A stretch of DNA of 64,000 nt from Geothrix sp. SG200 (GTDB lineage Bacteria > Acidobacteriota > Holophagae > Holophagales > Holophagaceae), in the NCBI RefSeq assembly GCF_022808935.1, contig NZ_JAKZFR010000002.1:372001-436000 (forward strand). The letters run 5' to 3'. A program made the translations under genes and the position numbers. Below the pieces are notes generated by a model that made no database searches, was not told the DNA's origin, and was given only the letters and a program-made list of their open reading frames with translations. Below, piece after piece: positions 1 to 64,000 of the stretch (position 1 is its first letter; every line of letters starts with the position of its first letter).

Positions 1-25
1 GCGCTTCCCCTTGCCTCGGGCCAAG

Positions 26-1189
26 CTAGGCGGCCTTCGCCGGCGCAGGGGCGGCGGGCGTCGGGGTCTCGAGGGCAGCCATCACCTTGGCCAGGGCGTC
101 ATCGGAATCCGTGAGCTTCAGCACCTGATCCGGGGCCACGCCCTGGCGGTCGAGCTTCTCGCCACCCAGGCCCACCCAGCGGCGGGACACCAGCTCCACC
201 GCCCCGCCCTGCTTCAGGAGGAAGCGGCTCCGCTCCACGCCCAGGCCCGGAGTCTTCTCCCCGAAGGTGCGCGCGCCACCTTTCTTCAGGCAGGAGGCCA
301 GCACTTCCGGGAGGCCCAGGGTGGAGCGCCCCACCAGCAGCGACAGGCGGGCGAAGGGAACGCCTGTTCCGGCCAGCGGCACCTCCTGGTCGGGCTTGCC
401 CGCTTCCTGGACGGTGCCGAGGGGGCCCTTGGCGCCCAGGAGGCCGGCCACGGCGGCGGCCTCGCCGGGCGTGCCCTTCACGCACTGCCGCAGGTCCAGC
501 ACCAGCGTCTGCTTCCGGTCCACCGGAGCCAGCAGCTTCTTGAGTTCCTCGGCCCGACCGGGGTTCAGGTCCGGCAGGGACACCATCAGGGCACCAGTCC
601 CCTGCTTGAGGGTCACCGGCGCCTTGGCCAGCCGCTGCATCCGCAGGGTGGTCTTGGTCAGATCACCGGTGGCGTTGTAGCGGTAGAGGTCCACCGCCGT
701 ACCTTCGGCGCCCCGAAGGCGGCGCTCCAACGTCCAGGCGCTGAGCCGACCCACCGAATCCCCATCCACCTTGCGGATCACGTCACCGGGCTGGATGCCG
801 GCCTTGGCGGCCGGGCCGCCGGGCGTCACCGCCAGAACGGTGGCGTAGATGCCCCGCTTCACGACCACCAGGCCCGCCTCGGCCGGGCCGGGATCCGGCA
901 AACGCAGGTCATCGGCGGACAGGTAGGCATTCATCGGATGCGAGCGTTCGAGCACGGCCTGGATCCCGCCGGAGACGACCTTCTCCATGTCCGGCGGATC
1001 GACATAGTTCTGCTGCACCAGGGACAGGACATCCTGGATGTCGGACAGGCCCGCCAGGGGGTCCTGGGGCGGAGCCTTGACCCCCGGCTTGGGCTGCCGG
1101 GTTGGCTGCTCGCCCCGCTGGATCACCGGCAGGGTGAAGACGGCCACGAGGGGGAAGGAGAACACCGAGAGCCAGGTACGGGCGTGCAT
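26..1189 (-). CDS. S41 (C-terminal processing protease)-like PDZ protein, apparently inactive
   Basis: A 387-residue protein with an N-terminal hydrophobic segment (residues 8-22) that should export or anchor it, a PDZ domain at about residues 104-187, and a C-terminal region that follows the S41 peptidase fold (about 190-365). The order matches the CtpA/Prc family, which uses a Ser-Lys dyad. Here the serine block reads GRSTLGLPEV, placing Gly292 where the family has its nucleophile, and the lysine block reads GEKTPGLG, placing Leu316 where the general-base lysine normally sits. Both alignments are by eye. The N-terminal S41 helices (NYVDPPDMEKVVSGGI) are kept. It lies 101 bp downstream of ddl on the same strand, so it may act in the envelope. 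I infer a non-catalytic PDZ scaffold or regulator rather than a peptidase. Confidence 0.75.
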   Translation of the reverse strand: MHARTWLSVFSFPLVAVFTLPVIQRGEQPTRQPKPGVKAPPQDPLAGLSDIQDVLSLVQQNYVDPPDMEKVVSGGIQAVLERSHPMNAYLSADDLRLPDPGPAEAGLVVVKRGIYATVLAVTPGGPAAKAGIQPGDVIRKVDGDSVGRLSAWTLERRLRGAEGTAVDLYRYNATGDLTKTTLRMQRLAKAPVTLKQGTGALMVSLPDLNPGRAEELKKLLAPVDRKQTLVLDLRQCVKGTPGEAAAVAGLLGAKGPLGTVQEAGKPDQEVPLAGTGVPFARLSLLVGRSTLGLPEVLASCLKKGGARTFGEKTPGLGVERSRFLLKQGGAVELVSRRWVGLGGEKLDRQGVAPDQVLKLTDSDDALAKVMAALETPTPAAPAPAKAA

Positions 1190-1217
1190 GGGGACAGTCT
1201 ACGTGGAAATGGGCGCG

Positions 1218-1262
1218 CAGCTGTCAGGTATCAGCTGTCCGCCATCAGCTTTCAGCTGCCAG
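1218..1262. repeat. Heptamer-periodic NNNTCAG array
   Basis: In the spacer between ddl and the S41-like gene, six consecutive seven-base units can be read: CAGCTGT, CAGGTAT, CAGCTGT, CCGCCAT, CAGCTTT, CAGCTGC, followed by CAG. Written in another phase the unit is NNNTCAG. The same period recurs at about 5292-5305, 17386-17407 and 17477-17497, always in or beside spacers. It is not a simple tandem duplication, because the variable three bases differ from unit to unit. Function unknown. Confidence 0.65.
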
Positions 1263-1290
1263 TAAAAAAAGGGGGCCTGCAGGAAAGGGC

Positions 1291-2379
1291 TCAGCCCCTG
1301 AACCAGTCGCTGCCAGACCGGAAGCCCTTCTGCTTGGTGGCGGTCTGGGCGTGGCGGGCCAGGGCCAGGTTGATGAGGCGCGTGAGCAGCTCGGGGTAGG
1401 GCACGCCGCTGGCGGCCATCATCTTGGGATACATGGAGATGCTGGTGAAGCCGGGGATGAAGTTCAGCTCGTTGAGGAACACCCGGCCCGTGAGCCGCTC
1501 CAGGAAGAAGTCCACCCGGGCCATGCCGTAGCCGTCGGAGGCCGCGAAGGCCTTGGCGGCCAGCTTCCGCACCAGGTCGGCCAGCTCCTCGGGGATGTTC
1601 GCGGGAATCTCCGTGCGGCTCTTGCCGTGGAGGTACTTGTCCTCGAAGGTGTAGAACTCGTCGGCCACGATGACTTCGCCCGGCTGGGACACCAGGGGCT
1701 CGTCGCCGCCGAGCACCGCCACCTCGATCTCCCGGACATCCAGGCCCTGCTCCACCAGCACCCGCCGGTCGAAGGTGAAGGCCCGGTCCAGGGCCGCGGG
1801 CAGGTCCTCGGCGCGCTTCACCTTCTCCACGCCGATGCTGCTGCCCAGGTTCGCGGGCTTCACGAAGAGGGGCAACCCCAGCTTGGCGCAGTCCGCCAGG
1901 CAGGTCGCGCGCTCCCGTGCCCAGCGCTCCTCGATCAGGCCCACGTAGGGCACCACGGGAAGGCCTTCGGACTCCCAGAGGCGCTTGGTGATCCACTTGT
2001 CCATGCCCGCCGCCATGGCCAGCAGGCCAGCCCCCGTGTAGGGCCGGTGCAGCAGCTCCAGGTAGCCCTGGATCTGGCCGTCCTCGCCGCCAGCGCCGTG
2101 CAGGGCATTGAAGAAGAGGTCCGGCAGGAGCGTGGCCTCGGCGCCCTTCTCCAGGGGCAGGAAGGGATGGCTGCTGCGCTCCGGCAACTCGCCCGACGCC
2201 AGCCGCGCGAAGGGATCGCCGGCCACCACCCACACGCCGTTCCGGGCGATGCCCATGGGTCGAACCTCGAACCGCACCGGGTCCAGGTGCTCCGCGATGG
2301 CCCGGGCCGTGACGATGGAGACTTCGTGCTCGGGGGACTCCCCGCCGAAAAGAAGGCCGACGCTCAGTTTCTCGCTCAT
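1291..2379 (-). CDS. ddl: D-alanine--D-alanine ligase
   Basis: ATP-grasp ligase that joins two D-alanines for the pentapeptide of peptidoglycan in the cytoplasm. The protein (362 residues) starts with the family signature MSEKLSVGLLFGGESPEHEVS, has the ATP-grasp lid region around PLFVKPANLGSSIGVEKV, and ends with the Mg/ligand-binding stretch RVFLNELNFIPGFTSISMYPKMM. Length is normal for DdlA/B. A weak -10-like TAGAGT lies just upstream on the minus strand. It is followed at 101 bp by the S41-like gene; no mur genes are adjacent, so this is a stand-alone cell-wall gene. Confidence 0.96.
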   Translation of the reverse strand: MSEKLSVGLLFGGESPEHEVSIVTARAIAEHLDPVRFEVRPMGIARNGVWVVAGDPFARLASGELPERSSHPFLPLEKGAEATLLPDLFFNALHGAGGEDGQIQGYLELLHRPYTGAGLLAMAAGMDKWITKRLWESEGLPVVPYVGLIEERWARERATCLADCAKLGLPLFVKPANLGSSIGVEKVKRAEDLPAALDRAFTFDRRVLVEQGLDVREIEVAVLGGDEPLVSQPGEVIVADEFYTFEDKYLHGKSRTEIPANIPEELADLVRKLAAKAFAASDGYGMARVDFFLERLTGRVFLNELNFIPGFTSISMYPKMMAASGVPYPELLTRLINLALARHAQTATKQKGFRSGSDWFRG

Positions 2380-2522
2380 GCCCCTACTCTAGCACTCGCC
2401 CCAGGCGGGCTCTCCGGCGATGGGACCCAGGTCCGGTGCGACGAAGATCACATTTAAGAATTATTGATCGTTTTAATCTGATATTCATGATCCCCGGGGA
2501 CGGCCCCCCAGGGAAAGCCACC

Positions 2523-3761
2523 ATGAGCGAACTCCTCAACAACCGGGAACACCGGATCGCCACCCTCAAGGAAGTGATCCTTCACCTTCACCGGGGCGAG
2601 GCCCCCGAGCAGGTGAAGGGCCGCCTTGCCCAGTTGGTGGGCGAGGTGGACGCCAGCGAGATCGCGGCCATGGAGCAGTCCCTCATGGCCGATGGCATGA
2701 GCCCCGAGGAGGTGAAGTCCATGTGCGACCTCCATGCGGAGGTGCTCCAGGACACGGTGACCCCGGCCAAGGCCCGGGAGCTGCCGGCGGGCCATCCCGT
2801 GGACACCTTCCGGCGCGAGAACCGCGCCCTGGAAGCGGCCGTGGCCACGGCCCGGGAGCGGGTGGGCGCCCTGGAACCCGTGCCGGACCAGGCCTATCCC
2901 GCCGACGAACGCCTGGCGGTGCTTTCGGCCTTCAACGCCCTGATGGACCTGGACAAGCACTACCAGCGCAAAGAGCACCTGGTCTTCTCCATCCTGGAGC
3001 GCCACGGCAACACCGGCCCCTCCAAGGTCATGTGGGCCAAGGACGACGAGGTGCGCGACCTGCTCAAGGGGGCCATCGAGGTGCTGCGCGAACAGAGCCT
3101 CAGCGGCGCCGAGCTGAAGATCCTGGTGCCCACGGTGCTGCGCCCTGCCCTGGCGGCGCTGGAATCCATGATCTACAAGGAGGAGACCATCCTCCTGCCC
3201 ATGTGCCTGGGGCTGTTTACCGAAGAGGAGTGGGGCGAGGTCTGGCGGGACAGCCCGCGCTACGGCTGGTGCCTGGTGGAGCCTGAGGTGGGCTACGAGC
3301 CGCCGGTGGCCAGCCTGCCGGAGGATCCCCTCCGCCTGCCCGACGCCTCGGCCGTGGCCTTCCCCAGCGGCGCCCTCAGCGTCCAGCAGCTCATCGGCAT
3401 CTTCTCCAGCCTGCCCGTGGACATCACCTTCGTGGACGCCGACGACCGCGTGGCCTTCTTCAGCGAAGGGCCGGACCGGGTCTTCGCCCGCAGCCGCACC
3501 ATCCTGGGCCGCGAGGTGAAGCACTGCCACCCGCCCAAGAGCGTGGACGTGGTGGAGCGCATCCTCAACGACTTCAAGACCGGTCGCCAGTCCGTGGCGG
3601 AGTTCTGGATCCAGATGCACGGGAAGTTCGTCCACATCCGCTACTTCTCCGTACGCGACGAGGCCGGGGCCTACCTGGGCACCCTGGAGGTCACCCAGGA
3701 CCTCACGCGGCTGCGCGCCCTCGAAGGCGACCGCCGCCTGCTCCAGTACGACGAAGCCTGA
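2523..3761 (+). CDS. DUF438 / hemerythrin-like / PAS domain protein
   Basis: A 412-residue cytoplasmic protein. The N-terminus (MSELLNNREHRIATLKEVILHLH) is the DUF438 domain. It is followed by a hemerythrin-like four-helix region at about residues 95-240, with His/Glu-rich helices (GHPVDTFRREN, DKHYQRKEHLVFSILERHG), and a C-terminal PAS-like domain at about 285-405 (VDITFVDADDRVAFFSEGPDRVFARS). Such proteins are usually considered di-iron sensors of O2, NO or redox state, but no output domain is visible here. I chose ATG 2523 because it matches the usual family start; in-frame starts at 2436 and 2487 would add a non-conserved tail. The spacer before it (2440-2500) is unusually AT-rich and probably holds the promoter. 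The next gene lies 7 bp downstream and is a likely partner. Confidence 0.85.
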   Translation: MSELLNNREHRIATLKEVILHLHRGEAPEQVKGRLAQLVGEVDASEIAAMEQSLMADGMSPEEVKSMCDLHAEVLQDTVTPAKARELPAGHPVDTFRRENRALEAAVATARERVGALEPVPDQAYPADERLAVLSAFNALMDLDKHYQRKEHLVFSILERHGNTGPSKVMWAKDDEVRDLLKGAIEVLREQSLSGAELKILVPTVLRPALAALESMIYKEETILLPMCLGLFTEEEWGEVWRDSPRYGWCLVEPEVGYEPPVASLPEDPLRLPDASAVAFPSGALSVQQLIGIFSSLPVDITFVDADDRVAFFSEGPDRVFARSRTILGREVKHCHPPKSVDVVERILNDFKTGRQSVAEFWIQMHGKFVHIRYFSVRDEAGAYLGTLEVTQDLTRLRALEGDRRLLQYDEA

Positions 3762-3768
3762 GGCGCCC

Positions 3769-4278
3769 ATGGCCATCACCCCCGAAACCAAGATCGGCGA
3801 CTTCCTGGCGGCCCACCCGGACCAGCAGGAGGCCCTCATCGCTCGGGTCCCCGAGTTCGCCAGGCTCCGCAATCCCGTCCTCCGCCGCACGGTGGCGAAG
3901 CTGGCCACTGTGGAGCACGCGGCCCGCATGGCGGGCCTCTCCACGGCGGAGCTGGTGCGCTTCCTCCGGGAGCTGGCCGGGGAATCCAGTGGCCCCGTGA
4001 CGGAGGGGGCGGCTCCCGTGGAAGATCCCCGCCCCGACTGGGCGCGCGCCAGCGCCGTGCGCTCCACCCTGGACGCAGACGCCCTCATGGCAGATGGCGA
4101 GCACCCCCTGGCCCGCGTCCGCCGGGCTCTGCTGACGCTGGCCCCCGGCGAGGCCATGCAGCTCCTGAGCCCCTTCCGCCCCGAGCCTCTGCTGGACCAG
4201 TTCCGCCAGGAAGGCACCCCCTGCTGGTGCGAGGCCGAGGGGACAGGCCGCTTCCGGACCTGGATCCTCAAACCATGA
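3769..4278 (+). CDS. DUF1858-DUF2249 two-domain protein
   Basis: A 169-residue cytoplasmic protein. Residues 1-65 resemble DUF1858 (TKIGDFLAAHPDQQEALIARVPEFARLRNP), a small helical domain also found at the front of ScdA/RIC-type iron-sulfur repair proteins. Residues about 95-169 resemble DUF2249 (PLARVRRALLTLAPGEAMQLLSPF...PLLDQFRQEG), an alpha/beta domain of the TusA-like type. It starts 7 bp after the DUF438/hemerythrin gene and is almost certainly co-transcribed. Together the pair contains the domains that make up DUF438-DUF1858-DUF2249-hemerythrin multidomain proteins elsewhere. A role in redox or nitrosative-stress response is inference. Confidence 0.8.
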   Translation: MAITPETKIGDFLAAHPDQQEALIARVPEFARLRNPVLRRTVAKLATVEHAARMAGLSTAELVRFLRELAGESSGPVTEGAAPVEDPRPDWARASAVRSTLDADALMADGEHPLARVRRALLTLAPGEAMQLLSPFRPEPLLDQFRQEGTPCWCEAEGTGRFRTWILKP

Positions 4279-4351
4279 GCCTCGGGAGCACCTTTGACCC
4301 GGGATGTGACCCGGTTGCGCTAGGCTGATTCACCCTTCCTTCGGAGCGCCC

Positions 4352-4837
4352 GTGCGGTCGGCCATCTATCCAGGCTCCTTCGATCCCGTGACCCTGGGTC
4401 ACTGGGACCTCATCCAGCGGGCGGCAAAGCTCGTGGACCGTCTCGTGGTGGCCGTCCTCCACAACCCGGCGAAGTCCCCGGCCTTCAGCGTGGACGAGCG
4501 GGTGGCCATGCTGAAGGAGCTGACCGCCGCCCTTCCCCAGGTGGAAGTGACCACCTTCGACGGCCTGCTGGTGGACTTCGCCAAGGCCCAGAACGCCCAG
4601 TTCATCATCCGGGGCGTGCGCGCCTTCAGCGACTTCGAGTACGAGTTCCAGATGGCTCTCATGAACCGCAAGCTGGCCCCGGAGCTGGAGACGGTCTTTC
4701 TCATGCCCAAGGAGAAGTACAGCGCCGTGAGCAGCCGCTTCGTCCGTGAGATCGGAAGCATGGGCGGCAACCTGGCGGACCTGGTGCCGGAAGCGCTTCG
4801 CAGCCGCATCGCGGACCGGCTGATGAACCGGTCTTAG
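4352..4837 (+). CDS. coaD: Phosphopantetheine adenylyltransferase
   Basis: Catalyses the transfer of AMP from ATP to 4'-phosphopantetheine, the fourth step of coenzyme A synthesis. The 161-residue protein begins MRSAIYPGSFDPVTLGHWD, the nucleotidyltransferase T/HxGH signature of the family, and contains the conserved FIIRGVRAFSDFEYEFQMALMN block and SSRFVREIGSMGGN near the C-terminus. The start is GTG at 4352, which gives the exact family N-terminus; no better ATG is available upstream. A -10-like TAGGCT lies at 4321-4326, though the nearest TTGACC is too distant for an ideal -35. It converges on the small oxidase gene at 4846. Confidence 0.97.
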   Translation: MRSAIYPGSFDPVTLGHWDLIQRAAKLVDRLVVAVLHNPAKSPAFSVDERVAMLKELTAALPQVEVTTFDGLLVDFAKAQNAQFIIRGVRAFSDFEYEFQMALMNRKLAPELETVFLMPKEKYSAVSSRFVREIGSMGGNLADLVPEALRSRIADRLMNRS

Positions 4838-4845
4838 TGGCCCTC

Positions 4846-5217
4846 TCAGCCCAGGATCCGCTCGACCTTCGTCACGCGCATCACCACCGCCCCTCGGCAC
4901 CAGGGGTGCCTGACCTTCACCCGCGCGTGGAGCGCCTCTCCCGACTGCACCTCCGCGGTCCCCGAGAGCCGGAAGCCCACCGCCGGGCCCTCGGCGCTCC
5001 GCTGCCTGCCGATGATCATCTGGACCGATGGGTCGCGGGCGAGGTTTTCCTCCGTTGTGCGGTAGCCTCCGGCGGGGAACACCAGGGTCGTGGCATCGAC
5101 CGCGTCGAGGTAGCTCTGCCAGGTCGCCACCAGGTGGGGACCATCGGGCCCCTGCGTCACGAAGGTCGCGGACCCCTCCGCTTCGAGCACGGCGAGAACG
5201 GTCGCATCGAGCATCAT
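4846..5217 (-). CDS. Pyridoxamine 5'-phosphate oxidase-like flavin-binding protein
   Basis: A 123-residue protein with the split-barrel pattern of small PNPOx-like flavoproteins: an N-terminal helix (MLDATVLAVLEAEGSATFVTQG), the strand-turn-strand GPHLVATWQSYLDAVDATTLVFPAGGYRTTEENLARDP, and a C-terminal strand with VRHPWCRGAVVMRVTKVERI. Families of this size reduce or bind FMN, F420 or heme derivatives; the substrate cannot be read from the sequence. ATG 5217 is preferred over the GTG at 5241 because GGGAGG lies just upstream of it. Convergent with coaD, nine bases away. Confidence 0.7.
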   Translation of the reverse strand: MMLDATVLAVLEAEGSATFVTQGPDGPHLVATWQSYLDAVDATTLVFPAGGYRTTEENLARDPSVQMIIGRQRSAEGPAVGFRLSGTAEVQSGEALHARVKVRHPWCRGAVVMRVTKVERILG

Positions 5218-5301
5218 GGGCCTCCCTCCCCACGGTAGCACCCAGGCGCAGCCGGGGCCGGCCAGGGTCGGCCCCGGGGAGGATCCACCAGCCTTCAGGT
5301 T

Positions 5302-6621
5302 TCAGCGCAGGGCTTCCAGGGCGTTCACGCGACCCCGGCCCGAATAGGGGTCGACGCCGGGCTTGAGGATGTCGTCTGCGCGCTGCTCGATCCTCCGCTT
5401 CAACTCGGCGGGCGGCATCTTGCCGTACTTGCCCACGATCAGGGCCGCCACGCCGGAGACATGCGGCGCCGCCATGGAGGTGCCGGCCGCGAAGTAGTAG
5501 CCCCACGCGGTGGCGGAGCGCCCCGCAGGGCTGATCACCATGTCGTAGGGATACCCCGCTTCAGAGGCGAAGTCTCCGCCCGGGGCCGCCACATTCACGA
5601 CGGACACCCCGTAGTTGGTGTACGAGGCGGCCCGATCGAAATCCGCCAACCCGTACGGCCCGGTGGCGGACACGGCCATGCCGTTGCCCGACTGGGCCGG
5701 AATCGCCCAGAGTCGGCTGTCGAGGTTCACGCCTTCATTGCCCGCGGAGGCCACGCAGAGGGTGCCAGCGGCCGTGGCGTAGGCGATGGCCCGGTTGAGG
5801 GCGGCGATCAGCGGGCCGGACCCACCGCCGCCGGCATTGATGCGATCGAAGGTGGCCCCCAGGCTCATGTTGATCACATCGGCCCGGACCTCGGGCCCGG
5901 CGGCGTAGAGGATGCCGGAGATGATCCACGAGAAGGACCCGTTGCCCGTGTCGCTTCGCAGCACCTTGACGGCGACGATCTCGGCCTTGGGGGCCACGCC
6001 CTGGGTGCCGCGGTCGTTGATCGGCGCCGCGATGATCCCGGCCACATGGGTGCCATGGTTGAAGCCGTACACGATCGGGTCGATGTTGGCCTCGGTGGGG
6101 ACGAAGGACCGGCTCAGCGCGAGGTTGACGTTGGGGCCGATGTCGGGATGCCCGCTCCAGATGCCCGAATCCAGGACCGCCACGCGCGCGCGCGCCACGC
6201 CCCAGCCCTGATCGCCGTTGAGCGCCGCCTGGTCGGCCTGGATCTGGCGGATGTTCCACTGGTACCCCCAGAAGGGCTCACTGTTGAGCCCATTGGCCTG
6301 GGGGCCGGAATCCTGCGCCGCTGTGGCGCGCACATCGGGAAGCCACGGCACCTCGACGTCTTCGGCGGCCTGCTGCACCCGGGCATCGGAGGCCACCTGC
6401 GCCAGGAAACCCGGGTTGGCGGATGTCGCCACCACCACACCGATGTCGGGAAGGCGACCCGTGATGGCGCCACCGGCGGCGCTCACCAGGTCGTCCAGAT
6501 TGGTGCTGCCCCGGCCCTGCGTCCGGGCCAGGATCAGGTAGGCGCGCGGGGCGTCCGCTGCCAGGGCGGCGCCCCCGGCCAGGACGAGGGCCAGGAAGAT
6601 GCCGGCGGGAAGAGACTTCAT
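5302..6621 (-). CDS. Exported subtilisin-family serine protease (S8)
   Basis: A 439-residue secreted protease. Residues 1-22 ([22 protein letters not shown]) form a clear signal peptide. Residues 25-100 resemble an inhibitor_I9-type propeptide. The S8 catalytic triad is intact: Asp151 in VAVLDSGIW, His192 in NHGTHVAGI and Ser382 in [11 protein letters not shown], with oxyanion Asn295 in SAGNEG. There is no C-terminal sorting or repeat domain, so it probably works free in the periplasm or medium. ATG 6621 follows AAAAGGAG with good spacing and yields the signal peptide; the longer reading from 6723 would put 34 non-conserved residues in front of it. It is a single-gene unit with its own structured leader (see 6641-6741). 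Confidence 0.92.
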
Positions 6622-6640
6622 GGTCCATCTCCTTTTAAGG

Positions 6641-6741
6641 CTGCCGGTATGCCGGCAGCAGGGTTGTGTCGAGACGCTCTCACCAAGAAAAAAACAATGA
6701 TGCCATCTCGACAACATGATCATTTACAAAAACCATGTCAA
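6641..6741 (-). promoter_or_regulatory. Promoter and inverted repeats of the subtilisin gene
   Basis: Read on the minus strand, TTGACA (6741-6736) and CATGTT (6718-6713) form a sigma-70-like pair with a 17-base spacer. Just downstream lies TGTCGAGA (6713-6706), whose inverted partner TCTCGACA is at 6674-6667; the 8-base arms are perfect. A second hairpin, CTGCCGG-CATA-CCGGCAG (6658-6641), sits immediately before the ribosome binding site. The first repeat could be an operator at the transcription start or a long stem in the leader; the second could mask the ribosome binding site. Confidence 0.5.
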
Positions 6742-6801
6742 CAAACCCATGGATCCGCTGAAGGCGTGCCTGCCCACAGGTCGTCGCACCCCTGTCGGAG
6801 G

Positions 6802-8886
6802 TCAGCTCACCTCGGCCAGCCTCAGCCGCACCTGCTCGCGATGCAGCCAAGCAGCTTGGGCCTCGCTGAGGCCGTGCGCCAGCGCCCGGTCGGCGGCCTC
6901 GCGGCAGCGAGCCAGGAGCCGGCGGTCGCGCACCAGGTCCGCCACCTGGAACTGAGGCATCCCCGCCTGCCTCACGCCGAAGAATTCCCCAGGGCCGCGC
7001 AGCTCCAGGTCCCGCTGGGCGATGCGGAAGCCATCCTGGGTCTCCACCAAGGTCTGAAGCCGCTCCGTCTCCGAGCCGCTGATCATGAGGAAGTGGCTGC
7101 GATGCGCGCCGCGCCCCACCCGGCCCCGCAGCTGGTGGAGCTGGCTGAGGCCGAAGCGCTCGGCGTGGTCCACCACCATCACCGTGGCGTTGGGCACATC
7201 CACCCCTACCTCGATGACGGTCGTGGCCAGCAGGATCTTCGCCTCGCCGGAGGCGAACCTCGCCATGCGGGCGGCCATCTCGTCGGCCCTCACCCGGCCG
7301 TGGACCACCTCAATCGCCACGTCCGGGAAGATGCCCCGCAGCAGGGCCTCCATGGCCTGGATGTCGCGCAGCTGGACCTTGCCTTCGTCCGAGGGGTCGA
7401 TGCTCGGACTCACCACAAAGGCCTGGCGGCCCTCGGCCAGCTCGCGCCGCACTTGCTCCCAGGCACGCTCCGCGAACTCGGGCTTGTGCAGCTTGGTGGT
7501 GATGGGTTGGCGGCCCGGAGGAAGCTCGTCCAGCACGCTCTGGTCCAGGTCGCCGAAGATCGCCAGGGCCAGGGAGCGGGGGATGGGCGTGGCGCTCATG
7601 ACCAGCCAGTGCGGGTCGCCACCCTTCTCCTTCAACGCTTCGCGCTGCTTCACTCCGAACCGGTGCTGCTCGTCCACCACCACCAGCTGCAGCTTGTGGA
7701 AGGTCACCGCCTCCTGGAAGAGGGCGTGAGTGCCCACGATGTAGCGGGCTTCTCCGCTGGCGATGCGGGCCAATGCCGCCCGCTTCTCCGCGGCCTTCAT
7801 GCCGCCCAGGAGCAGCTGGAGGGAATCGGCCCGGTCGCCCAGGTAGCGCCGGAAGCTGGCGGCATGCTGGCGGGCGAGCACCTCCGTGGGCACCAGCAAG
7901 GCTCCCTGCCCGCCGGTCTCGGCGACCATGGCCATGGAGAGCAGCGCCACCAATGTCTTGCCGCTGCCCACGTCGCCCTGGAGCAGGCGGTTCATCACGC
8001 GGCCCGAGGTGAGGTCGTCCACGATGTCCTTGAAGGCCCGCCGCTGGGCTCCGGTGAGGTGAAAGGGGAGGAAGGACCGCAGCCGCTCGCGCAGCTCCGG
8101 CGAGGTGGGCACCACCAGGCCGCGGCGCTTCAGGCGCCCGGCGCGGCGCAGGGCCACGCCCAGGGAGAAGGCGAACAGCTCCTCCGCCGCCAGCCGCTCG
8201 TGGGCGGGCGACTGGCCCTTCTCCAGCAGGACCGGATCGCTGCCGTCCGGCGGATCGTGCAGCAGCCGGAACGCCGTCATGGCGTCCGGCAGATCCTTCG
8301 CCAGCTCGAGAGGCAGCCACTCCTCCGCCGCGTGGGTCCGGCCCAGGGCCTCCTGCACCAGCCTCTGCCGCGCCCGCCCCGGCATGGGTCCCAGCTTGCG
8401 GTAGAGGGGCAGGAAGCGCCGGACCCACGCGAGATCCTCGCCCCGGCCCATCACCTCGAACTGGGGGGCGCGCATCTCCAGACCCTGGCGGCCCACGGAG
8501 AGCGGACCGAAGGCCAGCAGGCGGTCGCCCACCTTCAGCGACCGGCCCAGGTAGGGCTGGTTGAACCAGATGAGGCGCAGGGTGCCCGTGCCATCCTCCA
8601 GCAGGGCCTCAGTGAGGGCCATGCGCTGCACGCGCGTGGTGCTCTGGCGCAGATCCCGCAGGGTGCCCAGGACGGTCACGATGCCTGAATCCGCCGGCTC
8701 GAAGCCCCGCAGGTCCAGGCTGTCCAGGGTCCGCAGGCTGCCCCGGTCCACGTAGCGGTAGGGCAGGCTCCACAGCAGGTCCCGCAGGGTGTCGACGCCC
8801 GCTTCCTGCAGCGCCGCCGCCCGCGCGGGGCCCAGGCCCCGGAGGACCGTGACCTTGGTGGATAGGGGCAGGGGCGCGAGCGTCAT
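6802..8886 (-). CDS. recG: ATP-dependent DNA helicase RecG
   Basis: Superfamily 2 helicase that remodels stalled replication forks and branch-migrates Holliday junctions. The 694-residue protein has the N-terminal wedge/OB domain (RYVDRGSLRTLDSLDL... to about residue 230), the Walker A motif LQGDVGSGKT, the DEQH Walker B motif VVDEQHRFGVKQ, motif III MSATPIPRSLA, and the C-terminal QLRGRVGRG motif VI. Length is normal. It starts ten bases after the DUF1835 gene, so the two are probably one transcript. Confidence 0.97.
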   Translation of the reverse strand: MTLAPLPLSTKVTVLRGLGPARAAALQEAGVDTLRDLLWSLPYRYVDRGSLRTLDSLDLRGFEPADSGIVTVLGTLRDLRQSTTRVQRMALTEALLEDGTGTLRLIWFNQPYLGRSLKVGDRLLAFGPLSVGRQGLEMRAPQFEVMGRGEDLAWVRRFLPLYRKLGPMPGRARQRLVQEALGRTHAAEEWLPLELAKDLPDAMTAFRLLHDPPDGSDPVLLEKGQSPAHERLAAEELFAFSLGVALRRAGRLKRRGLVVPTSPELRERLRSFLPFHLTGAQRRAFKDIVDDLTSGRVMNRLLQGDVGSGKTLVALLSMAMVAETGGQGALLVPTEVLARQHAASFRRYLGDRADSLQLLLGGMKAAEKRAALARIASGEARYIVGTHALFQEAVTFHKLQLVVVDEQHRFGVKQREALKEKGGDPHWLVMSATPIPRSLALAIFGDLDQSVLDELPPGRQPITTKLHKPEFAERAWEQVRRELAEGRQAFVVSPSIDPSDEGKVQLRDIQAMEALLRGIFPDVAIEVVHGRVRADEMAARMARFASGEAKILLATTVIEVGVDVPNATVMVVDHAERFGLSQLHQLRGRVGRGAHRSHFLMISGSETERLQTLVETQDGFRIAQRDLELRGPGEFFGVRQAGMPQFQVADLVRDRRLLARCREAADRALAHGLSEAQAAWLHREQVRLRLAEVS

Positions 8887-8896
8887 GGCGGCTGTT

Positions 8897-9607
8897 TCAG
8901 CCTAGCCGCGCCTCTATGGACTCCACCATCTTGGCGACGTAACGATCTCCGTACCAGGCCCCGTGGCGGGGATCCTCCAGCTTCCGGAGGCCCGTCATCA
9001 GGGCCGGCAGATCCAGGATCCCACGGTCCACGAGGCCCCGGATCTGGGTCCGGGTCCGGCCGGGGCCGGCGATGGGATGATCCTCCGCGAGCCGCGCCAG
9101 GGCCCGGGCCATCCAGGGAAGGGCCGGGATGCCGCAGCCGGCCAGCGCCTGCCAACCCCCCTCCAGGAAGGCGCTCCAGAGGCCCCGGGCCTGGGTCAGC
9201 GTCTCCTCCTCGAGCAGGACCCGTCCGGCGAACAGGCCAGGCAGAGCAGCCGGGGCGGTTTGCGACACGCCCCGCTCCAGGGGGACCAGGTCAGCGAGGG
9301 TGCCCTCGGGAAGCTCGGCGAGCACCCATAGCAGGCAGGCCTGCTCCCAGGGATCCGGGCCGAACCAGAGGACGGGCTCGGCGGTGCCGCCCAGGTCGTC
9401 CAGGACGAGCCTTGGCGGGTCCTCACCCTCGGGCAGATCCCACCAGTCGGCCCTCAATCCGGGCAGCCGGGAGGCATCGGACGTCCAGGGACCCACCGCC
9501 GGGGAATCCCGGCAGACACGCACGGCGCCGGGCAGGCCGGACCGCCGATGCACCGCGGCTGCGGCATCGCCACAGTGGAGGTGGATCAGGCTGTCGTGCG
9601 AAGCCAT
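8897..9607 (-). CDS. DUF1835-type protein
   Basis: A 236-residue protein whose N-terminus (SLIHLHCGDAAAAVHRRSGLPG followed by VRVCRDSPAVGPW) matches the DUF1835 pattern of GD, GxxG and RDxxxxGP. The C-terminal half is helical with ALARLAEDHP and RGILDLPALMTGLRKLEDPRHGAWYGDRYV, typical of the DUF3658-like tail of the same family. No catalytic motif is known. ATG 9607 follows GGGGAGG at good spacing; an upstream start at 9634 is less likely. It sits directly in front of recG. Function unknown. Confidence 0.7.
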   Translation of the reverse strand: MASHDSLIHLHCGDAAAAVHRRSGLPGAVRVCRDSPAVGPWTSDASRLPGLRADWWDLPEGEDPPRLVLDDLGGTAEPVLWFGPDPWEQACLLWVLAELPEGTLADLVPLERGVSQTAPAALPGLFAGRVLLEEETLTQARGLWSAFLEGGWQALAGCGIPALPWMARALARLAEDHPIAGPGRTRTQIRGLVDRGILDLPALMTGLRKLEDPRHGAWYGDRYVAKMVESIEARLG

Positions 9608-9690
9608 GGGCCTCCCCGGAATGGAGACACCCAAAGCATACGACCCGGGTCAATCGATCTGCCGGCCCTATCTCGGACGAATCGCTGCCT

Positions 9691-10905
9691 TCAGCGGGCG
9701 GAGCCCACCGCCTGCTTCGCCATGGCCTTGGCCAGGGCCTGCTCCAGGTCCGCCCACAGATCCTCGGGGCTCTCCAGGCCCACGGAGAGGCGCATGAGGG
9801 ACTGGGAGATGCCGCTGTGCTCGCGGGCCTCTGAGTCCACCACGCGGTGCGTGAGGGCGGCCGGGTGCTGGATGAGCGTGTCCACGCTGCCCAGGGACAC
9901 CGCCGGCGTCATGAGCTTCACTTCGGCCATCACCACGGCGGCGGCCTCGAAGCCCCCCTTCAGTTCGAAGGCCATGAGGGAGCCAGGGCCCTTCATCTGG
10001 CGGCCCAGAAGGCCCTTGGGATCCTGGCCCGGCAGGCCCGGGAAGTGGACGGCGGAGACGGCGGAATGCTTCGCCAGGCGCTCGGCGATCACCTGGGCGC
10101 CCGCCTGCTGGGCGCGCACGCGCAGGGGCAGCGTGGGCAGGCCGCGGTGCAGCAGGTAGGCCGCCAGGGGATGCAGCACATTGCCGGTGATGACGCGGAC
10201 CTTGCGCAGCTCCGTGGCCCAGTCGTTGTTGGTGGCCACGATGCCCGCCAGCACGTCGCCGTGCCCGCCCAGGAACTTGGTGGCGCTGTGGAGGACCAGG
10301 GTCACGCCCTGCTGGATGGGGTTCTGCAGGATGGGCGTGGCGAAGGTGTTGTCCACCAGCACGGGGACCTTGCCCGCCTGCCGCACCACATCGTCGAGAT
10401 CCACCATCGCGAGGGTGGGATTGGCGGGCGTCTCCACGATGACCATGGCCGTGTCGGGGCGGATCGCGGCGGCGATGCCGTCGGCCTCGGCCCAGGTCAC
10501 TTCGAGGCCCAGCATGCCGGAGGCCAGCAGGTGATCCGTGCCGCCATAGAGCGGGCGGACGGCCACGACATGGCCGCCCCGGGCCTTCGCCGCCATGAGG
10601 CAGGCGGTCACCGCCGCCATGCCCGAGCCGAAGGCCACGGCCTCCTCGGCGCCCTCCAGCTGGGCCAGGGCCTGTTCGTAGCGGGCGGTGGTCGGATTGT
10701 AGAGGCGGGAATAGACGGGGCTCCCGATGGGCAGCCCGCCCATGGCCATGGCCTCCAGGCTGCGGCCGCCCTCATCCAGGTCATGCAGGGGGTAGGTGCT
10801 GCTGAGGTCGATGGGCAGGGCGTGGACGCCTTGTTCGTGGAGCACCTCGCGGCCGGCGTGGACGGCCTGGGTCTCGATGGACAGGGCAGTGTTGGGCTTG
10901 GACAT
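9691..10905 (-). CDS. Trans-sulfuration PLP enzyme (cystathionine gamma-synthase/lyase family)
   Basis: A 404-residue fold-type I PLP enzyme of the Cys/Met metabolism family. It has SRLYNPTTARYEQALAQLEG, the PLP-stacking LYGGTDHL segment, VIVETPANPT with the cofactor aspartate region DLDDV, and the Schiff-base lysine in HSATKFLGGHGDV. The position that is a catalytic cysteine in methionine gamma-lyases (LYGC) is Gly here, which favours cystathionine gamma-synthase, cystathionine lyase or an O-acylhomoserine sulfhydrylase; I cannot decide among them. ATG 10905 follows TAGGAG; the longer reading to 10980 has no support. It is divergent from an Lrp/AsnC regulator, which probably controls it in response to an amino acid. 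Confidence 0.85.
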   Translation of the reverse strand: MSKPNTALSIETQAVHAGREVLHEQGVHALPIDLSSTYPLHDLDEGGRSLEAMAMGGLPIGSPVYSRLYNPTTARYEQALAQLEGAEEAVAFGSGMAAVTACLMAAKARGGHVVAVRPLYGGTDHLLASGMLGLEVTWAEADGIAAAIRPDTAMVIVETPANPTLAMVDLDDVVRQAGKVPVLVDNTFATPILQNPIQQGVTLVLHSATKFLGGHGDVLAGIVATNNDWATELRKVRVITGNVLHPLAAYLLHRGLPTLPLRVRAQQAGAQVIAERLAKHSAVSAVHFPGLPGQDPKGLLGRQMKGPGSLMAFELKGGFEAAAVVMAEVKLMTPAVSLGSVDTLIQHPAALTHRVVDSEAREHSGISQSLMRLSVGLESPEDLWADLEQALAKAMAKQAVGSAR

Positions 10906-10939
10906 GGGGACACTCCTATCCCCAATGTAGGTTTCATGA

Positions 10940-10958
10940 ATTCGGTAATCCCCCGAAT
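10940..10958. promoter_or_regulatory. Candidate operator between the PLP enzyme and Lrp genes
   Basis: ATTCGG and CCGAAT form a perfect 6-base inverted repeat with seven bases between, in the 77-bp divergent spacer. An 8-base palindrome TTCATGAA (10933-10940) abuts it. Placement and size suit an Lrp/AsnC dimer site controlling both directions; that assignment is inferred. Confidence 0.4.
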
Positions 10959-10982
10959 CTTTTTCGTGGAATGATGCCATTC

Positions 10983-11447
10983 ATGGAACTTGACCGAATC
11001 GACTGCGACATATTGAGCCTATTACAGAAGGATGCTCGCCTATCCAATAAGGAATTGGCCGGCGCGGTGGGTCTGGCGCCGTCCTCATGCCTGGCCCGCG
11101 TGCAGCGCCTGCGTTCCGAGGGCGTGCTGATGGGCGCCCATGCGGACGTGGACCCGGGAGCCTTGGGTGTGGGCCTCCAGGCCCTCATCGCCGTGCAGCT
11201 GCGCCAGCATAGCCGGGCTCAGGTGAAGGCCTTCTGGAAGCACGCCATGGGCCTGCCTGAGGTCCTGGCTGTCTTCCACGTGGCCGGCACACACGACTTC
11301 CAGGTGCACGTGGCCGTACGGGACGCCCACCACCTGCGCGACCTGGCCCTGGACGCCTTCACCACCCGCCCTGAAGTGGCCCACATCCAGACCAGCCTCA
11401 TCTTCGAGTGGGCCAAGGGCGCCGCGATGCCGAACTACCGGGCCTGA
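10983..11447 (+). CDS. Lrp/AsnC family transcriptional regulator
   Basis: A 154-residue regulator with an N-terminal helix-turn-helix (LDRIDCDILSLLQKDARLSNKELAGAVGLAPSSCLARVQRLRSEGVL) and a C-terminal RAM/AsnC ligand-binding domain at about residues 65-145 (LIAVQLRQHSRAQVKAFWKHAMGLPEVLAVFHVAGTHDFQVHVAV). The family forms octamers that respond to amino acids. ATG 10983 gives the usual MxLDxxD start; ATG 10971 and 10974 are in frame but have the GTGGA directly against them. Divergent from the trans-sulfuration enzyme, its most likely target. Its 3' end overlaps the converging HxlR gene by 13 bases. Confidence 0.92.
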   Translation: MELDRIDCDILSLLQKDARLSNKELAGAVGLAPSSCLARVQRLRSEGVLMGAHADVDPGALGVGLQALIAVQLRQHSRAQVKAFWKHAMGLPEVLAVFHVAGTHDFQVHVAVRDAHHLRDLALDAFTTRPEVAHIQTSLIFEWAKGAAMPNYRA

Positions 11448-11782
11448 TCCTCAGCGTCCACGATCTGGGTTCCCCACTGGGTGACCGCCTCCACAACCTG
11501 GCGGAAGCCCTGCCCCTTGCAGGTGAGCTCGTACTCCACCCGCACGGGCGTGGTGGGCAGGACACGGCGCACCAGCAGGCCCTGGCACTCCAGTTCCTTC
11601 AGCCGGGCGGAAAGCACTTTTTCCCCGATGCCGGGAACCCGGGCGGCCAGCTCGTTGAACCGGAGTGGCCCTTCCTGGAGGACCCACAGAATTTGCCCCG
11701 TCCAGGGCTTGCCCAGCAGGTCGATGGCCATGCGGAAGCACCGGCAGCTGGATGATTCAGGAAGGTTCATGAGGCGGTCCAT
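11435..11782 (-). CDS. HxlR-family transcriptional regulator
   Basis: A 115-residue winged-helix regulator. The HxlR core is clear: SCRCFRMAIDLLGKPWTGQILWVLQEGPLRF, then GIGEKVLSARLKELECQGLLVRR and YELTCKGQGFRQVVEAVTQWG. It keeps the N-terminal cysteines (Cys13, Cys15) that in several HxlR proteins sense quinones or aldehydes. ATG 11782 is used because residues before it in the longer reading (to 11944) are not HxlR-like; ATG 11770 is also possible. It is divergent from the DUF3187 outer-membrane protein gene and shares a 215-bp spacer containing a 7-base inverted repeat. Confidence 0.88.
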   Translation of the reverse strand: MDRLMNLPESSSCRCFRMAIDLLGKPWTGQILWVLQEGPLRFNELAARVPGIGEKVLSARLKELECQGLLVRRVLPTTPVRVEYELTCKGQGFRQVVEAVTQWGTQIVDAEDQAR

Positions 11783-11821
11783 GGGCCCGGGGAAAACCCG
11801 GCGGCACCACAAAACTATCCC

Positions 11822-11898
11822 AAAGAAAGCTGCTTGACAAGGGGAAGCAGCGATCTCACTATTGCTTTCATAGGGAAATAGGCTTCCCGAAAGAAAGC
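11822..11898. promoter_or_regulatory. Promoter/operator region between hxlR-type and DUF3187 genes
   Basis: TTGACA (11834-11839) and CACTAT (11857-11862) make a plus-strand promoter with 17-base spacing, pointing to the DUF3187 gene. The -35 is embedded in a perfect inverted repeat GCTGCTT (11829-11835) / AAGCAGC (11845-11851). GAAAGC (11825-11830) and GCTTTC (11864-11869) form an outer inverted pair, and AAAGAAAGC occurs twice as a direct repeat (11822-11830, 11890-11898). This layout fits binding by the adjacent HxlR protein. Confidence 0.5.
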
Positions 11899-11997
11899 AC
11901 AATCCGGACGACTCCGGCACCCAATCACCCATCGGCAGCGGCACCCCGCCTGGCGTGGGAGGGTCATCGACCCGTCTTCAACCAAGGAGCACCTCCC

Positions 11998-13068
11998 ATG
12001 CGCGCCGTTCTCGCGCTGGCCCTCGGCCTGTCCCTCCAGGCCCAGGACGAGCCCTACCCCGAGATGGGCCCTCTGCCCACCCGGAACATGTTCACCCTTC
12101 TCCAGGCCCCCATGACCTACCAGCCCCAGGCCCCGCGACCCATCGGCCGGGGTCGCTGGCAGGTGACCCTCACCCACGTCCGGGCCAACATCTTCGAGTT
12201 CTCCGACCTGATCAAGGACCATCCGCCCGCCTGGTTCCAGGGGCGCCACCGCATGGACCGGGCTTCCCTGGAGGCCCTGGCCGCCGAGTATCCCACCGCA
12301 CCTTTCATCTTCTACTTCGACGAGGAGATCGCCCGGACCACCCTCCAGGTGCGGCGTGGCCTCACCGACCGAACGGATGTCTGGGCGGAGCTGCCGGTGG
12401 AGCGCCACGGCGGAGGCGACCTGGACACCCCCATCGAGGCCTTCCACAAGACCTTCGGCTTCGAGCAGTGGGGGCGCACCGAGGTGGCTCGCAACCAGGC
12501 CGTGGTGGCCACCATCCGGTACGGACGCCTGGATTTCGTGCGGGAGGGCGCCCAGCCCACCCGCGTCCAGGACCCCCTGTTCGGCCTGGTCCACCTGATC
12601 CACCAGGATGCGACCACGGGCCTGAGCGCCACCCTCACGGTGAAGCCACCCCTTGCCCGCACCTACAACTCGTTCAAGTCAGGCTGGGACGTCGAGGGCG
12701 GGCTCAGCGGCTGGTGGCAGCCCTCCGCCACCCAGGTGATCTACGCCGGCGCCGCCTACACCCACCGGGGGCGCGGCAACGCCGCCTACAACCAGCTCGA
12801 CTACACGTCCGATCTGGGTGCCCATCTGACCTGGCAGGGGCGCCGCAACAAGGTGATCCAGCCCTTCCTCCAGCTCTACTTCCTGAGTGGCTTCAGCACG
12901 CCCCAGCCCTTTGCCAAGCTGCACGACAACAGCCTCCAGCACGACCTGGGCTTCCATGCCTATCTGAACTCCCGGACCACCCTGACCTTCCGCTACGTGA
13001 ACAACATCACCCACCACGAGAACACCGACGACGCCTCCTTCGCCCTGGGCGCGACGTACCGGTTCTGA
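11998..13068 (+). CDS. DUF3187-type outer-membrane beta-barrel protein
   Basis: A 356-residue protein with a short signal peptide (MRAVLALALGLSLQAQ) and a start GPLPTRNMFTLLQAPMTYQPQA that matches the DUF3187 pattern. The rest shows alternating amphipathic strands and the chain ends in ATYRF, a C-terminal aromatic typical of BAM-assembled barrels. No TonB box or plug is visible. RBS AAGGAG lies eight bases before ATG 11998. Its promoter region is shared with a divergent HxlR-type regulator, suggesting that expression responds to a small reactive compound. Substrate unknown. Confidence 0.75.
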   Translation: MRAVLALALGLSLQAQDEPYPEMGPLPTRNMFTLLQAPMTYQPQAPRPIGRGRWQVTLTHVRANIFEFSDLIKDHPPAWFQGRHRMDRASLEALAAEYPTAPFIFYFDEEIARTTLQVRRGLTDRTDVWAELPVERHGGGDLDTPIEAFHKTFGFEQWGRTEVARNQAVVATIRYGRLDFVREGAQPTRVQDPLFGLVHLIHQDATTGLSATLTVKPPLARTYNSFKSGWDVEGGLSGWWQPSATQVIYAGAAYTHRGRGNAAYNQLDYTSDLGAHLTWQGRRNKVIQPFLQLYFLSGFSTPQPFAKLHDNSLQHDLGFHAYLNSRTTLTFRYVNNITHHENTDDASFALGATYRF

Positions 13069-13089
13069 CCTGGATCCTGTTCTCTCCCG

Positions 13090-13695
13090 TCAGCGCCTGG
13101 AGCCATCCTCCCCGGCGGCCTCGCGGGCCAGGATCTTCTCGATGCGCCGGTCCGGCACCAGCCAGATGAGGGCGACCACCCAGTAGAGGGCGAACCCGGC
13201 CCAGCGGTTGGCGAAGGACAGGAGGATGGCGGCGGCATAGATCGCGACGGAGATCTTTCCCTTGAAGTCCCCGCCCACGGCCGCCTCGAGAAGCGATCCC
13301 CTGCCGTGGTGATGGATCAGGCATCGGCTCAGCAGGTAGTAGGCCAGGCCGGCCATGAGCAGGATGAACCCGTAGAGGGCCACGGGCCCGGCCGCGAAGT
13401 GGTTGCCCCCCATCCAGGCCGTGGCGAAGGGCACCAGGGAGAGCCAGAACAGCAGGTGCGTATTGGCCCACAGGATCGGCCCGTTCACCTTCCTGGCCGC
13501 ATGGAGCATGTGGTGGTGGTTGTTCCAGTAGATGGCGATGTAGATGAAGCTCAGCGCATAGCCCACGAAGGTGGGCAGGAGCGGCCGGAGGGCCGCGAAG
13601 GAGTCGCCGTGGGGCGCCCTCAGCTCGAGCACCATGATGGTGAGGATGATGGCCATCACGCCGTCACTGAAGGCTTCCAGCCGGTTCTTGCCCAT
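13090..13695 (-). CDS. TMEM175-family (DUF1211) potassium-channel-like membrane protein
   Basis: A 201-residue integral membrane protein with six predicted hydrophobic helices. The first carries the family signature RLEAFSDGVMAIILTIMVLEL (the FSDG motif starting at Phe9), followed by the second-helix pattern FVGYALSFIYIAIYWNNHHHML. Bacterial TMEM175 proteins form tetrameric potassium-permeable channels that lack the classic TVGYG filter. Length is typical for one six-helix unit. It is downstream of the DUF1697 gene on the same strand with a 35-bp gap, so it may be the last gene of the 16.5-13.1 kb operon. Confidence 0.9.
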   Translation of the reverse strand: MGKNRLEAFSDGVMAIILTIMVLELRAPHGDSFAALRPLLPTFVGYALSFIYIAIYWNNHHHMLHAARKVNGPILWANTHLLFWLSLVPFATAWMGGNHFAAGPVALYGFILLMAGLAYYLLSRCLIHHHGRGSLLEAAVGGDFKGKISVAIYAAAILLSFANRWAGFALYWVVALIWLVPDRRIEKILAREAAGEDGSRR

Positions 13696-13730
13696 GAACT
13701 CCTCGGATCCGCGATTGTTTCACGACCTGG

Positions 13731-14270
13731 CTAGGACAGGTGCTTGACCACCAGCCGCTGGAGCGTGGGAAGGCCCCGGAACGTCGCCTTCAGGCCCAAG
13801 GCCTTCTCGAAGACGGCGTTGGAAAAGGCGGACTGGCTCTGCTTGGTGCGGCAGCGCCACCACACCTCGCGGCCGTGGAAGCGGAAGTCGTCCTCCGCCG
13901 TCTCCAGGCTGCGGAGGCGGGCCGCCTGGGTTCCCGTGAGCGGGGCCCGGAGGAAGATCACGTTCATGGCCCGGGCCTCCGCCTGTTCCAAGGCATCGTA
14001 GGGGCAGCCGACCACCAGGGCCGCCAGTTCCGCGCCGGAGCGCAGGAACACGGCCACGGGAAACCCCAGCTTGGCCTCCAGGTGCGCCTCGAGGCGCGCC
14101 GCCAGGGACGCCTCGCCAGCCCGGCCCGCCTCGAAAACCACGTTCCCGCTGGCGATGAACGTCTCCACGCCCTGCAGGCCAAGTTCCTGGAAGCGCGCCT
14201 TCAGATCGGCCATGGTCACGATGTGGCCTCCGACGTTGATGGCGCGGAGGAAGGCGAAAGTCTTCGGCAT
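13731..14270 (-). CDS. DUF1697 protein
   Basis: A 179-residue cytoplasmic protein matching DUF1697 along its length: FAFLRAINVGGHIVTMADLKARFQELG at the start, VETFIASGNVVFEA, a middle helix and FRGLPTLQRLVVKHL at the end (ATFRGLPTL is the usual WTRNWNTV-type C-terminal block in this family). Function unknown; members are widespread single-copy accessory genes. It starts two bases after the stop of the preceding 429-residue gene, so translation is likely coupled. Confidence 0.85.
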   Translation of the reverse strand: MPKTFAFLRAINVGGHIVTMADLKARFQELGLQGVETFIASGNVVFEAGRAGEASLAARLEAHLEAKLGFPVAVFLRSGAELAALVVGCPYDALEQAEARAMNVIFLRAPLTGTQAARLRSLETAEDDFRFHGREVWWRCRTKQSQSAFSNAVFEKALGLKATFRGLPTLQRLVVKHLS

Positions 14271-14272
14271 GG

Positions 14273-15562
14273 CTATCCCAGCGCCCGATCCGCCAGCCGT
14301 CCCAGGTCGCCGCTGCCCTGGCTGTTGGCGAGGCTCTTGGCCAGGGCCACGACCATGGCCTCCTGCGCGGGAAGCGGCAGATCGGGCAGCAGGTCGGCGG
14401 CGGCGGCCACCGCCAGCACCTGGTGGGCGTGGTTGAAGGTGGGATCGTCCTGGACCGCCGCTTCGGCCAGGGCGGCCAGGGCCGCCTCTGCACGGCCTGC
14501 CTTGGCCAGCCCACCGGCATGGGCCATGGCCAGGGCCGGCTCCACGTCCAGGATCGCCTCCGTCAGGGCCCCGGCGTCCGGATCCGCGACCCGGGCGGCC
14601 CGCACCCGCTCCTCGGGCTCATCCGTGGGGAAGAGGTTCACCAGGGCCGCGGCCTGGCACCAGATGCGCGGGTCCGCGGAGCGGGCGCGCGCCACGGCGG
14701 CCAGGTAGACGTACGTCCACGCCGTCTTGCCCTCCAGGTCCCGCCGGGCGTCCAGCTGCTTCTCGGAAGCGGCCAGGACCAGGGCCGCCAGTGTGTCCCC
14801 GCTTCCCTGGCCCGCCTTCAGCCGGGCCGTGAAGGGATCCAGGAGCGCCACGAGGCCCAGGTCGCAGATCTCGCGCACCTGGGATTCCCAGGCCGCCGCG
14901 TCGAGCGTGGCCGGGGCCCAGGGCACGCTCGACGCGTCACCCAGCCGCTTGGCGGCGCGGCGGGCCCAGAAGGTGTCCTCCGGCGAGGCCGCCACCCAGG
15001 CCGCCAAGCCGAGGAGCCTCCGCCCGGTGGCTTTGGGCCGCTCCAGTCGCTCGTGCAGGTCGGCGAGATGGTCGCACACCACCGCCTTGTGCCCGACCGT
15101 GGCCATGTCCAGCTCGGTGAGCCCGCGAAGGCGCTGGAAGTCGGCTTCTGCGGGATGGTCGAAGCCCTGGGCCTCGGCGTAGGCCAGGCCGGGCCGACGG
15201 GACTGGATGAAGGCCTCCAGGTTCGGCCAGTGGCCGCTGCCCTTGGCCGCCGACACCTGGGCCAGGTTCTGGGGCGACCGGCGCCCTTCGTGGGCGGCCA
15301 TGTGCAGCTGCGTGGCCAGGGCCCGGTGGAAGCCCGCCTCGCTCAGCAGCGGCTGCAGGCGCAGCACCGCCCGCAGGCCGAGGATGCCGTGCGGCACGTG
15401 GGGCAGGTAGGCCTCCCAGTCAATGCGGGGGACGAGGGTCTTCACCGCCTCGCGCACCCCGTCACGCAGGCCGTCCGACTGGGCGAGCTGGGTCGCGAAG
15501 GCCCCGAAGAAATGCTCCGTCGGAGCCTCCAGCTGCTGCTGCCAGCGGGGGTCGACCGTCAT
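14273..15562 (-). CDS. Conserved protein of unknown function (429 residues)
   Basis: I do not recognise the family. The protein is alpha-helical and alanine/leucine-rich, without signal peptide or membrane segment. Conserved-looking features are histidine-bearing segments: PHVPHGILGLRAVLRLQPLL, ATQLHMAAHEG, and TELDMATVGHKAVVCDHLADLHERL. The last quarter looks like TPR or HEAT-type helix pairs (ALAMAHAGGLAKAGRAEAALAALAEAAVQ). The histidine pattern loosely recalls questin-oxidase-like proteins, but I would not assign that. ATG 15562 overlaps the TGA of the gene in front of it (ATGA), so the two are translationally coupled. Confidence 0.6.
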   Translation of the reverse strand: MTVDPRWQQQLEAPTEHFFGAFATQLAQSDGLRDGVREAVKTLVPRIDWEAYLPHVPHGILGLRAVLRLQPLLSEAGFHRALATQLHMAAHEGRRSPQNLAQVSAAKGSGHWPNLEAFIQSRRPGLAYAEAQGFDHPAEADFQRLRGLTELDMATVGHKAVVCDHLADLHERLERPKATGRRLLGLAAWVAASPEDTFWARRAAKRLGDASSVPWAPATLDAAAWESQVREICDLGLVALLDPFTARLKAGQGSGDTLAALVLAASEKQLDARRDLEGKTAWTYVYLAAVARARSADPRIWCQAAALVNLFPTDEPEERVRAARVADPDAGALTEAILDVEPALAMAHAGGLAKAGRAEAALAALAEAAVQDDPTFNHAHQVLAVAAAADLLPDLPLPAQEAMVVALAKSLANSQGSGDLGRLADRALG

Positions 15563-16182
15563 GCGCCCTCCAGCGGCAGGTTCCAGGCGGCCGCCACGAG
15601 GCGGGCCCAGTGGTGGTTCCAGGCCCGCTTCCACACCAGGCTGCCTTCCTTCATGTCGGAAGCTTCCAGGCGCTGTCGCAGCTCGGCCTTCAGGCCTTCG
15701 GCGGCCGGCCCGAGGGCGTCCTCGGCCAGGGCCAGGAGGGCGGCGCGAGCCTCCCGTTCCTGGTCGTGATGGGCCAGGTAGCCCGCGGACTCCGGCGAGG
15801 GCGCGACGACCCGCAGGCGCTGCCAGGCTTCGAAGGCCGCCTTCGCGGCGGGGTCGCCTCCCAGAGGCTTCTTGACCTGGTCCCAGCCCCTGCCCGCATC
15901 CAGCTCGGGCCCGGCGCGGACCACGGCTTCCCGGAGCTTCACGGCTTTGGTCACGTCGCGGTCGAGGTGCTTGAGGGCCACGAAGGTGCGGGGCTTCTCA
16001 CGCTTCCCGCGGCGATCGAAGAACGCGTTGAGGGCGGACACCACCAGGTCCATGGGCACGCCTTCGGCCTCCCAGGCCAGCACCTGGCGGTAGTCGTCGG
16101 TGCTGAGCAGGCCGGCGCGGCCCCAGGCCCGGAAGGCCCACTCGCGCTCCAGCCAGTCCTTCTCCTCGCGGGTATAGGACAT
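15559..16182 (-). CDS. Conserved protein of unknown function (207 residues)
   Basis: Not recognised. A soluble, helical, charged protein beginning MSYTREEKDWLEREWAFRAWGRAGLLSTDDYRQVL and containing VVSALNAFFDRRGKREKPRTFVALKHLDRDV, a pattern seen in uncharacterised acidobacterial and deltaproteobacterial proteins. No enzyme motif. The start is fixed by the TGATG overlap with the upstream lipoprotein gene (ATG 16182-16180), and its stop overlaps the ATG of the 429-residue gene. A much longer open frame upstream to 17301 is only the antisense shadow of map. Confidence 0.6.
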   Translation of the reverse strand: MSYTREEKDWLEREWAFRAWGRAGLLSTDDYRQVLAWEAEGVPMDLVVSALNAFFDRRGKREKPRTFVALKHLDRDVTKAVKLREAVVRAGPELDAGRGWDQVKKPLGGDPAAKAAFEAWQRLRVVAPSPESAGYLAHHDQEREARAALLALAEDALGPAAEGLKAELRQRLEASDMKEGSLVWKRAWNHHWARLVAAAWNLPLEGA

Positions 16183-16535
16183 CAGGGCGCGGCCGGGGCT
16201 TCCTGCACCAGCACGGTGCCGTCCTTCAGCTGCAGGACGCCGTTCTGCCAGGACACCACTTCCTCGGGAACGATCTTGGCCTTGGCGAAGCCGCGCAGCC
16301 GGAAGGAGCCCGAGGCCAGGGAGCGGCCCTTGCGGTCCCAGATTTCCAGCTGCCAGAGGGTGCCCTGGTGGCCTCCCACCTTGAGGAAGATGCCTTCCTT
16401 CGATTCCGGGCACCACATGGCCTCCTGGGAGACCGAGGCGGGCCTTGCCGGAACGCCGCGGCAGGCCATCAGGCCCACCACCAGGGCAGAAGCCAGCAGG
16501 GTTATCGTCACCAGGGTCTTCGGAGGTCGCGCCAT
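16182..16535 (-). CDS. Small putative lipoprotein
   Basis: A 117-residue protein with a basic start, a hydrophobic stretch (TLVTITLLASALVVGLMAC) and a lipobox-like LMAC, implying lipid attachment at Cys25. The mature part is a small beta-rich domain (GTLWQLEIWDRKGRSLASGSFRLRG; VVSWQNGVLQLKDGTVLVQE) of no family I recognise. It is the first gene of a coupled minus-strand run (16535 to 13731). Its start lies against the -35 of the divergent map promoter, so both may share one control region. Confidence 0.6.
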   Translation of the reverse strand: MARPPKTLVTITLLASALVVGLMACRGVPARPASVSQEAMWCPESKEGIFLKVGGHQGTLWQLEIWDRKGRSLASGSFRLRGFAKAKIVPEEVVSWQNGVLQLKDGTVLVQEAPAAP

Positions 16536-16536
16536 G

Positions 16537-16565
16537 CCGACATTCTACCGCCACCCCGCTAGACT
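16537..16565 (+). promoter_or_regulatory. Promoter of map
   Basis: CCGACA (16537-16542), a 17-base spacer and TAGACT (16560-16565) form a sigma-70-like promoter 16 bases ahead of the map start codon. The TAGACT -10 recurs at the tRNA-Ala gene and the pil operon in this window. Confidence 0.5.
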
Positions 16566-16581
16566 GGTGACCGAGGGCAAG

Positions 16582-17379
16582 ATGGTCCTGATCCGAGAAC
16601 AGATCCGCTACAAGAGCCGCAAGGAGATCGAGAAGCTTCGCGAGGCGGGCCGCGTGGCCGCCAACGCGCTCCGCCTGGCCGCCCGCGCCGCCAAGCCCGG
16701 CGTGAGCCTCCTGGAGATCGACCGCGTGGCCGAAGCCTACATCCGCCAGCAGGGCGCCACGCCCAGCTTCAAGGGCTACCACGGCTTCCCCGCCACCCTC
16801 TGCACATCGGTGAACGACAAGGTGGTGCATGGCATCCCCTCCAAGTACGTGCTCCAGGAGGGCGACATCATCGCCATCGACTGCGGCGCCAAGCTGGACG
16901 GTTTCCATGGCGACACCTGCCTCACCGTGGGCGTGGGAAAGATCAGCGAGGAGGCCCGCCGCCTCATCCAGACGGCCCAGCTGGCGATGTACGTGGGCAT
17001 TGAGCACTGCCGCCCCGGCGAGCGCCTGGGCGACATGGCCACGGCCGTGCAGACCTTCGCGGAGGAGCGCGGCTACTCCGTGGTGCGCGAGTACATCGGC
17101 CACGGCCTGGGGCGCGACCTGCACGAGGATCCCCAGGTGGTCTTCGCGGACCAGCGGCCAGGCACCGGCTTCCGCATGGAGCCGGGCATGACCATCACCA
17201 TCGAGCCCATCCTCAACCTCGGCAGCCACAAGTGCCTGGTGGAGCCCGACGGCTGGACCGTCCGCACCCGCGACGGCCAGCTCTCTGCCCAGTTCGAGCA
17301 CGACATCGCCATCACCAAGGACGGACCGGAAATCCTCTCGATTCCCGATCCGGAGTTCGAGCTCGAGGACGGGCTGTAG
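16582..17379 (+). CDS. map: Methionine aminopeptidase, type I
   Basis: Removes the initiator methionine from nascent proteins. The 265-residue sequence has the pita-bread fold landmarks: SRKEIEKLREAGRVAANAL at the start, SVNDKVVHGIP with the substrate histidine, IAIDCGAKLDGFHGDTCLTV with the two metal aspartates, IGHGLGRDLHEDPQV with the metal histidine, MTITIEPIL with the metal glutamate and AQFEHDIAIT with the last glutamate. All five metal ligands are present. ATG 16582 has GAGGG upstream. No secY, adk or infA beside it, unlike the common ribosomal-operon location. Confidence 0.97.
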   Translation: MVLIREQIRYKSRKEIEKLREAGRVAANALRLAARAAKPGVSLLEIDRVAEAYIRQQGATPSFKGYHGFPATLCTSVNDKVVHGIPSKYVLQEGDIIAIDCGAKLDGFHGDTCLTVGVGKISEEARRLIQTAQLAMYVGIEHCRPGERLGDMATAVQTFAEERGYSVVREYIGHGLGRDLHEDPQVVFADQRPGTGFRMEPGMTITIEPILNLGSHKCLVEPDGWTVRTRDGQLSAQFEHDIAITKDGPEILSIPDPEFELEDGL

Positions 17380-17385
17380 GGCAGC

Positions 17386-17452
17386 CCTCAGGGATCAGTC
17401 CTCAGGCGCGCGGGCTGCGTCCGCGCGCATACGAAAAACGCGCACGCGTTTT
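17386..17452. terminator. Heptamer stretch and two hairpins between convergent genes
   Basis: After map come three NNNTCAG-type heptamers (17386-17407), a perfect 8-base stem GCGCGCGG/CCGCGCGC (17406-17428) and then AAAACGC-GCAC-GCGTTTT (17435-17452). The last hairpin has A and T runs on its two sides and can terminate transcription in both directions, serving map and the converging thioesterase-GNAT gene. Confidence 0.7.
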
Positions 17453-17479
17453 CCCCGCCACCTCTTCGCCTGCCGGCAT

Positions 17480-18469
17480 TCAGCCTTCAGGACTCGGGTC
17501 CTGGGCTTGGTAGAGGTCCCTGCGCTGGACCTGCATGAAGGGAGAGGGATCGGTGACAGGGCTCCAGCCCAGCTTGGCGTAGAGGCCGTGGGCGTCGCGG
17601 GTCGCCAACATCAGGCGGCGCATGCCCTTCACCTCGGGCAGGTCCATGAGGGCACGGACCATGGCCTTCGATAGCCCCCGGCCTCGATGCTCCTCCAGCA
17701 CGAACACGTCCGCCAGGTACCCGAAGGTGGTGTGGTCCGTGGCGAGTCTTGCGAAACCCACCTGGGCGCCATCGGAGGCATAGGCGCCCACGCACAGGCT
17801 GTGGCTCACAGCTTGTGCCACCACCTCGCGGGGGATGCCCGGGGACCAGTAGCTGCGGGTGAGGTAGCCGTGGATCACGTCGATCTGGAGCTCCCCCGAA
17901 TCCAGGGAGATGCGGTAGCCATCCGGGTGAGCTGGCATCCCGGGGGTGGCTGGCCGGGCAGGAGCGCTACCCTCCGCCCATCGGCGGACGTGCTCCGGCA
18001 CGTCGAGCTGGGGCCCGTCGTAGCCCATCAGGCGCAGCACCTCGGCCAGGGGGACGTTGCCGGCCTTCCCCCGGAAGAGGGCCTTCACGACACCTTCGGC
18101 CGCAAGATCGCCGTCCCGCTTCAGGAAACGCTGCTCCAGGAAGACCCACTTCTCGTCCCAGCCCAGCAGGCGCGTGTGCAGGGTGAAGGGCTCGAACAGC
18201 TCGAGGCTGCGGCGGTAGCGCATGGTGATGCCGCCCACCAGGGGCTTCCAGCGGTGGCCCAGCATGGCCCGGCCCAGCCTGGTCCGGAACGTGAGGTCGA
18301 ACCGGCCCAGGTCCATGATGCTGAGGAAGCGCCCGTTGTTCATGTGGACGTTCATGTCCAGGTCGTTGGGCCACACCCGGAAATGCAGCACGGAGACATC
18401 CAGGGGATCGAGTCCCGGACGGCGCCAGAGCGTGAGCAGCTTCCAGAGGGTGCGGAAGAAGAGGACCAT
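17480..18469 (-). CDS. Thioesterase (4HBT-like) fused to a GNAT acetyltransferase
   Basis: A 329-residue fusion. Residues 1-16 are hydrophobic and aromatic-rich and could touch the membrane. Residues 25-150 are a hotdog-fold thioesterase of the THEM6/FcbC-like type, with the signature WPNDLDMNVHMNNGRFLSIMDLGR (catalytic-type Asp about position 38). After a short Pro/Ala linker (165-185) comes a GNAT domain at about 190-325, with the acetyl-CoA loop VLEEHRGRGLSKAM at 258-270 and the family ending YAKLGWSPV. Either domain is common alone; I have not seen the fusion described. A substrate carried as an acyl thioester could be hydrolysed and a related amine acetylated. The gene converges on map and is divergent from ispE. 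Confidence 0.82.
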   Translation of the reverse strand: MVLFFRTLWKLLTLWRRPGLDPLDVSVLHFRVWPNDLDMNVHMNNGRFLSIMDLGRFDLTFRTRLGRAMLGHRWKPLVGGITMRYRRSLELFEPFTLHTRLLGWDEKWVFLEQRFLKRDGDLAAEGVVKALFRGKAGNVPLAEVLRLMGYDGPQLDVPEHVRRWAEGSAPARPATPGMPAHPDGYRISLDSGELQIDVIHGYLTRSYWSPGIPREVVAQAVSHSLCVGAYASDGAQVGFARLATDHTTFGYLADVFVLEEHRGRGLSKAMVRALMDLPEVKGMRRLMLATRDAHGLYAKLGWSPVTDPSPFMQVQRRDLYQAQDPSPEG

Positions 18470-18507
18470 CCGACCAGCCTAGCGGAGCGATGCGCTACCT
18501 TGGAGCC

Positions 18508-19344
18508 ATGGGATTCACGGTCCAGGCCCCCGCCAAGCTCAACCGCTTCCTCGCCGTGCTCGGGCGGCGGGCGGACGGCTTCCACGAGCTGGAGCTGGTC
18601 ACCACCGTGCTGGAGGGTGTGACCGAGCTGACGGATACGCTCGCGGGCGAGCCCGCGCAGGTATTGGCGCTCGAGATCACCGGCCCCACCGGCCAGGGCC
18701 TCACGGCGGACGAGTCGAACCTCGTGATCAAGGCCTGGCGCCTCCTGGAGGAGGCCGCACAGCGCCCCTTGCCCGCGGTCCTGCGCCTGGAGAAGCGCAT
18801 CCCCCACGGCGCCGGCCTCGGCGGCGGCAGCAGCGATGCGGCAGCGGCCCTGCGGCTGGGGAACCGGATGTTCGACCTGGGCCTCACTGACACGGTGCTG
18901 CTGGGCCTCGCGGCCCGCCTGGGCAGCGACGTGCCCCTGTTCCTCCTGGGCGGCACCGTACTGGGCCTGGGCCGGGGCGAGCGGGTGTTCCCCCTGCGGC
19001 CTGTGCCGCTGGAACCCATCCTGCTGGTCCACCCCGGCCTGCATGTAAGCACACCGAGCGTGTATCGGGCCATCCAGGACGTGGGCTACCCCTTCCCCGA
19101 GGCGCTGGCCTCCCAGCCCGAGGGCGCTGCGCCACCCTGGCGCAACGACCTGACAGGCGCGGCCCTGTGGGTGTGTCCGCCCCTGGCCGAAGTACGCGAC
19201 GCCCTGCGCGACACCAGCGGCGAGCCCCTGCTCTGCGGCTCGGGCAGCTGCTGGGCGGCCCGGTACGACAGCATCCGGGCCCGGGACGAGGCCGCAGGGC
19301 GGATCTCCGGCCTCCAGCCCGACTGGGGCCTCTGGCGCATCTGA
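18508..19344 (+). CDS. ispE: 4-diphosphocytidyl-2-C-methyl-D-erythritol kinase
   Basis: GHMP-family kinase that phosphorylates CDP-methylerythritol in the non-mevalonate isoprenoid pathway. The protein (278 residues) begins MGFTVQAPAKLNRFLAVLGRRADGFHEL, contains the ATP loop PHGAGLGGGSSDAAAALRL, and ends with the CGSGSCWAARY motif III segment. An ATG six codons upstream (18490) is also in frame; 18508 gives the better family start. It is followed 51 bp downstream by the quinone-reductase/UbiA fusion, which would use polyprenyl diphosphates built from its product. Confidence 0.95.
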   Translation: MGFTVQAPAKLNRFLAVLGRRADGFHELELVTTVLEGVTELTDTLAGEPAQVLALEITGPTGQGLTADESNLVIKAWRLLEEAAQRPLPAVLRLEKRIPHGAGLGGGSSDAAAALRLGNRMFDLGLTDTVLLGLAARLGSDVPLFLLGGTVLGLGRGERVFPLRPVPLEPILLVHPGLHVSTPSVYRAIQDVGYPFPEALASQPEGAAPPWRNDLTGAALWVCPPLAEVRDALRDTSGEPLLCGSGSCWAARYDSIRARDEAAGRISGLQPDWGLWRI

Positions 19345-19395
19345 CCCGCTCCAGGAACTCCAGGAGTAGGATGGCCCGGTCCCCAGGGAGGGCTT

Positions 19396-20934
19396 GTGCC
19401 GGCATCCTCGGAACAGCGGGCCCGCCGGATCCTCGTGATCCTGGGTCACCCCCGCGTGGAAAGCTTCTGCGGGGCCCTGGCCTCGGCCTACGCGGCGGGC
19501 GCCCGGGCCGCGGGCTTCGAGGTGCTGCGCCTGGACCTCGCGAGCCTCGCCTTCGAGCCCAATGTGCGGACGCCCTCGCCCCGGGACCAGGCCCTGGAGC
19601 CGGACCTGGCCCGGGCCCAGGCCCTGATCCGCTGGGCCGACCACCTGGTCTTCGTCTACCCGGCCTGGTGGGGCACCGTGCCCGCCCTGCTCAAGGGCTT
19701 CCTCGATCGTGTGCTCACGCCCGGCTTCGCCTTCGCGGCCGACGAGGACGACCCCGCCACCTGGGCGAAGCTGCTGAAGGGGCGCTCGGCCCACCTGCTG
19801 GTGACCTTGGACACGCCGACCTGGGCCTACCGGCTCATCTACCGCCAGCCCGGCCACCAGGCCATGCGGCGCGCCACCCTGGGCTTCTGCGGCGTGGCAC
19901 CCACCTTCATCTCCACCTTCGCCCCCGTGAAGTCCTCCACCGCCGAGGTGCGGGCCCGGTGGCTGGATCGGGCCCGGGCGGAGGCGCAGCGCCTGCCAGG
20001 CCGGCTCCGCCGCCATGCGTTCCTGCACCGGACCGGAGCCTGGCTACGCCTGCTCCGCCTGCAGTTCTACCCCATGGCCTGGGTGGCCTACACCATCGGC
20101 GCCCTGGCGGCGGCGCGGCACGGGGGCGCCTTTTCGACCCGGATCTACTGGCTCGGCTATCTCTGCCTCTTCCTGATGGAGGCGCTTACCGTCGTCAGCA
20201 ACGATTGGTTCGACCAGGGCACGGACCGCCTCAACCGCCACGCGGGTCCCTTCAACGGCGGCAGCCGCCTGCTGGCGGACGGAGAGCTCCATCCGCAGAG
20301 CGTCCGGCGGGCCATGGCCGCGTTGGCCTTGGCGCTGGGCGCTGGGCTGACGGCCCTGGGCGCCGCCCTGGCTCCGGCCGGTCCGGGCCTCTCGGCCATG
20401 CTCGCCCTGGCCGTCCTCGCGGTGGGGTACACGGTGCCGCCCCTCAAGCTCGTCTATCGTGGCCTGGGGGAGCTGGATGTGGGCCTCACCCACAGCTTCG
20501 CGGCCATCTTCGTGGGGGGCCTGCTCCAGACGGGCGTCTGGCGGGATCCCTTCCCCTGGCTCATGGGCCTGCCCCTCTTCCTGGCCACGCTCTCTGCCAT
20601 CACGCTCTCCGCCCTGCCGGATCATGAGGCGGACGGGGCCGTGGCCAAGCGGACGCTGGCGGTGCTCCTGGGGCGCCGGGGCGCCGCCTGGGCCGCCCTG
20701 GTCTTCACCGTGGCCGCGGCCGCCTGCGGGGTGGCCTGGCAGGGACTGGGGATCTTCGCCGGTACCAGCGGGCTCGCCATCTTCCTGGCCCTCCCCCACG
20801 CGCTGCTGCTGGTCCGCGCCATCCTCCGCTACCTCCGCCGCGGCGCGCCCTGCGAGCGCATCGACGGGATCATGGCCCTGGCCCTGACCTACCTCCTGTG
20901 GTTCGGGATCATCCCGCTGGTCCACTTGTCCTGA
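19396..20934 (+). CDS. NAD(P)H:quinone-reductase-like flavodoxin domain fused to a UbiA prenyltransferase
   Basis: A 512-residue fusion protein. Residues 10-195 are a flavodoxin-2/NQO1-type domain: ILVILGHPRVESFCGALASAY at the FMN/FAD phosphate loop and VFVYPAWWGTVPALLKGFLDRVL, the typical quinone-reductase block. Residues 215-512 are a UbiA-superfamily integral membrane prenyltransferase with about eight hydrophobic helices and both Asp-rich motifs: NDWFDQGTD (269-277) and DHEAD (409-413). The UbiA half most resembles MenA-type enzymes, which attach a polyprenyl tail to an aromatic ring. GTG 19396 has AGGGAGG upstream. The fusion suggests that the quinone is reduced and prenylated, or made and recycled, by one membrane protein. 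ispE, one step of the prenyl-donor pathway, is just upstream. Confidence 0.85.
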   Translation: MPASSEQRARRILVILGHPRVESFCGALASAYAAGARAAGFEVLRLDLASLAFEPNVRTPSPRDQALEPDLARAQALIRWADHLVFVYPAWWGTVPALLKGFLDRVLTPGFAFAADEDDPATWAKLLKGRSAHLLVTLDTPTWAYRLIYRQPGHQAMRRATLGFCGVAPTFISTFAPVKSSTAEVRARWLDRARAEAQRLPGRLRRHAFLHRTGAWLRLLRLQFYPMAWVAYTIGALAAARHGGAFSTRIYWLGYLCLFLMEALTVVSNDWFDQGTDRLNRHAGPFNGGSRLLADGELHPQSVRRAMAALALALGAGLTALGAALAPAGPGLSAMLALAVLAVGYTVPPLKLVYRGLGELDVGLTHSFAAIFVGGLLQTGVWRDPFPWLMGLPLFLATLSAITLSALPDHEADGAVAKRTLAVLLGRRGAAWAALVFTVAAAACGVAWQGLGIFAGTSGLAIFLALPHALLLVRAILRYLRRGAPCERIDGIMALALTYLLWFGIIPLVHLS

Positions 20935-20995
20935 CCCGCCTTCCTGTGCGCACATCGAATCGAACCCGGGCATGATGGTGGGTTCCGAGGTGTCC

Positions 20996-21916
20996 ATGTC
21001 CGGCTCCGCATTGCGAATCCGCGGCCTCCGCAAGGCCTTTCCCAAGGTGGTGGCCGTGGACGGCGTCGACCTGGAGGTGGCCCGGGGCGAGGTCTTCGGC
21101 TTGCTTGGTCCCAACGGCGCGGGCAAGACCACCACGCTGGAGATCATCGAGGGCCTCACCAGCGCGGATGCCGGTGACATCGAGATCCTCGGCCTCACCT
21201 GGGCGAAGCAGGGACAGGAGATCCGCGCCCGAATCGGCGTCCAGCTCCAGAGCACCAGCCTCTTCAACAAGATCACGCCCCGGGAGGCCCTGGACCTCTA
21301 CGGCAGCTACTACCCGAAGCGCCGGGGCACCGGCGAGCTGCTGGAGCTGGTGCAGCTCCAGGAGAAGGCCGACGCCTACCACATCACCCTCAGCGGCGGC
21401 CAGCAGCAGCGATTGGCCCTGGCCCTGGCCCTGGTGAACGACCCGGAGCTGGTCTTCCTGGACGAGCCCACCACGGGCCTCGATCCCCAGGCCCGGCGCA
21501 GCCTGTGGGACGTGGTGCGCCGCATGAAGGCCGAGGGTCGGACGGTGATGCTCACCACCCACTACATGGACGAGGCCGAGGCGCTCTGCGACCGGCTGGC
21601 CATCATGGATCACGGCAAGGTCATCGCCACGGGCACGCCGGCCTCGCTGATCTCGGACCTGGCCATTCCCAGCGTGGTGGAGCTGACCTTCGAGGGCGAC
21701 GCGCCCGAGCCGGCGGCCTTCGCGGCGCGACTGGACCAGGCCGTGGAGCGGCGCGCGGACCTCTGGGAGATCCCCACGCCGGATCCCAAGGCCCTGCTGC
21801 CGCGCCTGCTGGAGGCTGCTGAGTCTGCCGCCGTTCCCTTCCAGCAGGTCCACATCCGGCGGGCCACGCTGGAGGACGTCTTCCTGCACCGCACCGGCCG
21901 CAGCCTGAGGGAGTAG
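20996..21916 (+). CDS. ABC transporter ATP-binding protein
   Basis: A 306-residue ABC-2-type exporter ATPase. It has Walker A GPNGAGKTTT, the Q-loop around GVQLQSTSLFNKI, signature LSGGQQQRLALALAL, Walker B LVFLDEPTTGLD and the switch histidine in LTTHYMDEAEAL. The C-terminal 80 residues (PSVVELTFEGDAP... TLEDVFLHRTGR) are the accessory domain common to drug or NodI-type exporters. ATG 20996 has GAGGTG upstream; an in-frame ATG at 20972 is less well placed. Its stop touches the start of the permease gene, so the two form one transporter. Confidence 0.93.
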   Translation: MSGSALRIRGLRKAFPKVVAVDGVDLEVARGEVFGLLGPNGAGKTTTLEIIEGLTSADAGDIEILGLTWAKQGQEIRARIGVQLQSTSLFNKITPREALDLYGSYYPKRRGTGELLELVQLQEKADAYHITLSGGQQQRLALALALVNDPELVFLDEPTTGLDPQARRSLWDVVRRMKAEGRTVMLTTHYMDEAEALCDRLAIMDHGKVIATGTPASLISDLAIPSVVELTFEGDAPEPAAFAARLDQAVERRADLWEIPTPDPKALLPRLLEAAESAAVPFQQVHIRRATLEDVFLHRTGRSLRE

Positions 21917-21918
21917 TG

Positions 21919-22977
21919 ATGATGCTCTGGCGCCAGTTCGCGATGGAATGGCGGCTCTACCGCCGGGACCGCGTGGCCATGTTCTGGACCTTCGCCTTCC
22001 CGGTGGTGTTGCTGCTGGGCTTCGGCGTCATCTTCCGGGACGGCGGCGGGCCGAAGCTCTCCGTGGTCCGCGTACAGGCCCCGGCTCCGGGCCCACAGGA
22101 CTCGGCCCTGGACCAGGCCCTGGCCGATGTCCAGCTCAAGGTCCAGACCCTCCCGAAGGCCGAGGCCGAGGCCCGCTGGGCGCGGGGCGAGACCGCCGCC
22201 CAGCTCGAGACCGATGGCGCGGGCTACCGCCTGCGCCTGAACAGCTACCTCATGGCCCAGGCCGGCGCCACGGCGGGACTGGTGAACCAGGCCTGGCTCA
22301 TGGCCCAGGCGCGATTGAGCGGGTCGCCCGAGCCCCAGCGGATCCCCGTCTCGGTGGAGAGCCCCGGCCACAAGCACTCCGCCAACTACGCCGCCTTCCT
22401 GCTGCCGGGCCTGCTGGGACTGAACCTCGTCAGCATGGGGCTCTTCAGCGTGGGCATGGTGAACGTGTCCTACCGGGAGAAGGGCAAGTTCCGCCGCCTG
22501 GCCGTCACGCCGCTGCCCAAGTGGATCTTCCTCCTGGGCCAGGTGCTGCACCGCCTGACGGTGACGGTGATCCAGGCCGCCATCCTGCTGCTGGTGGGCC
22601 GCCTGGTCTTCGGCATCGAGAACCAGGGCTCGTTCATCGACCTGTTCCTCATCATGACCCTGGGCACGGGCTGCTTCATGGCCTTCGGCTTCGCCCTCAG
22701 CGGCTTTGCGGACACCTCCGAGGGCTACGCGGCCATCTCGAACCTGGTGTTCTTCCCTCTCATGCTGCTGAGCGGCGTCTACTTCACGCTGGATTCCGCC
22801 CCGGCCTGGCTCCAGCACGCCGTGGCCATGGCGCCCCTGGCCCCCTTCCTGCGGGCCCTGCGGGCGGTGTTCAACGATGGGGGTTCCCTGGCCGGGCACG
22901 GGGCCGGCCTGGCCATCGTGGCCGTCTGGGGCCTGGCGGCCTTCGCCCTGGCGGTGCGGCGGTTCCGATGGGCCTGA
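21919..22977 (+). CDS. ABC-2 type transporter permease
   Basis: A 352-residue inner-membrane permease. One helix at residues 18-38 (VAMFWTFAFPVVLLLGFGVIF), a periplasmic loop of about 130 residues, and then five C-terminal helices from about 150 onward (FLLPGLLGLNLVSMGLFSVGM, KWIFLLGQVLHRLTVTVIQAAILLLVG, etc.), the ABC2_membrane_3 layout. Substrate unknown. It follows the ATPase gene with no gap; GTG 21916, ATG 21919 and ATG 21922 are all possible starts and I use 21919. Confidence 0.9.
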   Translation: MMLWRQFAMEWRLYRRDRVAMFWTFAFPVVLLLGFGVIFRDGGGPKLSVVRVQAPAPGPQDSALDQALADVQLKVQTLPKAEAEARWARGETAAQLETDGAGYRLRLNSYLMAQAGATAGLVNQAWLMAQARLSGSPEPQRIPVSVESPGHKHSANYAAFLLPGLLGLNLVSMGLFSVGMVNVSYREKGKFRRLAVTPLPKWIFLLGQVLHRLTVTVIQAAILLLVGRLVFGIENQGSFIDLFLIMTLGTGCFMAFGFALSGFADTSEGYAAISNLVFFPLMLLSGVYFTLDSAPAWLQHAVAMAPLAPFLRALRAVFNDGGSLAGHGAGLAIVAVWGLAAFALAVRRFRWA

Positions 22978-23025
22978 ACCCGTCCAGTTCTACAGCTGGG
23001 TGGCAGATGACCCGATAACGGCCCC

Positions 23026-25467
23026 ATGCATCCGCCAGGGGAACCCCAGGATCCCGCCGAGGCCCTGGCCTTGGTACGCCGCTACCTGAACGCCACCTAC
23101 CGCATCGCAGAGGCGGCGCTTCGCGCCACCGACCTCCAGGAGATCTACGCACGGGTCCACACCATCGTGCGGGACCTCATGCCGGCCGAGAACCTGTACT
23201 TCGCCCTGTGGGACAAGCCCTCCGACACCGTCTCCTTCCCCTATTTCGTGGACGCGCAGGACCCCAAACCCGAGCCGAGGCGGCTTCGGCGAGGGCTCAC
23301 GGAGTACGTACTCCGCACGGAGCAGCCCCTGCTTCTGGACACGGAAGTCCTCCGGGGACTGGAGGCCTCCATGGCGGTGGAGCCGTTCGGGACAGATTTC
23401 CTGGATTGGCTGGGGGTGCCTCTGGTGGGCAGCGAGGGTGTGTTCGGCGTCCTGGCCATCCAGATCTACGAAGGCGACCGGAGGTACACCCCGGAAGAGC
23501 GGGATCTGCTGGTCTATGTGTCCGGCCAGGTGGCCATGGCCATCGAGCGGAGGTCCGCCGAGGACGCCCTCCGCGTCAGCGGCGAGAAATTCACCAAGGT
23601 CTTCCAGGCCAGCCCGGACGCCATCAACCTGACCAGCCTGGACGATGGCACTTACCTGGACATCAGCGACGGCTTCACGCGCCTCACGGGGTGGACGCGG
23701 GAGGAGACCCTGGGCCGGACCGCCCTGGACCTGATGGTCTGGGCCCAGCCCGAGGACCGGAAACGGGCCGTACGCCTCATCCGCGACCACGGGGAGTTCA
23801 CGGGCCTCGAGGCCCCCTTCCGCCGCAAGGACGGCAGCCTCCTCACGGGCCTCATGTCCGGAAAGATCATGGAGGTGGATGGCACGCCCTGCCTGCTCTC
23901 CATCACCCGGGACATCTCGGATCGCAAGGCCGTCGAGCAGGCGCTCCAGGCGGAGCGCGGACTCTTCGTGGGCGGACCCGTGATGGTGGTGCGCTGGCGC
24001 GCCGCCGAGGGGTGGCCGGTGGACTACGTGTCCCCCAACGTCCAGGCCATCCTGGGGTACACCCCGGAGGACCTCGTCAGCGGCCGGGTTCCCTACAACA
24101 GCCTGGTGCATCCCGATGAGGTGGAGGCCATCCACCTGGCCGCGGCGGCCTTCAGGGCCCGGGGCCAGACCCACTACGAGCAGCAATACCAGCTGCGGAC
24201 GGCTGCCGGGGAATACCGGTGGTTCTACGACTTCAGCACCTCGGTGGCCGGGCAGGGGTCGGACCCCGGCTACCACCTGGGTTACCTCCTCGACATCACG
24301 GACCGCCGGCGCGCCGAGGAGGCGCTGCGCCAGAGCCAGAAGCTGGAGAGCCTGGGCGTGCTGGCGGGAGGCATCGCGCATGACTTCAACAACCTGCTCA
24401 CCGTGGTGTTGGGCAACCTGAACCTCGCCCAGCTCAAGCTCCCCGAAACCGCCCCGGCCCGGCCCTACCTCGCCAACATGGAGGCGGCCATTCTGCGCGC
24501 CACCGAACTCACGAAGCAGATGCTGGCCTACTCGGGACGGGGCCACTTCGAGGTCCGGCCCCACGACCTCAACGCCGTCGTCCAGGACCTCACCCACCTG
24601 CTCGAAGTATCCATCTCCAAGAAGGTCCGCCTCCACCTGGAGCTGGCCGCCGACCTCCCGGCCATCCAAGCCGACGCGGCCCAGTTCCAGCAGGTGATCA
24701 TGAACCTGGTCACCAACGCCTCCGACGCCATAGGCGACCAGGAAGGCACCATCCACATCACCACCTCGGCCCGGGATCTCGACGCCTCGACCCTCCGGAA
24801 CGAGTTCAGGCTCGAGGCTCCCCGACCAGGGCGCCACGTGCTTCTCGAAGTCGAGGACACGGGCTGCGGCATGACGCCCGAGGTGATGGACCGCATCTTC
24901 GATCCCTTCTTCACCACCAAGGCCGCGGGCCGGGGACTCGGTCTCTCCGCCATGCTCGGGATCCTCCGCGGCCACGGCGCCGGCCTGAACATCACCAGTC
25001 AGGTCGGCCGGGGCAGCCGGTTCAGGCTCTGTTTCCCCGCCGCGGACGAAGCCCCCGCTTCCAGGTCCAGGCAGGCCTCGCATCCCGAGCCGGCGCCCTT
25101 CCGGGGGCTCGTGCTCCTCGTGGACGACGAGGAGCAGATCCTCCGGAGCACGGGAACGGCCCTCGATTCACTCGGGTTCCAGGTGCTGGTCGCCCAGGAT
25201 GGCCTCGAGGCCCTGGAGCGATTCCGTGAGCACGGGAAGAACCTTGATCTGGTGATCATGGACCTCACCATGCCCCGCCTGGATGGCCGGGAGGCCTTCC
25301 GGACCATGCGGAACCTGGATCCGACCATCCCCGTGGTCCTCAGCAGTGGGTATTCAGAGCAGGACTCCCTCCAGACGTTCCCCGAAGGCGGACCGACGGG
25401 TTTCCTCCAGAAGCCCTACCAGCTCAAGGACCTGAAGGCCGTCATCCAGAGAGCCCTGGGAAGCTGA
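23026..25467 (+). CDS. Hybrid sensor histidine kinase (GAF-PAS-PAS-HisKA-HATPase-REC)
   Basis: An 813-residue cytoplasmic kinase without transmembrane segments. GAF at about residues 25-175; PAS at 185-305 and 315-430; HisKA with phospho-acceptor His452 in GGIAHDFNNLL; HATPase with N box NLVTNASDA (561-568) and G boxes VEDTGCGM and GRGLGLSAM; C-terminal receiver domain from 693 with Asp746 in LVIMDLTMPRLDG. The HDFNNLL H-box and the kinase-REC order are those of PAS-rich hybrid kinases seen in many soil bacteria. No dedicated response regulator is nearby; signalling presumably passes through the attached receiver. It starts 48 bp after the ABC exporter but lacks a clear ribosome binding site. 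Confidence 0.93.
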   Translation: MHPPGEPQDPAEALALVRRYLNATYRIAEAALRATDLQEIYARVHTIVRDLMPAENLYFALWDKPSDTVSFPYFVDAQDPKPEPRRLRRGLTEYVLRTEQPLLLDTEVLRGLEASMAVEPFGTDFLDWLGVPLVGSEGVFGVLAIQIYEGDRRYTPEERDLLVYVSGQVAMAIERRSAEDALRVSGEKFTKVFQASPDAINLTSLDDGTYLDISDGFTRLTGWTREETLGRTALDLMVWAQPEDRKRAVRLIRDHGEFTGLEAPFRRKDGSLLTGLMSGKIMEVDGTPCLLSITRDISDRKAVEQALQAERGLFVGGPVMVVRWRAAEGWPVDYVSPNVQAILGYTPEDLVSGRVPYNSLVHPDEVEAIHLAAAAFRARGQTHYEQQYQLRTAAGEYRWFYDFSTSVAGQGSDPGYHLGYLLDITDRRRAEEALRQSQKLESLGVLAGGIAHDFNNLLTVVLGNLNLAQLKLPETAPARPYLANMEAAILRATELTKQMLAYSGRGHFEVRPHDLNAVVQDLTHLLEVSISKKVRLHLELAADLPAIQADAAQFQQVIMNLVTNASDAIGDQEGTIHITTSARDLDASTLRNEFRLEAPRPGRHVLLEVEDTGCGMTPEVMDRIFDPFFTTKAAGRGLGLSAMLGILRGHGAGLNITSQVGRGSRFRLCFPAADEAPASRSRQASHPEPAPFRGLVLLVDDEEQILRSTGTALDSLGFQVLVAQDGLEALERFREHGKNLDLVIMDLTMPRLDGREAFRTMRNLDPTIPVVLSSGYSEQDSLQTFPEGGPTGFLQKPYQLKDLKAVIQRALGS

Positions 25468-25505
25468 GACGCATCCCAAGCTAAACTGGTCGGCTGGAGA
25501 TCCTC

Positions 25506-26768
25506 ATGCCGTCTTCCAAGCGCGCCAGGCTGGCCATCTTTCTCACCGTGTTCACCGACCTCCTGGGTTTCGGCATCGTCATCCCGATCCTGCCCCTCTA
25601 TGCCAAGGAGATCGCGGACCACCCCAGCGCCTGGATGGAGGGCGTCAACCATTTCCTCGGCCTCGGCGGCACGGGCACGACACCGGGAGCCTTCTGGGCT
25701 GGTGTAGGCTTCCTCAGCTTCAGCCTCATGCAATTCATCGCTTCGCCCATCCTGGGCCGCACCTCGGACAAGGTGGGGCGAAAGCCCGTGCTGTGGATGA
25801 GCCTGGTGGGGTCGGCCATCGGCTACCTGATGCTGGCCCTCACCAGCCGCTTCGAGTGGATGCTGGCGGCGCGCATCCTGGATGGCATCACCGGCGGCAA
25901 CATCTCAGTGGCCCAGGCGGCCATGGCGGACAGTTCGGCCCCGGAGGAGCGCTCCAAGGCCATGGGCATGATCGGCGCCGCGTTCGGCTTGGGCTTCGTG
26001 CTGGGCCCCGCCATGGCCGGCATCCTCAGCGGCAGCGCCTTCGGGCATCACCTGCTCGCGACCCGCGGCTGGCACCTGCCCTTCTTCGTGGCGGCGGGTC
26101 TGTCCCTGACCGCCTCTCTCCTGGTGGCCCTGTGGGTTCCCGAGACCCTCGACCATGCTGCGCGGGCACGCTCCCGCGAGACCCGCGGCCATGCCCTGGT
26201 GAAGGCCTTCAAGCGCCCGGGCATGCCCCAGCTGCTGATCGTGTCCCTGCTCGCGATGGCGGGTTTCTCCATGATGGAGGGGACCTTCGCCCTGCTCGTG
26301 CATGCCCGGTTCGACTTCCACCAGCGGGAGGTGGGCTTCCTCTTCGCCGGCATCGGCATCCTCATGGTGATCTACCAGGGCGGCCTCGTGCGAATGGTCT
26401 CCAAGCGCATCCCCGAGCGGATGGCCCTCATCGCCGGCCTGCTCATCCTGGGCATCACCCTGCCCCTCATGCCCAAGGCCGCCTGGATGTGGCCCTTCGT
26501 GCTGCTGTTCATCCCCCTCTCCTGGGGCAGCGGCATGAGCAACACCGCCGGTTCGGCCCTCGCCAGCCGGCTGACCCCGCCGGAGGACCAGGGCAGCCTC
26601 TTCGGCGTGCTGAACGCCATGACGGGCCTGGGCCGCATCATCGGCCCAGCCGTCGGCACCTTCGCCTTCGCCCGCTGGGGCGGCCAGGCCTCGTACACGG
26701 TGGCCGGCCTCACCATGGGCCTCGCCCTCCTCCTCGCCCTCACCCTCTCCCGCAAGGTGCCCGCATGA
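25506..26768 (+). CDS. MFS transporter (TCR/Tet-like)
   Basis: A 420-residue, 12-helix major facilitator. Motif A is present after helix 2 (GRTSDKVGRKPVLW), and the first helix (LAIFLTVFTDLLGFGIVIPILPLYAKEI) is the classic start of TetA-like and other multidrug or drug:H+ antiporters. An extended first periplasmic loop of about 30 residues (HPSAWMEGVNHFLGLGGTGTTP) is unusual. RBS GGAG precedes ATG 25506. The stop overlaps the start of hutH (ATGA), so the two are translated together; transport of histidine or urocanate is possible, though the sequence itself looks like an efflux pump. Confidence 0.88.
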   Translation: MPSSKRARLAIFLTVFTDLLGFGIVIPILPLYAKEIADHPSAWMEGVNHFLGLGGTGTTPGAFWAGVGFLSFSLMQFIASPILGRTSDKVGRKPVLWMSLVGSAIGYLMLALTSRFEWMLAARILDGITGGNISVAQAAMADSSAPEERSKAMGMIGAAFGLGFVLGPAMAGILSGSAFGHHLLATRGWHLPFFVAAGLSLTASLLVALWVPETLDHAARARSRETRGHALVKAFKRPGMPQLLIVSLLAMAGFSMMEGTFALLVHARFDFHQREVGFLFAGIGILMVIYQGGLVRMVSKRIPERMALIAGLLILGITLPLMPKAAWMWPFVLLFIPLSWGSGMSNTAGSALASRLTPPEDQGSLFGVLNAMTGLGRIIGPAVGTFAFARWGGQASYTVAGLTMGLALLLALTLSRKVPA

Positions 26769-28255
26769 TCCGCCTCGATGGACGCTCTCTCACCGCCACG
26801 CTGCTGACGCGCATCGCCGCCGGCGAGGGCGTCGCCCTCGACGAAGGCGCCTTGGCCCTCGTGACGGAGAACCGGGCCGTGGTGGACCGCATCGTGGCCG
26901 AGGGCCGCACGGTCTATGGCATCAACACGGGCTTCGGCCAGTTCGCCACGGTGGTGATTCCCCCGGACCAGCTCCAGCAGCTCCAGCTCAACCTCGTGCG
27001 CAGCCACGCCGCCGGCGTGGGCGAGCCCCTGCCCAAGGACCAGACCCGGGCCCTCATGGCCGCGCGCATCAACTGCCTGCTGAAGGCCCACAGCGGCATC
27101 CGTCCCGAGCCCATCCGGCTGCTGGCGGAATGCCTCAACCGCGACATCGTGCCCGTGGTGCCCAGCCAGGGCAGCGTGGGCGCCAGCGGCGACCTGGCCC
27201 CCCTGGCCCACATGGCCCTGCTCCTCGTGGGCGAAGGGCTGGCGTGGTCCGGAACAGGGCACATCCCCGGCGGCGAGGCCCTGGCGAAGGCAGGCCTGAA
27301 GCCCGTGACCCTCCAGGCCAAGGAGGGACTCGCCCTCATCAACGGCACCCAGCTCATCACGTCACTGGGCAACCTGGCCGCGGAGAAGTTCGCGCGCCTG
27401 GCGGACCTCGCCGACGAGATCGCGGGCCTCAGCCTGGAGGCCTTGCGCGGCACCCGTGCCGCCTTCGATCCCCGCATCCACGCCGCACGGCCCCACCCGG
27501 GCCAGATCGAGGTGGCCGAGCGCATGAGAGGCATCCTGGGCGCCTCCAGCGAGATCTCGGAAAGCCACAAGGATTGCCACCGCGTGCAGGACGCCTACAG
27601 CCTGCGCTGCATCCCCCAGGTTCACGGCGTGACGCGGGACGCCCTCCAGTTCGCCGGGGCCATCCTCGAGCGAGAACTCAACAGCGCCACGGACAATCCG
27701 ATGATCTTTACAGACACTCAGGAGTCCCGCTCCGGTGGCAACTTCCACGGCCAGTATCCCGCCTTCGCCTGCGATGTCCTCGCCATCGCGGCGGCGGACC
27801 TCGCCAGCATCTCCGAGCGCCGGCAGGAGCGCCTCGTGAACCCGGCCTATTCGGACCTTCCGGCCTTCCTCACCCAGAACGGCGGCCTCGAATCCGGCTT
27901 CATGATGGCCCATGTCACCTCGGCCGCCCTGGTGAGCGAGATGAAGGGCCTGGCGCATCCGGCCTGCGTGGACACCATCCCCACCAGCGCCGGGAAGGAG
28001 GACCATGTCAGCATGGGCCCCATCGCCGCCCGCAAGCTGCTGCGCGCCGTGGACGCCCTCGAGCAGGTGCTGGCCATCGAGGCCCGCATGGCCCTCGAGG
28101 GGCTGCGCATCCTCGGGCTCGCCCCGGCCGCGGGCCTCCAGCCCCTGGTTGCCCGCCTGGCGGAGGCCTGCGCCCCCTGGACCGACCGGGTGATGTTCCA
28201 GGAGATCGACGCCACCCTCGGCGCCCTCCGCGCCCACCAGGACGTCTGCCCATGA
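26765..28255 (+). CDS. hutH: Histidine ammonia-lyase
   Basis: Converts L-histidine to trans-urocanate and ammonia. The 496-residue enzyme carries the MIO-forming tripeptide Ala140-Ser141-Gly142 in GSVGASGDLAPLAH, the catalytic Tyr51 in VYGINTGFG, and the family blocks QDAYSLRC, ERELNSATDNP and QESRSGGNFHG. Length is normal. No hutU, hutI or hutG is in the window, so histidine degradation must be completed elsewhere, or the enzyme serves another purpose. It overlaps the MFS gene in front and the HD-domain gene behind by four bases each (ATGA). Confidence 0.95.
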   Translation: MIRLDGRSLTATLLTRIAAGEGVALDEGALALVTENRAVVDRIVAEGRTVYGINTGFGQFATVVIPPDQLQQLQLNLVRSHAAGVGEPLPKDQTRALMAARINCLLKAHSGIRPEPIRLLAECLNRDIVPVVPSQGSVGASGDLAPLAHMALLLVGEGLAWSGTGHIPGGEALAKAGLKPVTLQAKEGLALINGTQLITSLGNLAAEKFARLADLADEIAGLSLEALRGTRAAFDPRIHAARPHPGQIEVAERMRGILGASSEISESHKDCHRVQDAYSLRCIPQVHGVTRDALQFAGAILERELNSATDNPMIFTDTQESRSGGNFHGQYPAFACDVLAIAAADLASISERRQERLVNPAYSDLPAFLTQNGGLESGFMMAHVTSAALVSEMKGLAHPACVDTIPTSAGKEDHVSMGPIAARKLLRAVDALEQVLAIEARMALEGLRILGLAPAAGLQPLVARLAEACAPWTDRVMFQEIDATLGALRAHQDVCP

Positions 28256-28926
28256 CCACCCCCTGGCGGCCTGCCTGCGAACTGGCGCTCCGGCGTTTCT
28301 CCGATGCCGACGCCATCCGGTTCTGGGGCATCGGCCACCAGGTGAACGGCGAATACCAGCCCATCTTCAACTACCGCTTCGAGCACACCTACGCGGCGGT
28401 GCTCCTGGCCCGGTGGCTGGCGCCCCTGGTGGGCGCGGACCTCGAAGTGGTGGAGTGCGCAGCCTGGCTGCATGACGTGGCCAAGCGGCTCAAGGATCCG
28501 CACGCCAAGGACACCCACGCCCAGGACGCCTCGACCCAAGTGGAGGAGATCCTTTCGGCCACGGACTTCCCGCCGGGGAAGATCCCCGCCGTGCGCCACG
28601 CCATCGAACACCACGTGGGTTTGAAGCTCACGAAGCGGCTGGAGCCCGTGGAGACCGCCTGCCTCTGGGACTGCGACAAGCTGAGCAAGATCGGCGCCGC
28701 GAGCCTCATCCACTTCGGCTGCATCAGCGGCGCCTTCCAGCCCATCACCACGGCGGAGATCCTCCGCCGCGGCGAGGCCTGGCTGGAGCTGGCCCGGGGC
28801 ATCACTGCGAGCTTCAACACGGAGCCGGCCCGCGAAGAGGGCCGGCGCCGCCTGGCCTTCCTGGAGGCCCACTACGCCCAGTTGCGCCGGGAATGGTCCG
28901 ATCCCATGGAGGCGACTCCCCCATGA
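28252..28926 (+). CDS. HD-domain phosphohydrolase-like protein
   Basis: A 224-residue soluble protein with an HD-superfamily metal site: His45 in FEHTYAAVLLARWLA, His74-Asp75 in ECAAWLHDVAKRL, and downstream His residues in AVRHAIEHHVGL and the Asp in WDCDKLSKIG. That order is the H...HD...D pattern of phosphohydrolases that act on nucleotides or phosphate esters. No second domain. It is translationally coupled to hutH; the connection with histidine breakdown is not known. Confidence 0.85.
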   Translation: MTTPWRPACELALRRFSDADAIRFWGIGHQVNGEYQPIFNYRFEHTYAAVLLARWLAPLVGADLEVVECAAWLHDVAKRLKDPHAKDTHAQDASTQVEEILSATDFPPGKIPAVRHAIEHHVGLKLTKRLEPVETACLWDCDKLSKIGAASLIHFGCISGAFQPITTAEILRRGEAWLELARGITASFNTEPAREEGRRRLAFLEAHYAQLRREWSDPMEATPP

Positions 28927-28933
28927 GCCCGAT

Positions 28934-31183
28934 ATGAGCGATGTCCTCCAGCTGGCCCAGAGCCTGGCCGTGGCCTTCCGGTCCCTGCAGATGTACACCG
29001 CGGCCCACCCCCGTTCCAGGGACGCCGTGACCGCTGCCTATGCCACCCTGCAGCAGCAGCTGGAGGAACGCTCGCGGATCCAGTTCGTGGTCTCGGGAAC
29101 GCGGCCCTTCTTCAATGGCGAGGCCCAGGACGACCGCAGCCCGCACCTCGCCGCCCTCGTCCGGCAGGTCACCGAGCGAGGCGTGAGCGGCTTCATCGTC
29201 GAGCGCGGGGTGACGCTGGACGAGTTCGGGGCCTTGGTGGAGGCCCTGGGGACCCGGCCTACCCGGGTCCAGGAGCTGGGCGGGCTCGAGAGCATGCTGC
29301 TGGCTGCGGGCGTGAAGCGCGTCCAGATCACCCAGGTCCGCTACCAGGTGGTGCTGGAGGGCGACGAGGGGGAGGAGCCCGACCGGGAGCTGAACCGCGC
29401 CCCCTCGGTCCAGGCCCCGCCCGTCGAGGATCCGCTGGTGAAGGCCATCCGGGAGGCCCTCCTGTTCTCCCTGCCGATGGGCGCAGGGCCCGGTGCCGCC
29501 GAGGCCGACGAGCTGGCCTTCCTCCAGGACTTCCAGCCCCTCCACCTGGGAGGCCTCGGCGCCCTGGGCACCGAGCTGGGCTTTGGACCGGACCACCCCT
29601 CCGCCGATCAGTTGGACACGCTGCGGGAGGTGCTCTCGGGCCTCGGCCCGGGAACCCTCCTCCGCCTGCTGGCCGGTCTGGGCACCCTCCCCCAGGACCC
29701 CGCCGGGCTCGCCGCCGGGGTTCAGGGCCTGGCAGGGGGCCTCCTGCAGCAGGCGGTGGCCGGGCTGCTCGGCCAGGGGGCCGAGTGGGGGCAGCTGGCG
29801 GGCCCGGTCCAGGGCATCCTGGCCCTGCTGCCGGACAAGGATCAGGTCCGGGGCGGCCTCGGGGACTTCCTTCGGGGCCAGAGGCACGACGCGAACAAGA
29901 TCGGCCTCCTCCTGCGGCGCGTGAACTGGGAGGACCTCAGCCTCGAAGCGAGGCTCGTGAAGGTCCTCGAGGAGGGCTGCCTCTTCGACCTCACCCTGGA
30001 AGAGCGGCTGGCCTTCCTGCGGGAGCTGCTCGACCTCGGCCGGATCGACGACTTCGTCCGCGTGCAGGAGCTGCTCCTGGACGCCCTCCGCCAGGAGCGC
30101 CTGCTGCGCCTGCAGTCCGCCCAGACCCTGGCGGGGATCGCCCGGTGGGCCCACGCTCCGGGCCTGCCCCCGGACATCGAGGCTCCCCTGGCCGAGGGTC
30201 TCAAGGCCAACTTCCCCTGGGAGCCCGATCCTCCGGTCCACCGCTGGACCACCGAGGCCCTGGAGACCCTGCTCCGGGCCCACGTCACCCGGGGCGACCT
30301 CAACCGGGTCCTCTCCGACGTCCGGGAGCTCGAAGGGGCCTGCGCCTTCCTCGACCACCCCCAGCCCTGGCGCCAGGAGGCCTACGACCGGCTGCTGGAG
30401 GCCCTCCGCCGCCCGGGCGTCCTCGACGACGTGGTGGCCCACCTCCACGGCATGGACCGGGCCCACCTCGCCTCGGAGGTCTTCCCCTACCTCGAGTTCA
30501 TCGGCGTCCCCATGGTCCACCACCTGATGACCTACCTGGGCCAGGAGGAGGACCGCGTGAAGCGGGGCCGGCTGGTGGAGGCCATCCGCCAGATGGGCCC
30601 GGCGGCCCTTCCTCCCATCCTCCAGGCGCTGGAATCGCCCACCTGGTACTTGGTGCGGAACGCCCTCACCCTCCTCACGGACGTCGGCGATGCCGGCCTC
30701 CTCCCCGCCATCGCGCCCCTGCTCCGACATCCGGAGCCGCGGGTCCGCCGGGTGGCCATCCGCTCCCTGTGGCGCCTCTGCGGCCCGGCCTCCGAACCGT
30801 ATCTCATCTCCCGCGTGAAGGAGACCGATCCGGGCGCGCTCGAAGAGGTGCTCTTCGCCCTGGGCCAGCTCAAGTCCGTGGCCGGTCTGCCCGCCATCGC
30901 CGAGTTCGCCCAGGACCGCCGCGCCATGGAGAAGCTGCGGATCAAGGCCATCGAGACCCTCGGGGCCATCGGCTCGCCTGAGGCCCAGCCCTCCCTGGCG
31001 GAGCTGGTCCGGCGCCGGGGCTTCTTCACTGGCACGGAATCGGCTCCCGTCCGGCTGGCGGCCGCCCGGGCCCTCGCGGACCTGGGGACACCCGCCGCCG
31101 CAGCGCTCCTGAGAGGCGTCCTCGAATCGGAACCGCGGGGCGAGCTCCGCGAGGCCCTGATAGGGCTGACGGAACAGGTCTGA
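28934..31183 (+). CDS. HEAT-repeat scaffold protein
   Basis: A 749-residue soluble protein. The N-terminal 130 residues (VLQLAQSLAVAFRSLQMYTAAHPRSRDAVTAAY... FFNGEAQDDRS... LVEALGTRP) are a helical module that occurs at the front of bacterial HEAT-repeat and signalling proteins. The C-terminal part (about 540-749) shows classic HEAT/PBS-lyase helix pairs such as LRHPEPRVRRVAIRSLWRL and LRIKAIETLGAIGSPEAQPSLAEL. The middle is helical and leucine-rich. No catalytic motif. It follows the HD gene with a seven-base gap and may act as a partner-binding platform. Confidence 0.75.
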   Translation: MSDVLQLAQSLAVAFRSLQMYTAAHPRSRDAVTAAYATLQQQLEERSRIQFVVSGTRPFFNGEAQDDRSPHLAALVRQVTERGVSGFIVERGVTLDEFGALVEALGTRPTRVQELGGLESMLLAAGVKRVQITQVRYQVVLEGDEGEEPDRELNRAPSVQAPPVEDPLVKAIREALLFSLPMGAGPGAAEADELAFLQDFQPLHLGGLGALGTELGFGPDHPSADQLDTLREVLSGLGPGTLLRLLAGLGTLPQDPAGLAAGVQGLAGGLLQQAVAGLLGQGAEWGQLAGPVQGILALLPDKDQVRGGLGDFLRGQRHDANKIGLLLRRVNWEDLSLEARLVKVLEEGCLFDLTLEERLAFLRELLDLGRIDDFVRVQELLLDALRQERLLRLQSAQTLAGIARWAHAPGLPPDIEAPLAEGLKANFPWEPDPPVHRWTTEALETLLRAHVTRGDLNRVLSDVRELEGACAFLDHPQPWRQEAYDRLLEALRRPGVLDDVVAHLHGMDRAHLASEVFPYLEFIGVPMVHHLMTYLGQEEDRVKRGRLVEAIRQMGPAALPPILQALESPTWYLVRNALTLLTDVGDAGLLPAIAPLLRHPEPRVRRVAIRSLWRLCGPASEPYLISRVKETDPGALEEVLFALGQLKSVAGLPAIAEFAQDRRAMEKLRIKAIETLGAIGSPEAQPSLAELVRRRGFFTGTESAPVRLAAARALADLGTPAAAALLRGVLESEPRGELREALIGLTEQV

Positions 31184-31257
31184 GGGGCGTTCTCGGGCCC
31201 CACGGGCGTGACGGACATCACAGGACATGCGAAAATCGAGGCCTTCGTGGAGCTTCC

Positions 31258-31782
31258 ATGTCCCTGGTCCACCTTGATCCCGGCAAGCAGGCGCCTGAGA
31301 TCGTCAACGCCATCATCGAGATCCCCACGGGCTCCCGGATCAAGTACGAGATCGATCACCACACGGGCCTGGTCCACGTGGACCGGGTGCTGTTCTCGCC
31401 CTTCCACTATCCGGCCGAGTACGGATTCATCCCCGGCACCTTGGCCGAAGACGGCGATCCCGCGGACATCCTCGTGCTCATCAACGGCGCCACCTATCCC
31501 GGCGTGGTGATGCGCGCCCGGCCCATCGGCCTGCTGCGCATGAGGGACGACAAGGGTCTGGATTCGAAGGTCCTGGCCGTGGCGACGGACGACCCCACTT
31601 ATGCCCATGTGACGTCCCGCAGCGACCTGCCCCCGCATTTCCTGCTCGAGGTGGAGCACTTCTTCCTCACCTACAAGGATCTCGAGCGCAAGAGCGTCTC
31701 CAGCGACGGCTGGGGCGGCAAGGACGAGGCCCACGCCTTCGTGCGGGCCGCCATCGAGGCCTTCGACAAGAAGAAGAAGTAG
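31258..31782 (+). CDS. ppa: Inorganic pyrophosphatase (family I)
   Basis: Hydrolyses pyrophosphate and pulls biosynthetic reactions forward. The 174-residue soluble enzyme contains EIPTGSRIKYEIDHHTG, FHYPAEYGFIPGTL and the signature DGDPADILVL with the metal aspartates, then DDPTYAHV and HFFLTYKDLE. ATG 31258 has GGAG upstream. An HAD phosphatase follows after seven bases. Confidence 0.97.
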   Translation: MSLVHLDPGKQAPEIVNAIIEIPTGSRIKYEIDHHTGLVHVDRVLFSPFHYPAEYGFIPGTLAEDGDPADILVLINGATYPGVVMRARPIGLLRMRDDKGLDSKVLAVATDDPTYAHVTSRSDLPPHFLLEVEHFFLTYKDLERKSVSSDGWGGKDEAHAFVRAAIEAFDKKKK

Positions 31783-31789
31783 GGCGCCG

Positions 31790-32497
31790 ATGACCGCTTC
31801 GGAGGAGGCGCCCGGCCTCGTCTGCTTCGACCTGGACGGAACCCTGGTGGACCCCCTGCTGGGCGTCCGCAACTGCCTGCGGAAGACCTGCGACGCGTTC
31901 GGCCTGGTCCTTCCGGACGAGCCCACGGTCCGCGGCTGGATCGGCTTTGGCATGCGCGAGTCCCTGGCCACATTGGAGGGCCTGCAGGATCCGGAGCGGC
32001 TGGAGGAGGCCCTGGACTTCTACTGGGACCGCTACCGGGAGGATGGTGTCTTCGAGCACGAGCTCTACCCCGGCGTCTTCCACCTGCTGCACCGCCTGAA
32101 GCGCCAGGGCCACCGCATCTACATCGTGTCCGCCAAGCCGGCCCTCTTCGCCCGGCGCATCGCCTACCAGTTCGACCTGAACCTCATCTTCGACGACATC
32201 TTCGGCAGCACCCTGAAGGGGCGCTGGCAGCCCAAGACCGACGTGGTGGCGGGTCTGGTGCGCCAGGGCACCCTCTGGCCCGGTGGCGTATTCATCGGCG
32301 ACCGGGGCGTGGACATGATCGCGGCCCGGGACCACGGCCTCGAGGCCATCGGGGTGGGCTGGGGCTACGGCAGCCGGCGGGAGCTGGAGGACGCGGGGGC
32401 CGAGCGCATCTTCGACACGGTGCCGGGACTCGACGCCTGGCTGCGGGAGCGGTTCCCGCAGGCGGAAGTCTTCGACGCCTTCAGCCGTTCGGAGTAG
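31790..32497 (+). CDS. HAD-superfamily hydrolase, phosphoglycolate-phosphatase-like
   Basis: A 235-residue HAD phosphatase. Motif I FDLDGTLVD at the N-terminus holds the nucleophile and acid aspartates. A cap domain occupies about residues 20-90, motif II is IVSAKP, the motif III lysine lies in WQPKTDVV, and motif IV is IGDRGVDMIAA. The layout matches Gph-type C1-cap phosphatases. Substrate not determinable. Co-transcribed with ppa (seven-base gap). The 3' end overlaps the converging LolA-like gene by 17 bases. Confidence 0.9.
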   Translation: MTASEEAPGLVCFDLDGTLVDPLLGVRNCLRKTCDAFGLVLPDEPTVRGWIGFGMRESLATLEGLQDPERLEEALDFYWDRYREDGVFEHELYPGVFHLLHRLKRQGHRIYIVSAKPALFARRIAYQFDLNLIFDDIFGSTLKGRWQPKTDVVAGLVRQGTLWPGGVFIGDRGVDMIAARDHGLEAIGVGWGYGSRRELEDAGAERIFDTVPGLDAWLRERFPQAEVFDAFSRSE

Positions 32498-33074
32498 CCC
32501 AGCGGGTACCGGGGGGTACCTGGGCCTTGAAGGCGGCCGGACCCGGGGACGGCGGCGTCTTCGGGTCCAGCAGCTCCAGCCGCTGGCGGGCTCCCGTGGG
32601 ATCGGTCCACTCGAGGGTGTGCAGCAGGCCCTTCCGGCCCGTGGCGGTCAGCGCGGGGATGTCCGGCGCCCGGGGAACCAGTTTGACGGCCTCCCCGCCG
32701 GCGGATTCGGCCCGGTAGAGGGTCCCGATCCGGGCGGGATCCAGCAGGATCCCCAGCAGGGGGAAGTCGCGCACGGCCCGGGCCAGTTCCACCCGCTGGG
32801 CTGTCCGCGTATCGGGATCGTACTGCACCAGATGGCGGCCGTCGGAGGTCACGGTCAGGCCCGTGTCGTAGGTCACCTTGAGCTTCCCGCCTCGGGCCAG
32901 CAGCAGGTTCCCCTCCCGGGCCATCTTCCCGAACACCGCACTGTCGCTCTCCTGGCGGAAGCGGCTGGCCAGGACCGGCACCTTCGGGAAGGCGGTCCAC
33001 CATCCGGGCAGGGCCGCGGCCAGGGGCCCCGCGAGCAGGGTCGCGAGGCAGAAGGCATGCGGACGGAAGCTCAT
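32481..33074 (-). CDS. LolA-like outer-membrane lipoprotein carrier
   Basis: A 197-residue periplasmic protein with a signal peptide (MSFRPHAFCLATLLAGPLAAAL). The mature part has the LolA pattern: VLASRFRQESDSAVFGKMAREGNLLLARGGKLKVTYDTGLTVTSDGRHLVQYDPDTRTAQRVEL, split here only for description, which forms the half-barrel that carries lipoprotein acyl chains. The end is less conserved. The start lies one base after the stop of the MglA-like gene, an unusual pairing of a cytoplasmic GTPase with an envelope lipoprotein carrier. Confidence 0.8.
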   Translation of the reverse strand: MSFRPHAFCLATLLAGPLAAALPGWWTAFPKVPVLASRFRQESDSAVFGKMAREGNLLLARGGKLKVTYDTGLTVTSDGRHLVQYDPDTRTAQRVELARAVRDFPLLGILLDPARIGTLYRAESAGGEAVKLVPRAPDIPALTATGRKGLLHTLEWTDPTGARQRLELLDPKTPPSPGPAAFKAQVPPGTRWATPNG

Positions 33075-33075
33075 C

Positions 33076-34359
33076 TCAGCTCCGCTTCAGTTCGACGCTG
33101 AGCTTGGCCGTGCTGCCCTTGGCCGGGGCCGGCCGCTGGACCTGTCCCTCGGCCAGGACGGTCCCCTGATGGCGCAGCTGGACGACCACCTCGATCTCCT
33201 GGCCCTCCAGGTCCGAGGGAACCTCGATCCGCAGCACCGACGGGGCGCCTTGTCGGCCCACCTGGGTCAGTTCCTCGAGCAGCGAGGAGATGGCGTCCTT
33301 GGGATCCGGGTTCCTGGAGTGCGGGGCCGGCCGCCGGGCCTCGACTTTCAGAGAGGCCAGGGCCGCCAGCGGATCGGCCTTCACGACGGGCTTGGGCGCG
33401 GGCGGGAGGACTGTGGGCGCGGGTTCCCAAGGCGTCACGGCCTCCGGAGCCGGTTCCTGGGCCTCTGCGATCGGGGCTTCCTCCTGGAGGCCTGAGAAGG
33501 CCTCGGCATCGAGCCCGGGCTCGCCCTCCTCCATGAGGAAAGCCAGACCGTCGTCTCCCGCGGGAGGTTCCGGCAGATGGGGCGCCTCGATGAAGATGCC
33601 GGTATCGTCGTCCAGATCCGGCAGCGGGCCGACCCCGGACGGCTGGACGGGCCCATCCATGTCGAGGAGATCCGTGACGGAAGGCAGGTCCGACAAGGTG
33701 AGGGCCTCGATCTCGGACGATTCCGGAGGCACCTGGGAAGCCATGGGGGCGGGAGCCGCCTGGGGCTCTTCGAGCACGTGGGTCTTGATGTGGGACAGGG
33801 CCAGCTTGGTGATGCCGCGCAGGGTCTCGAAGACGCCCGTCCCGTCCGACGCCACGGACTGGAAGCTGGGCACGCCCCGGGGATTGAAGACCGCTTCCAG
33901 CTCATCCACGGAGACCACGTTCTTCAGGTCCCGCTTGTTCCACTGGAAGACCACGGGGATGTCCTGGAGGTTGAGCCCCAGCTCCCGCATGTTCTCCTCC
34001 AGGTTCATCCAGCTCTCGCGGCAGGCGTCCAGCATGGGCACCTGGCTGTCCACCACGAAGACGATGCCGTCCACACCCTTGAGCACGAGCTTGCGGGTGC
34101 TGTTGTAGAACACCTGGCCAGGCACGGTGTAGAGCTGGAGCTTGGTCCTGAAACCGGCCACCACGCCCACATCCATGGGCAGCAGGTCGAAGAAGAGGGT
34201 GCGGTCGGTCTCGGTGTTGAGGCTGACCATCTCGCCGCGGGCCCTCTGGCTCGTCTTACTGTAGATGGTGTTGAGGTTGGTAGTCTTTCCGCACAGGCCG
34301 GGCCCGTAGTAGACGATCTTCGCCGTCATCTGCCGGGTGGCGTGGTTGAAGAAGACCAT
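33076..34359 (-). CDS. mglA: MglA-like GTPase with long C-terminal extension
   Basis: Residues 1-195 are a small Ras-like GTPase of the MglA type, which sets cell polarity and drives motility in Myxococcus: G1 YGPGLCGKTTN (18-28), the switch region TETDRTLFFDLLP, G3-equivalent YTVPGQVFYN and G4 WNKRD (140-144). Canonical MglA ends near residue 195. This protein continues for about 230 residues: an acidic, Pro/Ala-rich linker (200-340) and a terminal beta-rich segment (SVLRIEVPSDLEGQEIEVVVQLRHQG), which may be an effector or targeting domain. No mglB/roadblock gene is adjacent. A structured leader lies upstream (34388-34431). Confidence 0.88.
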   Translation of the reverse strand: MVFFNHATRQMTAKIVYYGPGLCGKTTNLNTIYSKTSQRARGEMVSLNTETDRTLFFDLLPMDVGVVAGFRTKLQLYTVPGQVFYNSTRKLVLKGVDGIVFVVDSQVPMLDACRESWMNLEENMRELGLNLQDIPVVFQWNKRDLKNVVSVDELEAVFNPRGVPSFQSVASDGTGVFETLRGITKLALSHIKTHVLEEPQAAPAPMASQVPPESSEIEALTLSDLPSVTDLLDMDGPVQPSGVGPLPDLDDDTGIFIEAPHLPEPPAGDDGLAFLMEEGEPGLDAEAFSGLQEEAPIAEAQEPAPEAVTPWEPAPTVLPPAPKPVVKADPLAALASLKVEARRPAPHSRNPDPKDAISSLLEELTQVGRQGAPSVLRIEVPSDLEGQEIEVVVQLRHQGTVLAEGQVQRPAPAKGSTAKLSVELKRS

Positions 34360-34387
34360 TCCTGAACCTCTTGGGAGAAAGAAGTTT

Positions 34388-34431
34388 AGCCCGGAAAACC
34401 CGCCGGGCTCAACGCAAATGCGGGTTTTCCG
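34388..34431 (-). promoter_or_regulatory. Two mutually exclusive hairpins in the mglA leader
   Basis: Between the peroxiredoxin gene and mglA, CGGAAAACCCGC/GCGGGTTTTCCG (34431-34420 with 34403-34392) forms a perfect 12-base stem. AGCCCGG/CCGGGCT (34409-34403 with 34394-34388) forms a perfect 7-base stem using overlapping bases, so only one can fold at a time. Neither has a strong U tract directly after it. This could be a terminator of the upstream gene or an attenuator for mglA. Confidence 0.55.
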
Positions 34432-34434
34432 CCT

Positions 34435-34947
34435 TCAGGACAGGTTCTTGAGGAGGGCCAGCACCTGCTGATCGTGGTCCTTCGTGCGGACCTCGGTGAT
34501 GACCTTCCGGACGATGCCCTGCCGGTCGATGAGGACCGTGATTCGCTTGGCCATGCCGAGGAGGGGCATCTTCACCCCGTAGCTCTCGATGATCCGCCGG
34601 TCGGGATCAGCCAGGATGCTGAAGGGCAGGCGGAACTTCTCGGCAAAGGCCCTGTGGCTCTGCGTGGTGTCCGCGCTCACCCCGAGGATGACCGCCCCCG
34701 CGGCCTGGATGGCCGCGAACCCGTCTCTCAGGCTGCAGGCCTCGGCCGTGCAGCCGGGCGTGTCGTCCTTGGGATAGAAATAGAGCACCACGGCCGACTT
34801 GCCCTGGAAATCCGCCAGGCGGACGAGGGCTTCATGCTGGTCCAGGGCCTCGAAGGCCGGGGCCTTCATCCCCTCCTTGACCCCCCCTGCGCTGGCCGCG
34901 CCGAAGATCGCCAGAATTCCCATCGCCGTCCTCCATCCACGACCCAT
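34435..34947 (-). CDS. bcp: Exported Bcp/PrxQ-type peroxiredoxin
   Basis: Thiol peroxidase that reduces hydroperoxides. The 170-residue protein has the PrxQ block FYPKDDTPGCTAEACSLRD, with peroxidatic Cys66 and resolving Cys71 five residues later. An N-terminal hydrophobic segment (MGRGWRTAMGILAIFGAASAG) not found in cytoplasmic Bcp suggests export to the periplasm. ATG 34947 follows GGGAGG; ATG 34923 would remove part of the signal. It precedes mglA on the same strand with a 75-bp gap holding hairpins, and is divergent from the dehydrogenase at 35018. Confidence 0.9.
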   Translation of the reverse strand: MGRGWRTAMGILAIFGAASAGGVKEGMKAPAFEALDQHEALVRLADFQGKSAVVLYFYPKDDTPGCTAEACSLRDGFAAIQAAGAVILGVSADTTQSHRAFAEKFRLPFSILADPDRRIIESYGVKMPLLGMAKRITVLIDRQGIVRKVITEVRTKDHDQQVLALLKNLS

Positions 34948-35017
34948 GGCCGCCTCCCGAGGGGTGGGAGTGTGGCACCATCGGCTTGGCACGGGAACAG
35001 AAAACGGAGCAGCCACC

Positions 35018-36046
35018 TTGGATGTCGCGATACGCATGGCCCTCATCCCCGGCGACGGAGCCGGTCTGGAGGTCATGGCCGAGGCCAGACCTCTGCTGGA
35101 TTGGGCCAGATCGCGGGGACGCCATCTGGAAGCCATCCCGATGCCTTTCGGGGCGGAGCACTTCCTCGCGACCGGCGAGACCCTGCCCGAGGCCGCCTAT
35201 GCCGATCTCCGCGATGGATTCGACGCCATCCTGTTCGGGGCCGTGGGCGATCCGCGGGTCCCGGACGGACGCCATGCCGAGGCGATCCTCCTGCGCCTCC
35301 GGCAGGGGCTGGAGCTCACCGTCAACTTCCGCCCATGCCGGCCCCTTCCCGGCACCGGACCCGAAGGGCTCCATCTCGAGGTCTTCCGGGAGAACACGGA
35401 GGGAGCCTACTGCCTGCAGGGATCCACGGAGCCTGGGCGGGCCGTGGATTTGGCCGTCCACACGGAGGCGGCTGTGGGCCGCCTGCTGGAGGCGGCCTTC
35501 GTCAGAGCCGCGCACCGCGGCTGCACCCTCACCCTGGCGCACAAGGCAAACGTGCTGAAGCATGGCCACGGACTCTGGGTGCGGCTGTTCCAGGTACTCC
35601 AGGCAAAGCATCCCGAGGTGTCCTCCCGCGCCATGCACGCGGATGCCCTGCTCTGCGCCCTGGTGCAGGATCCCGGCTCCTTCGGCGTCATCGCCGCTGA
35701 CAACTACCTGGGGGACCTCATCAGCGACCTCACCGCAGCCTTCGCCGGCGGCATGGGCACGGCTCCCTCCTTGAGCTGGGCACCGCACCGCCCCTTCCGC
35801 TGCGCGGTCCTGGCGGAACCGGTGCATGGCTCCGCGCCGGACATTGCGGGCAAGAACCTGGCCAACCCCGTGGGCATGATCCTCAGCACCGCCCTGCTCT
35901 TCCGGCACCTGGGCTGGGAAGCCGAGGCCGAAGCGGTGGAAACCGCCGTGTCAGGCGCTCTGGCGGACGGCGCGAAGACACGGGATCTCGGCGGCACCCT
36001 CGGCACCTCCGCGATGGGCCGGGCCATCCGCGATCGGCTGTCCTGA
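35018..36046 (+). CDS. Isocitrate/isopropylmalate dehydrogenase family protein
   Basis: A 342-residue decarboxylating dehydrogenase of the IMDH/IDH family. Landmarks: MALIPGDGAGLEVM at the NAD site, FRPCRPLPG, FRENTEGAYCLQG, the lysine-asparagine pair in KANVLKHG, metal aspartates in ADALL and AADNYLGDLISDL, and AEPVHGSAPDIAGKNLANPVG. The FRENTEG block is typical of isocitrate, homoisocitrate or tartrate dehydrogenases rather than LeuB, but the substrate is uncertain. I prefer TTG 35018 because GGAG lies nine bases upstream; the next ATG (35036) has no ribosome binding site. No leu or TCA genes are adjacent. Confidence 0.85.
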   Translation: MDVAIRMALIPGDGAGLEVMAEARPLLDWARSRGRHLEAIPMPFGAEHFLATGETLPEAAYADLRDGFDAILFGAVGDPRVPDGRHAEAILLRLRQGLELTVNFRPCRPLPGTGPEGLHLEVFRENTEGAYCLQGSTEPGRAVDLAVHTEAAVGRLLEAAFVRAAHRGCTLTLAHKANVLKHGHGLWVRLFQVLQAKHPEVSSRAMHADALLCALVQDPGSFGVIAADNYLGDLISDLTAAFAGGMGTAPSLSWAPHRPFRCAVLAEPVHGSAPDIAGKNLANPVGMILSTALLFRHLGWEAEAEAVETAVSGALADGAKTRDLGGTLGTSAMGRAIRDRLS

Positions 36047-36103
36047 CCCTGCATTCCGCTGTTCGCGGAAAAGGCTCAGGTAAACGGAGGTCTGCAGGGA
36101 GCG

Positions 36104-36147
36104 GAGGGAAGCAGAGGACGAAACGAATTCTTTTCTCCGCTTTCCTC
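36104..36147. terminator. Imperfect hairpin between convergent genes
   Basis: GAGGGAAGC (36104-36112) pairs with GCTTTCCTC (36139-36147), with a purine-rich left arm, a pyrimidine-rich right arm and GAATTC at the centre. It lies between the convergent dehydrogenase and lexA genes and is a plausible bidirectional terminator. The strand asymmetry (purines left, pyrimidines right) is marked. Confidence 0.45.
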
Positions 36148-36201
36148 GGCCCCTCAGCGATCCTCCGCTTATCTCATCTTTCCCAAGAGGGCACTCGGCG
36201 C

Positions 36202-36855
36202 TCAGCAGCTGCGCATGACGCCGACGAGCACGCCCTGGATGTCGATGCTCTCGGGGGCGTAGCAGCGGGGCTGGAGCTCGGGATTGTGCGGGATGAGCCA
36301 CACGCCCCGATTGTCCCGGCGAAACTCCTTGAGGGTGACCTCTTCCTGGTCGATGAGCGCCACCACGCGGTCGCCGTTGCGGTACTCGCCCTTGCGCTGC
36401 AACACCACCAGATCTCCGTCGAGGATGGCGTCGTCCACCATGGAGTCGCCCCGCACCCGAAGCACGAAGAGCTCCTCCTTCTGGCGGTGGATGCTGTTCG
36501 GTACTTCGATGGGGAGGGCCCTGCTCTCGGGCAGAATGGGGGAACCGGCGGCCACATCCCCACAGAACGGGAAGATCCGCACGGGGCTCAGGGGCTCGGC
36601 GCGCTCCGTCCGCGTGGACACCTCATCCATCGCCGGCCCTGCCGCCACCACCAGGTTGTTCCCCTTGCCGTGGCTGCGGACAAGGAACCCCTTGTCCATC
36701 AGGTGCTGGACGTGTTTGTGGATGGTGGACACGGCGCTCGACCCCACCCCTTTCGCGATTTCCGCCAGGGTCGGGCTTCGCCCCTCCTCCTGCACGAAGG
36801 TGCGGATGAACATCAGGACGGCCTGCTGGCGTTTGGTGAGATCGCTGGCTTTCAT
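36202..36855 (-). CDS. lexA: LexA repressor
   Basis: SOS-response repressor with self-cleavage. The 217-residue protein has an N-terminal winged helix (LTKRQQAVLMFIRTFVQEEGRSPTLAEIAKGVG), the cleavage site Ala103-Gly104 in CGDVAAGSP, catalytic Ser138 in RGDSMVDD and Lys176 in VTLKEF. All residues needed for RecA-stimulated autoproteolysis are present. ATG 36855 gives the family start; the longer reading to 36942 would run through the promoter. A dyad just upstream is a good candidate for its own operator. It is divergent from korAB. Confidence 0.95.
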   Translation of the reverse strand: MKASDLTKRQQAVLMFIRTFVQEEGRSPTLAEIAKGVGSSAVSTIHKHVQHLMDKGFLVRSHGKGNNLVVAAGPAMDEVSTRTERAEPLSPVRIFPFCGDVAAGSPILPESRALPIEVPNSIHRQKEELFVLRVRGDSMVDDAILDGDLVVLQRKGEYRNGDRVVALIDQEEVTLKEFRRDNRGVWLIPHNPELQPRCYAPESIDIQGVLVGVMRSC

Positions 36856-36856
36856 G

Positions 36857-36891
36857 CTCTTCAAAGTAAGAGTCGATCCCCGGGTCGTCAA
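36857..36891 (-). promoter_or_regulatory. lexA promoter with candidate LexA operator
   Basis: On the minus strand, TTGACG (36891-36886) and TACTTT (36868-36863) form a promoter with a 17-base spacer. CTCTT-N6-AAGAG (36872-36857) is a perfect 5-base dyad overlapping the -10 and ending just before the start codon. Its location fits autorepression; the motif differs from the E. coli and Bacillus SOS boxes. Confidence 0.5.
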
Positions 36892-37047
36892 TCCCTTTTT
36901 TTTCGCTTTATTTAAGACCTCTGCCAGGACCCGTCCCGACACCTTGCCTGGATGCCCTCCGTGGCCTCTGCCATACTCGAGGATGCTTTGGTGAACCTAG
37001 TATTTACGCCCTCTTCGTCGCCATTGCCCCGCTGAGAAAGGAGTCCT

Positions 37048-38871
37048 ATGACTGCCGCCCTTGCCGCCCCCTCGCCTGTCGGTGGAGCGAAAACCCGGAT
37101 CAATGATTTTTCCATCCAGGTGGCCACGGTCAACGGATCGGGTTCCCAAACGGCGAACACGGTTCTCCTGCGCGCCATCTTCCAGATGGGCGTGTTCGTC
37201 AGCGGCAAGAATCTCTTCCCCTCGAACATCGCGGGCCTGCCCACCTGGTTCACCATCCGCGCCAGCGCCAAGGGCTACGTGGCGCGCAAGGCCAGCAACG
37301 AGATGCTGATCCTCATGAACCCCGAGACGGCGAAGGAGGACATCGCCAAGGCCGACCCCGGCGCGCTCGTGATCTACGACGAGCCGCTGCAGCTCGACAA
37401 GCTGCGCAGCGATCTGGCCTACACGCCCGTGCCCTTCCAGAAGCTCGTGACGGCCTCCTGCCCCGAGCCCAAGCTGCACAAGCTCGTGAAGAACATGATC
37501 TACGTGGGCGTGGCCGCCCGCCTGCTCGGCATCGACATGGAAGAGGTCAAGAAGGCCATCGCCAAGCAGCTCAAGGGCAAGACCAAGGCCATCGAGCTGA
37601 ACCAGACCGCCTGCATGGCCGGATACGACTGGGCCATGGAGAACCTGGAAGACCAGGACCACATCAAGGTCGTGCGCGACAACAAGACCCAGGGCCTCAT
37701 CATCATCGACGGCAACGAGGCCTGCGCCCTGGGCGCCCTCTTCGCCGGCGTCACCGTGGTGGGCTGGTACCCCATCACCCCGGCCTCCAGCCTGGTTGAG
37801 ACGTTCATCGAGTACGCCGAGGAGTACCGCAAGGATCCCAAGACCGGCAAGTCCACCGTCGCCATCGTGCAGATGGAGGACGAGCTGGCCTCCGCGGGCG
37901 TGGTGCTGTCCGCCGGCTGGGCCGGTGCCCGCTCCATGACCTCCACCGCCGGCCCCGGCGTCTCGCTGATGAGCGAGTTCATCGGCCTGGGCTACTACGT
38001 GGAGGCGCCCGGTGTGTTCTTCAACGTCGCCCGCACCGGCCCCAGCACGGGCCTTCCCACCCGCACCCAGCAGTCCGACGTCGAGCTCTGCGCCAAGTGC
38101 AGCCACGGCGACACCCTGCACGTGAACCTCTATCCCGGCAACATGGAGGAGTGCTTCCAGTTCGCCTACGACGCCTTCGACCTGGCCGAGCGCTTCCAGA
38201 CCCCGATCTTCGTGGTGACCGACCTCGACCTGGGCATGCAGAACTGGGCCTCCAAGCCCTTCGCCTATCCCGCCAAGGCCTACGATCGCGGCAAGGTGCT
38301 CAACCAGCAGCAGCTGGCGGAAGTGAAGGACTGGGGCCGCTACAAGGACGTGGATGGCGACGGCATCCCCTACCGCAGCCTGCCCGGCACCCCCGGCGGC
38401 AAGGGCGCCTATCTGACGCGCGGTTCGGGCCACAACGCCTACGCCCAGTACTCCGAAAAGCCCGAGGACTACATCGAGGTGATGGACCGCCTGAAGCGGA
38501 AGTACGAGACCGCCAAGGATCACGTGCCGGGCCCCGTGTTCCGCAACCAGGGCTCGGACAAGGGCGTGCTGGCCTTCGGTTCCAGCGATCCCGCCGTGAT
38601 CGAAGCCCAGGACATCCTGGCCGAGGGTGGACTCAAGACCGACTACCTGCGCCTGCGCGCCCTGCCCTTCACCGCCGAAGTCGACGCCTACGTGAAGGAG
38701 AAGAAGGTGGTCTACGTGGTCGAGCAGAACCGCGACGGCCAGATGGCGAACCTCTTCCGCGAGACCTATCCGGAGCACGCCACCAAGTTCAAGAGCGTCC
38801 TGCACTACGACGGCCACGCCATCGACGCCAAGAGCATCGTGGACCAGATCACCGCCTTCGAGCAGAAGTAG
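37048..38871 (+). CDS. korA: 2-oxoacid:ferredoxin oxidoreductase, fused gamma-alpha subunit
   Basis: A 607-residue subunit of the KorAB-type oxidoreductase, which oxidatively decarboxylates 2-oxoglutarate (or a related 2-oxoacid) to the acyl-CoA with electrons going to ferredoxin. Residues about 20-205 are the gamma domain (VNGSGSQTANTVLLRAIFQMGVFVSGKNLFPSNIAG); residues about 225-600 are the alpha/pyrimidine domain (GNEACALGALFAGVTVVGWYPITPASSLVE; ARTGPSTGLPTRTQQSDV). The gamma-alpha fusion is the usual KorA form. Strong RBS GAAAGGAG. korB follows after 14 bases. The enzyme supports an anaerobic or ferredoxin-linked TCA cycle. Confidence 0.93.
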   Translation: MTAALAAPSPVGGAKTRINDFSIQVATVNGSGSQTANTVLLRAIFQMGVFVSGKNLFPSNIAGLPTWFTIRASAKGYVARKASNEMLILMNPETAKEDIAKADPGALVIYDEPLQLDKLRSDLAYTPVPFQKLVTASCPEPKLHKLVKNMIYVGVAARLLGIDMEEVKKAIAKQLKGKTKAIELNQTACMAGYDWAMENLEDQDHIKVVRDNKTQGLIIIDGNEACALGALFAGVTVVGWYPITPASSLVETFIEYAEEYRKDPKTGKSTVAIVQMEDELASAGVVLSAGWAGARSMTSTAGPGVSLMSEFIGLGYYVEAPGVFFNVARTGPSTGLPTRTQQSDVELCAKCSHGDTLHVNLYPGNMEECFQFAYDAFDLAERFQTPIFVVTDLDLGMQNWASKPFAYPAKAYDRGKVLNQQQLAEVKDWGRYKDVDGDGIPYRSLPGTPGGKGAYLTRGSGHNAYAQYSEKPEDYIEVMDRLKRKYETAKDHVPGPVFRNQGSDKGVLAFGSSDPAVIEAQDILAEGGLKTDYLRLRALPFTAEVDAYVKEKKVVYVVEQNRDGQMANLFRETYPEHATKFKSVLHYDGHAIDAKSIVDQITAFEQK

Positions 38872-38885
38872 CTGAGGAACCGACC

Positions 38886-39938
38886 ATGACCACCACGACT
38901 TCTGCCACCCCCACGCCCGCCGCCCCCACCAACAAGCTCGGCTTCACCAAGCAGGACTACGTGGGCTCCAAGTCCACCCTCTGCGCCGGCTGCGGCCACG
39001 ATTCCATCACGGCCCAGATCATCAACGCCGCCTTCGAGTCCAGCATCGAGGGTCACCGGGTCACCAAGTACTCCGGCATCGGCTGCTCGTCCAAGACGCC
39101 CGCCTACTTCATCAACCAGGGCTGGGGCTTCAACAGCGTCCACGGCCGCATGCCCTCCATCGCCACCGGCGCCTCCCTCGCCAACCGGACGCTGATCAAT
39201 ATCGGCGTCTCCGGCGACGGCGATTCCATGTCCATCGGCATGGGCCAGTTCGTCCACGCCGTGCGGCGCAACATCCCGATGATCTACATCATCGAGGACA
39301 ACGGCGTCTATGGCCTCACCAAGGGCCAGTTCTCCGCCACCGCCGACAAGGGCTCCCACCTGAAGACCGGCGCGGTGAACGACTTCCCCTCCATCGATCC
39401 CTGCACCCTCGCCATCGAGCTGGGCTGCGGCTTCGTGGCCCGCAGCTTCTCAGGCAATCCCAAGCAGCTGAACGCCATCCTGAAGGCCGCCTTCGCCTAC
39501 CAGGGAACGGTGGTGCTCGACGTCATCAGCCCCTGCGTCACCTTCAACAACCACGACGCCTCGACCCGCTCCTACAAGCACGTGAAGGACCACGACTTCC
39601 CCCTCCATGACCTGGGCTTCATCCAATATTCCGAAGTGGAGGAAGTGGACATCCCCGCGGGCGAGACCGAGATCGTCACCTTCCCGGACGGCTCCAAGGT
39701 CGCCATCAAGGCCCTCCACGAGGGCTACGAACCGACGGACCGCTTCGGCGCCATGAAGGCCATCCACGAGTCCATGGCCAAGGGCGAGTTCCTCACGGGC
39801 CTGCTCTACATCAACCCCACCCAGCCCCCCCTCCCGGAGGTGCTGAACCTGGTGGACGAGCCCCTGGCCACCCTCGGCGAGGATCTGCTCAAGCCCAGCC
39901 CCGCCGAGCTGGACAAGATCATGCAGAGCCTCATGTAA
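38886..39938 (+). CDS. korB: 2-oxoacid:ferredoxin oxidoreductase, beta subunit
   Basis: A 350-residue TPP-binding subunit. Cys33 and Cys36 in LCAGCGHDS, Cys67 in GIGCSSK and a later cysteine in SPCVTFNNH are placed as [4Fe-4S] ligands. The TPP/Mg motif is SGDGDSMSIGMGQ (109-121) with DNGVYGLTKGQ after it. Without an extra ferredoxin domain it must pass electrons to a separate ferredoxin. Co-transcribed with korA and closed by the hairpin at 39959-39980. Confidence 0.94.
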   Translation: MTTTTSATPTPAAPTNKLGFTKQDYVGSKSTLCAGCGHDSITAQIINAAFESSIEGHRVTKYSGIGCSSKTPAYFINQGWGFNSVHGRMPSIATGASLANRTLINIGVSGDGDSMSIGMGQFVHAVRRNIPMIYIIEDNGVYGLTKGQFSATADKGSHLKTGAVNDFPSIDPCTLAIELGCGFVARSFSGNPKQLNAILKAAFAYQGTVVLDVISPCVTFNNHDASTRSYKHVKDHDFPLHDLGFIQYSEVEEVDIPAGETEIVTFPDGSKVAIKALHEGYEPTDRFGAMKAIHESMAKGEFLTGLLYINPTQPPLPEVLNLVDEPLATLGEDLLKPSPAELDKIMQSLM

Positions 39939-39958
39939 GGAGCCATCGCCCGATCAGG

Positions 39959-39980
39959 CGGCCGCCCTTGCGGGCGGCCG
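39959..39980 (+). terminator. korAB terminator hairpin
   Basis: CGGCCGCCC-TTGC-GGGCGGCCG is a perfect 9-base, all-GC stem 20 bases after the korB stop. No T tract follows, so it may need Rho or act as a 3' stabiliser. Confidence 0.65.
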
Positions 39981-40000
39981 TAGGGGCGCGGGCCTGAGGA

Positions 40001-40028
40001 TTGACGAGGATCCTTGGGCGGGTAGACT
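40001..40028 (+). promoter_or_regulatory. tRNA-Ala promoter
   Basis: TTGACG (40001-40006), a 16-base spacer and TAGACT (40023-40028), ending ten bases before the tRNA. Confidence 0.65.
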
Positions 40029-40038
40029 GGAGGTTCAT

Positions 40039-40114
40039 GGGCCTGTAGCTCAGCTGGGAGAGCGCTGCGTTCGCAATGCAGAGGTCGTCAGTTCGATCCT
40101 GATCAGGTCCACCA
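40039..40114 (+). tRNA. tRNA-Ala (anticodon CGC)
   Basis: A 76-base tRNA with CCA encoded. Acceptor GGGCCTG/CAGGTCC contains the G3:U70 pair that identifies alanine tRNA. D stem GCTC/GAGC, anticodon stem CTGCG/TGCAG with loop TTCGCAA, giving anticodon CGC for GCG codons; T arm GTCAG-TTCGATC-CTGAT. A terminator follows at 40124 and a split copy of its 3' part at 40181-40280. Confidence 0.96.
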
Positions 40115-40123
40115 GTCCCATGT

Positions 40124-40156
40124 GAACGGCGGTCTCCGGGCCGCCGTTCTCTTTCT
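40124..40156 (+). terminator. Intrinsic terminator after tRNA-Ala
   Basis: GAACGGCGG-TCTCCGGG-CCGCCGTTC is a perfect 9-base stem followed by TCTTTCTT. Confidence 0.8.
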
Positions 40157-40180
40157 TGAGACGACCTCGCCAGTTCTGAG

Positions 40181-40280
40181 TGCAGAGGTCGTCATCCCGC
40201 CGATCGCTGGCTCCCCCGGAGCCTGCTCCCACTCGCTGCGCTCGCGGAGGCGGGCCCCTTGGTCCTGATCAGGTCCACCA
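40181..40280 (+). repeat. Split partial copy of the tRNA-Ala 3' half
   Basis: TGCAGAGGTCGTCA (40181-40194) repeats tRNA bases 40077-40090 exactly, and TCCTGATCAGGTCCACCA (40263-40280) repeats tRNA bases 40097-40114 exactly. In the tRNA these pieces are six bases apart; here they are 68 bases apart. It is a degenerate 3' tRNA copy carrying an insertion, as left by integration at a tRNA or by slippage duplication. Confidence 0.8.
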
Positions 40281-40284
40281 AAGA

Positions 40285-40312
40285 AAAAGCCCCCTGTCGC
40301 CAGGAGGCTTTT
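40285..40312 (-). terminator. Terminator of the acyl-CoA dehydrogenase gene
   Basis: On the minus strand, AAAAGCCTCCTG-GCGA-CAGGGGGCTTTT has one mismatch in a 12-base stem and is followed by TCTTT. It lies 17 bases past the dehydrogenase stop. Confidence 0.75.
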
Positions 40313-40328
40313 CGTCGGTGATCCGAGC

Positions 40329-42164
40329 CTAGAACACCGCCTCCATGGGCGCAGTCTCGCCGGCGCGCAGGGCCACGGCCTGGGCGGCCACCAGGGGCAG
40401 GCCGCGGTGGGCGAAGTGGATCGCGGCCTGGACCTTGTTCTGGTAGAAGGCGGCCTCGGAGCTGCCGGCCAGGAGATCCCGTACGGCCTTGGCGTCGGCG
40501 GCGTCCACACCCCGCTCCTGCATCAGGTTGGCCAGCTTGCCCTTGGCCAGGACCGCCTGCTGGAGCAGCAGGTGACCCGCCACCACGTGGCCGACCATAT
40601 CCAGGATGGGCACGGCGTTCAGGCCCGTCAGCAGGGCGGCGTTCTCGTGGGCGGGGATCTCCTGGAGCACTGTCCCCAGCGCCTTCGCGGCCTCGCCCAG
40701 CTGGCGAGCGGAGGGGCCCAGGAGCGGGTCCGCGGCCAGAGCCTGGACCGCGGTCCCCACCTGACCCATCAGGGCCTTCACGGGCTTGCCCTCCTGCATG
40801 CGGAACTTCCGGCCCACCAGGTCCAGGGCCTGGATGCCGTTGGTGCCTTCGTAGATGGAGGCGATCTTGCAGTCGCGGAGGTACTGCTCCGCGGGGTATT
40901 CCATGGTGTAGCCGTAGCCGCCGAAGGTCTGGAGGGCCCATTCGGTCACGCGGAAGCCCCAGTCGGAGCACCAGGCCTTGCAGACGGGGGTGAACAGCTC
41001 CACCAGCCCTTGCCAGCGGTTCTTCTCTTCCCCCTCAGAGACGTGGGCCATGTCCATGCACCAGGCCGTGTAGGTCACGAGGGCGCGCATGGCCTGGACG
41101 TAGGCGGACTGCATGAGGAGCATCCGTCGCACATCGGGGTGCTCGACGATGAGCGACTGCCCGACGCCCTTGGCGGCCCCGGGAGCGCGGCCCTGCAGGC
41201 GCTCCTTGGCATAGGCCAGGGCCGCCTGGTGGGCGGCGGAGGCGTTGCCCAGGCCCTGGACGCCCACCTCGTACCGGGCGGCATTCATCATCACGAACAT
41301 GTGGGCGAGGCCCTGCCCTTCCTGTCCCAGCAGGAAGCCCTGGGTGCCGCCGTTGGTGCCGAACACCAGGCTGCAGGTGGGCGAGCCGTGAATGCCCAGC
41401 TTGTGCTCGATGCCCGCGCAGGCCACATCGTTGGGGGCGCCGAGGCTTCCGTCGGCGTTCACACGGACTTTGGGCACCACGAAGAGGCTGATGCCCTTGG
41501 GGCCGGCCGGCGCGTCCGGCGTGCGGGCCAGCACAGCGTGGATGATGTTCGGCACGAGCTCGTGGTCGCCGCTGGTGATGAAGATCTTCTCGCCGGTGAT
41601 GAGGTAGGAGCCGTCCGCCTGCTTCACGGCCTTCGTGGTGAGGGCGCCCAGGTCGCTGCCGGCGCCGGCCTCGGTGAGGCACATGGTGCCGGTCCACTCG
41701 CCGGTGTACATCTTTTCGCAGTAGGCCGCCTTCAGGTCGTCGCTCCCGAAGGTCTCGATGAGGTGGGCGGCGCCGCGGGTGAGGAGCACCTTGAGGCCCA
41801 GGGCCGTGTTCGCGCCCATGAGGTACTCGCTGATGCCGGTGCCCACCGCCTCAGGCAGGCCCATGCCGCCGAACTCGGGGTTCATGGTGGCGCTGATCCA
41901 GCCGCCGGAGGCGAGGTCCTGGAAGGCTTCGGCAAACCCGTCCGGCAGCCGCACCTTCCCGTTCTCCCACTGGGCGCCGACCCGGTCGCCGACCTCGTTG
42001 CAGTCGGCCACGCTGCCCTTGGCCACCTTGAGGGCCTCGTCCAGCACCATGGCCAGCTGGTCGCGGTCGACCTCCTGGTAGGGCTCGGCCTTCAGGACCG
42101 CATCCAGATCCAGCCATTCGAGGAGGTTGAACTTGATGTCGCGGGCGTCGTCCAGGTACTTCAT
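40329..42164 (-). CDS. Acyl-CoA dehydrogenase (long, AidB/DmdC-like class)
   Basis: A 611-residue FAD enzyme. It has the long form of the family (about 600 residues) with an N-terminal extra segment ([21 protein letters not shown]), the FAD blocks [19 protein letters not shown] and [12 protein letters not shown], the helical domain with [29 protein letters not shown] (given only as landmarks), and the catalytic-base region [16 protein letters not shown]-terminal domain of about 130 residues completes the DmdC-like type. These enzymes oxidise short or medium acyl-CoA, including methylmercaptopropionyl-CoA; the substrate is not certain. RBS GGAGG before ATG 42164. It lies 135 bp after the acyl-CoA synthetase gene and likely consumes its product. 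Confidence 0.93.
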
Positions 42165-42299
42165 GGGAACCTCCGGAAAGCATGGCTGAGTGAGTGGATG
42201 GATGGCGGGAACGGGGACGGATCTCCATTCTTCGATGGGGAGCCCGCCCTTCCAATACCTGTCCTCAGGTAAGTTGGGGCGGGCCTCCCAGGACGATGG

Positions 42300-43976
42300 C
42301 TACTTCAGTTCAGGGAACTGCTCCTCGCGGAACTCCAGGGCGGAAGGCGTGGGATCCGCGGCCCGCTTGCGCAGCTCCACGCGCCGGATCTTGCCGGAGA
42401 TGGTCTTGGGAAGATCGCCGAACTCGATGATGCGGATGCGCTTGTAGGGGGAGATGCGCTCGCGGATGAAGCGGAAGAGCGCCAGAGCCGTGGCCCGGTC
42501 CGGCTCGTAGCCCGCCCGCAGGATGATGTAGGCCTTGGGCACGGAGAGCTTGAGGGGATCGGGACTCGGCACCACCGCCGCCTCGGCGACGGACTCGTGC
42601 TCGATGAGGAAGGACTCCAGCTCGAAGGGGCTGATCCGGTAGTCGGAGCTCTTGAAGACATCGTCGGCCCGGCCCACGAAGCAGAGGTAGCCATCCTCGT
42701 CGCGGGTAGCCACGTCGCCGGTGCGGTACCAGCCTTCGGCCTCGGCCTTGCGCATCTTCTCGGGATCGTCCTTGTAGCCGGCCATGAGACTCGTGGGCCG
42801 GGGGTTCAGCTTGACGGCGATCTCACCCTCCTCCGCTTCCTTCCCCTCCGAATCCAGCAGCGCCACCTCGAAGCCCGGCAGCGGCCGCCCCATGGACCCG
42901 GACTTCACCGCCTGCCCGGGCGAGTTGCCCACGATGGCCGTGGTCTCCGTCTGGCCGTAGCCGTCGCGGATGGTGAGGCCCCAGGCCCTTTCCACCTGGC
43001 TGATGACCTCGGGATTCAGGGGCTCGCCGGCGCCCACCAGGGCCCGGAGCTTCACCTGGTAGGCCGCCAGGTCCTCCTGGATGAAGAGGCGCCATACGGT
43101 TGGGGGGGCGCAGAGGGTGGTCACGCCCTTGTCGACAATGGTCTTGAGGGTGGCGGACGCGCTGAAGCGGGCCGCCCGGTAGACGAAGATGCAGGCCCCG
43201 GCGTTCCAGGGCGCGAAGAAGCTGCTCCAGGCGTGCTTGGCCCACCCCGGCGAGCTGATGTTGTAGTGGACGTCGCCTTCCCGCAGGCCCACCCAGTACA
43301 TCGTGGACAGGTGGCCCACGGGATAGGACTGGTGGGTGTGGACCACCAGCTTGGGCTTGGCCGTGGTGCCGGAGGTGAAGTAGAGCAGCATGGAGTCCGC
43401 AGCGCGGGTGGGCGCATCCGGCGTGAAGACGGTCGAACCCGCGTAGAGCTCGGACACGTCGTGCCAGCCAGACACCGCCGCGCCCACGCAGATTCGGGTG
43501 AGGCTGGCGTCCAGGCCGTCGAACTTGGCCGTCTGGGCCGAGTCCACGACCAGGTGGCGAATCCCGCCGCGCTCGATGCGGTCCTGGAGGTCGGCCTGGG
43601 AGAGCAAGAGGGTGGAGGGGACCATCACCGCGCCGAGCTTGATGCAGGCCAGCATCACCTCCCAGAGGGGGAGGACGTTGTCCAGCATGATCAGCAGGCC
43701 GTCGCCGCGCTTCACGCCCATGGCCCGCAGGGTGTTGGCCACCTGGTTGCTGCGCCGGGAGAGCTCCTGGAAGCTCACCTTCGTCTCCGTCCCGTTCTCC
43801 TCGACGATCCACAGCGCGGGCCGGTCGTTACCCGCGGCGTAGGCGTCGAAGTAGTCCAGGGCCCAGTTGAAGGTGTCGAGGACGGGCCAGCGGAAGTCGC
43901 GGCGGGCACCCTCGTAGTCGTCCCGGTGCTGGACGAGGAAGTCCCTGGCCTGGAGAAACGCTTCGCGACCATTCAT
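42300..43976 (-). CDS. AMP-forming acyl-CoA synthetase with PX4GK acylation motif
   Basis: A 558-residue ANL-superfamily ligase that activates a carboxylic acid via an acyl-AMP to acyl-CoA. A3 motif LLYFTSGTTAKPKLVVHTH, A5 region DGYGQTETTAIVGNSPG, A7 YRTGDVATRDEDGYLCFVGRADD and A10 PKTISGKIRR with catalytic Lys529. The stretch P523-KTIS-G528-K529 is exactly the PX4GK motif recognised by Pat-type lysine acetyltransferases. The sequence best matches medium-chain or ACSM-like synthetases. ATG 43976 follows AGGAGG. Divergent from a Pat/AcuB/AcuC-type cluster, which likely regulates it by reversible acylation of Lys529. Confidence 0.93.
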   Translation of the reverse strand: MNGREAFLQARDFLVQHRDDYEGARRDFRWPVLDTFNWALDYFDAYAAGNDRPALWIVEENGTETKVSFQELSRRSNQVANTLRAMGVKRGDGLLIMLDNVLPLWEVMLACIKLGAVMVPSTLLLSQADLQDRIERGGIRHLVVDSAQTAKFDGLDASLTRICVGAAVSGWHDVSELYAGSTVFTPDAPTRAADSMLLYFTSGTTAKPKLVVHTHQSYPVGHLSTMYWVGLREGDVHYNISSPGWAKHAWSSFFAPWNAGACIFVYRAARFSASATLKTIVDKGVTTLCAPPTVWRLFIQEDLAAYQVKLRALVGAGEPLNPEVISQVERAWGLTIRDGYGQTETTAIVGNSPGQAVKSGSMGRPLPGFEVALLDSEGKEAEEGEIAVKLNPRPTSLMAGYKDDPEKMRKAEAEGWYRTGDVATRDEDGYLCFVGRADDVFKSSDYRISPFELESFLIEHESVAEAAVVPSPDPLKLSVPKAYIILRAGYEPDRATALALFRFIRERISPYKRIRIIEFGDLPKTISGKIRRVELRKRAADPTPSALEFREEQFPELK

Positions 43977-44143
43977 CTGGTCCTCCTGATTCGCTTGGGG
44001 GGTATAGAGCAATCTAGGATGGCCATGACCGGCCGTCCAGGATGAAAAACGACATGCAGGGGGAGAAAGGATCTCAAGTAGGGCCCGGCCCCGGGAGCGC
44101 ATGATAGGGTGGTCGCATTGCACCCCGATCCGCGAGGCACCCT

Positions 44144-46582
44144 GTGTTCAGCATCATCCCTGACGGCGCAGGCTACCGGGAATTCGTCCTCCTGAAGGAC
44201 GGCCAGGGCGTTCTCCTGCGGATCGCCTCTCCGGAGGATGCGGACCGCGTGGAGGCCTTCATCAGCGGCCTCTCCCGGGAGAGCATGGCCATGCGCTTCA
44301 TGGGCGGCGTGTCGAGCGTATCCCGCAAGTTCGTGGAGGATCTCTGCGACGAGAACCCCCGACAGCGCGCCTGCCTCCTGGCCATCGAGGGCGAGGGGGC
44401 GGAGCAGCAGGTGCTCGGTCTGGGGAACTACGTGGGCGATGGCGGGGCCGTCGCGGAAGTCGCGTTCATGATCGCGGACGCCCACCAGGGCCGGGGCATC
44501 GGCACGCTGATCCTCGAGCGGCTCGCGGGCCTGGCGGCGGGCGCGGGCTACGTCGGCTTCGAAGCCGAGGTGCTCCACGAGAACCAGAAGATGGTCAACG
44601 TCTTCCGTGATTCCGGGTTCGAGACCACCCGGGCCATGGAGGGCGGCATCATCCATGTGCGCTTCCCCCTGAGCGCCCCCGAGGCCCAGCGCGAGCGGGC
44701 CGAGATCCGCGAGCGGGTGGCCACCGCCAACTCCCTGGTGCCGCTCCTTCGGCCGGGCAGTGTGGCCGTGGTGGGCGCCTCCCGGGATCCCGGCTCCGTG
44801 GGGAGCACCATCTTCCGCAACATCCTCCGGGGCGGCTTCCAGGGCGCGGTCTACCCGGTCAATCCCAGGGCCAAGGCCATCGAAGGCGTCCAGGCCTATC
44901 CCTCCCTGGCCTCCCTGCCGGAACCCCCGGATCTGGTGGTCCTGGCGGTGCCGGCGGCCAAGGTGTCCGCCCTTGCCCGGCGTGCCCTGGACAAGGGCGC
45001 GCGCGGCCTCCTGGTCCTCACGGCCGGATTCGCCGAGACCGGTCCGGAGGGCGCCCGGCGGCAGGAGCGGCTGGTGCGCCTCGCCCGCAGCCGGGGCGCG
45101 CGCCTGGTGGGGCCCAACTGCCTGGGGCTGCTGAACACCCATGCGGCGGTCCAGCTCAATGCCAGCCTGGCCACCGTGATGCCCCCCCGCGGGCGGGTCG
45201 GATTCTTCAGCCACTCCGCGGCCCTGGGCGTGGTGATCCTGCAGTACGCCGCGGAGCGCGGGCTGGGGTTCTCCTCCTTCGTCTCCGCCGGGAACCGCGC
45301 TGACGTCTCGGGCAACGACCTGCTCCAGTACTGGGAGGAGGATCCGGACACGGACCTGGCCCTTCTTTATCTGGAGACCTTCGGGAATCCGCGCCGCTTC
45401 GCCCGGCTGGCGCGCCGGATCTCCCACCGCAAGCCGGTGCTCTGCGTGAAGAGCGCCCGGAGCCATGCCGGGCGGCGTGTCGCCCAGGCCCACATCGCGG
45501 CGAGCCCCCAGAATGACGCGGAGGTGGAGGCCCTCTTCCACCAGGCCGGCGTGATCCGCGCCGACACCCTGGAAGACCTGTTCGACATCGCGCTGCTGCT
45601 GTCGCACCAGCCCCTGCCCCGGGGCGACCGGGTGGCCATCGTCAGCAACTCCGGCGGCGTGGCCACCATCTGCGCGGATGCCTGCGAATCCCACGGCATG
45701 CGGATCGCCGGCCCCGGGGTGGTGGACCTCCATGCCATGGCCACGGCGGAGCACTACGAGCGGGCCTGCCGGGAGGCCCTGGAGCATCCCGAAGTGGATG
45801 CCCTCATCGCCTCCTTCGCCTGCCTGGGGGACTGCGACCCGGCCCTGGTGGCCCGGGCCATCCGGCGGGCCGCCGTGCGGGCCGAGCAGACCACGGGCAT
45901 CGCCAAGCCGACCTTGCTCTCCCTCATGGGCGTGAGCGGGGCCATCCCCGTGGGATCGGCCGCCCTGGGCGAGGGGGGCGCCATGCACCGCACCTTCCCC
46001 TCCTACCGCTTCCCGGAGTCGGCGGCCCTGGCCCTGTCCAAGGTGGTCCAGTACGCCCAATTCCGCCGGCAGCCCCCGGGCCGCTTCCAGGGCTTCGCGG
46101 ACATCAACGCCGGCGAGGCCCGGCGGCGCGTGGAGCAGCTGGTGGAGAAGCTGCCCGATTCCGCCCAGGCGATCCTCTCCGTGACCCAGGCGCGGGAGCT
46201 CATGGGGCTCTTCGGCGTTCCCGTCACGAACCTCCCGGAACCCGCCGATCGGCGGGGCCCCAGGGTGGGGCTCAACCTCTCCACGGACCCCGACTTCGGG
46301 CCCATCTGGCGGTTCCACCGCCAGGGCATCGGCTCCATCCTGCGCATCACCCCGCTCACGGACCTGGACATCGCCGATGTCCTCGAGCGGATGCACCTGC
46401 CGCCCGGCAACGGCCTGGGCGAAACGCTGGGCCGTCTGACCCAGCTCGTGGAGGAACTGCCCTGGCTCCACACCCTGGAGGCCCAGGTCGCCGTCCACGG
46501 CGAGACCGGCGCCCTCAGCCCCCTGCCCCTGCAGCCGGACCTGCGCCTGACCTTCACCCAGGTCGGCTTCCGCAAGCCCTGA
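44144..46582 (+). CDS. GNAT plus NDP-forming acyl-CoA-synthetase-like protein acetyltransferase (type II Pat)
   Basis: An 812-residue fusion. Residues 20-180 are a GNAT domain with acetyl-CoA loop ADAHQGRGIGTLILERL (111-127). Residues 203-330 are a CoA-binding Rossmann domain (VAVVGASRDPGSVGSTIFRNILRGG), and 340-690 are the succinyl-CoA-ligase-like flavodoxin domains. The order GNAT first, large domain second is the type II arrangement of Pat protein acetyltransferases. The C-terminal ATP-grasp is reduced to about 100 residues: the front (ARELMGLFGVPVTNLPEP) runs straight into the end (DPDFGPIWRFHRQGIG, TPLTDLDIADVLERM), so most of the ATP-binding core is absent. I therefore read it as a sensing domain. 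GTG start at 44144. First gene of a run with AcuB- and AcuC-like genes. Confidence 0.88.
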   Translation: MFSIIPDGAGYREFVLLKDGQGVLLRIASPEDADRVEAFISGLSRESMAMRFMGGVSSVSRKFVEDLCDENPRQRACLLAIEGEGAEQQVLGLGNYVGDGGAVAEVAFMIADAHQGRGIGTLILERLAGLAAGAGYVGFEAEVLHENQKMVNVFRDSGFETTRAMEGGIIHVRFPLSAPEAQRERAEIRERVATANSLVPLLRPGSVAVVGASRDPGSVGSTIFRNILRGGFQGAVYPVNPRAKAIEGVQAYPSLASLPEPPDLVVLAVPAAKVSALARRALDKGARGLLVLTAGFAETGPEGARRQERLVRLARSRGARLVGPNCLGLLNTHAAVQLNASLATVMPPRGRVGFFSHSAALGVVILQYAAERGLGFSSFVSAGNRADVSGNDLLQYWEEDPDTDLALLYLETFGNPRRFARLARRISHRKPVLCVKSARSHAGRRVAQAHIAASPQNDAEVEALFHQAGVIRADTLEDLFDIALLLSHQPLPRGDRVAIVSNSGGVATICADACESHGMRIAGPGVVDLHAMATAEHYERACREALEHPEVDALIASFACLGDCDPALVARAIRRAAVRAEQTTGIAKPTLLSLMGVSGAIPVGSAALGEGGAMHRTFPSYRFPESAALALSKVVQYAQFRRQPPGRFQGFADINAGEARRRVEQLVEKLPDSAQAILSVTQARELMGLFGVPVTNLPEPADRRGPRVGLNLSTDPDFGPIWRFHRQGIGSILRITPLTDLDIADVLERMHLPPGNGLGETLGRLTQLVEELPWLHTLEAQVAVHGETGALSPLPLQPDLRLTFTQVGFRKP

Positions 46583-46625
46583 ACCCCGAGCCTGAACCCA
46601 CGACCGAACCCCGAGGAGGACCGCC

Positions 46626-47252
46626 ATGCTCGTGAAGGAGATGATGCGCCGGCCGGTGACGGTGGTCTCCGCGGAGGCCACCATCGGAGAGGCCTACCAG
46701 CTGCTCCAGGACCGCGGCTTCCGGCACCTGCCCGTGGTGGACCGGGGACGCCTGGTGGGCGTCCTCACGGACCGCGACCTCCGCCTGGCCACCAGCAGCC
46801 TCTGCCAGAATCCCCGCCCCGCCGGGGATCCCGTCTCTGCCGTCATGAGCAGCCCGCCCCTGACAGCGGATCCCCTGGACCCCGTGGAGGACGCCGCGCG
46901 GATCATGCGGGAGCACAAGATCGGCTGCCTGCCCGTAGTGGACGGCGGAGAGCTGGTCGGCATCCTCACGGGCATGGACCTGCTGGACGCCCTGATGATC
47001 CTCACCGGAGTGACCAAGCCCTCCTCCCGGCTGGAAGTGGCCCTCGCGGACCGGCCCGGCGAGCTGGCGCGGCTCACGGCCTTCCTCGCGGAGCGCCACG
47101 TCAACATCCACTCCATCCTCACCTACCCCTCGCCCGAGGCTGTCCGCACGGTGCTTCGGGTGGATTCCAACCAGATCCGCCCCCTGGCGGACGAGCTCCG
47201 GCGGGCGCAGTTCGAGGTCCTGTGGCCCATCCAGAAGCCATGGCAGCACTGA
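46626..47252 (+). CDS. acuB: AcuB-like CBS-CBS-ACT protein
   Basis: A 208-residue protein with two CBS domains (about 7-60, MLVKEMMRRPVTVVSAEATIGEAYQLL; about 75-130, SAVMSSPPLTADPLDPVEDAARIM) and a C-terminal ACT domain (SRLEVALADRPGELARLTAFLAERHVNIHSI, 135-165 onward). This is the AcuB architecture from the Bacillus acuABC operon. CBS pairs bind adenine nucleotides and ACT domains bind small ligands, so it may report energy state to the acetylase/deacetylase pair. RBS GAGGAGG. Overlaps the acuC-like start by 13 bases. Confidence 0.88.
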   Translation: MLVKEMMRRPVTVVSAEATIGEAYQLLQDRGFRHLPVVDRGRLVGVLTDRDLRLATSSLCQNPRPAGDPVSAVMSSPPLTADPLDPVEDAARIMREHKIGCLPVVDGGELVGILTGMDLLDALMILTGVTKPSSRLEVALADRPGELARLTAFLAERHVNIHSILTYPSPEAVRTVLRVDSNQIRPLADELRRAQFEVLWPIQKPWQH

Positions 47253-48373
47253 TCTACCGCCCGGAGTACGCCGGGTACGACTTCGGGCCGGAGCATCCCT
47301 TCACGCCGGCGCGGCTCGCCATGCTCCTGGACCTGATCCACACCCTGGGCCACGCCACCTCGCCCATCGCGGCGCCCGCGGCCACCCGGGAGGAGATCCT
47401 CGCGGTCCACGATGAGGCCTACGTGGCCATGGTCGAGGCCCTGGACCGCGGCGAGTCCAGGCCCGAGGCGGAGCAGTTCGGGCTGGGGACGCCGGACAAC
47501 CCCATCTTCCCGGGCATGGACCTCGCGGCCCGCTGGCTGGTGGGGGGCACCCTCCACGGGGCGCGGCTCCTGATGGAGGGAGCCGAGACCCGGGTGCTCC
47601 AGCTGGGTGGAGGCTTGCACCACGCCCAGAAGAACCGGGCGGCGGGGTTCTGCATGTACAACGACCTGGCCGTGGCCATCCGGGCCATGGTGCGCCACGG
47701 CTGGCGCGTGGCCTACCTCGACATCGACCTCCACCACGGCGATGGGGTCCAGAGCCTCTTCTACGACAGCGACCAGGTGCTGACCATCAGCCTGCACGAG
47801 ACGGGGCACTACCTCTATCCCGGCACCGGCCACATCCAGGAGCTGGGCGCCGGCACCGCGCGGGGGCTCAGCGTCAACATCCCCCTGGAGCCCTTCACGG
47901 AATCCGAGAGCTACCTCGAGGCCTTTGACGCCGTGGTACCCCGGGCCCTGGAGTGGTTCTCGCCCCACGTCCTGGTGGTGCAGGCCGGCGCGGATGCCCA
48001 TTTCGCCGATCCCCTGGGGGACCTGGCCCTGACCACCCAGACCTTCCAGGCCCTCTACCGCCGGATTCTCGACCTGGCCGCCGAGCGCACCCAGGGACGG
48101 GCGCTCTTCACCCTGGGCGGCGGCTACGAGGCCCAGGTCGTGGCCCGCGTCTGGACGATCCTCTACCTCACCCTGATGGACCTTCCCATCCCGGAACAGC
48201 TTCCCGATGCGTGGCTGGACCGCTGGCGCGAGCTGCTGGGGCCGGAAGTCGGACGGACCCTGCACGATCCCGTGCCGGCCTATCCGGAGCTCCCCGGCCG
48301 CGAGGAACGCAACCGGCGCAACGGCGACGTGGTCGCGCGGCTGATGGACTCGCTCTTCCGCTACTGGATGTAG
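47240..48373 (+). CDS. acuC: AcuC-like protein deacetylase (histone deacetylase family)
   Basis: A 377-residue zinc deacetylase. All class I HDAC active-site residues are present: His127-His128 in GGLHHAQKNRA, zinc ligands Asp163 and His165 in LDIDLHHGDGV, third ligand Asp252 in QAGADAHFADPLG and Tyr296 in GGGYE. AcuC proteins remove acetyl groups from acyl-CoA synthetases and re-activate them. It overlaps acuB, so it is made with it. ATG 47240 is preferred over the GTG at 47222. Confidence 0.92.
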   Translation: MAALIYRPEYAGYDFGPEHPFTPARLAMLLDLIHTLGHATSPIAAPAATREEILAVHDEAYVAMVEALDRGESRPEAEQFGLGTPDNPIFPGMDLAARWLVGGTLHGARLLMEGAETRVLQLGGGLHHAQKNRAAGFCMYNDLAVAIRAMVRHGWRVAYLDIDLHHGDGVQSLFYDSDQVLTISLHETGHYLYPGTGHIQELGAGTARGLSVNIPLEPFTESESYLEAFDAVVPRALEWFSPHVLVVQAGADAHFADPLGDLALTTQTFQALYRRILDLAAERTQGRALFTLGGGYEAQVVARVWTILYLTLMDLPIPEQLPDAWLDRWRELLGPEVGRTLHDPVPAYPELPGREERNRRNGDVVARLMDSLFRYWM

Positions 48374-48424
48374 CGGCAGGAAACGCCGCGGGCCCCGGGG
48401 TTTTCCTTCCGGTATCCTCGAAGC

Positions 48425-49012
48425 ATGATCGGACGCCTGCGCGGGGAACTCATCCAGAAGCTGCCGAACCTGGCCCTCGTCGAGTGCGGGGGCGTGGGCT
48501 ACGCCGCGGCCATCAGCCTCTCCACCTACGGCCTGCTGCCGGAGGCGGGTACCCAGGTGGTGCTGCACACGGAGCTGCTGGTGCGCGAGAACGAGATCGC
48601 CCTGCTGGGCTTCTCCTCCACCCAGGAGCGCGAGCTCTACCGGCTGCTGGTGAAGGTGGACGGCGTGGGGCCCAAGCTGGCCCTGGCGGCCCTGGGCGCC
48701 CTCAGCCCCGAAGACCTGGTGCGGGCCATCCGGGGCCGCGACGTGAAGGCCCTCACGCGCATCCCCGGCGTGGGGAAGAAGACCGCCGAGAAGATGTGCT
48801 TCGAGCTGTCGGAGAAGCTGGGCGGCCTGTCGGGCCTGGACGGCCTGGCGGGCGGGCCCGCGGGCGACCCCTGGGAGGAGAACCTGCGCTCCGCCCTGAC
48901 GAATCTTGGCTTCAAGGAGGACGTGGTGCTGCCGGTGGTGGCGGACCTCCGCGCCTCCAAGCCGCCCCTGGCGGAGGCCATCCGCCATGCTTTGAAGGCC
49001 CTGCAGCGATGA
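48425..49012 (+). CDS. ruvA: Holliday junction branch-migration protein RuvA
   Basis: A 195-residue subunit that binds four-way junctions and loads RuvB. It has the OB-fold start MIGRLRGELIQKLPNLALVECGGVGYAA, HhH motifs VDGVGPKLALAALGAL and IPGVGKKTAEKMCFEL, and the C-terminal RuvB-binding domain after a GlyAla-rich linker. ruvB and ruvC are not beside it. Overlaps the next gene by four bases (ATGA). Confidence 0.96.
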   Translation: MIGRLRGELIQKLPNLALVECGGVGYAAAISLSTYGLLPEAGTQVVLHTELLVRENEIALLGFSSTQERELYRLLVKVDGVGPKLALAALGALSPEDLVRAIRGRDVKALTRIPGVGKKTAEKMCFELSEKLGGLSGLDGLAGGPAGDPWEENLRSALTNLGFKEDVVLPVVADLRASKPPLAEAIRHALKALQR

Positions 49013-49944
49013 GCACGCGAATCCTCTCCACCTCCCCTCTCGTCGGTCCCGCTCTGGCCGAGCTCGGCGCCCGCTTCCCCGACCTCCGCCTGGCGGCCTT
49101 CCGCTCGCCGGAATGGAATGCCGCCCTGCCTGAGGTCGAGGCCCTGGTGGTGATGCTCTCCGAGCCCGTCACCGAGGCGGATCTCGACGCCGCGCCGAAG
49201 CTGAAGGCCATCGGAACCTACTCCGTGGGCGTGAACCACCTGCCCGTGAAGGCCTGCCAGGCCCGCGGCATCGCCGTGGTGAACACGCCTGGCGTTCTGA
49301 CGGACGCCACCGCCGACATCGCCCTGGCCCTGCTCATGGCCGTGACCCGCCGCGTGGCGGAAGGCGAGACGCTCGTGCGGTCCGGCGCGTGGAAGGGCTG
49401 GGCCCCCGACCAGCTTCTGGGCCTGGGTCTCTCGGGCAAGGGCTGCGGCATCCTCGGCAGCGGCCCCATCGGCCAGGCCTTCGCCCGCCGTGCCCAGGCC
49501 CTGGGCATGACGCCCTTGTTCTGGGATCGCGAGGGCCGCGGCGGCGAAGTGGATTTCGGCGCCGGCAAGGCCGCCCGCCTGCCCCTGGCGGACCTGCTCC
49601 CGAGGAGCCTCGTGCTGTCCCTCCACTGCCCGCTGACGGACCAGACCCGCGGCATGCTTGACCGCGCCGCGTTGGAGAAGCTGCCCCAGGGCGCGGTGAT
49701 CATCAACACCGCGCGCGGCGGCATCATGGATGAGAACGCCGTCATCGACCTGCTGGAATCGGGCCGCCTCGGCGGGGCGGGCCTGGACGTCTACGAAGGT
49801 GAACCGCGCCTCAATCCGCGTTGGCTGAAGGCGCCCCGCGCCGTGCTGCTGCCCCACCTCGGTTCCGCCACGGTCGAGACCCGCGGCGCCATGGCGCAGC
49901 TGCTTTGCGACGGACTCGCGGCGGCGCTGGCTCCATCGCGGTGA
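49009..49944 (+). CDS. D-isomer-specific 2-hydroxyacid dehydrogenase
   Basis: A 311-residue NAD(P)-dependent reductase of 2-oxoacids. Rossmann segment GCGILGSGPIGQAFARRAQALGM; catalytic Arg in IINTARGGIMDENAV, Glu in GLDVYEGEPR and His in LLPHLGSAT. It resembles glyoxylate or hydroxypyruvate reductases (the VVNTPGVLTDATADIALALLM segment). The ATGA overlap shows coupling to ruvA, an odd pairing without an evident functional link. Confidence 0.93.
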   Translation: MSTRILSTSPLVGPALAELGARFPDLRLAAFRSPEWNAALPEVEALVVMLSEPVTEADLDAAPKLKAIGTYSVGVNHLPVKACQARGIAVVNTPGVLTDATADIALALLMAVTRRVAEGETLVRSGAWKGWAPDQLLGLGLSGKGCGILGSGPIGQAFARRAQALGMTPLFWDREGRGGEVDFGAGKAARLPLADLLPRSLVLSLHCPLTDQTRGMLDRAALEKLPQGAVIINTARGGIMDENAVIDLLESGRLGGAGLDVYEGEPRLNPRWLKAPRAVLLPHLGSATVETRGAMAQLLCDGLAAALAPSR

Positions 49945-49972
49945 TACCCTGGACTCCCTCACGAGGCATCCC

Positions 49973-51514
49973 ATGGCACGCCCCTGGATCAAGCTGCTCG
50001 ACCCGGACCTGACGGCCCTCAAGGCCGCGGCGGGAACCTCTTTTGCTGACCGCCTCAAGCTGGCTCGCGCCCTCAACGGCCGCGCCCGGCACTCGGAGGC
50101 CCAGGAGATCCTGGACCAGCTTCTGGTCGAGGACCGCTCCCACGCGGAGGCCTGGTTCGAACGCCTGCTCTGCTTCAGCGACACCGCCGAGGAGGAAGAG
50201 GGCCAGGAGCTGCTGGCCCAGCTCGAGTCCCTCCGGGATGAGCACCCCGAGTCCGGCGGGCACCTGCGCAACCTGGGGTACCTGCGCCTTCTCCTCCAGG
50301 ACATCGACGGGGCTGAACTCGCCCTCCACCAGGCTCTCGCCCTCGACGGCCAGGATCCCAAGGCCCTCGAGCTCACGGGCCTCGTGCACCTGCATCGCGG
50401 CCAGGCGGCGGAGGCCAAAGCCTGGCTGCTGAAGTCCCTCAGCCTGCGGCCCACGGACCCACGCACCCTTCGCCTGCTCGCCATCGCCATGGACCAGCTC
50501 TCCGACTGGAGCGGCGCCGAGGCGCAACTGGTGGCCGCGCTCCAGACGGACGGGTCCTACTACTGGGGCTGGCACGCCCTCGGCGAGATGCTGCTGAAGC
50601 GCGGCGAGCTCGCGGAAGGCCTGCGCTGCATCCAGCGGGCCCGCAGCCTGCACGTGTGTGATCCCGCCAGCTACTTCATCCTCGCGGAGATCTTCAGCGA
50701 GCAGGGGCATCTGGAGCTCGCCCAGGGCCAGCTCCACACGCTGATGCTCCTCGCCCCCCCCGCGCCGGTGCTGGCGGAGGCCCAGGCCCTTCTGGGCGAG
50801 CTGAAGCGCGACATGGGGGACCGCGAAGGCGCCGTCTCCTACTTCAGCCTCGCCACGGAGACCGACCCGGAAGCCGCGAACCCCTGGGCCGCCCTGGGCG
50901 ACATGGCCCGCGAGGAATCCCGCTGGGAGGACGCGCTCCGCTGCTACCGCGAGGCCATGATGCGGGAGCCCGATGCGGCGGATCTCCAGGTCCAGCTGGG
51001 CTACGCCCTCGTCGAGACCCGGCAGGGGCCTGCCGCCGAGCAGGCGTTCCTGAAGGCCCTGGAGACGGATCCCGGCGAGTACAGCGCCTACCTCGGCCTG
51101 TCCGAGGTCTACCGTTTCGCCAACCGCCCCGAAGACCAGATGGGCATGGTGGACCAGGCCATGGCCCTCGCCCCCGACGACTCGGATGTGTGGAACGCAC
51201 GGGGCGTGGCCCTGGAGGTCGCGGGGCGCCTGACAGAGGCCACAGAGGCCTATGAGAAGGCCCTGACGCTGGAGCCCAGCCACCGCAAGGCGGCCAACAA
51301 CCTCGGCTTCGTGCTGGAGAAGCGCATGGACCAGGGCGAGCCCGAGCTGCGGCTTCGCGCCCTCGAAGCCTGGAAGCAGCGGCTGCTCATCTGCCGGGAC
51401 GCGGGCCAGAGCATGAAGATGGCCACCGAGCATCTCACCAAGCTGGGGGTGGGCGAAGAGACCCTCCGCGAGTGGCTGCGACCCGAGTTCCTCGCCGCCG
51501 AGCTGGAAAGCTGA
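49973..51514 (+). CDS. Tetratricopeptide-repeat protein
   Basis: A 513-residue soluble protein of about 12 TPR units from residue 30 to 440, for example LARALNGRARHSEAQEILDQLL, AWFERLLCFSDTA, LSLRPTDPRTLRLLAIAMDQLSDWSGAE (split TPR landmarks), PWAALGDMAREESRWEDALRCYREAM and VWNARGVALEVAGRLTEATEAYEKAL. No signal peptide, no enzyme domain. Likely a scaffold. Followed by a 325-bp AT-rich spacer. Confidence 0.88.
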   Translation: MARPWIKLLDPDLTALKAAAGTSFADRLKLARALNGRARHSEAQEILDQLLVEDRSHAEAWFERLLCFSDTAEEEEGQELLAQLESLRDEHPESGGHLRNLGYLRLLLQDIDGAELALHQALALDGQDPKALELTGLVHLHRGQAAEAKAWLLKSLSLRPTDPRTLRLLAIAMDQLSDWSGAEAQLVAALQTDGSYYWGWHALGEMLLKRGELAEGLRCIQRARSLHVCDPASYFILAEIFSEQGHLELAQGQLHTLMLLAPPAPVLAEAQALLGELKRDMGDREGAVSYFSLATETDPEAANPWAALGDMAREESRWEDALRCYREAMMREPDAADLQVQLGYALVETRQGPAAEQAFLKALETDPGEYSAYLGLSEVYRFANRPEDQMGMVDQAMALAPDDSDVWNARGVALEVAGRLTEATEAYEKALTLEPSHRKAANNLGFVLEKRMDQGEPELRLRALEAWKQRLLICRDAGQSMKMATEHLTKLGVGEETLREWLRPEFLAAELES

Positions 51515-51839
51515 CACACCGAAGTCACCCCAGCATTACCAGATAGTTACAAACCGACGGGGCACGTCTGTGGAAAAGCCTGTGGATTGATCCTTTCCGG
51601 GAGGGCTAAACCCTGTTCCTGGATGGACTTCGAGGGTGTTTTAATGTCGATTCGCATCTATTCAAACCGAATTAAATCAATTCTTAAATTAAATACGCCT
51701 GAAGAATCTGCCGGACATTTCCGATCCGGGGTTTTCCACAATTTACGCTTTCTTTCGCATTGACAGGCCGATCGCCCTTGCAGGGCATGGACCGGAGGGC
51801 GAAAAGGGTGTTCACCACCCATTCCGTCACACCGGATGC
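51515..51839. other. AT-rich convergent spacer with DnaA-box-like words
   Basis: No gene is found in these 325 bases, which separate two convergent genes, so no promoter is expected. TGTGGAAAA (51569-51577), TGTGGATTG (51581-51589) and TTTTCCACA (51732-51740) resemble DnaA boxes (TTATCCACA), each with one or two differences. Between them is a strongly AT-rich core (about 51640-51695) with GAATT-AAATC-AATTC. Short hairpins CCGGA/TCCGG and GCCCT-TGC-AGGGC lie nearer the smc end and GGGTG-TTCA-CCACCC near 51805-51820. A dif-like half match is at 51649-51677. It could be an origin-like or DnaA-titrating element, or a small RNA locus. Confidence 0.4.
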
Positions 51840-54800
51840 TCAGACCAGGGCCTCGGCCTCCCGTAGCTGGACGCTCACCAGCCGCGAGCAGCCCGCCTCT
51901 TCCATGGTGACGCCGTAGAGCGTGTCCGCGGCCACCATGGTGGGCTTCTGGTGGGTGATGACGATGAACTGGGTGTCGACCTTCATCTTCTGGACCATGG
52001 CGGCGAAGCGGCCCACGTTCGCTTCGTCCAGCGGGGCGTCCACCTCGTCCAGCACGCAAAAGGGGCTGGGCTTGAAGTGGAAGATGGCGAAGAGGAGCGA
52101 GATGGCCGTCAGCGCCTTCTCGCCGCCGCTCAGCAGGGTGAGGGCCTTGGCGCTCTTGCCCGGGGGCTGGGCGGTGATCTCGATGCCGCACTCCAGCAGG
52201 TTCTTGGGGTCCTCCAGGCTCAGCTGAGCCTGGCCGCCGCCGAAGGCCTCCCGGAACACCTCCTGGAACCGCGTGTTCACGAAGTCGAAGGCTTCCCGGA
52301 AGCGCTCCTCGCTGGTGGCGTTGATCTCCTGGATGGTGGACTCCAGGTTCCCGATGGCCGCGGTGACGTCCGCCCGCTGCTCGTTCATGAAGGCCAGCCG
52401 AGTCTCCGCCTCCTCCAGTTCCTGGATGGCCAGGGGATTCACGCCACCCAGATCCATGCGCCGCCCCTGGAGCTCGTTGAGCCGGGTCTGGTGCACCAGC
52501 CCGCCCTCGGCCCACGCCTCCCGCTCGGCCTCGGTGATGCCGGCCAGGAAGGCGGGGATCTCCAGCCCCAGCGCCAGCTCGACCTCCTTGGCCAGCGCCT
52601 CCTGGCTGCCCTGCACCTGGGCCCCATGGATGAGCACTTCCTGGTGCTGGGCGCGGGCATTCTCCAGGGCCTCCTGAAGCTCGCGGGCCGCCCGCTCCTG
52701 CACCCGGAGGGTCTCCTGGTCCAGCTCGAGGTGGGGCTGCGCCTCCTGGGCCAGAGCCTGCACCTCCTCCCGGTCCCTCAGCAGACCCTGGGATTCCGCT
52801 TCCAGCTCAGTGAGCCGCTGGACGCAGGCTTCCATGCGGCTGCCCTGCTCGGAGGCCTCCACCTCCAGACGCTGCCGTTCAGCCTCCAGATCGAAGCGGC
52901 CCCGCTGGGCCAGCTGAAGGTGCCGCTCGTGGCCGTCCCGCTCCGCCCAGGCCGCGTCCCGGGCGCGCGCAACCTCGCCGCGCTGGTCCCGGCGTTCATC
53001 CAGCCGATGCCGCGCCTCGCGGACCAGATCCTCGGCCTGACGGATGGCCTCTTCCAGGGCCGTGTCGTTGGCCTCCTCCGGGTGGGCTTCCAGGTCCCGA
53101 AGCTGACCCTGAAGCCCTTTGATCTCGCTTTCGATCTGTTCCCACAGGGCGTCCGCGCGCTCGCTGGCCGCCCGGATCTCCGACAGCTGGTTCAGCAGCG
53201 AGGTCCGTTGCGCCTTCAGCGTGTCCGCTCGCCGCCGGAGGGCCCGCAGGTCCTCGTCGATCTCGACGGATCGCTCCCGGGCGGCTCGGCTGTCGTCGCC
53301 GCCCTTGCCCCGCCGGGTCTCCAGATCCTCGATGCGGTCCAACAGGGCCTCGCGGGTGGCCTTGGCCTCCTCCTGCTCCGCCCGCAGCTTCAGGGGAGAA
53401 GCGGCGGGGGCAGACACGCCGAGCTGCACGGGACCGAAGGGCAGGCGAACGAAGGCGGGCGAGACGAAGGCCAGGTCCGGATGGGCCACCGCCAGGGCGG
53501 GCAGGTCCGCGTCGGCGCATCGGAAGGCCCGGCCCAGCAAGGCGCCAAGCGGACGGTTCGCCCCCGTCCACCTGAGGTGGTCCCGCAGGGCCTCGCACCC
53601 CTCTGGGACAGGCGGCAGGTCCCCCTTGTCTTCCAGGGCCAGCAGCAGATGGCCCGGAGCCTCGGCGGCGCGGCCCGCCAGGGACGCCTCGACGGCCAGG
53701 ACCTGGAGCCAGTTGCCCAGGAGCCGTTCCAGATCCGGCCGCAGGGCCTCGTCCACCGTGAGCAGATCCACCAGCGTCTGAGGGCGGACGCCCTGTTCCC
53801 GCAGCCAGGCGAGTCCCTTCTGCAACTCCGCCTCGCCGAAGCTCTTGGCCAGCAGGTCGGAGATCTGGCGCAGGCGCCGTTCGGCGGCGTCCAGCTCCGC
53901 CTCGGCCCTGTGGTGATCCTGGGCCAGGACGCGCTGGGCCTCCTCCAGCTGCTCGGCCCGGCGGCGCTGATCCAGCGAGGCTTCCTCGGCCTGCTCGAGC
54001 TGGGACAGGAGTCCTTCCAGCGCCCGTTCCACCTGGCCCGACTCGGCCTCGAGGCTTTCCAGGCGCGGCGCGCGAACGGATTCCTCGTGGTTGAGCGTGT
54101 CCAGGCGACCCTCCAGCTGGGCGATCTGTGTCTGGAGTCCCAGCCGCTCTTTCTGGCGGGCCAGGGCTTCCTTCTGGGAGTCGGCCTTCCGCTCACGGTG
54201 GGCATGAAGCTCCGCCTCCGCGTGGCGGAGGGCGCCCTGGGCGAGGGCCACGGCCTCCTCGGCCTTGGCCAGCTCTGCCTCCTGAAGGGCGAGGCGCTCG
54301 CCGGCCTCCTTCAGCTGGGCTTCCAGCGCGGTGAAGGAATCGCCGGATTCCGCCAGCCGCGCCACCAGCATCTGGATGTGCTCTTCCAGGCGGGCCCGCT
54401 GGTCCCGCGCCTCGGTCCTCCGGTCCTCCTGGAAGCTGCGCTCCTGGTCCGCCAGCTGGAGTCGCTGATCCAGGCCGAGGATGGCACTCGCCCGCTTGGC
54501 CTGGGCCTGCTGCCGCTCGTCCACGGACAAGCGCAGGGCCTCCACTTCGGAGGCCTTCTCGGAGACCTGCGCCGTGAGCTCGGCCACCCGCCGCTCGACT
54601 TCGTCCAGGTGGTCCAGGATCCGCTGCTTGGCCTCCTCCAGTTCCACAGCTTTCCCGGCCAGCAGCACCCGCTGCGTGGCCTTGATCTCCGCGTCCAGTT
54701 CCTTCGCCTTCCGGGCGCGGGCCGCCTGCCTGCGGAGCGAATCCATCTGCTTGGTCAGCTCGTAGAGGATGTCGTCCAGCCGCTGGAGGTTGCCGCGGGT

Positions 54801-55349
54801 CTCGTCCAGCCGCTTTTCCGCGTCGGCCCGGCGCAGCTTGTAGCGTGTGATGCCGGCGGCCTCCTCCAGCAGCAGGCGCCGGTCCTTGGGCTTGCTGCTG
54901 AGGATCAGGTCGATCTGGCCCTGCTGGATGAAGCTGTAGGCCCGGGTGCCCATGCCCGTGTCCAGCAGCAGATCCTGCACGTCCTTGAGCCGCGCCTCCC
55001 GGCCGTTGATGCGGTATTCGCTGCCGGTGTCCCGGTAGAGGCGGCGCGAGATGGTCACCTCCCGCGTGGAGCCCGGCAGGGCGGGGTCGGGCATCTCCAG
55101 GGCCAGCTTCACCTCCGCCAGGCCGGTGGGCCGGCGCTGGGCCGTGCCCGCGAAGATCACGTCGGCCATCTCCGCGCCGCGCAGCATCGAGGCCCGCTGT
55201 TCGCCCAGCACCCAGGCCAGGCTGTCGGAGATGTTCGATTTGCCGCAGCCGTTGGGCCCCACGACCGCGGTCATGCCTCCTGGGAAACTGAGCTTCTGGG
55301 CGTCTGCGAAGGACTTGAAGCCATGGAGTTCAAGGGAGATCAGGCGCAC
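51840..55349 (-). CDS. smc: Chromosome segregation ATPase SMC
   Basis: A 1169-residue SMC protein. N-terminal ATPase half with MRLISLELHGFKSFA and Walker A GPNGCGKSNI; long coiled coil; hinge around residues 490-640 (LLTVDEALRPDLERLLGNWLQVLAVE and the following globular stretch); second coiled coil; C-terminal half with signature LLSGGEKALTAISLLFAIF and Walker B PFCVLDEVDAPLD. It forms the condensin ring with ScpAB, which are not in the window. I chose GTG 55349, the exact family start, with GGAG ten bases upstream; ATG 55397 would add 16 residues. Confidence 0.95.
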   Translation of the reverse strand: MRLISLELHGFKSFADAQKLSFPGGMTAVVGPNGCGKSNISDSLAWVLGEQRASMLRGAEMADVIFAGTAQRRPTGLAEVKLALEMPDPALPGSTREVTISRRLYRDTGSEYRINGREARLKDVQDLLLDTGMGTRAYSFIQQGQIDLILSSKPKDRRLLLEEAAGITRYKLRRADAEKRLDETRGNLQRLDDILYELTKQMDSLRRQAARARKAKELDAEIKATQRVLLAGKAVELEEAKQRILDHLDEVERRVAELTAQVSEKASEVEALRLSVDERQQAQAKRASAILGLDQRLQLADQERSFQEDRRTEARDQRARLEEHIQMLVARLAESGDSFTALEAQLKEAGERLALQEAELAKAEEAVALAQGALRHAEAELHAHRERKADSQKEALARQKERLGLQTQIAQLEGRLDTLNHEESVRAPRLESLEAESGQVERALEGLLSQLEQAEEASLDQRRRAEQLEEAQRVLAQDHHRAEAELDAAERRLRQISDLLAKSFGEAELQKGLAWLREQGVRPQTLVDLLTVDEALRPDLERLLGNWLQVLAVEASLAGRAAEAPGHLLLALEDKGDLPPVPEGCEALRDHLRWTGANRPLGALLGRAFRCADADLPALAVAHPDLAFVSPAFVRLPFGPVQLGVSAPAASPLKLRAEQEEAKATREALLDRIEDLETRRGKGGDDSRAARERSVEIDEDLRALRRRADTLKAQRTSLLNQLSEIRAASERADALWEQIESEIKGLQGQLRDLEAHPEEANDTALEEAIRQAEDLVREARHRLDERRDQRGEVARARDAAWAERDGHERHLQLAQRGRFDLEAERQRLEVEASEQGSRMEACVQRLTELEAESQGLLRDREEVQALAQEAQPHLELDQETLRVQERAARELQEALENARAQHQEVLIHGAQVQGSQEALAKEVELALGLEIPAFLAGITEAEREAWAEGGLVHQTRLNELQGRRMDLGGVNPLAIQELEEAETRLAFMNEQRADVTAAIGNLESTIQEINATSEERFREAFDFVNTRFQEVFREAFGGGQAQLSLEDPKNLLECGIEITAQPPGKSAKALTLLSGGEKALTAISLLFAIFHFKPSPFCVLDEVDAPLDEANVGRFAAMVQKMKVDTQFIVITHQKPTMVAADTLYGVTMEEAGCSRLVSVQLREAEALV

Positions 55350-55423
55350 GCGGTCAGCGCTCCAGGGAAAAGGGTGGGGAACATCTGCCTCCATCATTCC
55401 ATATCAGACGTGCTGTCCGTCCC

Positions 55424-55452
55424 TTGGGAATCCGGAGCAGGCCCGTTAGACT
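55424..55452 (+). promoter_or_regulatory. Promoter of the pilMNOPQ operon
   Basis: TTGGGA (55424-55429), a 17-base spacer and TAGACT (55447-55452). It lies 131 bases before the first pil gene, in the divergent smc/pil spacer, leaving a leader of about 125 bases. Confidence 0.5.
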
Positions 55453-55583
55453 CGATTCCTTCCCCTGTCCTATCAGGAGCCGTCTGTGCATCCCCTCCGT
55501 TTTCTCCTGTGCGACTCGGCCACGGACGCCCGGTCGGGAGCGCCGTGCCCGAAACGCAGGGCCGGAAACGCGGGGGCAAGGCC

Positions 55584-56315
55584 ATGAGGTTGCCCTTCCT
55601 CCAGGCCCCTGCGGCGACCCTGGTGTGGCTGGAAGCCCATCGGATCCACGCCGGCACCCACCGGCGCGCTCTTTCGGGCGCCCCCACGGAGGATCAGCTG
55701 GCCCAGGCCCTGTCCTCCCTGCCCCAGGGCCCCACCCGCTGGGTGCTGGACGACCTCTGGACCCCATCGGTCCTGATGAGGGACCTGGCCGAGCTCCCCA
55801 AGGGCGCCGAGGCCCAGGAGGCCTTCTTCCGGTGGCGGTTCAACCAGACCCTCGCCCTGGAAGAGCCCCACTTCGTCCAGGCCCTGGAGATCGAGCCGGG
55901 CATCTGGCTGGCCTCGGGGATCCGCGAGGAATTCCGGGAGACCCTCCTCCAGCTGGGCCTCCGCCTCGACCGGACCCTGCACGGGCTCACGCCTCGCTGG
56001 CTGCACCTCTACAACCTGCTGGCCCCGTCGCTGGAGCTCCCGGGCATGCTCCTCTCCCTGAGCCCCGCCGGCCAGGGCCGCTACGCCGGCACTCTGGTGG
56101 CCTGGGGACGCACCCTCTGCCTGCTCCGCCAGTGGACGGAACCCCTGGATCCCCAGGCCTGGAACGAGGAGCGCATCACCCCCAGCGCCGCCTTCCTCCA
56201 GCGGGAATCCCGGACACCGCAGAGCCTGGCGATCTGGGGCGCTCCGGCCTGGCCTGACACGGGCCTCCCCACGCGCATCCTGGATGACCGGTTCGCCTTG
56301 GTGGAGACGCCCTGA
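55584..56315 (+). CDS. pilM: Reduced PilM-like protein
   Basis: A 243-residue cytoplasmic protein in the pilM position. Canonical PilM is an actin-like ATPase of about 350 residues; this one is a third shorter. It keeps a PilM-like middle (FFRWRFNQTLALEEPHFVQALEIEPGIWLASGIREEFRETLLQLGLRLDR, cited as landmark only) equivalent to the SHS2/1C subdomain, but no phosphate-binding DxG or adenosine loops are visible. I infer a non-ATPase adaptor for PilN. ATG 55584 is chosen because earlier residues are an antisense shadow of smc. Ends in a TGATG overlap with pilN. Confidence 0.65.
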   Translation: MRLPFLQAPAATLVWLEAHRIHAGTHRRALSGAPTEDQLAQALSSLPQGPTRWVLDDLWTPSVLMRDLAELPKGAEAQEAFFRWRFNQTLALEEPHFVQALEIEPGIWLASGIREEFRETLLQLGLRLDRTLHGLTPRWLHLYNLLAPSLELPGMLLSLSPAGQGRYAGTLVAWGRTLCLLRQWTEPLDPQAWNEERITPSAAFLQRESRTPQSLAIWGAPAWPDTGLPTRILDDRFALVETP

Positions 56316-57151
56316 TGGCCGTTCCCGTCCTCCACCTCAACCTGGCGCCCCGGCCAACCCTGTGGCGGCAGCACCATCGCGTCCTAGGCTGGGCCGCCCT
56401 CGGCCTCGGCGGCGCGTTCCTCCTCGGCTCACTGGGGCTCACCTGGCGGGTCTACCACCAGGCCAGCCGCGCGGGCCGCGACGCCGTGAGCCTGACCGAG
56501 GAGACCCGGCGGGCGGCGCGTTCCGAAGCCCAGATCCAGGCGGCCCTCCAGGGCATGGACGCCACCCGAGAGCAGGCCCGGTGGAAGCTGGCCGAGCGCA
56601 TCCTCCAGGAGCGGAGCCTGCCCTGGTCACGCGTCACCGCGGAACTGGAGCAGTGCATGGCCCCGGGCATGCGGCTGAAGAGCCTTCAGCGGACCCGAGG
56701 CAACGGCCAGCAGGTGGTGATGAAGCTCAAGGCCGAGGCCCAGAGCCGCGTGGCGGAGGCCGCGTTCGTGGATGCGCTCAGGACGGCTCCCGTCTTCTCC
56801 GAAGTGATCCTGGAGCGTGAGTCCGAGCGGCAGGGCGGCGGCTGGGACTTCGAGCTGAGCGTCCCCGCCGCGGCCGTGCCCCCACCCTTCGAGCTTCGCC
56901 CCGTGAAGACCGGCCCTGCCGCCACCGCCCCGGCCGCCTCGCCCAAGCCGGCAGCCGCCCCGCCACACCCGGCGCCCGCGCCTGCGGCGCCGGGGGCCGC
57001 ACGCCTCACGCCCCCGCCGATCGCGCCCGCCACCCCCCTGGCGCCCGGTGACAAGGCCGGAGCCCAGACTCGCCCCATGCCGGCGCCAACCGACGATGAG
57101 GAATCCCGTCCGCGCCGAGGCTCGCGCCTGTCGAGGAGGCCCCCCCGATGA
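56315..57151 (+). CDS. pilN: PilN-like inner-membrane pilus assembly protein
   Basis: A 278-residue bitopic protein. The short cytoplasmic start MAVPVLHLNLAPRP carries the NLAP motif by which PilN binds PilM. One membrane helix (GWAALGLGGAFLLGSLGLTW, about 28-48), a coiled coil and a ferredoxin-like periplasmic domain to about 195 follow. The last 80 residues are a Pro/Ala/Arg-rich tail not found in standard PilN (about 190 residues). Coupled to the pilM-like gene by one base and to pilO by four. Confidence 0.85.
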   Translation: MAVPVLHLNLAPRPTLWRQHHRVLGWAALGLGGAFLLGSLGLTWRVYHQASRAGRDAVSLTEETRRAARSEAQIQAALQGMDATREQARWKLAERILQERSLPWSRVTAELEQCMAPGMRLKSLQRTRGNGQQVVMKLKAEAQSRVAEAAFVDALRTAPVFSEVILERESERQGGGWDFELSVPAAAVPPPFELRPVKTGPAATAPAASPKPAAAPPHPAPAPAAPGAARLTPPPIAPATPLAPGDKAGAQTRPMPAPTDDEESRPRRGSRLSRRPPR

Positions 57152-57726
57152 ACAGCCCCCTCCGCGCAAGCCGCCTTCGTATGGGGCTGGGCATCCTGGG
57201 GCTGGCCCTGGGCCTCGGTGTGGCGATCTTCCTGCTCCCGGACGCCTCCCAGCAGCGGTCCCAGAAGCTCAAGGCCAAGCAGGAGGCCGAGCGCAACCGG
57301 AACCAGCAGGTGCAGCAGCTCCAGGAACTCCAGCAACTGGCCGACCGGATCCGCCGGGGACAGGAGACCCTCGAGAACCTGGAGGCCCGCCTGCCGCGCG
57401 GTTCCGCTGGCGAGCTTCAGTGGAACCTCAGCAAGACCCTGCACGAACTGGCCAAGAAGCATGAGCTGCGCCTCCAGATGGTGAAGTACGGTCTGCCCAG
57501 CCGGGAGGGGGCTCGCGGATCGGACCTGGAGGCGGTGGATGTGGAATTCGTCGCCGTCGGCATCTACGCCAACCACAAAGCCTTCATGCTCGACCTCGAG
57601 GGGTCCGGGCTTCCCTTCGCCGTGAGGGACGGCCGCCTGGAGGAAAGCCCCGAAGGCGCCCGCATCGACATCGTGCTGCGGGCGTTCCGCAAGGCCGGCG
57701 CCTCGGATCGCGAGGAGGAGGCATGA
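57148..57726 (+). CDS. pilO: PilO-like inner-membrane pilus assembly protein
   Basis: A 192-residue bitopic protein: one helix at about 11-31 (MGLGILGLALGLGVAIFLLP), a coiled coil (QQVQQLQELQQLADRIRRG) and a periplasmic alpha/beta domain with VEFVAVGIYANHKAFMLDLEGS, the pattern of PilO that pairs with PilN. Starts in an ATGA overlap with pilN and ends in one with pilP. Confidence 0.88.
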   Translation: MNSPLRASRLRMGLGILGLALGLGVAIFLLPDASQQRSQKLKAKQEAERNRNQQVQQLQELQQLADRIRRGQETLENLEARLPRGSAGELQWNLSKTLHELAKKHELRLQMVKYGLPSREGARGSDLEAVDVEFVAVGIYANHKAFMLDLEGSGLPFAVRDGRLEESPEGARIDIVLRAFRKAGASDREEEA

Positions 57727-58370
57727 CCACCCCGGCCCGCGCCTTCGACTTCCAGGCCATGATCCAGGAGCTCCGGGCCAACCGCCGGACCCAGGCCGCC
57801 CTCGTGGCTTTCGCCCTGGTCCTCGCCTTCGCCCTCTACACCATCCTCGCCCCCGAGGCCCCGCGGACCCGGCGCGCGACGCCCGCGGGAACGGGCCCGA
57901 ACCTGGACCCGCGCCAGCTGGCGGGGCTGAGGAAACTCCCGGACCTGGCCGCCCTCGACCGGGCGGGAGAACTTCCTCCCGGGGCCAAGGTGCAAAGGGA
58001 TCTCTTCCTTTTCGAGGCCCCCCCGCCCCCGCCCAAGCCCGTCAAGCCGCCCCCGCCCCCGCCGCCTCCCACGCCCGAGGAGCTGGAGCGCCAGCGGCTG
58101 GCCCAGGAGAAGGCCGCGGAGTTCGCCGGCAGGCCTCAGAACCTCCGCTACCTCGGCTTCTTCAAGGGCAACCCCGCCGGCCTGGTGGGCGCCTTCATGA
58201 AGGGCGAGGAACCCGTGACCCTGGTCCAGGGAACCCTCGTCGGGGACCGCTGGAAGCTCGTCTCCATCCTCGAGACCCGGGCGGAATTCCAGAACACCAA
58301 GTATCCAGACCTGCGGATGGTCCTGGAGGCCCGCGACGCCTCCGGCGGCGCACCCGTCAATCAATTCTGA
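57723..58370 (+). CDS. pilP: PilP/GspC-like periplasmic connector
   Basis: A 215-residue protein with one membrane helix (AALVAFALVLAFALYTILAP, about 25-45), a striking proline run at about 100-118 (PPPPPKPVKPPP...) and a C-terminal beta domain with NLRYLGFFKGNPAGLVGAFMKGEEPVTLVQGTLVGD, the HR/PilP fold that contacts the secretin. It is anchored by a helix, like GspC, not by a lipobox as in PilP. Confidence 0.85.
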   Translation: MTTPARAFDFQAMIQELRANRRTQAALVAFALVLAFALYTILAPEAPRTRRATPAGTGPNLDPRQLAGLRKLPDLAALDRAGELPPGAKVQRDLFLFEAPPPPPKPVKPPPPPPPPTPEELERQRLAQEKAAEFAGRPQNLRYLGFFKGNPAGLVGAFMKGEEPVTLVQGTLVGDRWKLVSILETRAEFQNTKYPDLRMVLEARDASGGAPVNQF

Positions 58371-58387
58371 TCCGAAGGATGCCACCG

Positions 58388-60676
58388 ATGCCGCTCTCCT
58401 CCTTCGCACCCGCCCGCAAGATCATCGCCGCCGCGGCGATGCTGCTCCTGGTCCTCGGCTGCAGCCTCCACAAGGCCAACCAGGCCTATGACGAAGGCCG
58501 CTACGACGATGCCGTGGCCTCCTACCGCGAGGTGCTGCGCCGGGACCCCTCGAACACCAAGGCCCGAATCGGCATCAAGCGGGCCTCCCAGCGGGCGGCG
58601 GAAGGGCACATCGCGCTCGCCCGCCAGGCGGAGCAGAGGGGCCTGACCGATACCGTGCTGACGGAAGTCAAGAAGGCGCTGGTGCTGGACCCCGACAACC
58701 AGATCGCCCAGGACTGGCTCATCCGGCTGGAGCAGAAGGCCGCCCAGGACAGGGCCGAGGCTGATGCCGCCGATGACCTCGAGCTTCTGAAGGCCAAGGC
58801 CGACACCGTGAACGCCGTGCAGCTGAACCCGCGATCCCTGGAAGGCCTCGATCTCAACTTCAGCCGCCGGACCAGCCTGCGCGAAATCTTCGCCACCCTC
58901 AGCCGCGCCTCGGGCGTGAACATCATCGCCCACTCGTCCTTCCAGGATCAGAACATCTCCATCGACCTGCGGGGCCTGCCCTTCCAGCGCATCCTGGACA
59001 CCCTGATGCTGCAGAACGACCTGTTCTACAAGGTGATCGACAAGAACACCATCATGGTCTTCAAGTCCACCCCGCAGAACCGCGACCTGTACGAGAACCA
59101 GCTCCTCAAGACCTACTACCTGTCCAACGCCGACCCCACGGAGCTGCGCTCGACCCTCACCACGCTCAACCCCCAGCTCCGGGTTTTCACCGACAAGCGC
59201 ATCAACGCCATCATCGTGAAGGCCAAGCCGCTGGAGCTGGCCGTCGTGGACCAGGTGATCCGCAGCCTCGACAAGGCCAAGGCCGAGGTCATGGTCTACA
59301 TGGAGCTGATGGAGGTCACGGAGAACAGCCTGGAGCAGGTGGGCCTGCTGCCGGTGATCAACGCCTCGGACACCTCCGGCACCTTCCGGATGGGCGCCAC
59401 CACCGTGAACAACACGTCGGGCCTGAACACGAACTCGGGCTTCACCAAGATCCATACCGCCGACATCCGCGTGCTCTTCCCGAACCTGGCCCTGGACTTC
59501 CTGAAGGGCAACGGTGACGCCCGCCTGGTGGCGAGTCCGAACGTCCGGGTGCTCTCGGGCGAGACCGGCGAGGTGAACATCGGCGAGAAGATCTCCACCA
59601 CCCAGAGCCAGCTGTCCCTGCCCACCACGGGCACCACCAGCACCGCCTCCGCCTCCTCGCTCCTGGGCGGCGTGGGCCAGACGTCGTTCTCCTACGAGGA
59701 CGTGGGCGTGAAGATCAAGGTGGAGCCCCGCGTCCACCACAACGGTGAGATCACCCTCAAGATCAACAGCCTCGTCACCACGCTGAAATCCGGCTCCACG
59801 CCGGGCCGGCCGGACCTCGGGAAGCGGGAGATCATCACCTCCGCCCGACTGCGCGACGGCGAGACCGCCATCTTCGGGGGCCTGCTGAAGGACGAGGAGC
59901 AGAAGAGCCTCCAGGGCATCTGGGGCCTCGCCGACATCCCCCTCATCGGCCGCCTGACCGGGAACACCCGCAACAGCAAGGCGAAGACCGACGTGATCCT
60001 CACCATCCGGGCCGTGCTGGTGCGGAAGCCGGTGCTCACAGAGCAGGATCTCGCCGCGTTCAACCCCGATGACGCCGCGTCCAAGACGAGTCTGTTCGCC
60101 CCCAGACCCACCAAGCCCGCCCCGGCTGGAGCCGCGGCTCCTGCACCTGCCCAGCCTGCCCCCGCGCAGCCCGGTTCCACCGCCGCGCCCGCAGCGCCTG
60201 TGCCGGTCCCCCCCGCGCCTTCCACCGCGATCCAGGAGAAGAAGCCCGATACGCCTCCCGTCGACCAGGCCGCTCCCGCCGCCTCTGATCTGGTGATCTT
60301 CATGACGCCGGTGGCCTCCGAGATCAAGGTCGGGGAGCGCGTCCAGATCGGCCTCACGGTCAGCGGCGGCAAGGGCCTCAGCTCGGGCCAGGTGGAGCTC
60401 CGCCTGCCCGCGGGCCTGAAGCTCGGCTCGGTGTCCCCTGGTGATTTCATCACCACGGAAGGCGGCAGCCTGGAACAGGTTCCGGGGAAGGACGGCACGC
60501 TCAAGCTCGTCTTCAAGCGCAACAGCCCCGAGGTGGACAGCGGGCAGCTCGCCACCCTCGAGCTGACAGGCCTCACCCCCGGGAACGCACCCGTGCTCAT
60601 CCAGAGCGGCCAGTTCCTGGCGGGCACCAACCCCATCTCCGGGCGCTGGTCCAACGCCCTCGTGACGGTGCAGTGA
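58388..60676 (+). CDS. pilQ: Lipoprotein secretin (PilQ/GspD) with TPR front and cohesin-like tail
   Basis: A 762-residue outer-membrane channel. A lipobox (LVLGCS, Cys25) indicates a lipoprotein. TPR-like helices follow (YDEGRYDDAVASYREVLRRDPSN), then an STN/N0-type domain (LREIFATLSRASGVNIIAH), N1-type repeats and the secretin core (about 340-550: VGVKIKVEPRVHHNGEITLKI; REIITSARLRDGETAIFGGLLKDEE; GLADIPLIGRLTG). After a Pro/Ala linker the last 110 residues (SDLVIFMTPVASEIKVGERVQIGLTVSGG) resemble a cohesin-type domain. ATG 58388 has GAAGG at 9 bases; ATG 58379 abuts that same site. Confidence 0.92.
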   Translation: MPLSSFAPARKIIAAAAMLLLVLGCSLHKANQAYDEGRYDDAVASYREVLRRDPSNTKARIGIKRASQRAAEGHIALARQAEQRGLTDTVLTEVKKALVLDPDNQIAQDWLIRLEQKAAQDRAEADAADDLELLKAKADTVNAVQLNPRSLEGLDLNFSRRTSLREIFATLSRASGVNIIAHSSFQDQNISIDLRGLPFQRILDTLMLQNDLFYKVIDKNTIMVFKSTPQNRDLYENQLLKTYYLSNADPTELRSTLTTLNPQLRVFTDKRINAIIVKAKPLELAVVDQVIRSLDKAKAEVMVYMELMEVTENSLEQVGLLPVINASDTSGTFRMGATTVNNTSGLNTNSGFTKIHTADIRVLFPNLALDFLKGNGDARLVASPNVRVLSGETGEVNIGEKISTTQSQLSLPTTGTTSTASASSLLGGVGQTSFSYEDVGVKIKVEPRVHHNGEITLKINSLVTTLKSGSTPGRPDLGKREIITSARLRDGETAIFGGLLKDEEQKSLQGIWGLADIPLIGRLTGNTRNSKAKTDVILTIRAVLVRKPVLTEQDLAAFNPDDAASKTSLFAPRPTKPAPAGAAAPAPAQPAPAQPGSTAAPAAPVPVPPAPSTAIQEKKPDTPPVDQAAPAASDLVIFMTPVASEIKVGERVQIGLTVSGGKGLSSGQVELRLPAGLKLGSVSPGDFITTEGGSLEQVPGKDGTLKLVFKRNSPEVDSGQLATLELTGLTPGNAPVLIQSGQFLAGTNPISGRWSNALVTVQ

Positions 60677-61131
60677 GCCGCCAGGGGGGATTCACCCTGC
60701 TGGAGCTGGTGGTCACGGCCACCGTGCTGCTGATCCTCGCCTCTGTGACTGTTCCGCTGGCCCGCAACGGCCTCAAGCGCGAGAAGGAACTGGAGTTGCA
60801 CAGGGACCTCCGGGAGATGCGGCTGGCCATCGACGAGTACAAGAAGCAGGCGGACCAGCAGAAGATCAAGGCCCCGCCGGCGGAAGCCAACGGCTACCCG
60901 GAGAGCCTGGAAGTCCTGGTGGAAGGCGTCCCCGCGGCCGGCTCCCTCAGCCGCAAGGTGCGGTTCCTCCGCCGCATCCCCGTGGACCCCTTCACAGGGA
61001 AGGCGGAATGGGGCCTCCGGAACACCAACGACGACGCCAACAGCTCCAGCTGGGGCGGCGGTCACGTCTACGACGTCTACAGCCTCGCCCCGGGGACCGG
61101 CATGAATGGCATCCCGTATCGCGAGTGGTAG
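60673..61131 (+). CDS. Type IV pilin-like / GspG-type pseudopilin
   Basis: A 152-residue prepilin. The leader MSRQGG and FTLLELVV give a class III prepilin peptidase site after Gly6, and a 20-residue hydrophobic helix follows. The globular part ends with VDPFTGKAEWGLRN and a GspG-like calcium-loop region (NSSSWGGGHVYDVYSL). GTG start at 60673 overlaps the pilQ stop (GTGA), so it is the operon's last gene. It supports a pseudopilus or type II secretion relation of this operon. Confidence 0.9.
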   Translation: MSRQGGFTLLELVVTATVLLILASVTVPLARNGLKREKELELHRDLREMRLAIDEYKKQADQQKIKAPPAEANGYPESLEVLVEGVPAAGSLSRKVRFLRRIPVDPFTGKAEWGLRNTNDDANSSSWGGGHVYDVYSLAPGTGMNGIPYREW

Positions 61132-61152
61132 AGGCTCTGCCGAGAATCACTG

Positions 61153-61181
61153 TTGCCTCGAAGCGTGGACCGCGCTAGGCT
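61153..61181 (+). promoter_or_regulatory. tRNA-Leu promoter
   Basis: TTGCCT (61153-61158), 17-base spacer, TAGGCT (61176-61181), 48 bases before the tRNA. Confidence 0.6.
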
Positions 61182-61229
61182 TGGTGTTCGGCACATCCGG
61201 AACCCGCGGGCCCCGGATCGTTCTTTCAA

Positions 61230-61315
61230 GCGGATATGGCGGAATTGGTAGACGCGCTAGTTTCAGGTACTAGTGTTCACAAGACGTGGGGGTTCGAGTC
61301 CCTCTATCCGCACCA
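61230..61315 (+). tRNA. tRNA-Leu (anticodon CAG)
   Basis: An 86-base class II tRNA with CCA encoded. Acceptor GCGGATA/TATCCGC, anticodon stem CTAGT/ACTAG with loop TTCAGGT giving CAG for CUG codons, a long variable arm (TGTTCACAAGACG) and T arm GGGGG-TTCGAGT-CCCTC. Confidence 0.96.
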
Positions 61316-61317
61316 CC

Positions 61318-61565
61318 ATTCTCCACGCGCCCCGAAGGGGCGTGTGGAGAATAGGGCCGAACGCGACCGAAGGGCGCGTTGCGGTCCGCAGGCGGCGCGA
61401 AAGCGACGCCAAGGACGGCGGCCAGCGGCCGCCGCCACAATGAAGCCCAATCCACCTGGGCCTTCGTTTTGACAAAGGCATCTGGCCTCCTCCAGATTCG
61501 ACCCACCTTCGGTACGGGACTGAAGGTTTCGCCGCAGGCGATATCGTCAACGCGCAGCGTTGACG
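61318..61565 (+). promoter_or_regulatory. Hairpin-dense region between tRNA-Leu and rpsO
   Basis: ATTCTCCACGCGCCCC-GAA-GGGGCGTGTGGAGAAT (61318-61352; quoted as arms) is a 16-base stem with a single G:U, right after the tRNA and probably its terminator. Further on come AACGCG/CGCGTT, GGCGGCC-AGC-GGCCGCC, CCTTC/GAAGG and CGTCAACGC-GCA-GCGTTGACG (61545-61565), the last 37 bases before rpsO. S15 represses its own mRNA in other bacteria through leader structure, so the last stem may be regulatory. I see no gene in 61316-61601. Confidence 0.55.
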
Positions 61566-61601
61566 CCAGGGTGACGGGCGATCCCCCGAAAAGGAGCCGA
61601 C

Positions 61602-61871
61602 ATGGCCCTGAACGTGGAACAGAAGAAGATCATCATCGACGACTACAAGCAGCACGAGTCGGACACCGGTTCACCCGAAGTGCAGGTGGCGATCCTGACC
61701 AAGCGGATCAACGACCTGACCGAGCACTTCAAGACCCACACCAAGGACTACCACAGCCGCCGCGGCCTCATGATCATGGTCGGCCAGCGCCGCCGCCTGC
61801 TCGACTACCTCAAGAAGAAGAGCAAGGAGCGCTACGCCACGCTGATCGACCGCCTCGGCCTCCGTCGGTAG
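61602..61871 (+). CDS. rpsO: 30S ribosomal protein S15
   Basis: An 89-residue four-helix protein that binds 16S rRNA and nucleates the platform. It shows [25 protein letters not shown] and the rRNA-binding loop [31 protein letters not shown]. pnp is not adjacent. Closed by a strong terminator. Confidence 0.98.
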
Positions 61872-61887
61872 GAAGCTGTCCTTTCCC

Positions 61888-61913
61888 AAAACGCCCGCGC
61901 AAGCGGGCGTTTT
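61888..61913 (+). terminator. rpsO intrinsic terminator
   Basis: AAAACGCCCGC-GCAA-GCGGGCGTTTT, a perfect 11-base stem ending in a T run. Confidence 0.92.
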
Positions 61914-61927
61914 GCTATGTTCAGAGG

Positions 61928-62602
61928 ATGGACCTGAAGCCCCTGCCCCGGCCCGAGCACCCGGACCCCTACACGGTCACCGGTCGCCGCTTCGTCTACG
62001 ACTCGCCCTGGATCCGGATCCGCGAGGACCGCTTCCGCCACCGCCGGGGCGCCGAGGGGCGCTACGCCGTCTGCGGTTTCCATCGCACTGCCTGCGGCGT
62101 GCTGGCCCTGGACGATCAGGACCGCGTGGTGCTCGTAGGCCAGTGGCGCTATCCGCTGGAGGCCTATTCCTGGGAGATCCCCGAGGGCGGCGGCGACATC
62201 TCCGAGAGCCCCTTCGAGGCCATGCGACGCGAACTGGCGGAGGAGGCCGGGCTCGCGGCCCAGGTGTGGGAACCCCTGGCCTTCTTCCACACCAGCAATT
62301 CCTCCACGGAGGAGGAGGCCTTCCTCTTCCTGGCCACGGGTCTCAGTCCTGCGGAGGGTCACCACCCCGAGGACGACGAAGAGCTGATGCTCCACCGCGA
62401 GCCCTTCCAGGACTGCCTCCTGCGCGTGCTGGCCGGCGAGATCACGGACAGCCTCACGGTGGTGGCGCTGCTGGCCCTGCAGGGGCGGCGGACCGGCGTG
62501 GCCGCGACCTTGGATCCCGCGCTGGCGGACCGCTTCTTCCAGCGGCCCCAGGAGCATCCTTCGGCCGGTCGCGCCCGCTGGCGGGAGCTGGACACGCCAT
62601 GA
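61928..62602 (+). CDS. Nudix hydrolase, ADP-ribose-pyrophosphatase-like
   Basis: A 224-residue Nudix enzyme. The box GGGDISESPFEAMRREL... fits Gx5Ex7REUxEExGU in full (ending AEEAGL), preceded by VLVGQWRYPLEAYSWEIPEGG, the ADP-ribose-pyrophosphatase pattern. The N-terminal 35 residues (DPYTVTGRRFVYDSPWIRIREDRF) form the usual dimerisation strands. ATG 61928 lies just after the rpsO terminator. ATGA overlap with the next gene. Confidence 0.92.
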   Translation: MDLKPLPRPEHPDPYTVTGRRFVYDSPWIRIREDRFRHRRGAEGRYAVCGFHRTACGVLALDDQDRVVLVGQWRYPLEAYSWEIPEGGGDISESPFEAMRRELAEEAGLAAQVWEPLAFFHTSNSSTEEEAFLFLATGLSPAEGHHPEDDEELMLHREPFQDCLLRVLAGEITDSLTVVALLALQGRRTGVAATLDPALADRFFQRPQEHPSAGRARWRELDTP

Positions 62603-63201
62603 TCCTCACCCTGCACCCCGAGACACCCCAGGTGCGCCATCTCGAGCGCCTCGCGGAGCTGCTGAGGAAGGACGGTGTCATCGCCTACCCCACGGACACG
62701 CTGTTCGGGCTGGGCTGCCTGGTATCCCACAAGAAGGCCGTGGACCGGATCCACCAGCTCAAGGGCCGCGACCCGAAGAAGCCCATGTCGATCATGTGCT
62801 CGGACATGGAGATGCTCTGCCGCTACGCCCGTCACCTGGACACGCCCACCTTCCGCATTCTCAAGCAGCTGCTGCCCGGGCCCTACACCGTGCTCCTGCC
62901 CGCCAGCCGCGAAGTGCCGCGCTACCTCCAGAACAAGCAGGTGGTGGGTCTCCGCATCCCGGACCAACCCTTCTGCCAGGCGCTGGTGGCGATGCTCGGC
63001 GAGCCCATCATCACCACCAGCGTCGCGCTGCCGGACCAGCCCATCCTGAACACGGCCTGGGAGATCGAGGAGGAGCTGGGTCACGCCCTGGACATGGTGG
63101 TGGACTGCGGCCAGCCCCTGGGCATCCCCAGCACCATCCTGGACCTCAGCGGCGAGGAGCCCGTCCTCCTGCGCGAAGGCGCGGGGGCCTGGCCTATCTA
63201 A
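62599..63201 (+). CDS. Sua5/YciO/YrdC-family protein
   Basis: A 200-residue protein with the YrdC fold: GVIAYPTDTLFGLGCLVSHKKAVDRIHQLKGRDPKKPMSI in segments, LLPGPYTVLLPAS, VGLRIPDQPFCQAL and STILDLSGEEPVLLREG. It makes threonylcarbamoyl-AMP in TsaC/Sua5, but the HKKAVDRI and LPGPYTVLL pattern is nearer YciO. Coupled to the Nudix gene by ATGA. The 3' end overlaps the converging gene by eight bases. Confidence 0.9.
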   Translation: MILTLHPETPQVRHLERLAELLRKDGVIAYPTDTLFGLGCLVSHKKAVDRIHQLKGRDPKKPMSIMCSDMEMLCRYARHLDTPTFRILKQLLPGPYTVLLPASREVPRYLQNKQVVGLRIPDQPFCQALVAMLGEPIITTSVALPDQPILNTAWEIEEELGHALDMVVDCGQPLGIPSTILDLSGEEPVLLREGAGAWPI

Positions 63202-63985
63202 GCGATCCGGCCTTCTCCTCCGCCTTCTTGCGCAGGGCCTGATATTCCTCGTCGCTGAGAAGGCCGTCGCGCCGGAGACCCTCGATGCGGCTGAGGGCGT
63301 CCTTCAGGTCGAAGGCGGGGTTTGCGGCTGGTACAGGCTTGGCGGTGGCGGGTGCGGGCAGGGCGGGAGGGGCGGGTGCGGGAGCGGGCCCCTGAACGCG
63401 TTTGGCCCCTTCCTTCGGTGCCGCGGGGACGGCGAGCAACCGGCCCAGATCCTCGCTCCAAAGCTCGAAGCGGCCCGGGATGTAATCGGGGGCTCCGCTT
63501 TCGAGCGTGTCGTGGAAGGCGCCCAGCAGCTCGCCTGTCTTTCCGTCCACGAGCTTGAGGTCGAAGGACAGGGCGACCCGGCCCGCGGCCATGTAGTCAT
63601 CCGCCTGGCCGATGGCGTCCACGATCCGCCCCACCAGGTGGACGTCGCCGCTGGCGGTCGAGACGGGCACGCTTCCCTTCAGGCCCCGGCGGAGGCCGCG
63701 GTCCAGGGCTGCGGGAAAGGCTCCTTCGACGCGGGTCAGGAAGGTCTGGTCCTTGAGGTCCCGCTTGCCCAGAACCCATGCGGGCGCCTCCCAGGATCCC
63801 AGCTGGACCGCCCTGCCCCGCAAGTCGAGGCCGGGCTTCAGCCACTGGAAGCCCAGGGCTTTCGACGGCTGGAACGCGGCTCCAGGGCCGAACCAGGCGG
63901 GATCGAGCCGCCCCGCGTCCAGACCCCCGGCCTGGGCCGAGAGAAGGGCGGGGACCAGCAACAGCAGGGCGGCGGACGGTCGCAT
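63194..63985 (-). CDS. Exported SHOCT-domain protein
   Basis: A 263-residue secreted or periplasmic protein with signal peptide MRPSAALLLLVPALLSAQAGG. The main domain (about 25-185) contains RLDPAWFGPGAAF and a beta-rich region with SGDVHLVGRIVDAIGQADDYMAAGRVALSFDLKLVDGKTGELLGAF in pieces, recalling DUF3313-like lipoprotein domains. After a Pro/Ala linker it ends with a SHOCT motif (IEGLRRDGLLSDEEYQALRKKAEE). ATG 63985 has GGAG upstream; GTG 63991 is the alternative. Function unknown. Confidence 0.65.
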   Translation of the reverse strand: MRPSAALLLLVPALLSAQAGGLDAGRLDPAWFGPGAAFQPSKALGFQWLKPGLDLRGRAVQLGSWEAPAWVLGKRDLKDQTFLTRVEGAFPAALDRGLRRGLKGSVPVSTASGDVHLVGRIVDAIGQADDYMAAGRVALSFDLKLVDGKTGELLGAFHDTLESGAPDYIPGRFELWSEDLGRLLAVPAAPKEGAKRVQGPAPAPAPPALPAPATAKPVPAANPAFDLKDALSRIEGLRRDGLLSDEEYQALRKKAEEKAGSLR

Positions 63986-64000
63986 CAGCACTCCGGCAGG

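Follow-up and report, generated by a model that had tools for sequence, protein, structure and literature searches.

Does a protein acetyltransferase, together with a deacetylase and its partner, control the acyl-CoA synthetase from which it is divergently encoded, or is that synthetase a neighbour of a system directed at other enzymes? The question is raised by a locus of Geothrix sp. SG200, found in the 64,000-nucleotide stretch of DNA that was analysed (hereafter the window). Geothrix is a bacterium found in soil and sediment.

Layout of the locus

The locus comprises genes for an acyl-CoA dehydrogenase (ACAD) and an AMP-forming acyl-CoA synthetase (ACS), divergent from genes for a type II protein acetyltransferase (Pat), AcuB and AcuC. 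The five open reading frames named in the original prediction are real, and their domains agree with Pfam.

40039-40114, forward strand: tRNA-Ala(cgc), flanking the block (ARAGORN)
40329-42164, reverse strand: ACAD, acyl-CoA dehydrogenase, 611 aa (Pfam ACAD N, middle and C domains)
42300-43976, reverse strand: ACS, AMP-forming acyl-CoA synthetase, 558 aa (Pfam AMP-binding and AMP-binding_C)
43977-44143: divergent intergenic region between ACS and Pat, 167 nt (sequence)
44011-44016 and 44035-44040, reverse strand: candidate promoter elements for ACS, TAGATT and CTGGAC (15-sequence alignment)
44102-44110, forward strand: candidate extended -10-like element for Pat, TGATAGGGT (conserved, 15-sequence alignment)
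44144-46582, forward strand: type II Pat, 812 aa, GTG start (Pfam GNAT, CoA_binding and Succ_CoA_lig)
46626-47252, forward strand: AcuB, 208 aa (two Pfam CBS domains and ACT)
47240-48373, forward strand: AcuC, HDAC-type deacetylase, 377 aa (Pfam Hist_deacetyl, 288 bits)
48425-49012, forward strand: ruvA-like gene, closing the block on its downstream side (tblastn comparison)

The last 13 nt of the acuB ORF are shared with the start of acuC. The last gene of the list is one that we take to be ruvA from its sequence. A scan for consensus promoters called none between 43977 and 44143, and the conserved elements of this region are read as putative promoters from their alignment.

The acetyltransferase and deacetylase module

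Type II Pats carry an N-terminal GNAT and a C-terminal NDP-forming synthetase-like domain, as defined in the available text of PMC8556138. The Geothrix protein shows this order (GNAT at about residues 1-190, CoA-binding 204-331, Succ-CoA-ligase-like 349-485) according to Pfam, to its solved relatives and to comparisons of its AlphaFold model (pLDDT 87.6), which matches 8wzu and PatZ 9it0; a Pfam search detected no ATP-grasp. Its GNAT is closest to that of SlPatA (E 3e-21; solved relatives 4nxy and 4u5y, the latter being, by its structure title, the SlPatA GNAT with an acetyl-CoA synthetase C-terminal domain), E105 occupies the position of the SlPatA/PatZ glutamate and the CoA loop HQGRGIG is kept. 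The type II class also supposes a synthetase part that is inactive through a missing catalytic histidine; His450, the counterpart of the PH0766 (2csu) histidine in an alignment, is present in Geothrix and absent in the relatives at loci L112, L169 and L171. This protein takes the place of AcuA, as had been proposed from its GNAT and NDP-synthetase-like parts, while AcuA as a sequence relative of its GNAT was rejected, the pairwise alignment being unconvincing.

The CBS-CBS-ACT protein noticed earlier can be identified as AcuB, as it matches Geobacillus stearothermophilus AcuB (9s4w, E 5.4e-46) and keeps both the nucleotide-site residues (R33, H34, R50, D118) and residues at the AcuC interface (D85, E88, W200). 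At the position of Lys120 there is a glycine here and a glutamate in Anoxybacillus, and the interface Met188 is replaced by isoleucine. The equivalents of R33, H34, R51 and D89 are identical in all 54 locus rows, and those of E92, D122 and W206 in 53 of the 54 each. The catalytic set of AcuC, of which the zinc ligands had been read originally, is complete and typical of this class: H127, H128, D163, H165, D252 and Y296, roles that we assume from the HDAC8 motifs. Its interface positions are F137, H190, Y191 and Y193, with histidine for Arg197 and tyrosine for Phe200. A single HDAC-family match and a single SIR2-family match were all that was found in the genome. In the available parts of two reports, AcuB inhibits AcuC with AMP or Ap4A (PMC13121692, PMC13039410), although they disagree on whether Ap4A promotes the inhibition. 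Judged from its sequences, the locus is a variant of the known acuABC switch, in which the acylation itself is predicted.

The synthetase and the question of the target

ACS ends its PX4GK motif, PKTISGK (residues 523-529), in the catalytic Lys529, as first noted, and so has the motif of AMP-forming synthetases regulated in this way. Nevertheless, PX4GK stands at the C-terminal end of seven of the nine AMP-binding proteins of the same genome; the motif by itself is therefore weak evidence of targeting, and was dropped as proof that ACS is the target. For recognition by SlPatA, as given in the part of PMC4053389 available, stretches on both sides of the lysine are needed, residues 8-52 ahead of it and 5-17 beyond it.

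The substrate of ACS is less easily named. Its best NCBIfam model is MbcS (NF047394), at 420 bits against an equivalog cut-off of 850, and the AcsA of Anoxybacillus (Bacillaceae) scores about the same (426 bits), leaving the earlier medium-chain label unproven and without support from family models. ACS also falls below the acetyl-CoA synthetase cut-offs (TIGR02188, 249 of 725 bits; NF003313, 349 of 729), has Gly341 at the position of a tryptophan in the AcsA-type enzymes compared, and its closest solved chain is a 4-hydroxybutyrate-CoA ligase (8biq). That it is an enzyme with a larger pocket than AcsA forms part of the explanation that we favour, and shares its fair likelihood. Two AcsA-type enzymes with PKTRSGK are encoded elsewhere in the genome. 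The idea that one AcsA paralogue is cut short before the lysine was rejected, since the apparent stop at L095 is the end of the gene itself and PKTRSGK is present.

The synteny expected in Holophagaceae was recovered: ACS is directly divergent from Pat in 27 of the 32 loci holding the Pat start, a recurrence that makes the arrangement more than chance, and the rows with divergent ACS form one clade (98/96). An AcsA-family gene lies directly upstream of Pat in the other five, and directly upstream of the operon in 5/9 acidobacterial loci outside Holophagaceae (one of the nine, L114, has only 79 upstream bases and is uninformative). The tally leaves out loci with Pat lacking its start (L162, L163, L168, L170), further such fragments (L026, L027, L035, L057, L059), and L174 and L175, which share contigs with L004 and L022; the actinobacterial L046 and L049 (46-47%) stand outside both counts. 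In genome G020, also outside the tally, an AcsA gene directly precedes Pat by coordinates. A sister Geothrix clade has AcsA-family genes directly upstream of the operon, with ACS also in the vicinity. Since AcsA-family genes are often the direct neighbours outside the clade of the window, Pat and AcuBC have switched partners and need not have only one.

Within the genus, 35 genomes have both ACS and Pat and seven have neither, with no discordance among all 42 examined (G237 excluded, G293 counted from L240; in 7 of the 35, Pat is represented by partial matches at contig ends). Each of the seven genomes lacking both keeps one or two AcsA genes. The absences correspond to five changes on the AcsA gene tree, at least three on well-supported branches, this tree being a single-gene proxy in which G308 has no AcsA copy that was used. 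As the two distributions are identical, the pair test amounts to no more than a tally of independent contrasts (3 supported, 5 in total, p 0.25), and a tree of ruvA and the following dehydrogenase is too poorly resolved to order the losses. The joint presence and absence favours ACS as a target, with physical linkage as a confounder: because the two genes adjoin, a single deletion (or a single gain) could account for each case in which both are missing.

We regard as fairly likely an acuABC-type reversible lysine-acylation switch with a type II Pat, having the local ACS as its most likely main target. From the genes, their residues and their neighbours we infer its enzymatic steps, acyl donor and target. 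Pat would use its NDP-synthetase-like part, presumably inactive as an enzyme, to sense acyl-CoA, and would acylate the catalytic Lys529 of the divergent ACS, stopping adenylate formation; AcuC would strip the acyl group from this lysine, and AcuB with AMP (or Ap4A) would cover the AcuC active site, holding the synthetase off at low energy charge. The operon most likely stood ancestrally behind an AcsA-family gene, which would have gone from the locus in the Geothrix clade of the window, leaving the nearby larger-pocket ACS as direct neighbour. The comparison across relatives suggests a switch probably retargeted from acetate activation to a different neighbouring synthetase, ACS being perhaps one target among others.

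This last point overlaps with a broader alternative, to which we give a real chance, short of even: a general acyl-CoA-responsive switch acting on several PX4GK enzymes, with AcuB gating all of them. The spread of PX4GK among the AMP-binding proteins, the lone HDAC-family and SIR2-family matches and the multiple substrates described for BsAcuC in the available text of PMC13039410 are in its favour, whereas the repeated occurrence of a synthetase gene beside the operon points to a preferred partner. A more specific idea is possible but rather doubtful, namely that Pat-AcuB-AcuC is a portable cassette, swapped from acetyl-CoA synthetase to a synthetase of larger acids feeding ACAD, in which the donor or signal for Pat may be the non-acetyl acyl-CoA made by the synthetase, under AMP/Ap4A gating through AcuB.

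It is unlikely, in our judgement, that the module mainly controls AcsA enzymes encoded elsewhere, with ACS and ACAD as passengers. The AcsA-family neighbours of other loci and the two PKTRSGK enzymes of the genome, which could be the real substrates, argue for it, and BsAcuC is described as narrow and co-evolved with AcsA RSG(KAc)IMR in the accessible part of PMC11532494; the ACS site reads ISGKIRR, a difference in AcuC site context that counts against ACS as a target. However, AcsA persists in all seven genomes without Pat and so does not track it, as ACS does in 42/42, and the two AcsA genes found in this genome belong to neither of the two types seen at the loci of relatives.

The dehydrogenase belongs less clearly to the switch. 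ACAD remains beside ruvA in G008, G019 and G028, where ACS, Pat, AcuB and AcuC are missing, and was not seen adjoining ACS in L019 (3.9 kb examined on that side), which weakens it as a component. Of the pairing of ACS with ACAD, the adjacency at this locus stands, while the tie to the switch is looser than that of ACS. The closest solved chains of ACAD by sequence are 8png, 8pns and 6ijc; we take it to be FadE/DmdC-like, and 8png and 8pns to be presumably FadE1 and FadE2 of Pseudomonas aeruginosa. Finally, it is very improbable that the cluster is co-inherited as a mobile or horizontally transferred unit at tRNA-Ala, with adjacency due to transfer instead of regulation. In favour of this, 46-51 nt separate tRNA-Ala from ruvA in G133, G308 and G001, without the block at the site, and in G032 and G001 the block is found at a distance from ruvA. 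Against it, transfer alone hardly accounts for a synthetase gene beside pat in several acidobacterial families, and the GC of the block (0.698) is near that of the window (0.692).

Significance and comparison with known systems

An explanation of the AcuB-gated switch came in 2026 from Bacillaceae, where its main target is acetyl-CoA synthetase. The present locus family carries the module into Acidobacteriota and Ignavibacteriota, with an acetyltransferase that is built differently. Among titles and abstract openings of the open-licence literature we found no description of the acs-pat-acuBC arrangement, which is not proof of absence. The natural swaps of the neighbouring synthetase make it testable how Pat and the HDAC choose their synthetase, as well as whether acylation controls MbcS-like synthetases, a control that the MbcS authors left open in the available part of PMC10026030, where control by acetyl-CoA was thought unlikely. 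Should the cassette idea be true, the switch would provide product-specific feedback on entry to beta-oxidation.

The closest parallel is the acsA/acuABC locus of Bacillaceae (B. subtilis, Geobacillus and Anoxybacillus, L192), whose logic had been invoked from the start and whose geometry in Anoxybacillus is the same: a synthetase divergent from acetyltransferase, acuB and acuC, with overlapping acuB and acuC, a CBS-CBS-ACT AcuB with R33/H34 and the HDAC set in AcuC. In contrast, the Bacillaceae AcuA is a single GNAT (210 aa in L192) where Geothrix has the 812-aa type II Pat, and the Geothrix synthetase is not AcsA (349 against the NF003313 cut-off of 729, glycine for tryptophan) and is followed by the ACAD gene. 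SlPatA (Streptomyces lividans, type II) shares the N-terminal GNAT, the NDP-synthetase-like C-terminal region, the CoA loop and the aligned glutamate, whereas the Geothrix protein sits in an acuBC operon, falls short of the roughly 900 aa stated for type II proteins, and has no detected ATP-grasp, which is full in the four long type II Pats tested (4/4, SlPatA being outside this set). The type I enzymes, E. coli PatZ (9it0, 9isq) and Salmonella Pat, are built of the same parts (TM 0.54-0.60 to the Geothrix model) in reversed order, with the PatZ GNAT at 710-881 instead of N-terminal. For the two enzymes facing the operon, MbcS, the short/branched-chain acyl-CoA synthetase of Staphylococcus aureus, is the best model for ACS yet far from its cut-off, and the presumed FadE1 and FadE2 of P. 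aeruginosa are the best solved relatives of ACAD, with a chain-length preference that is not transferable.

Gene content and the synthetase

The five reading frames named in the original prediction were all recovered, and the block that they form is flanked by tRNA-Ala(cgc) (40039-40114) and ruvA (48425):

40329-42164, minus strand: acyl-CoA dehydrogenase (ACAD)
42300-43976, minus strand: AMP-forming synthetase (ACS)
44102-44110, upstream of Pat: TGATAGGGT, extended -10-like element, with key letters shared by all 15 sequences of the alignment
44144-46582, plus strand: type II acetyltransferase (Pat)
46626-47252, plus strand: AcuB
47240-48373, plus strand: AcuC

The Pfam domains of the five proteins are, in order, ACAD; AMP-binding/AMP-binding_C; GNAT, CoA_binding and Succ_CoA_lig; CBS-CBS-ACT; and Hist_deacetyl. 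ACS and Pat diverge across 167 nt, acuB and acuC overlap by 13 nt, and 51 nt separate the acuC stop from the next gene. The Pat protein of this genome (G000; 3.36 Mb, 10 contigs) shares 100% identity with the Geothrix paludis copy, 92-97% with those of five other named Geothrix species, 82% with that of G. limicola and 73% with that of G. rubra. When 15 intergenic regions were aligned, the letters TGnTAG--T upstream of Pat were invariant in all, and an RBS-like CTCCTG on the other strand preceded ACS in 12. These elements are read as putative divergent promoters and RBS; a consensus promoter scan called none in the divergent intergenic region.

The predicted PX4GK motif of ACS was confirmed as PKTISGK (residues 523-529), its lysine being K529. 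The top family model is MbcS, the short/branched-chain acyl-CoA synthetase of Staphylococcus aureus, with 420 bits against a cut-off of 850, and ACS falls below both acetyl-CoA synthetase cut-offs; since Bacillaceae AcsA itself obtains 426 bits on the MbcS model, this label hardly discriminates. The nearest solved relative is the 4-hydroxybutyrate-CoA ligase 8biq, and Gly341 stands where Trp is found in Anoxybacillus AcsA and in the two genomic AcsA enzymes, a replacement that presumably makes room for acids larger than acetate. The nearest solved relatives of the ACAD are 8png/8pns, which we take to be FadE1/FadE2 of P. aeruginosa. The accessible text of PMC11890623 gives FadE1/FadE2 a long- and medium-chain preference.

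Nine AMP-binding proteins were detected in the genome, seven with PX4GK at the C-terminal end; two of the nine are AcsA-type proteins with PKTRSGK, located on other contigs. The motif therefore marks possible, not actual, regulation. Moreover, the S. lividans type II Pat (SlPatA) requires flanking residues before and after the lysine, according to excerpts of PMC4053389, so motif matching cannot settle the target. The HDAC and SIR2 families have one match each in this genome.

Pat, AcuB and AcuC

The GNAT part of Pat most resembles S. lividans PatA (4nxy, E 3e-21), with E. coli PatZ more distant, and Pat retains Glu105 and the HQGRGIG loop. Its AlphaFold2 model (pLDDT 87.6, pTM 0.87) matches ADP-forming 4-hydroxybutyryl-CoA synthetase and PatZ in structure comparison. 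Among long type II Pats, a full ATP-grasp domain is present in four of four examined (L033, L042, L044, L047), with about half of one in L037, and no match to it was found in the four acuBC-linked Pats tested (P0002 of the window, L160, L112 and L024). His450 aligns with the histidine of PH0766 (2csu) and is absent from L112, L169 and L171. We infer a regulatory, non-catalytic role for the synthetase-like part; the corresponding domains of type I and II Pats are described as inactive and acetyl-CoA-binding in the available portion of PMC8556138. In two actinobacterial loci, an HDAC-like match (34-36%; L041 8512-9375, L045 8857-9432) lies on the strand of the type II Pat gene, at most 0.7 kb upstream of it.

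In AcuC the HDAC catalytic motif positions are occupied by H127, H128, D163, H165, D252 and Y296, for which we assume the catalytic roles. Among solved structures, G. stearothermophilus AcuB comes nearest to the AcuB of the window (E 5.4e-46). Residues from the accessible parts of PMC13039410 and PMC13121692 were mapped via Anoxybacillus AcuB and AcuC: in AcuB, R33, H34, R51, D89, E92, C105, D122 and W206 are retained, with Met188 replaced by Ile and Lys120 by Gly, and in AcuC, Tyr198 and Phe143 are retained, with Arg197 replaced by His and Phe200 by Tyr. Neither R33 nor H34 varies in any of the 54 locus rows. This conservation makes it likely that AcuC would be inhibited by AcuB in an AMP- or Ap4A-dependent manner. 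The two sources, as far as their accessible text goes, are at odds: in one, AcuB inhibits only when loaded with AMP, whereas in the other Ap4A enhances inhibition.

Two loci of one acidobacterial family (L156, L157) contain adjoining pairs, AcuC-AcuB-AcuB-AcuC, one 32-34% and the other 56-64% identical to the window's. L165 and L166 have acsA-acuB-acuC and no Pat match in the stretch covered, showing that AcuB-AcuC can accompany acsA alone.

Neighbours of Pat and direction of change

The predicted synteny was borne out across Holophagaceae: ACS is directly divergent from Pat in 27 of 32 loci with a Pat start (114-172 nt between matches), with ACAD behind it in 26, the remaining locus (L008) meeting a contig end. 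In the other five (L019, L056, L060, L061, L119) the gene immediately upstream belongs to the AcsA family and lies on the Pat strand; in four, ACS lies 4.4-6.9 kb further upstream (L119 meets a contig end), followed by ACAD in three, not in L019. A 400-aa ORF with no Pfam match at 0.001 lies between ACS and acsA in the sister-clade locus L061 (2537-3739).

In none of nine other acidobacterial loci, of which L114 is uninformative, does ACS adjoin Pat. In five the immediate upstream neighbour is of the AcsA family, L161 has the order acsA-acuB-acuC-pat, L113 has pat then acsA, and L169 has no AcsA-family gene within 7.3 kb. In genome G054, a stretch of about 28 kb (L113 and L176) holds acuB-acuC-pat-acsA, two further acsA-type genes and an ACS with 71% identity to the window's. 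The order pat-acuB-acuC also occurs in two Ignavibacteriota loci, where the synthetase queries gave no match over the 10.0 and 2.4 kb of upstream sequence. AcuB-like matches (E 1e-15 or better) occur in 58 of 297 Acidobacteriota genomes, 35 at 1e-60 or better.

Two types can be distinguished among the AcsA-family neighbours. The acsA56 type, upstream in L056, L112, L159, L160, L167 and L171, passes TIGR02188 (747/725) and has Trp at the pocket position. The acsA19 type, which immediately precedes Pat in L019, L060, L061 and L119 and stands beside acsA56 in L056, falls short of TIGR02188 (692/725), reaches the cut-off of the broader NF001208 (722/657) and carries Gly at the pocket position.

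A tree of 40 Pat rows groups the 25 ACS-divergent ones in a single clade (98/96), sister to the five Holophagaceae rows with adjacent acsA; further acsA-adjacent rows occur among the outgroups, with L113 and L161, of other orders, in between. This topology suggests, most simply, that the AcsA-family neighbour was ancestral and lost once from the locus. ACS was probably nearby already before that loss. Only two AcsA matches exist in the window's genome, neither of the acsA56 nor of the acsA19 type.

Probable target of the proposed switch

We consider it fairly probable that Pat would acylate K529 of the divergent ACS and that AcuC would reverse this under AcuB control, possibly with other targets too. 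The distribution of the genes makes the main rival, in which AcsA would be the only target, less probable. Of the 42 genus genomes examined for both genes, 35 contain ACS together with Pat (Pat as partial matches at contig ends in seven: G003, G011, G020, G027, G029, G030, G034), seven contain neither (G008, G009, G019, G023, G028, G133, G308) and none has one without the other; the seven without Pat each retain one or two AcsA genes. However, adjoining genes can come or go in one event. Mapped on a gene tree of AcsA from 37 genomes, the ACS/Pat absence requires five changes, either losses or gains, of which no fewer than three lie on branches with good support, and significance was out of reach for the pair test on this absence.

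The spacing from tRNA-Ala to ruvA is 46-51 nt in G308, G133 and G001 (L193, L194, L201), with nothing in between in G133 and G308 (48-51 nt), and the block intervenes in the window; this is an occupied/empty site pair. G008, G019 and G028 (L196, L197, L198), probably two lineages, have ACAD beside ruvA, where ACS, Pat, AcuB and AcuC were not found.

As to control of ACS through K529, the MbcS authors, in the accessible text of PMC10026030, left it undecided if MbcS is acetylated and thought acetyl-CoA control unlikely; the Geothrix locus renders the question of MbcS-type acetylation control testable. Among the papers listed by the literature searches, none was seen to describe the combination of type II Pat, AcuB and AcuC. 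The geometry of the window is that of the Anoxybacillus amylolyticus plasmid pDSM15939_1, in which acsA diverges from acuB, acuC and the gene of a GNAT protein.
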